Virus record (IMG/VR): IMGVR_UViG_3300031569_000030 | Span: 1-26,807 of that record | Origin: a virus | Direction: 5' to 3' (one strand) | Length of the DNA stretch: 26,807 nt | Part shown: one piece after another, positions 1 through 26,807 of the stretch | Layout of the letters: the number at the start of each line of letters is the position of its first letter | How positions within the stretch are numbered: position 1 is the first letter of the stretch | Translations under genes and position numbers: made by a program | Notes under the pieces: model-generated | What the model was told of the DNA's origin: nothing | Seen by the model: only the letters and a program-made list of their open reading frames with translations | The model's database searches: none

Positions 1-3000
1 CCAGCTATTTCAAAAGTAGTTTTTATATTACCAGCTTCATCTGTTTTCCAACTTAATTTTTTCTTATCTCTTTCAGAGTCTATTTTTAAATCTTTAGAAG
101 CTTTAACTAGTTGAGTTTTAGATTTAACATCAAGACGAGACATACCTTCTTGAACTGCTTTAACATTTTGAGGTGCATCATCTGCAAAGTAAAAATCATT
201 GAAACCTTCAGCTGCTAGATCAACTATAAAATTAGCTTTAGCTAATGGAGAACTATTACCTAGTCCTACTATTTCTAAATTAGTAGTATCTATTCCTTCT
301 GATTCCAACCAAGCTCTTATAGCTGGTTCAGCTTCAGGAGCTCTAGCTGTTAGTATATAAACTTTTCTATCACCTTCAGCTTCTTTTACTTTCTTAAATA
401 AATCAAACAAAGGACCTCTTTTACCATCTCTAACTTTATTAAAGTCTGTAAAATCCATAACAGCACCTTTGTCAACTAAGTCAGATCCTTGCTTTGCAAA
501 CTCTTCAGCTGTTAGTTCACCTTTAGTGCCGTCAGGCATTGTATAAAACACTAAACTATTACTAATAGCTACTGTATCGTCAAAATCAAATAATCTAGCT
601 TTTTTAACTGGAGCATTTTCTCTTCTAGCTTTAGATATAGATTCATCTAAAGTCATCATTTTTCCAATTATTTCAGAAGCTGGAGTGTCTTTTGTTATAT
701 CAATAACACCTGAGTTGTCAATAGAAAATCTATTTTCTGGTTTTTCTATTTCTAAAAATTCTATAATTTCTTCTATAGCTTTTTTGTTTATTATTTTCTG
801 AACTGAAGCATCTTTAACAGATGTTGGAGATTCAGGATCATCAACTGAAACATAATCTTCAGTCTCTAAATTATTAGCAAGAACCCTAAGATCACTAGCA
901 GACGAAGTAGGATCTAATTGAGAGTCCATTTTATCAAATTCTGTTTTAGTACCTAATATTTGAGTATAATTATCTAGTATTTTATCTAACTTAGTATTTA
1001 GTTCATTTATTTGAATATCTTTACTTGATGGATTATCTATTATTTCCGATGCTGTATTTAATACTTGTTCTAATATTTCTTCCATTAATGGCGCAGCAGG
1101 ATCTAAATGCTCACCTTTAAATCTTAATTTGCTAGCTATAAGCGCTTCGTATCTATTAGCTATTTCTTGCTCTGTTAAATCTTTATTTTTTGGATTACTT
1201 AAAACTGATTGAATTTTTTCATCTGCATAATCTTCAGCTTCTTCAAAGTGAGGATGATCTCTATTTAATATATAACCTTTTTTAGGTGTGTTACTAGATT
1301 TTTTACCATCTTCACTTATATACGTGCCTTGTGGCTTGTCTGATATTTCTATAACACTTAAAGTAGTTAAACTTCTTAATGATTTAGTTAAATTTGTTTG
1401 ACCTTCTAATAGTCTCGCAGCACCAGCGGCAAGCTCAGGGTTGTTAGCTACAGCTAAAGTTATTTTTTCTATAATTAATTTAGTAGCTTTTATATTAGCA
1501 TCGTTAGCTTTTAAGATAGTATCCCATAAACCTTTTTCTTTTAGCTTTTTTATTTTAGCATCTTTACTTAAATCTTGATTTAGTATAGTTTCTATTTGAG
1601 CCATGACACCAGATCCAGCGTTGTATTGTCTAATATCTTTTACCCAAGATGGAGATTTAATTTTACTTTTCTTAGACTTTGCTTTAAATTTATCAAATTG
1701 CTTTTTAAAAGGACCGTAAGTATTAGTTTCTTTTTTATATCCCGAATCTAGGTATGTATAGTCATATCCAAAAGCAGCTGGACCAAGTAATTCTACTAAC
1801 TCAGGCGGTAATAGAGCAGCAAGCTCCATATTTAAATCATGCATTTCTAGCATAGATTTTTTATTACGCTTATCCGTAGAGTAAATAAGTTTTTTATTTT
1901 CTTTTTCTTTACTTAATACTCTTTCTATTATATTTCTAAACTTACTAGGTATTTTGCCCTCATCTAAAGCTTTCTTTAGTGTGTCTTTATATTTACCAGT
2001 GTTTGTGAAATAAGGTTCTAATAGTTTTATTGCAACAGATTTCTCTTCATCACTTAGCGCTTCTAAATTTATTCTCAATGCTTCAGGATCTCCACCTTCT
2101 TTTATAGTCTTATCAACTACATCTGTAATGTTTTTAATTAATAAATCTACATCATCTATAGAAAATCTTAAAGTTGGATCTCTATCAATTATATTTGTTA
2201 TTTCAGCTATAATTGCAGCTGGGCTTCCTTCTTCCTTTAGAACGTCAGCAGTGGCTTCCTCGGCTAACGATGTAGCTATAGCTTGAGCTAATTGAGTTTG
2301 TTTTGTAGCTGTAGTTCCTTTTTCAGGTTTTAAATGAAAATTAATAAATTTATCTTTATCAAACTTTAATTTAACCATTAATGATGGGCCAGAAGTTCTA
2401 GGAGTAAATGGAGGTAAATTTCTTTTTGATACTTCTTCATCTACTCTAGTTGGAGATAAATTTACTTCAATTTCATCTGTAAAATCTTGAAAAGACTTAT
2501 TCATTATAGACTGTGGAAGAAACTTGTATATAGCTTCAGAGTTTTCATCTAAAAACTTTTTATACTTATCACTACCTGGAGTACCCATCATTTCTTTAAC
2601 CTTTTTAGTTAAAGCTTTTCTAAATAATTCTTTAAGTCTAGTTCTATATTTTTTAGGATTTTTAACATCTAGTTTCTCATCATTAAGAGCTTTTTTAACC
2701 TCTTCTTTAATTTCATTATAAATATCACTGTCAACTTCTATGCCTAACGCTTTTCTTAAATTAGCTACTTCAACTGGTTCTTCAGCTTGCAGTGCGTCAT
2801 CAAAAGCATCACCAAGATCTTTTTCACCTGATTCTAACTGTGTGCCAAGCTCTTGTAGTTCGTCAAAACTTATATTATCGTATACGTTTTCTGTGTTAAT
2901 TAATTTATCAAATATACCAGGTATTCTTAACTGAAGTAATGGTTTGTTTTTCATTTTGCCAAAAACATAAGCACCAAATGGAACACCAGATTCTATGTCA

Positions 3001-6000
3001 TAAGTATTTATTAAGTCTGAAAAAGCAGCTAAAACCTCAGCTTTAAAATCATCATAAGTAACAGAAGTACCTTTTCTAGAGTCAAAGTTCTTTTTAATTA
3101 TATCAGTAATACCAGGCATGTTGTTTTCAACTAATCTATTTTTAGCTCTTTTGACTTGACTTTCACTTGAATTAGGATCTTTAATAATAGATATTTGCTT
3201 TTCGTTTTCTTTAGACAACTCAAGCAGTTTTCTTAGTTCTTTACTTTTTACAGTGTTTGTAGCAGCTCTTTCTCTCCAATTAGGTGGTTTATTTTCTAAT
3301 AACTTTTTATTTTTTTCTACTATCTTTTTTATTTCAGCTTCAAGATCTGTAGAACTATCTATAGAATACAATACAGGTTCTTCTTTCTCAATTTTTTCCT
3401 TTGGATTTAACTCTTTAAATATAGATTCTGAAGGTGGAGTTTTAGGTTTTTTAGGTTTTTTAGTATCTTGTTTTTTAACAAAAGTATCTTTTGATTTAGG
3501 ATCTATTGTATCTTTTTTAATTTTAGGAGTTGTATCATCACCTTTCTTTCTTCTGTTTTGTAAAAACTTTATAAAAGAATTTTTATTACCTAAGTCTAGT
3601 TCAAAACCAATTAAACTTTTAACCTTGTTTGATACAGCGTCTTTTAAATCAGATAAAACACTTTGATCTAGTTTAGCTTCACCACTTTGTAAAAAGTCTC
3701 CTAAGTTAGCTATCATTTCATCAGCTAAACCTTTATCTTTAAAACCAGCTTCTTTATATTTATCTATAAGATTATTATATTCTTCTGGAACTATCAAACT
3801 ACCATCTTCAATAGCTTCTACAATTTCATTTGCTAAAGCAAAAGTAACTTCGGGACCATATTCTTCTTCTAGATCTTGAACCATAAAGTGATCTCCTTCG
3901 TGAGGAACTACATCTTTACCTCTAATTTTACTATACTCTTTATCGTATATAACTACTGTTTTCCCTTTGTTTGGACCTTTAGTAGCTTTACCTATTACAG
4001 CAATAGTTCTATCACCATTTTCTGTTTCTAAAGCTTCTGCATCCTCATTGATTAAGCCAGCTTCTTTAGCTGCTTGTACAGCTTCTGAGCTTGTTTCAAA
4101 ATCTAAAATTACTTTATCTTTTCTAGTTTCTTTTTGTTTCTTTATATTTTCTTCAATAGTTTTAGATTCTTCACTTTCAACTTTTACTTTACTTATTTCA
4201 AGTAACTCTTTATCTATTTCTTTTATTCTTTCATTTATTTCATTAGTCTGTATAACACCTAAATCGTTATTCTTTTTCTTTTCTAATAAAACTCTTTTTT
4301 CATTTTCTAAGTTGTAAATTTGTTGTTGTTGCTGAGTGTCTTGTGATACATCTATTTTCTTCATGACCTCATGCATCGTAGTTATATCTTTTTTATAAGT
4401 ATCGTAAAGATCATTTATTTCTTGTATAACATTTTGATCACCATTAGCATTATCAATTTCTTTTTGCTTTTGAACTTCTAAGTTATTTATGTATTGATTA
4501 TAAAATTTATTGTCTCTTAATATAAATATTTTTTTAAAGTCTTTAGATTTTAAATTTAAATCATCATTTATTGATTTAGTAACTTTTATCCCGTTGTAAA
4601 CAGACTGAGCGCTAGATATTCCTCCAGCTGCAATAGCAGAAAGTATTGCTGTTTCTTCTAAAACTTCTCTCCATTCCTCCTTTGAAGTTGGCACTTGAAA
4701 ATAATCAAACTTTTCAAAATCTTTATTTACATAACCTTTTGCTATTAATTCTATAATAGTTTGAGCTTCTTCAGTTGGTATTTCAACTGCTGCAGCTTTA
4801 GTAGTAGTTATTATACCTTTATCTACTAACTCTAATATAACTCTTTTTATAGTTTGCTTTTGAGTTTCACCTGGTATTTTATTAACTGATTTACTAAATA
4901 TTCGTGTTATTATTTTAGTTGCACCTGGACCTTTAGCAATTTGCTCTAAACCTAGCTTATCTAATATGCTTATTATAGTACCTACACCTATTGTTAAACC
5001 TAGCCTTTGTGCTGGTTTAAGTTCAACACCGGTTTGTTCTATTCTTTTTTGTATTTCTATAGACTGATCTAATACTATTCTAGGCAATTGCACACCTGGT
5101 GTTAATATTCTAACTCCATGCTTTTTTACTCTTTCCCATAGCTTAGCACCTTTTTTTATTTTACTTGCTTTATTTACTATACCTAAACCTAATGATAAAT
5201 AAAGATCAACAGCAACTTCTAATAGAGTTCTAACAACCTTACCCCAAAGCTCTTGATTTATATTATTTTCTATTTGATCAAACTCAGTAGTGCCTCCAGG
5301 TTTTAATTTAAAGTCATCTATAGCTTCATCTACCATTATAACCCATTTTTTTTCAGCTTCATAAAGTAAATCAGCCATAGTGCTAGAAAATATAGTAGGA
5401 TCAATATTGTCAGCTAAACGAAGAACTCCTTCTGTTATTTCCAGAACTATTTCTATAGCTCCTGGTATTAACTTTTCAAGAGTCCCAGCAACTGTGTTGA
5501 TAACAAATGCTCCACTTTGAGCCAACGTAGGATCTTTTTCTTTTAAATATTCTTGATACTCTTCGTTCATTCTTAGAGCATCTTGACCAGCTTTATGTAT
5601 TTGTGCCTCTAAATCTTTTAATAATACGTTAGCGTAATCTTTTTTAGCATCTAATTCTATATTTCTTTTAATATTGTTTTGTAGATTTTTTCTATTTTCA
5701 CTAAGTATAGTGCTTAAGCTTTTGTTTAAATTACCTTGTTCTTCGTATATTAAAGCTTCACCACCATCACCATCTGCTTTAGGATCTTTAAAAACAAAGC
5801 TTAATCCAGATTCAGTTTCAACAACTGTTTCAGGATTTTTACTAAACTCCGCTACATCTTCTAGTGATCTACTATATGATGTGTCAAATGCTGATTTTTT
5901 TCTAAGTTCAGAAAGTGGCTTATCAAAAAAGTCTTCTTGCATTGAGTCTATTCTACTTAATAAAGAATTATATTCTTCAGCTTTCTCGTCGTGTATTCTA

Positions 6001-7829
6001 GCAACTCTTTTACTTTTGCTTTTTTCGTATTTTTTTCGGAGTTTAGATAGTTCTTTATTAGCAACCGCTAATTCTTCAACTATAGGATATATAGAGTTTT
6101 TATATCCGTCTTCTATAGAATTTATTTTATCTGTAATGTCTTTTATTTTCTGATCAACACTATCATTTGCTATGCTAGCTTGCAAAGATTTAACTTCAGC
6201 TATTGTATTGTTTATTTGCTTAGCTATATCATCGTACTTTTCTAATGGTGTATTATCAAAATCTTTATTATAATCTGTTTTTTCATTATCTAAAAAAGAC
6301 TTTATTTCATCACAGTCTGCAGATTTAATTTTTAATTGAACACCAAAACCGCCTTTACTAGGTGAATCATCTGATTTAACTAGTATATAAGGAGCATCTT
6401 CACCTTCAGGTGTTTGTATACTTCCTGTATATATTCCATCGTAATATGATTTCACAAGAGGACTACCACCACCAGTTATAGGTTCTCCAAATTCATTTTT
6501 ATCAACATTTCCATATAGCCTACCAGAATCTACATCGTAGTAAAAACCATATGCAGCAAATTGAGAATTGTTAAAATCTTTATTTAAGTTTTTAATTACT
6601 TCGCATGGTAAATTATTAACAGCAGAGTTAAATATTTCTTTATTAGAGGTATCTATAGTTTTTTTAGAACTAGGTTTTTCATCTCTAGTTCCTTGATTTT
6701 CTATTTCTAAAGGCCTTATAAAAAGCTCTGGATCTGGCTTAAACAAATCATCAATAAGCCTAGACTCTATATAAGTATCAAAGAAAAAATCTCTTTTAAT
6801 TTCGTTTTCTACATCTTTAATATTTGCTCTTATTTCAAAAACATCAGGAAGTTCTATAGTTTGAGCTTTAAGTGGTACTATTTCAACCGAACCATCTGAA
6901 AAACCAATTGCCGCCTCCGTATTATCTGGAGTGTAATTAGTTTCTTCAACTTCTTTTAGTTGTTTTGCTGGTCTAGGTGGTTCTCCATCTACTCCAGGTA
7001 TTATAGCTTTTAAATCCTCTTGAAGGACTGGCATAATCGATGTTGTTACTTCTGCTTCTTGAGATTTTATACCTATTAATTTACCAGTTTCTGTGGTATA
7101 AGACCCATCTTCTTTTTGTATAGTTTTAGTTGGAACTTGTATATTGTTTTCTAAAAACTCTCTATCTCTTTTATTGATGTCTTCAATAGCTACTATAGAA
7201 CTATCAATGTCTAGCTCTGTAATATTATCAATTTTATTTTCATCTAACTTAGTATACTTTTCTACCAATATCTCTGGAGTTAAAGGTATTACCTCAGTAC
7301 CAGGTTGATTTGCTACATTAATATCTTGTCTACTATAATATTCGTCTATTTCAAAAGACATATGATCATTTAAAACATTATCGTTAGTAGAAATAGGATT
7401 GTATTGTCTAGGAATTACGTTGTTAGGATTAGCAATTTTTCTAGCTTGTCTATTGACTTTTCTAATAGTTCTATCTTTTTGTTCCTTTAGCTTTTCTTTT
7501 CTTTCTTTATTTACTTCAGAAATTAATAGCTTTTTATCTTTCTTTCCAGCATCCTCCCAATATCGCATGCCGTTTTCATCATACTTGTTTCTGCCTTCAC
7601 GTCTTAGTTTAGACTTTATTTTAGTTTTAAGCGACTGATCTTCAAATCTAGCTCCAGTTACAGACGAAACACCGGGTGTTCCTGTAGGATCAAGAACTAT
7701 AGGATCTTTAACTTTTTTAGTTTTAACAGGTGTTTTAGTATATTTCTGCTTAGAAAAACCTCCTTTACGGACTTTTTTTCTTATTTTAGCTGTCTTTGGC
7801 GGTTTACTACTAAATGTTAATTTAGCCAT
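1..7829 (-). CDS. Giant multidomain (polyvalent) virion protein, C-terminus beyond window
   Basis: The frame stays open from an ATG at 7829 to the left edge: 2609 complete codons and no stop. Visible order: Lys/Arg-rich N-terminus (about 1-60); charged and coiled-coil region (about 530-630); hydrophobic Gly/Ala-rich segments (about 772-810, 864-889, 937-960, 1057-1082); a second coiled coil with a run of five Gln (about 1087-1210); a zincin-like domain with HEGDH at 1310-1314; a Lys/Pro linker (about 1430-1490); a sigma-region-2-like segment (about 1555-1640); a helical module of unknown type (about 1893-2367); and a HAD phosphatase domain (about 2405-2565). YSID/FSID motifs occur at 1488, 1889 and 2368. 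It follows two likely internal-virion genes with one base between, and has a strong Shine-Dalgarno sequence. Phage proteins of this size and make-up are usually packaged and ejected with the genome; that role is inferred here. Confidence is high for the ORF, moderate for the role. Confidence 0.85.
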   Translation of the reverse strand, partial: MAKLTFSSKPPKTAKIRKKVRKGGFSKQKYTKTPVKTKKVKDPIVLDPTGTPGVSSVTGARFEDQSLKTKIKSKLRREGRNKYDENGMRYWEDAGKKDKKLLISEVNKERKEKLKEQKDRTIRKVNRQARKIANPNNVIPRQYNPISTNDNVLNDHMSFEIDEYYSRQDINVANQPGTEVIPLTPEILVEKYTKLDENKIDNITELDIDSSIVAIEDINKRDREFLENNIQVPTKTIQKEDGSYTTETGKLIGIKSQEAEVTTSIMPVLQEDLKAIIPGVDGEPPRPAKQLKEVEETNYTPDNTEAAIGFSDGSVEIVPLKAQTIELPDVFEIRANIKDVENEIKRDFFFDTYIESRLIDDLFKPDPELFIRPLEIENQGTRDEKPSSKKTIDTSNKEIFNSAVNNLPCEVIKNLNKDFNNSQFAAYGFYYDVDSGRLYGNVDKNEFGEPITGGGSPLVKSYYDGIYTGSIQTPEGEDAPYILVKSDDSPSKGGFGVQLKIKSADCDEIKSFLDNEKTDYNKDFDNTPLEKYDDIAKQINNTIAEVKSLQASIANDSVDQKIKDITDKINSIEDGYKNSIYPIVEELAVANKELSKLRKKYEKSKSKRVARIHDEKAEEYNSLLSRIDSMQEDFFDKPLSELRKKSAFDTSYSRSLEDVAEFSKNPETVVETESGLSFVFKDPKADGDGGEALIYEEQGNLNKSLSTILSENRKNLQNNIKRNIELDAKKDYANVLLKDLEAQIHKAGQDALRMNEEYQEYLKEKDPTLAQSGAFVINTVAGTLEKLIPGAIEIVLEITEGVLRLADNIDPTIFSSTMADLLYEAEKKWVIMVDEAIDDFKLKPGGTTEFDQIENNINQELWGKVVRTLLEVAVDLYLSLGLGIVNKASKIKKGAKLWERVKKHGVRILTPGVQLPRIVLDQSIEIQKRIEQTGVELKPAQRLGLTIGVGTIISILDKLGLEQIAKGPGATKIITRIFSKSVNKIPGETQKQTIKRVILELVDKGIITTTKAAAVEIPTEEAQTIIELIAKGYVNKDFEKFDYFQVPTSKEEWREVLEETAILSAIAAGGISSAQSVYNGIKVTKSINDDLNLKSKDFKKIFILRDNKFYNQYINNLEVQKQKEIDNANGDQNVIQEINDLYDTYKKDITTMHEVMKKIDVSQDTQQQQQIYNLENEKRVLLEKKKNNDLGVIQTNEINERIKEIDKELLEISKVKVESEESKTIEENIKKQKETRKDKVILDFETSSEAVQAAKEAGLINEDAEALETENGDRTIAVIGKATKGPNKGKTVVIYDKEYSKIRGKDVVPHEGDHFMVQDLEEEYGPEVTFALANEIVEAIEDGSLIVPEEYNNLIDKYKEAGFKDKGLADEMIANLGDFLQSGEAKLDQSVLSDLKDAVSNKVKSLIGFELDLGNKNSFIKFLQNRRKKGDDTTPKIKKDTIDPKSKDTFVKKQDTKKPKKPKTPPSESIFKELNPKEKIEKEEPVLYSIDSSTDLEAEIKKIVEKNKKLLENKPPNWRERAATNTVKSKELRKLLELSKENEKQISIIKDPNSSESQVKRAKNRLVENNMPGITDIIKKNFDSRKGTSVTYDDFKAEVLAAFSDLINTYDIESGVPFGAYVFGKMKNKPLLQLRIPGIFDKLINTENVYDNISFDELQELGTQLESGEKDLGDAFDDALQAEEPVEVANLRKALGIEVDSDIYNEIKEEVKKALNDEKLDVKNPKKYRTRLKELFRKALTKKVKEMMGTPGSDKYKKFLDENSEAIYKFLPQSIMNKSFQDFTDEIEVNLSPTRVDEEVSKRNLPPFTPRTSGPSLMVKLKFDKDKFINFHLKPEKGTTATKQTQLAQAIATSLAEEATADVLKEEGSPAAIIAEITNIIDRDPTLRFSIDDVDLLIKNITDVVDKTIKEGGDPEALRINLEALSDEEKSVAIKLLEPYFTNTGKYKDTLKKALDEGKIPSKFRNIIERVLSKEKENKKLIYSTDKRNKKSMLEMHDLNMELAALLPPELVELLGPAAFGYDYTYLDSGYKKETNTYGPFKKQFDKFKAKSKKSKIKSPSWVKDIRQYNAGSGVMAQIETILNQDLSKDAKIKKLKEKGLWDTILKANDANIKATKLIIEKITLAVANNPELAAGAARLLEGQTNLTKSLRSLTTLSVIEISDKPQGTYISEDGKKSSNTPKKGYILNRDHPHFEEAEDYADEKIQSVLSNPKNKDLTEQEIANRYEALIASKLRFKGEHLDPAAPLMEEILEQVLNTASEIIDNPSSKDIQINELNTKLDKILDNYTQILGTKTEFDKMDSQLDPTSSASDLRVLANNLETEDYVSVDDPESPTSVKDASVQKIINKKAIEEIIEFLEIEKPENRFSIDNSGVIDITKDTPASEIIGKMMTLDESISKARRENAPVKKARLFDFDDTVAISNSLVFYTMPDGTKGELTAEEFAKQGSDLVDKGAVMDFTDFNKVRDGKRGPLFDLFKKVKEAEGDRKVYILTARAPEAEPAIRAWLESEGIDTTNLEIVGLGNSSPLAKANFIVDLAAEGFNDFYFADDAPQNVKAVQEGMSRLDVKSKTQLVKASKDLKIDSERDKKKLSWKTDEAGNIKTTFEIA
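135..617 (-). other. HAD-superfamily phosphatase domain inside the giant protein
   Basis: About residues 2405-2565. Motif I is DFDDT at 2415-2419, with nucleophile D2415 and acid D2417. Motif II is the Thr of LTARAP (T2494). Motif IV is the FADDAP pair D2550/D2551. Lys candidates for motif III lie between motifs II and IV. Order and spacing fit a Mg-dependent HAD phosphatase, and a domain of the T4 polynucleotide 3'-phosphatase type is plausible. The substrate cannot be read from the sequence. Nucleic-acid end repair or nucleotide dephosphorylation during host takeover is a guess. Confidence 0.8.
2910..3167 (-). other. Sigma-70 region 2-like segment inside the giant protein
   Basis: About residues 1555-1640. 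The pattern runs AKNRLVENN (from 1562), then a TYDDFKAEV stretch, then INTYDIESGVPFGAY ending at Y1621, then a Lys/Arg-bearing helix with M1626. This parallels sigma-70 regions 1.2-2.4, where AK..-VE.N, then D.IQEG, then KFE..RG..F.TYA..WIR occur in the same order and spacing. Family memory says similar segments occur in other giant phage proteins. No region 4-like helix-turn-helix was recognised nearby, so it is probably not a complete sigma factor. Confidence 0.55.
3675..4127 (-). other. Zincin-like metallopeptidase domain inside the giant protein
   Basis: About residues 1235-1385. HEGDH at 1310-1314 fits the HExxH zinc-binding and catalytic motif and is preceded by a short beta-like stretch (KTVVIYD) and VVP. 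A possible third zinc ligand is E1371 in ADEMIANLGDFL, 57 residues after H1314. Zincin domains of this kind are known in phage polyvalent proteins. Proteolytic self-processing or host-protein cleavage is inferred, not shown. Confidence 0.6.
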
Positions 7830-7830
7830 A

Positions 7831-9282
7831 TTATTCTCCTATTTTATTTACTGGATTGTACAAAGAGTAAGATTGACCGGATTTACCAATTTCTGATGAA
7901 GAAGTCGCATTCATTAAATTGTTCATTTGTCTATTATTTAAGTCATCAGACTCCATCGTTTTGTTAAAGTTTTGAGAAGCTAATTGATTTCTATCACTTT
8001 CGGTCATTTGCTTTAGTTTTTCTTCAAGTGGAATATCATCTTTTTTTCTATCAAGTTTATTTGCTTTACGTTTGCCATCGGCAGTTGTCATATCTAAAAC
8101 CTCAGCTTCAACTTCTGGCTTCGTCTCTATAATAGGTCTAGCAAACTCTCTAGCATAAGCTTCATTTAACCCTAGTTGTACAATTTTTCTATCAAAAATA
8201 ACTTCTGGAGAGTTTTGTCTATTAACAGCTACTTGAGCACCAACATAATTTCCAATAATTTCAGATCCGTTTTTCTTATAATCATTAACTGGATCTTTCA
8301 TACCGTAAGGATTATTATCCCATAAGTTTTTAATTTGACTTTGTATTGGATCTAAAGAATTACCATCTTTATCTTTTACTTCATTGTAGACAGCTAAAGT
8401 TTGATCTAAGACTTGTGGATATATACTTGTAGAATAATCTTGGTTATTTAATACAGCTTCTTGGTCATAATTAGCAATTTCATCTAACACGTTATTGCCA
8501 TCTTCAAATGTTATTATACCTTGTTCATTAGGCTTTATACCTTTAGTTTCAAATACTTTTTCTACTATAGTTTGTTTATTTTCACCACCAGCTGCCATGT
8601 TTTTAGTAACATCAGCCATATCTCCATTAGTTTGTATTAGACTAACACCGTTTGGCGACATTAAATTAGCATTAAACTTGTTCATATCAAACTTAGGTTG
8701 TCCTTTTAATCCAAACTCTAACGAAGTACCGTCTTCATTTAATGATGCTTCAAAGTTTTTAAACTCTGGATCCATTACTAGGCTTTTACCCATTTTAAAT
8801 ATATCATTATCAATTAAATGAGCATTAATAGATTTAGGACCTCCTCTTGGAACATCTAATGAAGCTGTAAGTTCGTTTTTCATGTTGTTTAAACCTGTCA
8901 TAGTTCCTTTTAAACCATCCGCAAGCTTTAACATTGAATTAGCGGCAAATTTATTTCCTTCAGCAACATGTTTTAAGTACTTATCTTTAGCATCCATACC
9001 TAGCTGTTGCAAAAAAGCATTAGGAGCAGAAGGCTTTTTTAAGTCTGCAATTTGCGATTGATTTTGCTGTGCTCTAAATAAATCTAATTCATCTAGTATT
9101 TGATTATTTTGAGCTTGAAGTGTCTTAAAGTTTAAACCATCTTTACCATCTTCTCCATCTTCAGCTGTAGCTTGTGGTCCATATAAAGAACCTAAGTCAT
9201 CATTAAACTTTGATATTTCAGCATTAGCTTGTTTTAAGCCAGCTGATTGATCTATTATTGCCGGTTGTCTGTAAGTTCCCAT
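7831..9282 (-). CDS. Putative internal virion protein, 483 residues
   Basis: I do not recognise a named family. The protein is hydrophilic and largely helical, rich in Asn, Gln, Lys and Asp. A short DGEDGKDG turn lies near residues 42-49 and a Gln/Asn-rich helical stretch follows. The middle contains IYPQVLDQTLAVYNEVKDKDG, and the C-terminal third is strongly charged. There is no signal peptide or membrane segment. It lies between a small internal-virion-like protein and the giant multidomain protein, 10 bases after the former and one base before the latter. Order and composition suggest an ejected or internal core protein of a short-tailed phage, comparable in position to T7 gp15. That assignment rests on context. 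The ATG start has no Shine-Dalgarno sequence. Confidence 0.6.
   Translation of the reverse strand: MGTYRQPAIIDQSAGLKQANAEISKFNDDLGSLYGPQATAEDGEDGKDGLNFKTLQAQNNQILDELDLFRAQQNQSQIADLKKPSAPNAFLQQLGMDAKDKYLKHVAEGNKFAANSMLKLADGLKGTMTGLNNMKNELTASLDVPRGGPKSINAHLIDNDIFKMGKSLVMDPEFKNFEASLNEDGTSLEFGLKGQPKFDMNKFNANLMSPNGVSLIQTNGDMADVTKNMAAGGENKQTIVEKVFETKGIKPNEQGIITFEDGNNVLDEIANYDQEAVLNNQDYSTSIYPQVLDQTLAVYNEVKDKDGNSLDPIQSQIKNLWDNNPYGMKDPVNDYKKNGSEIIGNYVGAQVAVNRQNSPEVIFDRKIVQLGLNEAYAREFARPIIETKPEVEAEVLDMTTADGKRKANKLDRKKDDIPLEEKLKQMTESDRNQLASQNFNKTMESDDLNNRQMNNLMNATSSSEIGKSGQSYSLYNPVNKIGE
7836..7840 (-). promoter_or_regulatory. Strong Shine-Dalgarno sequence for the giant gene
   Basis: On the minus strand AGGAG is followed by six bases and the ATG at 7829. 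It lies inside the last codons of the upstream gene. Most other starts in the window have no such sequence, so this one fixes the start and suggests deliberate translation strength. Confidence 0.8.
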
Positions 9283-9292
9283 ATTCTATTAT

Positions 9293-9856
9293 TTACCCAG
9301 TTACTGATTCAAATCCACCAGCTAAAGTTGTAGCAGATCCTGCTATATTACCGAAAGCAGCATATTTAGCTTGTCTCATATCCATCTCTGTTTGTCTTTC
9401 TTGGTCAAGCATGGCTTGTGTTCTATCTAGTTTCATTAAATCTCTTGACTCTTGTCTTGAAAATCTAGTATCTTCACCTTGAGCATATAGTTTTTGGTTA
9501 GATGCTTCTTGTCTTTGCAAGTCTGCAGATATACCTTGTTTACTAGTTAAAGCTGCTTGAGCTAGTGCTGTAGCACCACCTGAACCACCACCAGTAGCTC
9601 TAATAGTATCTAAAGTGTTAGCTAGTGATATATCAGCTTGCTCGGCTTGAAACTCAGAGGCTTTAGCTGCAACACCTAAATTAGCATAAGGATTACCTAT
9701 TTTTTGTAAAGCTTTTTCTTGATCTGCTATAGAGTCTTTAAGTATTTGTTGTTCTCCTCTAGCTTTCTTTTCTTTGTTATTAGCATCTATAGCTACACCT
9801 GTACTTACACCTGCTGCTATAACTGTACCTACTACTAATGCTGTTGCTACTGCCAT
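9293..9856 (-). CDS. Small internal virion protein with N-terminal hydrophobic helix
   Basis: 187 residues. Residues 3-24 form a hydrophobic Ala/Val/Gly helix that could insert in a membrane. A charged helix follows, then NPYANLG (55-61) and a segment with SLANTLDTIRATGGGSGGATALAQAAL-type composition (about 76-102) containing a Gly-rich turn. The rest is a long Gln/Arg-rich coiled coil, and the end is again Ala/Gly-rich. This layout recalls small ejected virion proteins of podophages (T7 gp14-like in position). I recall close relatives in marine flavobacterial phages as unnamed structural proteins. A role in forming the DNA ejection conduit is inferred. It lies four bases after the acetyltransferase-like gene. 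Confidence 0.6.
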   Translation of the reverse strand: MAVATALVVGTVIAAGVSTGVAIDANNKEKKARGEQQILKDSIADQEKALQKIGNPYANLGVAAKASEFQAEQADISLANTLDTIRATGGGSGGATALAQAALTSKQGISADLQRQEASNQKLYAQGEDTRFSRQESRDLMKLDRTQAMLDQERQTEMDMRQAKYAAFGNIAGSATTLAGGFESVTG

Positions 9857-9860
9857 ATTA

Positions 9861-10262
9861 TTAATTTAAAATTTTAACTAATTCATGAGATGGTCTTTTA
9901 TCTGCATGCCATCCTAATTTTTTATGTGTTTCTATTAGACTTTTATGTCTACATATACTAAAAGAATACTTGTACCCAAGATCTTTTATAATTTCTTCAG
10001 CTCCAGTTATTAATAACTCTAAAGCTTGTTTTCTATTATCTTCTCTATATTCTGGATCTGATACTATCCACTCTAATAAAGCTACTTTAGCATTTGTTAA
10101 GTATATAAAGCCAGCTGCTACAGGTTTATTATTGTTTTCAACAACTACACCTGTTTCAGGTAGAAAATCATCGGCAGGAGATACCCACTCAGGCCAAGCT
10201 TCCCACCATTTTTTAATAAAAGTTAAATCACCTTGTTTTAACTTTCTAATATTTAATTCCAT
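9861..10262 (-). CDS. GNAT-family acetyltransferase-like protein
   Basis: 133 residues with the GNAT order: N-terminal beta strand and helices (LNIRKLKQGDLTFI), a central strand pair around 41-58 (VVVENNNKPVAAGFIY), the strand EWIVSDPEYR (64-73), the acetyl-CoA loop and helix (about 73-90), and a C-terminal helix KSLIETHKKLGW (107-118) typical of the family. The acetyl-CoA pyrophosphate loop, normally R/Q-x-x-G-x-G/A, reads REDNRKQA and lacks both glycines, so catalysis may be weak or lost. It sits in the middle of virion genes, which suggests it acts on, or is packed with, virion proteins. No substrate can be named. Confidence 0.75.
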   Translation of the reverse strand: MELNIRKLKQGDLTFIKKWWEAWPEWVSPADDFLPETGVVVENNNKPVAAGFIYLTNAKVALLEWIVSDPEYREDNRKQALELLITGAEEIIKDLGYKYSFSICRHKSLIETHKKLGWHADKRPSHELVKILN

Positions 10263-10268
10263 TTAATT

Positions 10269-12101
10269 CTATTGCGACGATACGTTTATGTTAGTTGATG
10301 CTGCAAATATTTGTTTAGATCCACCTAAATCAGTAGTACCATCTGTTTGTAATGTAACTGTTGCAAAATATCCTTTAATTCCAGATATTGAACTACCGTA
10401 AGAAACTTCTCCAACCCTAGCCGTACTATTATTTCTAATATTAGACATGTATTTACCTTCTTTTAACGTAAATCCAGCTCTTTGTATTGGTGGAGTTAAT
10501 GATGCTGGAAACTCATTTCCAAAGTTATCATAAGCACCTTCGTAGTAACTATTTATAATTACACTATTATCTGTATAATTTACATATTCTGATATGCTAG
10601 CTGATGGATTTATATAATTATCGTTAACTAATTGTTTCCCTTGTTGGTCTGATATAAAGCTTTGGCCTTTCCAACCATTACTTCCTTCATAACCTATAGT
10701 TAAAAAGTTTTTACTTATATTAACTTGTGGATTAAAAACAAAAGTTATTGAAGAAGCGGCAGGAGCTGCACCATAATATACATTTCTATTATTAGACGCA
10801 CCAGTAAAATAATGTTCGTATATTTCAGAAGAGTTAGTAGTAAAATAAGTATTTTTTAAACTAAATATATTATTAGGCTTGTAACTGTAAAAAGTTGGCC
10901 AACCTAAAATGTTTTCGTCCCAAGCTAAAGTGTAGTAATTGTTAGTATCGTTTGAAAAAGTAGAAGTACCAGCTTTTTGTATTGAAACAACGTATTCTCT
11001 ATCGTGTATATCCCAACCACCTTGTATTTTATCTTTATCAAAAGTTCTAAATGACAACGGTGAATCATTGGGTATTGTTATATTTAGTATTTGCGAAAGA
11101 GCTACGTAAGCTCCTTGAAAACCTATAACGTATATATTATATTCTATTCCATTTATTATTAATTGTGATCCTATTTGTATGTTAGGACTTCCAGTTACTA
11201 GTATATATGGAGGTATACCACCTCCACCTGAATCTTGGACATTACCAAAAGTAGCTGATACATCTACAGCTTCTAAATTTTCATTAATATCTTTTAATTT
11301 ATCTCTAAAGAAGTTAGATAATCCATTTTCAGATATTTCTGTTATACCATCGCCTGATAATCTTAATATTGATCCTCTATCTTTATCTGCAAAGTATTTT
11401 CTAAATCCGTATATAGCAAAAGATTCTGGATTTTTACTTATACCAAATTCTCCAGCATATGGACTTAATTGACCTATAACTGTTCCAGGAGGCAGAGTTT
11501 GTGTACCACCTTCTGAAGTGTATATAGTATCTTTATCTATTAAAGCTCTATTAATTTTATCTTCTTGAAATACAATTAAGTTAGTGTCTTCGGCGTAAAG
11601 TTTTTGTATACTACCTTTTTGTGGATCAGCTGCTTTTGTTATGTTTTCTCCTACTGAAAAAACATTAGTTTCATTTATGCCAGTTCTAGAGTTATAAATA
11701 CCTGAATATATTAAAGCATTTGGTCTTACTTCTTGCGTATTAAAATCTTCTTTTAAATAAGCTTTTGCACCATAATCTATTGATGTAGCATTAAAATCTT
11801 CTTGATACCTAGAACCTTCTATGAACCAATTTTCTACTTCATCATATCCAGAAGTTGAAAAAACAGGTGAACTAGGCTCACTACCACATCCAGATGGAAA
11901 TACTGGAAAATTAGTTGGATTCCAAGGTAAACCTGGAAATACAGATGCTATGCCACCTCTCCACTCTTGTGGTGTAGCAAAATTATTATAATCATAAGGA
12001 ACGCCTCTAGATGTAGCTAAACCACCTGGTGTTCCAGTATATATAGTCTTTTTTAACCAAAAAGAATTAAAATAATTAACTTCTAATTTGTAATATGCCA
12101 T
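10269..12101 (-). CDS. Tail nozzle/muzzle protein, second part
   Basis: 610 residues, mainly beta, aromatic- and Asn-rich. Segments I recall from the C-terminal half of large tail stabilisation (muzzle/nozzle) proteins of marine flavobacterial phages are RPNALIYSGIYNS (126-138), KLYAEDTNLIVFQEDK (about 167-182), GISKNPESFA (220-229), a DRGSILRLSGDGITEIS stretch (241-257) and GWPTFYSYKP (400-409). These look like propeller blades. In relatives they usually follow a nozzle N-terminus in the same protein. Here that N-terminus is in the gene just upstream, with two bases between, so the two products probably assemble together. The last 100 residues, rich in Ser, Asn and Gly, may be peripheral or adhesive. 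Function is inferred from resemblance and order. Confidence 0.65.
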   Translation of the reverse strand: MAYYKLEVNYFNSFWLKKTIYTGTPGGLATSRGVPYDYNNFATPQEWRGGIASVFPGLPWNPTNFPVFPSGCGSEPSSPVFSTSGYDEVENWFIEGSRYQEDFNATSIDYGAKAYLKEDFNTQEVRPNALIYSGIYNSRTGINETNVFSVGENITKAADPQKGSIQKLYAEDTNLIVFQEDKINRALIDKDTIYTSEGGTQTLPPGTVIGQLSPYAGEFGISKNPESFAIYGFRKYFADKDRGSILRLSGDGITEISENGLSNFFRDKLKDINENLEAVDVSATFGNVQDSGGGGIPPYILVTGSPNIQIGSQLIINGIEYNIYVIGFQGAYVALSQILNITIPNDSPLSFRTFDKDKIQGGWDIHDREYVVSIQKAGTSTFSNDTNNYYTLAWDENILGWPTFYSYKPNNIFSLKNTYFTTNSSEIYEHYFTGASNNRNVYYGAAPAASSITFVFNPQVNISKNFLTIGYEGSNGWKGQSFISDQQGKQLVNDNYINPSASISEYVNYTDNSVIINSYYEGAYDNFGNEFPASLTPPIQRAGFTLKEGKYMSNIRNNSTARVGEVSYGSSISGIKGYFATVTLQTDGTTDLGGSKQIFAASTNINVSSQ

Positions 12102-12103
12102 GT

Positions 12104-15100
12104 TTAATTAATTTCTATCCATGTTGAATAATATTTAAAAGCAAAGCCAGTTGATCCGTTACAGTCTTTTACTATTACTTTTAATAAAACCTTTTGACCA
12201 ACATTTTGTAGTAAATAAGCTTGATCATTTACTATTCTTATATATGTTTGAGGGATTACGCTATTAAAATAGAAAAATGTTTTATCAAGAGCTGTACCGT
12301 CTTTTTCTACTTTAACTTCTAGGTTGTCTAAAGATGTTCCAGCAGATCCATTAAAAACAGTAGTCTGAGTATTAAATTCACCAATTAATGCATTTGGACC
12401 TCTTTGACTAGTTGGAGGAACTGCAAATATAGGATACGGATATGTTTCACTACCAGCAGAACCTGATGAAGGATTTCCAATTTCACCTTCGTACCAATCA
12501 AAACCATTAATATTAGCTTGAGCGGCTAACGATGGGGTTATAGATGGAGCTTCATTAGTTAATAAACATGTTTTAGTTATTATGTTATTGCCATTAGCTA
12601 ATATTCTTAAGTTTATATTAAAAGTTCTTGTGCTTATATCAGCTCCGTAATAAAAATACGTATTAGATCTTAATCTATATCTTAATCCAGTTGTATTTAT
12701 AAGATCAAAAGGAGCTGGATTCAACACAGTGCCATTACCATCTGTAACGCCAGCTAATTCTATCGTTCCAATTGTCATTAAAGAATTATTACCATCTACA
12801 GCTTGAAATTCACCACCAATCCAAGATGTTCCACTTGGTACTTGTGTTTCTTCTAAAGAAAAAGCTACTGGTTGTGGTGGCGAGGTTGGTGTTCCTATGT
12901 TTACGCCTATACCTCCAGAAGCTCCATTGTTTACATATTGGTTTAGTTCAGCTATAGTACCAGCTGTGCTACTTTCCCAGTATATATCTAATTCTGATTC
13001 TACTGGATTTGTTTCAAATACATTTAAGTTTTTAGAGAAAGATCTTAATTGATTAGTATTAACATCTTGCTGTACGCCAGGAGCAAATCCAACTAAAAAA
13101 CTTGTTTCCAACTGAGCTACAAAAGGATTTGCACTAGCATCTAAATATAATGGATCAACATAAGTAGTTGAAAAATGAGGATAAACAGTTTTGTTTTTAG
13201 GAACATTTCTATTTGTTACCCAGCTTCCTAAATCTTTAAAAGATAATATAGAATTTATTGTAAATTCATTTTTAAAAGTAACTTGAGATGACTCGGAAAA
13301 AGCTGGAGTAGGATTCCATACATTAGGATAATTCGTAGCATTAGCAATATACTTAGTTACAACTCTTGGATATAATAATGTTTCACTACCGTAAACTGTT
13401 TCAGTTGGACCAACGTCTCCTAGCTCTTTAGGTACTTTGTTTATATTGTCACCATATAATACTATATTAGAAATTGAAGCAGCATTGTTGTACGTTAAAT
13501 CCCCTACACCTGCGTGAGATTCTGTTCCAATTTCTCCTTTAAATATTATTTTACCAGAAGTAGCTCCAGGAGTGAAAACGTTGTAATATTCTTGTTCTTT
13601 TTGTTGTACTACTACTTTGTAACTTAAATATCCTAAAGGGTTAGTTGCGCTAAAAACACCTGGATAACCATCTATTTTATTAGTTGGTATTAAATCGTTA
13701 AATTGTATTTTTAAACTATTACCAGGCCAATTTAAAACACTTTCTACATTTTCATAAGGAGCATACAAACTACCAAATTCACCCACAACACCTAAGTTTA
13801 TAGATTCATCTCTAAGTATAACATTAGAAGATCTACCGTATCTATCAACTAAAACAATACCAACTTTATAAGATCTATTTTGCTTTACAGTATGATTAAT
13901 ATATTCTCTTCTAACTCTACTTTTTTCTGGATTTACTAAGTTGGGATCACCATCAGCAAATTTTTCACTAATACCTAGATTGTAGTTTAAGTTTTCAGGT
14001 GAAGCATGTTTTTCAATAAAATTACCATAAATTATTCTATTACCAGCAGTAGCTTGAGCAGCTGCTTTTATAGGTACTTTATCATGTATTCTTAAAGATA
14101 CGTTATCAGGCAACACTTTATAAGGCTTGTTTGAAATGTAGTTGTAAGCATAATATCTTAAAGAAGAAGATGTAAAATTATCTTCTACACTAATTTCGTC
14201 AACTACTCTAATAGCATTGCTAGTTGATTCTTTTAAAAGTATTTGTACTTGGTTTATTTTAAACTCATTAGCAACTTCACTTTGCACAGCTCTAGCGCTG
14301 CCTGAAAGCACGTTGAAATTAAACTTTGGTGGTAAATCTATTATTAAATTAGCTCTTGTAATTTGATTTTCCATTAATTTTAAAACTCCACTTTCTGCAG
14401 TGTTTTTTTCATCTCTTCTAGTTGCAGCACCAGCGTAAGCACTATCTAAAAAATATCCATATTGTTTTGGCACGAATAATGGTTGACTAAAAGGAGCCAT
14501 TAAAGAATATTCGTTATCGTCATATTTAAATCTATAACTAAACCTAACAAATTTATCTTTTAGATAATTTTCATCTCCTTGGAAGTTTGATTCGTAATAA
14601 GGATTTAACTCTTCTAATTGTAATATATTATTCGCTGAAAAAGCTGTTGATCCAGAGCCATAATATTGAACAGCTGCAGCGTTGGCAGCGGCCATCGATT
14701 GCGTGGCATTGTAACCAGAGCCTATAGGATATTCAAACTCTATGTTACCAAATGTAACACCGTTAGCTGCGTTTCCAGATATTTGAGTTATTTTAAAATA
14801 GCCTAACTCTGGTTTATCTATATTTAAAAATCTTGTAGTAGTGTTTGTAATGTCTATATCTAATGTTCCGTATTGCAATACTACATCGGTAGATGTTATA
14901 GAATTAACTACACAAGCTGAGTTAGCTGGTAGATACTCATTTAAAGTATCTTTAGCGGTAGGTAAGTCAGTAGCTGGATCTATAAAAGATATAGGATCAT
15001 AAGGAGCGTATTTAGCTACGGATATATGGTCTTCGTTGGTATAGTAAGTTGGATTTGCTATAGCAGTTTCTATATTTATTTTTCTAGGTTGGTTTCTATT

Positions 15101-15583
15101 ATCTGTAAAAAATAATAAATCTTCTATTAAATCAACCCCTAACATTGGGTGTGTTTTAGAGAAGTTTAAAAAAGCACCTTGAACTATAACACCACTAGCT
15201 GCATTACCACCGGTTAATGGTCCTTCAATATAAGCTATATAGCAATTAGCTCCAGCTATAGTTCCACCAGCTGGATGAGGAACACTATCTAAAGGAAAAT
15301 TGCTAAGGTTGTCAGGTGATGAATCATTGAAATTAGTAGCAAATATATAAATTCTATCTTTGTTAGTATCTACATGATAACCTATTATCTCAGTGTTAGC
15401 TGCAAAACCAAAATTTGAGTACTGAGAATTTCCTAGTATGTTTTCAACAACACCCTCGTCAGGACCTTCACTTTTACTTACAGATATATTTTGACCATCT
15501 CTATACTCTCCTTGAGGTAGTAGTCTTTCATCTAGGTCTTTATTCATTTTAGACCCGGTAAATAAATTCCTTACTTCTGGCAT
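12104..15583 (-). CDS. Tail nozzle/stabilisation protein with C-terminal beta domains
   Basis: 1159 residues. The N-terminus carries GSKMNKDLDERLLPQGEY (10-27) followed by RDGQNISVSKSEG and VVENILGN. This is the hallmark of podophage tail nozzle proteins (T7 gp12, P22 gp10 and crAss-like muzzle types). The middle is beta-rich, with a KVGIVLVDRYGRSSNVIL stretch that is common in these proteins. From about residue 900 onward there are beta-sandwich-like repeats, with EVKVEKDGTALDK and KVIVKDCNGSTG near the end, suggesting Ig- or cadherin-like decoration. It should form part of the tail below the ring proteins. It starts one base after the connector gene and ends two bases before the second nozzle gene. 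No Shine-Dalgarno sequence is seen. Confidence 0.75.
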   Translation of the reverse strand: MPEVRNLFTGSKMNKDLDERLLPQGEYRDGQNISVSKSEGPDEGVVENILGNSQYSNFGFAANTEIIGYHVDTNKDRIYIFATNFNDSSPDNLSNFPLDSVPHPAGGTIAGANCYIAYIEGPLTGGNAASGVIVQGAFLNFSKTHPMLGVDLIEDLLFFTDNRNQPRKINIETAIANPTYYTNEDHISVAKYAPYDPISFIDPATDLPTAKDTLNEYLPANSACVVNSITSTDVVLQYGTLDIDITNTTTRFLNIDKPELGYFKITQISGNAANGVTFGNIEFEYPIGSGYNATQSMAAANAAAVQYYGSGSTAFSANNILQLEELNPYYESNFQGDENYLKDKFVRFSYRFKYDDNEYSLMAPFSQPLFVPKQYGYFLDSAYAGAATRRDEKNTAESGVLKLMENQITRANLIIDLPPKFNFNVLSGSARAVQSEVANEFKINQVQILLKESTSNAIRVVDEISVEDNFTSSSLRYYAYNYISNKPYKVLPDNVSLRIHDKVPIKAAAQATAGNRIIYGNFIEKHASPENLNYNLGISEKFADGDPNLVNPEKSRVRREYINHTVKQNRSYKVGIVLVDRYGRSSNVILRDESINLGVVGEFGSLYAPYENVESVLNWPGNSLKIQFNDLIPTNKIDGYPGVFSATNPLGYLSYKVVVQQKEQEYYNVFTPGATSGKIIFKGEIGTESHAGVGDLTYNNAASISNIVLYGDNINKVPKELGDVGPTETVYGSETLLYPRVVTKYIANATNYPNVWNPTPAFSESSQVTFKNEFTINSILSFKDLGSWVTNRNVPKNKTVYPHFSTTYVDPLYLDASANPFVAQLETSFLVGFAPGVQQDVNTNQLRSFSKNLNVFETNPVESELDIYWESSTAGTIAELNQYVNNGASGGIGVNIGTPTSPPQPVAFSLEETQVPSGTSWIGGEFQAVDGNNSLMTIGTIELAGVTDGNGTVLNPAPFDLINTTGLRYRLRSNTYFYYGADISTRTFNINLRILANGNNIITKTCLLTNEAPSITPSLAAQANINGFDWYEGEIGNPSSGSAGSETYPYPIFAVPPTSQRGPNALIGEFNTQTTVFNGSAGTSLDNLEVKVEKDGTALDKTFFYFNSVIPQTYIRIVNDQAYLLQNVGQKVLLKVIVKDCNGSTGFAFKYYSTWIEIN

Positions 15584-15584
15584 G

Positions 15585-16739
15585 TTAGTGTTTTATCCAC
15601 TTAGATTTACCTCTCATTACTTGAGCTATTTCTCCAAGTTTAATATTTGATAATCTTATTTTAGCATTTCTTAATTTAGCAGATCTATCTCTTTTAAATC
15701 TAGCAACTTGAAACTCTTGAACATTAGTTCGACTAGCTATTATAGAATAAGCTATATGAGCATACATGGCATCTTCTGCCATTTTAGGTATTTTAGTGTC
15801 TAAATCATAAGCTAAACCATCAGAAATATATTCTAATACTATTAATTTATCAGCTAAATCACTAGAAAAAGAAAAAGTACCTAGTCTTTCGTTAATACTG
15901 AACCAGCCATTCTCTTGAGATATTTGAGGTTCTAATCCAAATCTTCTTCCATAATTTAATTTCCACCAAGCATAATCAAACACATACATATTCTCCATAT
16001 CTCCATCCCCTACGATGTTATCAGTATTATTTGTTTGCCATCTTTGTTCTGTTTCAGATTGAGCAGCTAAATTGTTTTGACCATAATTGTTTTGAGTAGG
16101 TATGCCTTCTCCATCTTGTATTGGTAAACTATATGGATTTGTAGTTGTGTTATTTACTGGATATATTATATGTTGAACACCTTGGTTATCCACCCAAGAA
16201 ACTCTTACATAATTAACATAGTCTTGTGGAATTGGTACAGAAAGACTAGGTGGTATAGTTAGTTCTTGTGATTTAATACTTTTTAAAGTGTCATAACTAA
16301 ACTCTTGTAAACCTCTTTTAGCGTGGAATATAACATCAGATCTTTTTACTCTTGGTATAATTTTGTCCATACCAACATAACCAACAATAAAATTATTTAC
16401 TATATCTTTCAAGCTTATGTAAGCATAACTATTATAGTTACTATTTATAGCTGGTTGTTTTAACTGCACATATACATTTGTTGCTGTGTATGTTCCAGTA
16501 AGTGTTATAATATTGTTTACAGTGTCAGATATATAAGACAAGTTTTCTGCTTGAGCAATACCATCTAAAAATATAGTATAATTAGAAGATTGAGCTATTT
16601 GAGCACCTGCATTATTGTAAGCACTAACAACACTAGTGTTAAATGTACACGTAAAAGTAGGATTAACTACAGCTGTTAATGCAGAAAATAATTGTTGACC
16701 AGAGTAGTATTGTGCGTTTGTTTCAGTTATTAATCCCAT
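15585..16739 (-). CDS. Head-tail connector (ring/adaptor) protein with extra N-terminal beta domain
   Basis: 384 residues. The conserved part starts near 108 with ISLKDIVNNFIVGYVG and IPRVKRSDVIFHAKRGLQEF (128-147), which I recall from structural proteins of crAss-like and flavobacterial podophages, placed between portal and nozzle. A basic C-terminus (RDRSAKLRNAKIRLSNIK) follows a helical bundle. Residues 1-95 look like a separate beta-sandwich (Thr/Val/Asn-rich) added in front. It probably forms one of the rings joining the portal to the nozzle. The ring assignment is inference from order and resemblance. Confidence 0.62.
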   Translation of the reverse strand: MGLITETNAQYYSGQQLFSALTAVVNPTFTCTFNTSVVSAYNNAGAQIAQSSNYTIFLDGIAQAENLSYISDTVNNIITLTGTYTATNVYVQLKQPAINSNYNSYAYISLKDIVNNFIVGYVGMDKIIPRVKRSDVIFHAKRGLQEFSYDTLKSIKSQELTIPPSLSVPIPQDYVNYVRVSWVDNQGVQHIIYPVNNTTTNPYSLPIQDGEGIPTQNNYGQNNLAAQSETEQRWQTNNTDNIVGDGDMENMYVFDYAWWKLNYGRRFGLEPQISQENGWFSINERLGTFSFSSDLADKLIVLEYISDGLAYDLDTKIPKMAEDAMYAHIAYSIIASRTNVQEFQVARFKRDRSAKLRNAKIRLSNIKLGEIAQVMRGKSKWIKH

Positions 16740-16741
16740 TT

Positions 16742-17488
16742 TTATGATTTTTCATTTTGAGTATCTTGATTCAGTTGAGAAGATGCTGCTTGAATAACCG
16801 CTTGATCTCTTATTATGACTCCTGCATATTGTAGTATTTTTAATATAAGCTCAGTTTGTTGCATATCACTTATTTCAAAATTAACTGATCCAGTTGATGG
16901 TATAACAGGAGTTAAACTAAATCCAGGTGTTCCATCCCACACATATTGACCTAAAGTACCTACTCCATATCCCCATATTGGGTCTAATGGTTTTCTAATG
17001 TAGTTAAAGCCAATATCAGCGTTAGCTGGATTACTTAAAGCTGGATAAACCGTTAATTTATTTTGTTGATAAATAGCTATTGGATGATTAATGCTTGGTT
17101 GCAATAAAGGTGAAAGAGTTTGTTGATGATATTCTCTTTTACTAACTATTTCTATTTCAGGAGCTCCTATTGCTTTTTCATAAAAAGCAGAGCCAAATCT
17201 GTGAAGATCTGTTGGTAAGGTATATACACTACCAGTAACAGCTGATGCAGATGCATTTTTTTCAAACACTTGAAACTCATCTTTCATTTTATCCATACGA
17301 GAAGCAAACTCTACATCTGTTTTTGGCATACGTATATACTGGTTATATTGCTCAAAAAAGTCTTCAAATATTTCTAGCTGAGCTTGAGCAGCGACTTTGT
17401 TAAACTCTTCAGGTGTTAAATATCCTCTTTGTTCTTTATTAAGGACAGTTAATACTGTGGTATATACCGTATTTACGTTTATTGCCAT
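16742..17488 (-). CDS. Head-tail adaptor/ring protein (tail stabilisation type)
   Basis: 248 residues from the chosen ATG at 17488. The motif VYTTVLTVLNKEQRGYLTPEEF (8-29), followed by QAQLEIFEDFFEQYN, matches what I recall as the first ring or stabilisation protein of crAss-like and marine Bacteroidota podophages. The rest is mixed helix and beta with Pro/Tyr-rich loops. An upstream in-frame ATG at 17527 would add 13 residues (Pro- and Phe-rich) encoded by the intrinsic-terminator hairpin, so I reject it. It lies just below portal and capsid in gene order, as expected of the portal-proximal adaptor. It ends two bases before the next connector gene. Confidence 0.65.
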   Translation of the reverse strand: MAINVNTVYTTVLTVLNKEQRGYLTPEEFNKVAAQAQLEIFEDFFEQYNQYIRMPKTDVEFASRMDKMKDEFQVFEKNASASAVTGSVYTLPTDLHRFGSAFYEKAIGAPEIEIVSKREYHQQTLSPLLQPSINHPIAIYQQNKLTVYPALSNPANADIGFNYIRKPLDPIWGYGVGTLGQYVWDGTPGFSLTPVIPSTGSVNFEISDMQQTELILKILQYAGVIIRDQAVIQAASSQLNQDTQNEKS

Positions 17489-17500
17489 TTTAATATTTTT

Positions 17501-17531
17501 AAAAAAAAAGGGTGGCGATAAAACCACCCTT
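17501..17531 (-). terminator. Intrinsic terminator after the 272-residue gene
   Basis: On the minus strand a perfect 8-bp stem AAGGGTGG/CCACCCTT (arms 17524-17531 and 17508-17515, with an 8-base loop) runs straight into nine T (17509-17501). It lies only 12 bases before the start codon at 17488, leaving no room for a new promoter. The tail genes must therefore be read through it or transcribed from a promoter inside the upstream gene. Confidence 0.85.
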
Positions 17532-17546
17532 ATTTATAATCACTTG

Positions 17547-18365
17547 TTATTTTAGTTTTTTCTCGATTGATTTGAAAACTTCAACTCCTTCGTCTGTCTT
17601 TAAAAAAGCAGCAAAAGCTGAGTATGGGTTTTCTTCAAAAGGTACTTTCATTAACTTTTTGCCATTAGAAGCCCAAGAAAATGTTCTTTGATCTTGTGAT
17701 AATGTAATTATACGTTCTTCAGTTGCTTTAACAGCAGTATTTCTTAATTGTATATTTTCATCATTTGCAAGTTGTAAGAACAAAGTAGGGTTATTTTTAG
17801 CAAATACTAATAAATCTCTTTTAAGCTCCTTAGAACTCATCTTATTTACCTCAGAACCAACTTCAGTTCTTAATATAGCTTCTGCATGATCAATATCTAG
17901 CTCTCTAGATAAAGCTAATGCTTGAAACTCATACTCTAAATATTCTAAATCATCAACAGCTTCTTTAACATCATCTTTTTCTTCATATCTTTTATTTAAC
18001 TGTGGATGATATATAGATAATAACTTTTGTAAAGATTGTTTTTCTTTAGGTACAAATAGAGTTCCATCTTTAAATATTATATGCTCCATAGTGCATTCAC
18101 CTTTTTGTTCTTCAACAAATGGACTATTTTGGTTAGAAGCATGTCTAATTTCTTTTTGTTTACCTTCTTTAGGATCAAACCACAATAAAGGAAATCTTCT
18201 TGTGTGTCTTGACGGTAAAGTATAAGTTAACGGTGCATAATCGTGTGTAAGATAATAAAGTCTATCTTTTACCTCCCAAGTATCTTTTTGCACTTTAGGA
18301 GTTTCAACGATTTTTTCAACCGTTTCTACAGCTTTTGCTGCAGGTTTTTTGTTTGTTTTTTCCAT
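17547..18365 (-). CDS. Unrecognised protein between two terminators, 272 residues
   Basis: I do not recognise the family. The N-terminal 30 residues are Lys/Ala/Val-rich and probably disordered. Residues about 30-75 are rich in aromatic and basic residues (RLYYLTHDYAPLTYTLPSRHTRRFPLLWFD). The middle and C-terminus look helical, with acidic (YEEKDDVKEAVDDLEYLEYEF) and basic stretches. Position between the capsid genes and the first connector suggests a head-completion, capsid-decoration or assembly role, but that is only context. The gene is isolated by intrinsic terminators on both sides. Its leader is nearly identical to the leader of the scaffold-like gene, which hints at shared translational or transcriptional control. 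It starts at an ATG without a Shine-Dalgarno sequence. Confidence 0.7.
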   Translation of the reverse strand: MEKTNKKPAAKAVETVEKIVETPKVQKDTWEVKDRLYYLTHDYAPLTYTLPSRHTRRFPLLWFDPKEGKQKEIRHASNQNSPFVEEQKGECTMEHIIFKDGTLFVPKEKQSLQKLLSIYHPQLNKRYEEKDDVKEAVDDLEYLEYEFQALALSRELDIDHAEAILRTEVGSEVNKMSSKELKRDLLVFAKNNPTLFLQLANDENIQLRNTAVKATEERIITLSQDQRTFSWASNGKKLMKVPFEENPYSAFAAFLKTDEGVEVFKSIEKKLK

Positions 18366-18388
18366 AATATAATATAATATAATAATTA
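18361..18388 (-). repeat. Pentameric AT-rich leader, copy 2 (272-residue gene)
   Basis: On the minus strand the 28 bases ending in ATGGA consist of TAATT plus three ATTAT pentamers, ATT and the start. It matches the leader at 21473-21500 at 24 of 28 positions. All four differences fall at the same place in the five-base period. It overlaps the end of the T-run of the upstream terminator by one base. Confidence 0.7.
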
Positions 18389-18413
18389 AAAAAGATCCTG
18401 CCGAAGCAGGACC
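18388..18413 (-). terminator. Intrinsic terminator after the capsid genes, TTCG loop
   Basis: On the minus strand the hairpin GGTCCTGC-TTCG-GCAGGATC forms an 8-bp stem with one G-U pair and a very stable UUCG tetraloop, followed by six T (18393-18388). It lies after the small post-capsid gene and 22 bases before the next start codon. Its place matches the leaky terminator after the T7 capsid gene, which lowers expression of the tail genes. Leakiness is inferred because no promoter is seen between it and the next gene. Confidence 0.85.
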
Positions 18414-18433
18414 TTATTATTGTTAAGAGCTAT

Positions 18434-18775
18434 TTATAAAGTTGCTCCAGCTATTGTTTGTCCTTCTACTTTCATATTAGCAACAGGTGCATTAGCACCA
18501 CCATCTAAACCACATTTTTCAATTGCTGAAATAACGTTATTTATAATGATGTCTTGTGTTAACACAGCAGCAGCGCCATCGATGTATCCATCAGCAGCAA
18601 CTGTTAAAGTGTGAGATATAACCTCAGGCACAGTATCAGATGAAAAAACTACATCACTGTATTTTATCTCTACTGAAGTTGCGCTTGCAGATTTAACAGT
18701 GATAATACCTTCAACAGGTAATAACAATGATGAACCTTCGTTTGCTTCGTTTCTTGTAAATTTTATGTAAGCCAT
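18434..18775 (-). CDS. Small capsid-associated protein candidate, 113 residues
   Basis: Predicted to be mostly beta, Val/Ser/Ala-rich and weakly acidic, with no signal or membrane segment. The start is MAYIKFTRNEANEGSSLL, and the C-terminus contains a single Cys (KCGLDGGANAP). It follows the major capsid gene by 26 bases and precedes a strong intrinsic terminator, so it shares the high-output end of the capsid transcript. Small abundant proteins placed there are often capsid decoration, cement or head-fibre proteins. I do not recognise a family and the role is context only. Confidence 0.6.
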   Translation of the reverse strand: MAYIKFTRNEANEGSSLLLPVEGIITVKSASATSVEIKYSDVVFSSDTVPEVISHTLTVAADGYIDGAAAVLTQDIIINNVISAIEKCGLDGGANAPVANMKVEGQTIAGATL

Positions 18776-18801
18776 AATTTCTATATTTTAAATGTTAATA
18801 A

Positions 18802-20268
18802 TTAAGATGTAAACAATACAAAATTGTTAGCAGCTTGTGTTACTAAACATCTTTCAGATAGATAGTGTACTTCCATAGCATCTAAAGAAGAAGTGTATGC
18901 TCCACCGACAGAACCAGTGATCCATGACTTCATTCTACGATCATCAGTTTCAGAAGCTCTATATCTTACATGTAAGAAAGGACGTCTGATATTTGATCCT
19001 AGCATTTGATCATAAACTGTAGAAGTTCCAGCAGGAACTAACACACCTTTGATATTTGTAACCATACCTCTTGTAGAAGCATCGTTTAAATATTTCCAGT
19101 CAGTTTTATAGAAGTCATAAGAACCTCTTCTAAAACCAGAGAAACCAAAGTTAAGAGCCATTTCTGATTCGTTATCAAATAAACCGTAAGATGCAGCAGC
19201 AGTAGAAGCAAAACCTCCACCAGCTTGAGCAGCAATCATATCATCAAAATCAAGAGCAGTAGCTCTGTCTAAGAATAACATGTTTTCTTCAATAGCACCT
19301 TGTAAATCTAATTGCTGTAAGATAGCATCAAAATCTCCTAATGCACCAGCTCCAGGAGCAGCAGCACCAGCAAATCCAGAATAAACGTTACCTCTAGCGT
19401 TTAGAGAAGCGAATAAACCTTCAGTACCTGTACCGTAGTTATTAGCAGCAGTGTTAACAGTAACACCAGAAGCAGCAGTAGCTTTTTCACCTTCAACCAT
19501 AGCCATTTCAAGATAATCTTCATATCTTAATCTAGTTTCTGATTCAGCTTTCATATACCACAAGTATCCAGATGTACCATCTTCAGTAGCAACTTCGATC
19601 CAACCGATCTGAGCAGTGTCAGAACCGTTTACGAAATATTTGTCTTTAATGATAATTGGTCTATTGCTAAATTGAGTAACTTGAGGAGTAACAGAACCTA
19701 TCATTCCTTCAGTACCTTTAGCAAAATCAGAACCGTAAACAAATACTTTTAAGTCTGAGTTACCTAATGCTCCAAAAGTAGCAGCAGTATAACAAACAGC
19801 AGTAAAAGTAAAAGTTCCAGGTGCTGGAGTAGCATCGTTAGCAGCTGCAGTAACCAAACCTTTTAGTGTTAATCCAGAAGCTGGATCAAATACCACTATA
19901 CTTTGGTTGATTCTTACAACTACTTCGTTAGGAGCAGCTCCAAGAGGCGTTTGTACAGTAAAAACTGTACCAGCAGCGTTGTCAACTTTGTCTACATTGT
20001 CATAACCAACATGTAATCTATTTTGTTCAGACCAAATTACTTGATCCGATGTCATTGGCATTTCAGCGCCAACCATTCTTAAGAAACCTGATAACGTTCT
20101 GTTACCAAATCTTTCTACTTCTTGCTCATAGAGCTCAGGTAGATATTGTTGTGCAAAATCTGCAAAATTAGCTCCAGCTGCATCATTCCACTGTAAATAG
20201 TTAGTAGAAAGGATCGATTGATCTTGAGTAGGTGCTAATCCAGCGTTTGTTACATTGAATTGTCCCAT
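18802..20268 (-). CDS. Major capsid protein
   Basis: 488 residues, a usual size for the coat protein of crAss-like and marine podophages. It lies between a scaffold-like gene and a small capsid-associated gene, and upstream of a strong terminator. The N-terminus has YLPELYEQEVERFGNRTLSG (about 43-62), a helix expected in HK97-fold coats. The rest is Ala/Gly-rich with many beta segments, and MTSDQVIWSEQNRLHV resembles sequences I recall in Bacteroidota phage coats. It has visibly higher G+C and more regular codon use than its neighbours, as expected of the most abundant protein. HK97 fold is inferred, not demonstrated. The start has an A-rich leader and no Shine-Dalgarno sequence. Confidence 0.8.
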   Translation of the reverse strand: MGQFNVTNAGLAPTQDQSILSTNYLQWNDAAGANFADFAQQYLPELYEQEVERFGNRTLSGFLRMVGAEMPMTSDQVIWSEQNRLHVGYDNVDKVDNAAGTVFTVQTPLGAAPNEVVVRINQSIVVFDPASGLTLKGLVTAAANDATPAPGTFTFTAVCYTAATFGALGNSDLKVFVYGSDFAKGTEGMIGSVTPQVTQFSNRPIIIKDKYFVNGSDTAQIGWIEVATEDGTSGYLWYMKAESETRLRYEDYLEMAMVEGEKATAASGVTVNTAANNYGTGTEGLFASLNARGNVYSGFAGAAAPGAGALGDFDAILQQLDLQGAIEENMLFLDRATALDFDDMIAAQAGGGFASTAAASYGLFDNESEMALNFGFSGFRRGSYDFYKTDWKYLNDASTRGMVTNIKGVLVPAGTSTVYDQMLGSNIRRPFLHVRYRASETDDRRMKSWITGSVGGAYTSSLDAMEVHYLSERCLVTQAANNFVLFTS

Positions 20269-20280
20269 TATATTGAGTTT

Positions 20281-21477
20281 TTATTTTTTTCTTATTTTTA
20301 ATTTAGCACTATTTACTCCGCTAACCGCTTTTATTTTCATGCCACCTAAAAATACTGCATCTGGATCAGGAGATAATCTTGGTTCAGAATTAATGTTTTT
20401 AGACTTAGCAAACTCTGTTTTCACAGCGTCAGCTTTTCCTTGTTCATAAAAGTGACTAGCTATAGTGTCTATGTTTTGTGCCGCAAACAAAGATTTGTGG
20501 TAGTTACTTAAATCTGTAATTGCCCCATCTTCATTTAAGAACTTCTTAAGAAAATTTGCAATATCATTTTGATTTTTTGCTAACTCATTTGGATTATTAA
20601 CTTGATATTTCACATTTTTATCTTTTAACTTGAAATCAAAACCTTTGAAATCTTCATTAAAAAACTGGTTTGATCTATCAATAAAATCTTCACGAGTCTT
20701 ATTTACCTTGTCTTGCTCACTATTGTATCGGTTGAAAAAATCCATAGCTTTTTGTTGTTCCTGAGTAACGCCCGGTCTCAACTTGATCTCGTCGTAATAT
20801 TTACTCTTGGTTTCTTCCAAAAAGTTTTTGGCTTTAGCAACCTCTTCCTTTATTGCAAGCTTACGCTTACGTACAGTTTTTTCATCATCTTCTTCCTCAT
20901 CATATGAAAATTCATCATTAAGTAAAAACTCAATTTCTTCGTTATCTAAATGAGGTTTAGATTGTTTATAAAATTCTTTTAGTAGTGTAACGTCGTCAGA
21001 ACTAGAATAATCAGCATTTAACCTTACGTAGTCTTCAACTGTTCCACCAGTTTCTTCCATAAATGAAACTAGTTTTTCGATGTTTTCTGGTAAAGGTTTA
21101 CCTGTCACCTTTTCATCTCTTACTGCTTCTTTTAATTCATTAGTAGCTTCTTTAACTTCTTCTTTAACTTCTTCTTCTTTTACTTCTACTATTGGCGAAA
21201 CTACTTCTTCGGTGCTCCGTACTTCTTCAACCACTTCTTTGCTACTTGTCTCGTCTTTCTTTTCTTCGACAATAACATTGCTATCATTTGAGCTTTGTGT
21301 TTGAATGGCATCTTCTTTATTTTTATTTAAATCTATCTTAGCTACTTCAGTTTCTTTTACATCTAGCTTTTTAGATAAATCTATTTTGTTAGATTCTGGT
21401 TTGTTATTGGATAATTTTTTAGGACGCTTTTTTATTTTAAAGTCACCCTCTTGTGGTATATTTTCTTTGTTTTCCAT
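20281..21477 (-). CDS. Head scaffolding-like protein
   Basis: 398 residues, highly charged. Residues 1-135 are Lys/Glu/Val/Ser low complexity with repeated VKEE-type units (about 98-115) and are probably disordered. The middle is helical, with an acidic run DEEEDDEK (about 194-201). The C-terminus contains HFYEQGKADAVKTEF and ends in a basic tail (KLKIRKK). A disordered acidic N-terminus, helical body and basic C-terminus are typical of podophage scaffolds, whose basic end binds the coat protein. It lies between portal and major capsid genes, the standard scaffold position. No protease is seen nearby. Its leader resembles that of the 272-residue gene. Confidence 0.65.
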   Translation of the reverse strand: MENKENIPQEGDFKIKKRPKKLSNNKPESNKIDLSKKLDVKETEVAKIDLNKNKEDAIQTQSSNDSNVIVEEKKDETSSKEVVEEVRSTEEVVSPIVEVKEEEVKEEVKEATNELKEAVRDEKVTGKPLPENIEKLVSFMEETGGTVEDYVRLNADYSSSDDVTLLKEFYKQSKPHLDNEEIEFLLNDEFSYDEEEDDEKTVRKRKLAIKEEVAKAKNFLEETKSKYYDEIKLRPGVTQEQQKAMDFFNRYNSEQDKVNKTREDFIDRSNQFFNEDFKGFDFKLKDKNVKYQVNNPNELAKNQNDIANFLKKFLNEDGAITDLSNYHKSLFAAQNIDTIASHFYEQGKADAVKTEFAKSKNINSEPRLSPDPDAVFLGGMKIKAVSGVNSAKLKIRKK

Positions 21478-21500
21478 GATATGATATTATATGATAATTA
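21473..21500 (-). repeat. Pentameric AT-rich leader, copy 1 (scaffold-like gene)
   Basis: On the minus strand 28 bases run TAATT, ATCAT, ATAAT, ATCAT, ATC and the start ATGGA. It is 24 of 28 identical to the leader at 18361-18388 and has the same five-base period. It fills the gap between the portal stop and the scaffold start. Confidence 0.7.
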
Positions 21501-21502
21501 GC

Positions 21503-23860
21503 CTAGTTGTTAGGCATTTCAAAATTGGTTGGTAAAGTACCATCCTGTCTTTGTTGTATTAATTGACTTTGTTGAGTTGCTTGTATTTCAGTTCTTTTAT
21601 CTTTACGATCTTCTATTAAAGATTCTTTTTCTTTCATAGCTTGAACTTCCATAGACTTCAACTCTTTGTCAAATCCATACTGTAATTCTATTAATTGCTT
21701 TTTTAATTCAGTTTCGCTCTGCATTCTTTGTAATTCAAATTGAGATTTTCCTTGTTCAATTTGTAAAGTAGTTTGTGCTAAAGCCTGTTGTTTTTGAACC
21801 TCAGCCATAGCTGCTCTTTCAGATGCTTTTGCATTTGCATCAGCTTGAGCTTTTATATTTGCTAAATTATTTTGTTGGTCTTTTTCAGCTTTTTGCTCTT
21901 GCTTAAGTTTTAGTAACTTATTAGCTAGTTTTAAGTTTTTTATTTCTCTTATCTCTATAGCATCTGGCAAGCTTATTGACTGTTGTTGTAATGCTATTTG
22001 TATATTTTGCTCAAGTGCTGCTTTAGCTTCTTCATCTGGTTCAATTTCTAAATATATACCAAAGTCATGTAAGTGAAGATTTTGTATTTCCTCTAATGTC
22101 TTTACATTATAAAGACTTATGCTATCAATTAAACTTTCTCTTAGTAAATCAAACTGTATACTATCAGCAACTCTTAATGATATATTCTCACAAGCTCTTA
22201 ACGTTAAAAACAAACTAGCATTTAATATATGCCTAGTTGCAACGTTTGAATTAGCAGCTGCAAGTTTTTGTAAACCAACTAACGATTGCTTATCTGGCAT
22301 AGTACCATCTCTAGCTTCGTTAAGTCCTGTTACATCTCTAATCATCTTTAAGTAATACTCATATGTTGATATAAGAGAGTTTATTTTTTGACCACCTGAA
22401 GAAGTATTTAGTTCTTGTATTGGAACTTTACCTTGGTTAATATCACCATCTTGAGTCATTGATCTACCAACTATAGAACCTGTTTGAAAATACATATTCA
22501 ATGCTTCAGCTGGATTATAATTAGTTCCATTACCTAGATCTACCTCAGCTAAACCATCTACATCCATAAATACACCATCAGGAACTACTCTAGAAAGTAC
22601 TTGCTGTAGTTTTAAGGAAGTTAATTGAATCATGTCAGCAAAACCTATCATACGCTCTACAGTTGATTCTATACGACCTTTATACATGTGAGGTGCAACT
22701 AGTTGGTAATTCATATTAACTTTAACAGTGTTTGAATAAGGTCTAGTCATGTTTTCTGCTATCTTCCAGTCTAACATTATGTCGTGGCCTAATATTTTAG
22801 CTCCAGAATACAATACTTCTATTGATCTAGAAACTTTGTCAAAGTTATCGCTTGGTGGTGGATTAAAAAAGTCAGGTTTTTCTAAAGCTTTTTCTAAACC
22901 GTTTTCAGTATATTTTATTTTATATACTTGATCCATATAAGTTTTATATTCAAAATATAATACTTGTACAGTGTTATTGTTATCTTTACCTGTCCAGTTT
23001 CTAGTGTAATTAGTATTACCTGGGAATTTTTGTATTTGTTCTAGTTGTTGAGTTGTTAGCTCAGGAAACTCTTTTTTAAGTTCTGGTAAACTAATATTTT
23101 TAACTTCACCAACGTAGTATATATCTTCAAAATTAGGATCTTCTGTATAAGACCAAACTAGATTAGCTGGATCAACATAGTCAACAACAATACCTTCTGA
23201 TTTATTCCAAGAAGTTTTAACAGCTCCAATACCCAACACAACTAAGTCTCTATTAAATCTAGCTCTAGTTAAATCGTATTTGTTTTTAGCTAAAGTATTT
23301 TCTATTAATTCTTCTTCTGCAATTTCTATAGATTGTTTATAATCTAATTGCATATGAATTTCTAATTCTTCTTCTGTTTCTGGCGCACCAGCAGGAGCTT
23401 CTTTCAAATCAATACCTAATTCTTGTTGCATTGTTTGAATAAACTCTCTAGCTTGAATATCTCTATATATTTTATTAGCGTATTCAGTTCTTTTCTTTTG
23501 TGAAGCTGGATCTTGAGAAAATGCTTTTATATCATACATTTTATCAGACATACCATTTACAACAATATCTACAAATTTAGGTATAACAGGAACTGGTTTC
23601 CAGTCTAAGTTTAAATAAGATAAATCACCATTAATAGATAATTCGTCTTTGTATTTTTGAACAGATTGCTCTCCTCTAGCATATAATCTTCTTTGATGAA
23701 ATATAGTATAATTAAAAGAATACCTATTACCACCAACACCTTGACTAAACCACTCGCCTTCTATAGCTCTAGCCACTTGAAGACCGTATTCTGTAGTCAT
23801 CTTCTCTTCTTGAGGAATTACTTGATCTGGAAAAGAGCTTCTAGTATTAGTGTATATCAT
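21503..23860 (-). CDS. Portal protein
   Basis: 785 residues, directly after the terminase with no gap (TAA then ATG). Features I recall from portals of crAss-like and related Bacteroidota podophages include FVDIVVNGMSDKMYDI (about 96-111), RFNRDLVVLGIGAVKT (201-216), YVDPANLVW (228-236) and a central region with NEARDGTMPDKQS. It is long for a portal. From about residue 640 to 765 there is a Gln/Lys/Glu/Ala-rich coiled coil, followed by a short tail. The long C-terminal helix probably projects into the capsid as a barrel, as in P22. It should form the ring through which DNA is packaged and ejected. Confidence 0.85.
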   Translation of the reverse strand: MIYTNTRSSFPDQVIPQEEKMTTEYGLQVARAIEGEWFSQGVGGNRYSFNYTIFHQRRLYARGEQSVQKYKDELSINGDLSYLNLDWKPVPVIPKFVDIVVNGMSDKMYDIKAFSQDPASQKKRTEYANKIYRDIQAREFIQTMQQELGIDLKEAPAGAPETEEELEIHMQLDYKQSIEIAEEELIENTLAKNKYDLTRARFNRDLVVLGIGAVKTSWNKSEGIVVDYVDPANLVWSYTEDPNFEDIYYVGEVKNISLPELKKEFPELTTQQLEQIQKFPGNTNYTRNWTGKDNNNTVQVLYFEYKTYMDQVYKIKYTENGLEKALEKPDFFNPPPSDNFDKVSRSIEVLYSGAKILGHDIMLDWKIAENMTRPYSNTVKVNMNYQLVAPHMYKGRIESTVERMIGFADMIQLTSLKLQQVLSRVVPDGVFMDVDGLAEVDLGNGTNYNPAEALNMYFQTGSIVGRSMTQDGDINQGKVPIQELNTSSGGQKINSLISTYEYYLKMIRDVTGLNEARDGTMPDKQSLVGLQKLAAANSNVATRHILNASLFLTLRACENISLRVADSIQFDLLRESLIDSISLYNVKTLEEIQNLHLHDFGIYLEIEPDEEAKAALEQNIQIALQQQSISLPDAIEIREIKNLKLANKLLKLKQEQKAEKDQQNNLANIKAQADANAKASERAAMAEVQKQQALAQTTLQIEQGKSQFELQRMQSETELKKQLIELQYGFDKELKSMEVQAMKEKESLIEDRKDKRTEIQATQQSQLIQQRQDGTLPTNFEMPNN

Positions 23861-26086
23861 TTATTTATTAATTTTTGAAAGGATACCATCATTGTTAAAT
23901 GTTTTTATTCCTAAATTTACTTTTTTCATAGTTCTATCAGCTATAGGTTTATACTTGTTTTTATTACAAGCCATTATAGCTAGTCCAGAACTAATAGATG
24001 CATCGTGCTTGGTTCTATTATTTATATTAAACTTTCCCCAATCTTCTAGTGTATCTTGATGGTACATGTCTCCATATCCATCTTGCTTTAAACCTACATA
24101 AGTATCAATATAAGCTTCAATAGCTGCGGCATGCGCCTGTTTAATATCTTCGCTTGAGTTAGGTATTCCGCCTATCTCTTTTTCTGTTACTGAAAGTTTG
24201 TTCCAAATTTTATCAGGACGATTCATTGAAAAACCTCTATAACCCCTACGTTTTAAATAGTATAATAATCTTGGTTTGTTATTTTCAGCTAATATTGGCA
24301 TACCATAAAAAACTAAAGACATCAAAACATCTTCAAAAAATATTTCCGCCGTTTGTGGTCTTGATATATATTCTAAAAAGAAATGATTAGGTGGTGCGTC
24401 TTCCATTGAAAACTTTGTTAAACCATGTAAAGATCCTTTAGAACCTCTACCATCAACAGTTCCTGATATATCATAACTATCACATCCAAAAGCACCAATA
24501 TGTTCATTACCTGGATACTTTGTTCCATTTCTTATAATCACTTGGTTTTGAAGTGATTTAGGTGGCACCCAACTAACTTGAAATCTACCATCTTTGTTTG
24601 GTACAAATATTACTTCAGTATCTTTAACGCCATTAAGCCATTGAAAACTACCTTTAGTTATATTAGCCCTATTGTTAAAATCTTCATTATAATCAACTTG
24701 TTCATATATTTTAGTCAAGTTAAAAAGACTTTGTTTTGTTTCGTCTCTAAATGCGTGTTTTTCAGTTCTTGGAAACTGTCTATAATATTCGTTTAAACTA
24801 TCTTGATCAGACTTTAATCCCTCAACTTCATTTTCCCAGTGCTCGATAACTCCTGTTGTAATGTCGTAACCATCAACACCTTTGATTGTATTTGATCCTC
24901 TAACAAAGACAGGTGATCCGAAAGTATCCATGAATCCTTCGTAGTTCCACTCCATAGGTATGAACAAGCTATAGAGTCCAGAAGATGTTTGTCCGTTTCT
25001 ATTTCTTTTAGTAACGTCTGAATTGTAGTAAAGTTTTTTAAAATTGTTTCCACCTTTATCTAAAGCATTTGAAGTTGAGCCCATCATACATTTACCTACG
25101 ATTCTGGATCCTAGACGTAATGTAGTTTTTGTAACTCTCCAGTTGTTTAATATATTATCAGGTCTTTCCCATTTACCACTCTCATCATGAGCTAATAGTT
25201 TTAGCTTTTCACCATCGTATGAGTTGTCACCAGTGTTTTTCCAGTCAATAGTTGTATCAAGACCATCTAATTCCCTAAGCTGTTCATTCGACTCAAGCTT
25301 TCTTCTAGTAAGCTTTGATGCTGGAACACGATATGCCAATTCAGTCTTTGGCCTATCCATACCATCTTGAATGGGTTTAAAAAAGAACGGGTAGTTGACT
25401 GATATTGGGACAACTTTATCTGTAAACATTTTCTTGGCATCTGCTCCAGACTTGGAAAGTATTCCAAACCTAGCATCGGAAGATATTGTGGCTTGGTTGA
25501 CAAGCTCTGCTGATGACATAAAAGAGAATCCAGATCGTCTGTTTTTAAGGTAACACATTCCGTAACATCTTGTATCTGCTTTACATGCTTCCCAAAATAT
25601 AAAGAAGAGTCTGTTTGCTTCTCTAAAATCTGGTGCTCCAATGTCAATCTTTGACCATTGCAAGTACATGTAATGAGTACCAGTAATGTAAGTAGGAGTG
25701 CCATTGTTATAAAAGTAAAATCCTTGTTCTCGTCTAGTAAATTCATCGTCAATATAATCGTACCATTTTTCTTTAAATTCAGCTGGATATTCTTCCCAGT
25801 CAAATCTACTTTTAATTCTACTTAGTTCTTTTGGATATTCGGCTTTTTCCCAGTATTGTTCCGCTTTTTCTTTACTTCGTTTAAACGGTTCATTTGTTGC
25901 TGGTAAAGCAATCCTGAGATTCTGTATTTCAATGATTTGTCCAATTTTTCCAGTTTTACTTATTACTATAAAATCATAATCAGAATTATAACCATAATCC
26001 CATTTTTTAAATCTATTGTTTTTAGCTAGTATCTTAGGATTTACAACTTCCTTAATTTCTTTCCAAAGGGTTTGTTCGTAACTCAC
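23861..26086 (-). CDS. terL: Terminase large subunit
   Basis: 741 residues. The ATPase part has a Walker A-like KNRRSGFSF (R183, R184, G186, S188) lacking the usual Lys after Gly, a Walker B-like LLAHDESGK (D301, E302), and a coupling motif MMGSTSNALDKGG. The RNase H-fold nuclease part has candidate acidic residues D536 and D539 (FGCDSYD) and D695 (KHDASISSG). It pumps DNA into the prohead and cuts it. The start is GTG, overlapping the upstream stop as GTGA, with GGGAG six bases before it; no in-frame ATG fits. It has about 150 residues before the ATPase, longer than many terminases. The stretch at about 24840-25720 has higher G+C than the ends. Confidence 0.93.
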   Translation of the reverse strand: MSYEQTLWKEIKEVVNPKILAKNNRFKKWDYGYNSDYDFIVISKTGKIGQIIEIQNLRIALPATNEPFKRSKEKAEQYWEKAEYPKELSRIKSRFDWEEYPAEFKEKWYDYIDDEFTRREQGFYFYNNGTPTYITGTHYMYLQWSKIDIGAPDFREANRLFFIFWEACKADTRCYGMCYLKNRRSGFSFMSSAELVNQATISSDARFGILSKSGADAKKMFTDKVVPISVNYPFFFKPIQDGMDRPKTELAYRVPASKLTRRKLESNEQLRELDGLDTTIDWKNTGDNSYDGEKLKLLAHDESGKWERPDNILNNWRVTKTTLRLGSRIVGKCMMGSTSNALDKGGNNFKKLYYNSDVTKRNRNGQTSSGLYSLFIPMEWNYEGFMDTFGSPVFVRGSNTIKGVDGYDITTGVIEHWENEVEGLKSDQDSLNEYYRQFPRTEKHAFRDETKQSLFNLTKIYEQVDYNEDFNNRANITKGSFQWLNGVKDTEVIFVPNKDGRFQVSWVPPKSLQNQVIIRNGTKYPGNEHIGAFGCDSYDISGTVDGRGSKGSLHGLTKFSMEDAPPNHFFLEYISRPQTAEIFFEDVLMSLVFYGMPILAENNKPRLLYYLKRRGYRGFSMNRPDKIWNKLSVTEKEIGGIPNSSEDIKQAHAAAIEAYIDTYVGLKQDGYGDMYHQDTLEDWGKFNINNRTKHDASISSGLAIMACNKNKYKPIADRTMKKVNLGIKTFNNDGILSKINK

Positions 26087-26358
26087 TTACTTCTCCCTTC
26101 TGCAAAACCTTTAAAAGTTTTTTCTACTTTAACTTCCTTAGGTTTTTCATTTAGCATATCTTCTTCTATTTGAATACGATTAAGTATTTCAAAAGCATCA
26201 AATATAGCTAGTTTCTTAGTTGCAGCAGCATTCTTTAATCTATCAGCGCTTACATCGTCGTCTGAGTCAACAATCTTTTCTTTTGCTACCTTAATTAATT
26301 CCTCAACTGCTTTTTGCCCAGCTTGGATTATACTCTTTTTGGTTTTCTTTATGTCCAT
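26083..26358 (-). CDS. Small protein before the terminase; small terminase subunit candidate
   Basis: 91 residues, helical and charged. The N-terminal half is Lys-rich, then comes DSDDDVSADRLKNAAATKK (31-49) leading to a helix LAIFDAFEILNRIQIEED (about 50-67), and the end is basic (FKGFAEGRSK). I recall similar short proteins with the LKNAAAxKKLAIxDAFEIL pattern directly before the terminase in Bacteroidota phages, without a proven function. Its position, size and 4-base overlap with the large terminase gene make it a candidate small subunit. I see no clear helix-turn-helix, so this is a context call. It overlaps the upstream gene by 56 bases. Confidence 0.6.
   Translation of the reverse strand: MDIKKTKKSIIQAGQKAVEELIKVAKEKIVDSDDDVSADRLKNAAATKKLAIFDAFEILNRIQIEEDMLNEKPKEVKVEKTFKGFAEGRSK
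26093..26097 (-). promoter_or_regulatory. Shine-Dalgarno sequence deciding the GTG start of the terminase
   Basis: GGGAG on the minus strand, six bases before the GTG at 26086. It lies in the last codons of the 91-residue gene and supports coupled translation. Confidence 0.75.
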
Positions 26359-26807
26359 ATTTAATTAATATGTCTTTTGATTTCATACAATATAATAACT
26401 CTTCATCTACCACAAACTCCCACTCTCTAGCATTTGGAAAACCAACAATGTCTTCTTCTACTATGTTTAATTTTTTTAACAACTTGTTTCCGTATTTTAA
26501 AACACCTTTATTAGGTATTGTTTTATCTCCCAGTTTTTCAGAAGTTAATGGTTTTACAAAACATCTATCTAAAAAAGAATTAAAAACACCATCTCTTTCA
26601 TATAAATATATTTGATCAACAGAACAAAAATACAAGTTGTTTTTAAAATAAGCTCTACTGTTTTTTTCTCTACCTTTCATATCGTAGAACCTTCTAAAAA
26701 CATTGTGATGTACATACACTATGTCTCCTGGTGTTATATCTAAGTTGTAAGCTTTTGGAACACTTACAACTTTTGCTTTTTTATTAACAGATTTAAAAGT
26801 TTCTATT
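26303..26807 (-). CDS. GroES-like co-chaperonin, N-terminus beyond window
   Basis: The frame is open to the right edge with no ATG, so the gene starts outside; 167 residues are visible. LDITPGDIVYVHHNVF near the visible start and VEEDIVGFPNAREWEFVVDEELLYCMKSKDILIKYG near the end resemble the strands and closing DDIL-type end of GroES. The GVLKYGN segment between them fits too. Phages such as T4 encode a co-chaperonin (gp31) that works with host GroEL to fold the coat protein, and the location beside the head genes agrees. The identification rests on pattern and memory of similar annotated marine-phage proteins. A GTG at 26719 is internal, not the start. Confidence 0.55.
   Translation of the reverse strand, partial: IETFKSVNKKAKVVSVPKAYNLDITPGDIVYVHHNVFRRFYDMKGREKNSRAYFKNNLYFCSVDQIYLYERDGVFNSFLDRCFVKPLTSEKLGDKTIPNKGVLKYGNKLLKKLNIVEEDIVGFPNAREWEFVVDEELLYCMKSKDILIKYGHKENQKEYNPSWAKSS

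Follow-up and report, generated by a model that had tools for sequence, protein, structure and literature searches.

The last minus-strand open reading frame (ORF) of the window, i.e. of the whole analysed stretch of 26,807 bases, probably encodes the first 2609 residues of a polyvalent ejection cargo protein of about 3400 residues, carried by a marine podovirus with Bacteroidota-infecting relatives. This giant ORF (7829 to 3, minus strand) comprises 2609 codons from an ATG, lacks a stop and is open at its 3' end. A single base lies between the stop of the 483-aa ORF upstream and the ATG of the giant ORF, and an AGGAGA stretch precedes this ATG. The entire gene is held by IMGVR_UViG_3300001720_000017 (L002), where it codes for 3382 residues and ends in a stop. 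The two giants are 84% identical over the shared part (87% aligned identity; dS 0.31), with dN/dS of 0.24 overall and 0.17 to 0.39 by part, below 0.4 in each tested part. Because a complete version exists at this identity and dN/dS is this low, the giant ORF is not a product of chance, and the very large open frame described in the earlier note is confirmed. Judged by these comparisons, it is a functional gene, truncated where the contig ends and, if it resembles L002, about 770 residues short.

Using the C-terminal 783 residues of the L002 protein as query, 31 loci were retrieved, one of which (L013) is L002's own contig. The 31 giants considered below are the other 30 loci together with L002. 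Of the 30, 26 have both ends intact and measure 2112-3408 aa; in the remaining four, the contig truncates three giants at the 3' end (L030, L036, L042) and L039 at the 5' end. The ORF set excludes L013 and L005, both from the same contig as L002, and L001, which is the window. L033 and L037 agree with L031 and L019 in length and score; they contribute to the count of 31 and not to the alignments. Alignments A5, A7 and A9 were built without L042, and A8 without L028, in which the HAD domain is interrupted. In BLASTP comparisons, L012 aligns with L002 over nearly its whole length. The other 29 giants align only over the HAD phosphatase domain and the C-terminal part, sometimes over the stretch just before, and in four cases over the middle module. 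The N-terminal variable region of the window giant (4188 to 7829, minus strand; residues ~1-1214) is alignable in L002 and L012 only, among the giants fetched.

A C-terminal profile of 655 positions matches all 31 viral giants, as it must since they were found through that region, and also gp074 of Tenacibaculum phage Gundel_1. A profile built without the Gundel sequence still finds gp074 (E 6e-11, hhalign probability 93%). By profiles, the HAD domain is present in the window and in 26 of the 31 giants and absent in five. The HExxH motif occurs in the window and in 29 giants and is degenerate in the other two: L038 has another residue in place of the first histidine, and L024 has one extra residue of spacing. 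As far as sequences tell, the C-terminal domain, the HAD and the HExxH zincin form the core of the family, and much of the rest is swapped. From these features, the giants appear to be a new family of phage polyvalent proteins.

In a model of the L002 protein, the C-terminal domain is helical, its first half being predicted with fair confidence and the second half with poor confidence. The last 21 residues of the window giant (3 to 65, minus strand) depart from L002 and share KTDEAGN with an extra module of L021 and L023, a match that is not significant (E 24); it is possible that they are the start of a module inserted before the C-terminal domain. No match to the phages collection was obtained in tblastn searches with the giant P0001 and the L002 C-terminal part. 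The C-terminal domain was also seen (L043-L052) on contigs binned with Flavobacteriaceae, Cryomorphaceae, Saprospiraceae and Sphingobacteriales MAGs, as well as with Aliivibrio, Ilumatobacteraceae and Woesearchaeota MAGs, where binning errors may be involved.

The HAD phosphatase domain proposed earlier occupies residues 2383-2588 (66 to 683, minus strand) and stands up to closer analysis. It matches phrog_415, a polynucleotide kinase family (E 4.7e-8), and its catalytic motifs are intact. HAD motifs I-IV consist of DxDxT, T, K and DD; the corresponding D33, D35, T37, T112, K149, D168 and D169 are invariant in 25 of 25 sequences. In the window and L002 pair, dN/dS of this domain is 0.22. The fold was recovered on the L002 homologue, whose model has mean pLDDT of 63 overall and mostly 70-85 in the HAD part. 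With VIA-align, this model superposes best, by a small margin, on bacterial Pnkp1 (4xrp; Z 10.1, rmsd 3.3, 126 aligned) and T4 Pnk (1ltq; Z 9.5, rmsd 3.1, 122 aligned). Since other HAD phosphatases, Lem4 and Nir2, score within 1 Z unit of these matches, the comparison does not tell the substrate. Foldseek with the model of HAD and C-terminal domain gave no PDB match at E <= 0.001, and PDB sequence searches with the giant P0002 and alignments A6, A7 and A8 gave nothing usable. T4 polynucleotide kinase/phosphatase and Pnkp1 are similar to the window protein in HAD fold and PHROG name; unlike them, it has no kinase half.

The invariance of the catalytic residues together with dN/dS of 0.22 argues for an active enzyme. 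This bears on an alternative in which the giant is a scaffold or structural protein, inner-core or tape-like, that is retained in the particle, with zincin and HAD as relics or of use in assembly only. Such a role would fit the position of the gene at the end of the structural operon and the annotation of its relatives, which are labelled only as structural, and the zincin could serve maturation, as the text of PMC5512222 proposes for P1 DdrB. We nevertheless regard it as unlikely in view of the apparently active HAD and of the N-terminal region, which is unalignable among most members, unlike a fixed structural part.

One giant, L028, carries a P-loop kinase inside its HAD domain (Zeta_toxin 7e-13, AAA_33 8.5e-13, phrog_505 polynucleotide kinase 3e-10). 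The insertion spans giant residues ~2184-2363, between HAD motif I and the LTAR motif. It also accounts for the only AAA_33 match in the 15 records of relatives. A further P-loop lies at L042:11078-11248, at the contig end where the C-terminal domain should continue, and is perhaps another kinase insertion. HADs of polynucleotide kinase type are described in phage RNA repair in a survey of jumbo phages (PMC7824862), a role that is also an option for the HAD here. RNA_ligase (PF09414) was detected in a single one of the 15 records, that behind L034 (E 1.3e-9), so a ligase partner is not general; T4 Rnl1 (PF09511) was found in none of the 15, which may be incomplete records.

The zincin-like domain noticed at first reading is likewise supported. 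It covers residues 1215-1414 (3588 to 4187, minus strand) and contains the zinc-binding motif HEGDH at residues 1310-1314 (3888 to 3902) and a third-ligand glutamate, E1371, present in 13 of 13 aligned rows. The model of this block (pLDDT mostly 60-80) shows three strands followed by two ligand-bearing helices, the order of elements found in zincins; the zincin-region model as a whole is of low confidence (mean pLDDT 53, pTM 0.31). Foldseek and VIA searches with the model of the zincin and sigma region returned weak helical matches only (best Z 6.1), with no zincin chain listed. A profile that holds the zincin finds gp18 of Flavobacterium elemovirus over the HEIFH motif of that protein (E 2.4e-8).

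Further modules were delimited between zincin and HAD. A conserved helical module (2052 to 3188, minus strand; residues ~1548-1926) occurs in 14 giants including that of the window and is best modelled over residues 1692-1882. It is followed by an EHxxP-motif module (675 to 1952, minus strand; residues ~1960-2385), with EH at residue 2240. The hydrophobic segments reported earlier are present but weak; the best 19-residue stretch, residues 943-961, has mean hydropathy of 1.58.

A segment at residues ~1589-1665 (2835 to 3065, minus strand) had been read as sigma-like, a resemblance that is marginal and could not be established. Pfam searches with seven segments of family members gave no sigma match and no other. 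Sigma70_r2 has no match in the window giant, and its one match inside a giant, that of L002, stays below threshold (11.3 bits, cut-off 24). Compared with the segment, a sigma profile built from 24 loci reached hhalign probabilities of only 0.8 and 1.7%, and the segment is modelled with low confidence. Since the segments of the window and L002 are colinear with sigma region 2 over 70 columns (27% identity), the sigma reading is unproven rather than excluded.

The order of genes around the giant recalls that in other phages. In Escherichia phage N4, a small, a medium and a giant protein follow each other in the same way (gp52, 150 aa; gp51, 644 aa; gp50, the virion RNA polymerase, 3500 aa). In Bacteroides phage crAss001, the muzzle gp44 is followed by proteins of 842, 534 and 2341 aa (gp45, gp46, gp47). 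Both N4 gp50, in its second half, and crAss001 gp47 contain HExxH. According to PMC10172136, crAss001 gp45, gp46, gp47, gp49 and gp50 were found in virions by mass spectrometry, and gp73, gp72 and gp71 of phage DEV form a proposed ejection apparatus in the account of PMC10925440. Considering size and gene order as in N4 gp50 and the place held by crAss001 gp47, the giant might itself be a virion RNA polymerase of this kind, the polymerase residing in an unrecognised module. However, no RNA polymerase was detected here, and the giant P0002 has no PDB sequence match up to E 1. Profiles of the C-terminal domain and zincin are at noise level against N4 gp50 and crAss gp45-gp50, and no sequence similarity to the crAss001 giant was detected. 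PF00940 gave no match in 15 records, its control being silent everywhere. Moreover, in six relatives a Sigma70_r2 match is found in a separate protein about 250 aa long (above the cut-off in five of the six), which suggests use of the host polymerase. We consider a virion polymerase highly improbable. The six separate proteins come from the records behind L017, L031, L032, L034, L038 and L040, and each may be the phage's own sigma factor.

The remainder of the window forms a head and tail module. It encodes a terminase, a portal and other products with matches to PHROG families for head and packaging, so that the giant is encoded beside virion and late genes. The portal is 27-49% identical to portals of 87 phage records, mostly of Flavobacterium, Cellulophaga, Tenacibaculum and Maribacter phages. 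Next comes a muzzle-like tail protein of 610 aa (10269 to 12101, minus strand) with a crAss_MUZ_C match, and ORFs of 133, 187 and 483 aa lie between it and the giant. The ORFs at 10269-12101 and 12104-15583 match different parts of phrog_14478 (1474 positions), which is one protein of 1324-1612 aa in named relatives; the muzzle-like protein appears split here and in L002. The conserved 133-aa protein (phrog_17252; 9861 to 10262, minus strand) has an equivalent place beside the muzzle in named relatives. It is annotated as N-terminal acetyltransferase subunit in MW202828 and might be GNAT-like. At the upstream edge of the structural module, a GroES co-chaperonin-like ORF is found at 26303-26806.

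The two genes preceding the giant had been considered internal-virion-like, which homology supports for the first of them. The 187-aa protein (9293 to 9856, minus strand), with its hydrophobic N terminus, is the presumed small member of an ejection trio. By iterated hmmsearch, its family includes phi38:1 gp099, Gundel_1 gp072, elemovirus gp20, phi46:3 gp117 and members from Calle_1 and Panino, and these proteins of named phages stand in the equivalent position and are annotated as structural or virion structural. The 483-aa protein directly upstream of the giant (7831 to 9282, minus strand) is presumed to be the middle member by its position. Sequence comparison did not extend its family to named phages; in all 27 giants examined, the ORF directly ahead of the giant measures 365-662 aa. 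One could also suppose a multi-enzyme protein that is produced during infection and stays out of the virion. We hold this to be highly improbable given the operon position, the neighbour homologous to annotated virion structural proteins and the similarity to polyvalent proteins at the structure level.

This last similarity comes from BFVD, where the model of HAD and C-terminal domain gave 47 matches at E <= 0.001. The first are four proteins of uncultured viruses (34-39% identity), several others are named PolyVal ART, large polyvalent protein associated domain or MuF, and the structural-protein giant of Gundel_1 is also included (E 3.6e-6); all TM-scores are low, the highest by query being 0.47 and most 0.3-0.37. 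The proposal of a polyvalent protein loaded into the capsid and delivered to the host is partly supported, by architecture, gene order, homology to annotated structural proteins and BFVD fold; its sigma-like component is unproven. As to architecture, the chain is large (2609 aa or more here, 3382 in L002) and combines zincin, HAD, C-terminal domain and further modules. Polyvalent proteins as treated in PMC5512222 are alike in exceeding 2000 residues, in their disparate domains, zincin-like metallopeptidase and late-gene neighbourhood; the C-terminal fold resembles BFVD entries with polyvalent names. The window family differs from them in its near-constant HAD and in that Pfam detects no known polyvalent domain in the giants P0001 and P0002. 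MPTase-PolyVal (PF18818) had no match in any of 11 records, its control matching only below the cut-off and in 3 of 14 genomes; LPD38 (PF18857) had none in 11 records, with a control silent everywhere. Neither "phosphatase" nor "haloacid" appears in the main text of Iyer et al. 2017 (PMC5512222), and among titles and abstract beginnings no paper turned up on a polyvalent protein with HAD or polynucleotide kinase in a virion. On this narrow basis, the HAD as near-constant part is what seems new relative to known polyvalent proteins.

Among named phages, two giants come closest. Gundel_1 gp074 (2482 aa) shares the C-terminal part, the zincin motif and the 187-aa neighbour with the window family; it differs in having no HAD and a weak GNAT-like match instead, and its C-terminal homology covers about half of the domain. 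Elemovirus gp18 (3694 aa) has the same place and a homologous zincin region. In contrast to the window giant, it has no detectable HAD or C-terminal domain and carries DUF3293. Both are annotated as "structural protein", which is an annotation label; "mass spectrometry" is absent from the main text of Bartlau et al. (PMC8776804).

If the giant is ejected cargo, its C-terminal domain, perhaps with the zincin, would bring the chain into the capsid. It would exit through the tail together with the 187-aa and 483-aa proteins, as a small-medium-giant trio, ahead of the DNA. The zincin would cut the chain or a host protein; processing by zincins is argued for polyvalent proteins in general in the text of PMC5512222. 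In the first minutes of infection, the HAD would be at work in the host cell, with nucleotides or nucleic-acid ends as its most plausible substrates, and the variable N-terminal and middle modules would contribute host-specific activities. The analysis adds a putative polyvalent cargo family, found on dozens of environmental phage contigs, in which the C-terminal domain and HAD, not an RNA polymerase, are the fixed parts. The constant C-terminal domain is a concrete candidate for the signal that directs packaging or ejection. If active and ejected, the HAD would provide a ready-made phosphatase at the start of infection, which bears on the blunting of defences based on nucleotide signalling or RNA cutting. 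A bolder proposal, which we advance only tentatively and consider doubtful, is that the virion-delivered HAD of PNKP-like fold acts on nucleotide signals or broken RNA or DNA ends in the first minutes, ahead of all phage gene expression, that L028 is a kinase-phosphatase in one chain and that the giant gene is a cassette of swappable cargo.

Finally, the giant gene was compared with its neighbours. The 483-aa proteins of the window and L002 are only 45% identical (dS 1.13), whereas the giants are 87% identical at dS 0.31. With L012 the situation is reversed: the 483-aa proteins share 86% identity (dS 0.39) and the giants 35%. In view of these contrasts, the history of the giant gene differs from that of its neighbours, as after recombination. 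Within the giant itself, identity between L002 and L012 rises from 28% at the N terminus to 77% at the C terminus.

Follow-up and report, generated by a model that had tools for sequence, protein, structure and literature searches.

A diverged sigma-70 region 2-like domain within a giant, probably virion-borne protein of a Bacteroidota-type podovirus

Why would a giant phage protein encoded beside the tail genes carry a segment that resembles the core of a bacterial sigma factor? The window (the whole 26.8-kb virus record that was analysed) carries terminase, portal, capsid and tail genes resembling those of Bacteroidota podoviruses, its TerL sharing 63% identity with that of a Manatee Spring phage and 46% with those of Flavobacterium elemo phages. 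The giant gene starts with ATG, occupies 3..7829 on the minus strand and is open at the window edge, encoding at least 2609 aa; in the close relative L002, which is 84% identical across the giant and 97% within the sigma-like segment, the full-length gene encodes 3382 aa. The giant gene adjoins the tail genes and closes the structural module of this Bacteroidota-type podovirus, and its product shares with the injected polyvalent class the features of a very large multidomain protein encoded with late or structural genes. Inside the structural module lies also a small gene at 9861-10262 (-), which matches phrog_17252 (function unknown) and has conserved counterparts in the elemo and Manatee Spring phages, named there N-terminal acetyltransferase complex subunit. 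Pfam and NCBIfam searches of the whole giant returned nothing useful, tblastn against phage records found no kin of the giant and a scan of genome contigs found no relatives; residues 2400-2588 (66..632, minus strand) resemble a HAD/polynucleotide-kinase phosphatase domain (phrog_415, E 5.7e-6).

The sigma-70 region 1.2-2.3-like domain spans residues ~1538-1644 (2898..3218, minus strand) as defined by the range superposing on SigmaA domain 2, and the borders of the family HMM delimit a conserved module core at residues 1554-1639 (2913..3170, minus strand). AKNRLVENN (residues 1562-1570) and INTYDIESGVPFGAY (residues 1607-1621) were found together at plus-strand positions 3146..2967, indicating that the sequence-only reading, which had placed the segment at 2910-3167, had its coordinates right. 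It had further proposed that the segment follows the order of sigma regions 1.2-2.4; the LVENN helix, the acidic D..E helix, tY.iesGvpFgaY and a further helix do follow that order, but the residues of region 2.4 are not present in what it had called a basic helix. The GVPFGAY motif (2967..2987, minus strand) corresponds by register to RpoD 424-430. Further downstream, an acidic stretch ISFDELQELGTQLESGEKDLGDAFDD (residues 1653-1678; 2796..2873, minus strand) resembles by eye the region 3.2 linker and forms a low-confidence part of the predicted model; in the relative L024, the match to an HMM made of sigma factors alone runs on through this region 3.2-like part.

Scanning the segment alone (2808-3251, minus strand) against PHROGs with hmmscan revealed a match to phrog_351 'RNA polymerase sigma factor' at E 3.9e-9, which was E 3.2e-8 with looser borders, and the whole record matched this family at E 5.4e-12 at 2946-3359(-). 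phrog_351 is a genuine sigma family, E. coli RpoD matching it at E 3.3e-276. The sigma-only HMM, composed of seven authentic sigma factors, was run on 100 whole giants and, as decoys, on 500 shuffled ones; the window giant ranked second of the 100 with an iE of 8.9e-7 while the best shuffled giant reached 4.2, and nearly all leading matches sit on the same module. Giants retrieved by their C-terminal module, and hence without selection for a GVPFGAY-type motif, also matched this HMM, the best at 1.3e-5. An hhalign comparison of 17 relatives, with no recognised sigma among them, against RpoD, RpoS, RpoH, FliA and a cyanophage sigma scored 43.7 (P 2.1e-6), the maximum among 200 column shuffles being 15.9. 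A DNA pattern for the GVPFGAYV peptide, based on the window sequence with no sigma factor used in its design, led to six viral loci, each a large ORF with the same extended segment; the profile of these six segments placed RpoD first among all PDB sequences (E 0.011) in the correct register, and a longer profile returned RpoD chains only (E 0.04-0.25). With tblastn, relative L024 reached Bacillus phage and cyanophage proteins among 50,697 phage records, several of them annotated as sigma (E 0.02-0.6). Pfam Sigma70_r2 stayed below its cut-off in the window and gave no match across the record, a single-sequence Pfam search found nothing in the giant, and a PHROGs scan of the whole giant protein missed the sigma-like domain; the latter two misses are probably due to HMMER filters rejecting a long, compositionally biased protein. 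By profile similarity, then, the segment belongs with sigma-70 region 2.

The predicted structure was obtained with AlphaFold2 from the 17-member alignment, which holds no recognised sigma factors, and without templates. The model of the window segment (mean pLDDT 75.6, pTM 0.68) has the helical fold of sigma domain 2, and VIA-align superposed it on SigmaA domain 2 (4x8k) with 2.1 A over 97 residues and Z 9.9; for helical bundles, a Z near 10 falls short of the stated caution level. Sigma factors made up essentially the whole VIA-align top 50 and every row among the Foldseek matches listed (probability up to 0.99, E 0.1-0.5); with an earlier, longer model of low confidence, sigma factors still headed the Foldseek list. 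For a helical bundle Z alone is not decisive, and the decisive point is the agreement of structure and sequence. Together, the profiles and the predicted model strongly support that the segment is a diverged homologue of sigma-70 region 1.2-2.3. The homology to sigma region 2 proposed in the sequence-only reading is thus borne out by sequence profiles, relatives and structure prediction alike, including the expected likeness of the predicted fold to the region 2 helical bundle. Its further proposal of an injected virion protein that would bind core polymerase and redirect or block it is plausible in view of the giant's architecture and its relatives. The significant Sigma70_r2 match that it had looked for did not materialize, as the window missed the Pfam cut-off; the outcome that it had named as speaking against homology, no sigma match in profile or structure comparison, did not occur, given phrog_351, hhalign and the SigmaA fit.

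Across relatives, blastp defined as the main conserved zones the sigma-like module (~1500-1790 in L002) and the C-terminal ~800 residues, with 32-45% identity in the C-terminal module. The latter, ~640 aa of unknown function at L002:16906-18828(+), has no Pfam match and is very abundant in marine viral contigs, with at least 590 stretches in IMG/VR. Among the best 80 of these at least 590 loci, a best-scoring and not a random sample, 18 carry the sigma-like module at the HMM level, with 0 matches in 500 decoys. A cluster of 48 other giants carries a remote version of the module in the same place (88.9% probability, score 40.1 versus a null maximum of 10.4), for which direct similarity to cellular sigma was not significant; in the giants of the Manatee Spring phage, elemo, phi38:1, phi13:2 and Gundel_1 the module was not detected. 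Upstream of the module, the window giant carries HEGDH, an HExxH zincin-type metallopeptidase motif (residues 1310-1314; 3888..3902, minus strand), at a distance of ~240 residues, compared with ~160-240 across giants. HExxH is present in 85 of the 100 giants, with 0.7 expected from shuffles, and HEGDH is positionally conserved in relatives; a single-sequence Pfam search gave no peptidase profile match.

An unmistakable sigma region 2 was also observed in giants of quite different viruses (L042:2578-11481(-), L069:1-9783(-) and L075:3-4181(+)), with Pfam region 2 matches above the cut-off in L042 (E 1.6e-14) and L069 (E 6e-8) and a similar one in L075. Giants of this type have open frames of ~5,800 aa; all three show a weak region 4 match and a finger-like ELDAPVGEMDGET stretch, and in L042 and L069 the protein also contains helicase domains (Strawberry-notch or SNF2 type). 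As judged from these matches, each of these polyvalent proteins contains a sigma factor that is nearly complete. Given that a clear region 2 occurs in giants of such different viruses, we infer that the sigma domain entered polyvalent giants in more than one lineage or spread by recombination. Separately from the giants, several marine relatives that carry the giant encode a full sigma factor of ~250 aa (L086:916-1668(+), L087:685-1440(-), L088:471-1223(+) and L089:1104-1589(-)), and short independent ORFs in L029, L031, L035, L041 and L076, whose sigma region 2-like part surrounds GVPFGAYL, look like a Rhizobium phage sigma factor.

What the domain might do is suggested by the residues it has kept and lost. 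In the RpoD register the window keeps the equivalents of D403, E407, G424, F427 and Y430, and with D403 and E407 it retains putative core-binding residues of regions 2.1-2.2. Of 25 ungapped relatives, all have Y430, 23 have G424, 22 have D/E403 and 7 have E407; the most diverged branch carries another residue at 407 as well. In sigma-70, W433, W434, Q437 and T440 serve melting and -10 recognition, and by the same register the equivalents of these promoter-contact residues are absent from the window. A region 4 HMM run on the giants found nothing above decoys and hence no complete sigma factor, consistent with the earlier remark that no region 4 is visible; the downstream part scored 16.7 against region 4 by hhalign, with a null of up to 14.1 and over 25 columns only. 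Since the core-side residues are kept and W433, W434, Q437 and T440 are lost, binding of the host core appears more likely than classical -10 recognition, and a classical promoter-specific partial sigma appears less likely than a core-binding module, as the promoter-contact residues of 2.3/2.4 are missing. Whether partial sigma or competitor of host sigma, the residue pattern favours a domain that would bind the core without classical -10 recognition.

We therefore put forward, as a reading that we hold to be rather probable, that the segment is a diverged sigma-70 region 2 core-binding domain in a packaged polyvalent giant, which would dock on the host polymerase and favour the phage genome. 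The giant would be packaged and ejected into the cell together with the DNA, where the HExxH peptidase may release the sigma-like domain. The domain would then dock on the beta' clamp helices of the host core RNA polymerase and compete or partner with host sigma, biasing host transcription to the phage genome ahead of any phage gene expression; the separate full sigma factor of some of these phages would presumably serve later genes. The wider proposal, that widespread marine phages deliver a peptidase-freed sigma domain 2 from the virion and so capture the host polymerase for the incoming genome, is tentative.

The same residues could be read in another way, namely that the domain acts mainly as a decoy or inhibitor: by sitting on the beta' clamp helices it would drive host sigma off and silence host transcription, with no part in directing initiation. 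The kept core-side residues, the lost promoter-contact residues, the lack of a detected region 4 and the separate complete sigma factor of some of these phages would all suit such a role, but one or a few copies per virion facing thousands of polymerases would hardly achieve bulk shut-off, and we regard it as rather unlikely. It is improbable, in our judgement, that the sigma-descended domain no longer binds polymerase and now works as a structural or DNA-holding element of the virion or of the ejection process. Such a role would agree with the strong divergence, above all of the 48-member branch, in which sigma similarity is almost gone, and with the variation of residue 407 and of the 2.4 helix; against it, the giant varies outside its conserved zones, of which the module is one, and D/E403, G424 and Y430 have been retained.

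The preferred reading of a core-binding domain delivered at entry also depends on the giant being part of the particle. From the gene order and the annotations of relatives, the giant is probably carried in the virus particle. Gundel_1 gp074, annotated 'structural protein', shares part of the C-terminal module (7.4e-12); the wording 'mass spectrometry' is absent from the main text of the Gundel_1 phage paper. In their survey of polyvalent proteins, Iyer et al. 2017 (PMC5512222) report that every N4-like virion RNA polymerase is fused to a zincin peptidase within an injected protein of this class, and argue that phages establish transcription on entry by means of such proteins. With its HExxH motif ahead of the sigma-like module, the giant is laid out in the manner of injected polyvalent proteins, the N4 virion RNA polymerase among them. 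As virion status is deduced from position and from relatives' annotations, one might instead suppose that the giant is not injected and is a late cytoplasmic protein whose sigma-like domain would target polymerase at a late stage of infection; given its place as the last structural-module gene beside the tail genes, its HExxH and polyvalent layout and the annotation of the partly homologous gp074, this is improbable. A chance likeness between a charged helical segment and sigma factors, suggested by the lysine/glutamate-rich composition of the protein and by the empty single-sequence Pfam search, was rejected as highly improbable on the strength of the hhalign shuffles, the shuffled-giant decoys, the position-specific recurrence in relatives and the significant PHROGs matches.

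The occurrence of the module in related marine viruses suggests a so far undescribed route to the host transcription machinery at the start of infection. If true, it would parallel the N4 virion RNA polymerase, with a sigma domain as the means and no phage gene expression needed, and a core-binding module delivered with the DNA would offer a new explanation of how transcription of the earliest genes begins in many marine phages. The hypothesis is testable with one small domain, and the sigma-like module provides a function-bearing anchor for giant viral proteins that lack annotation and form a large family, of which IMG/VR holds the stretches counted above. The word 'sigma' is absent from Iyer et al. 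2017 (PMC5512222), and the open-access literature searched yielded no virion or polyvalent protein described as carrying a sigma domain. Sigma region 2 and polyvalent proteins are already known; what is probably new is a sigma domain within a polyvalent, probably injected protein.

Compared with known systems, the giant is, like the N4 virion RNA polymerase and P1 DarB, a giant multidomain protein of the late module with HExxH and a presumed role in early infection; unlike the N4 enzyme, it has a sigma-like domain in place of an RNA polymerase. With T4 Alt and similar RNA polymerase-modifying virion proteins it would share the target and the time of action, but whereas T4 Alt is an ADP-ribosyltransferase (PMC5512222), the window domain would act by binding. 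With sigma-70 region 2 itself (RpoD/SigA; PF04542, phrog_351) the domain has in common the register of 1.2-2.3, the predicted fold and D403/E407/G424/F427/Y430; it differs in being embedded in a giant, in the loss of W433/W434/Q437/T440, in a region 4 that was not found and in a score below the Pfam cut-off. Its region 2 is homologous to that of the stand-alone phage sigma factors of SPO1-type phages and cyanophages, the L024 tblastn search reaching annotated cyanophage sigmas; each of these is encoded by a small gene of its own, and the cyanophage one includes a region 4, whereas the sigma-like region of the window is one domain of a giant.
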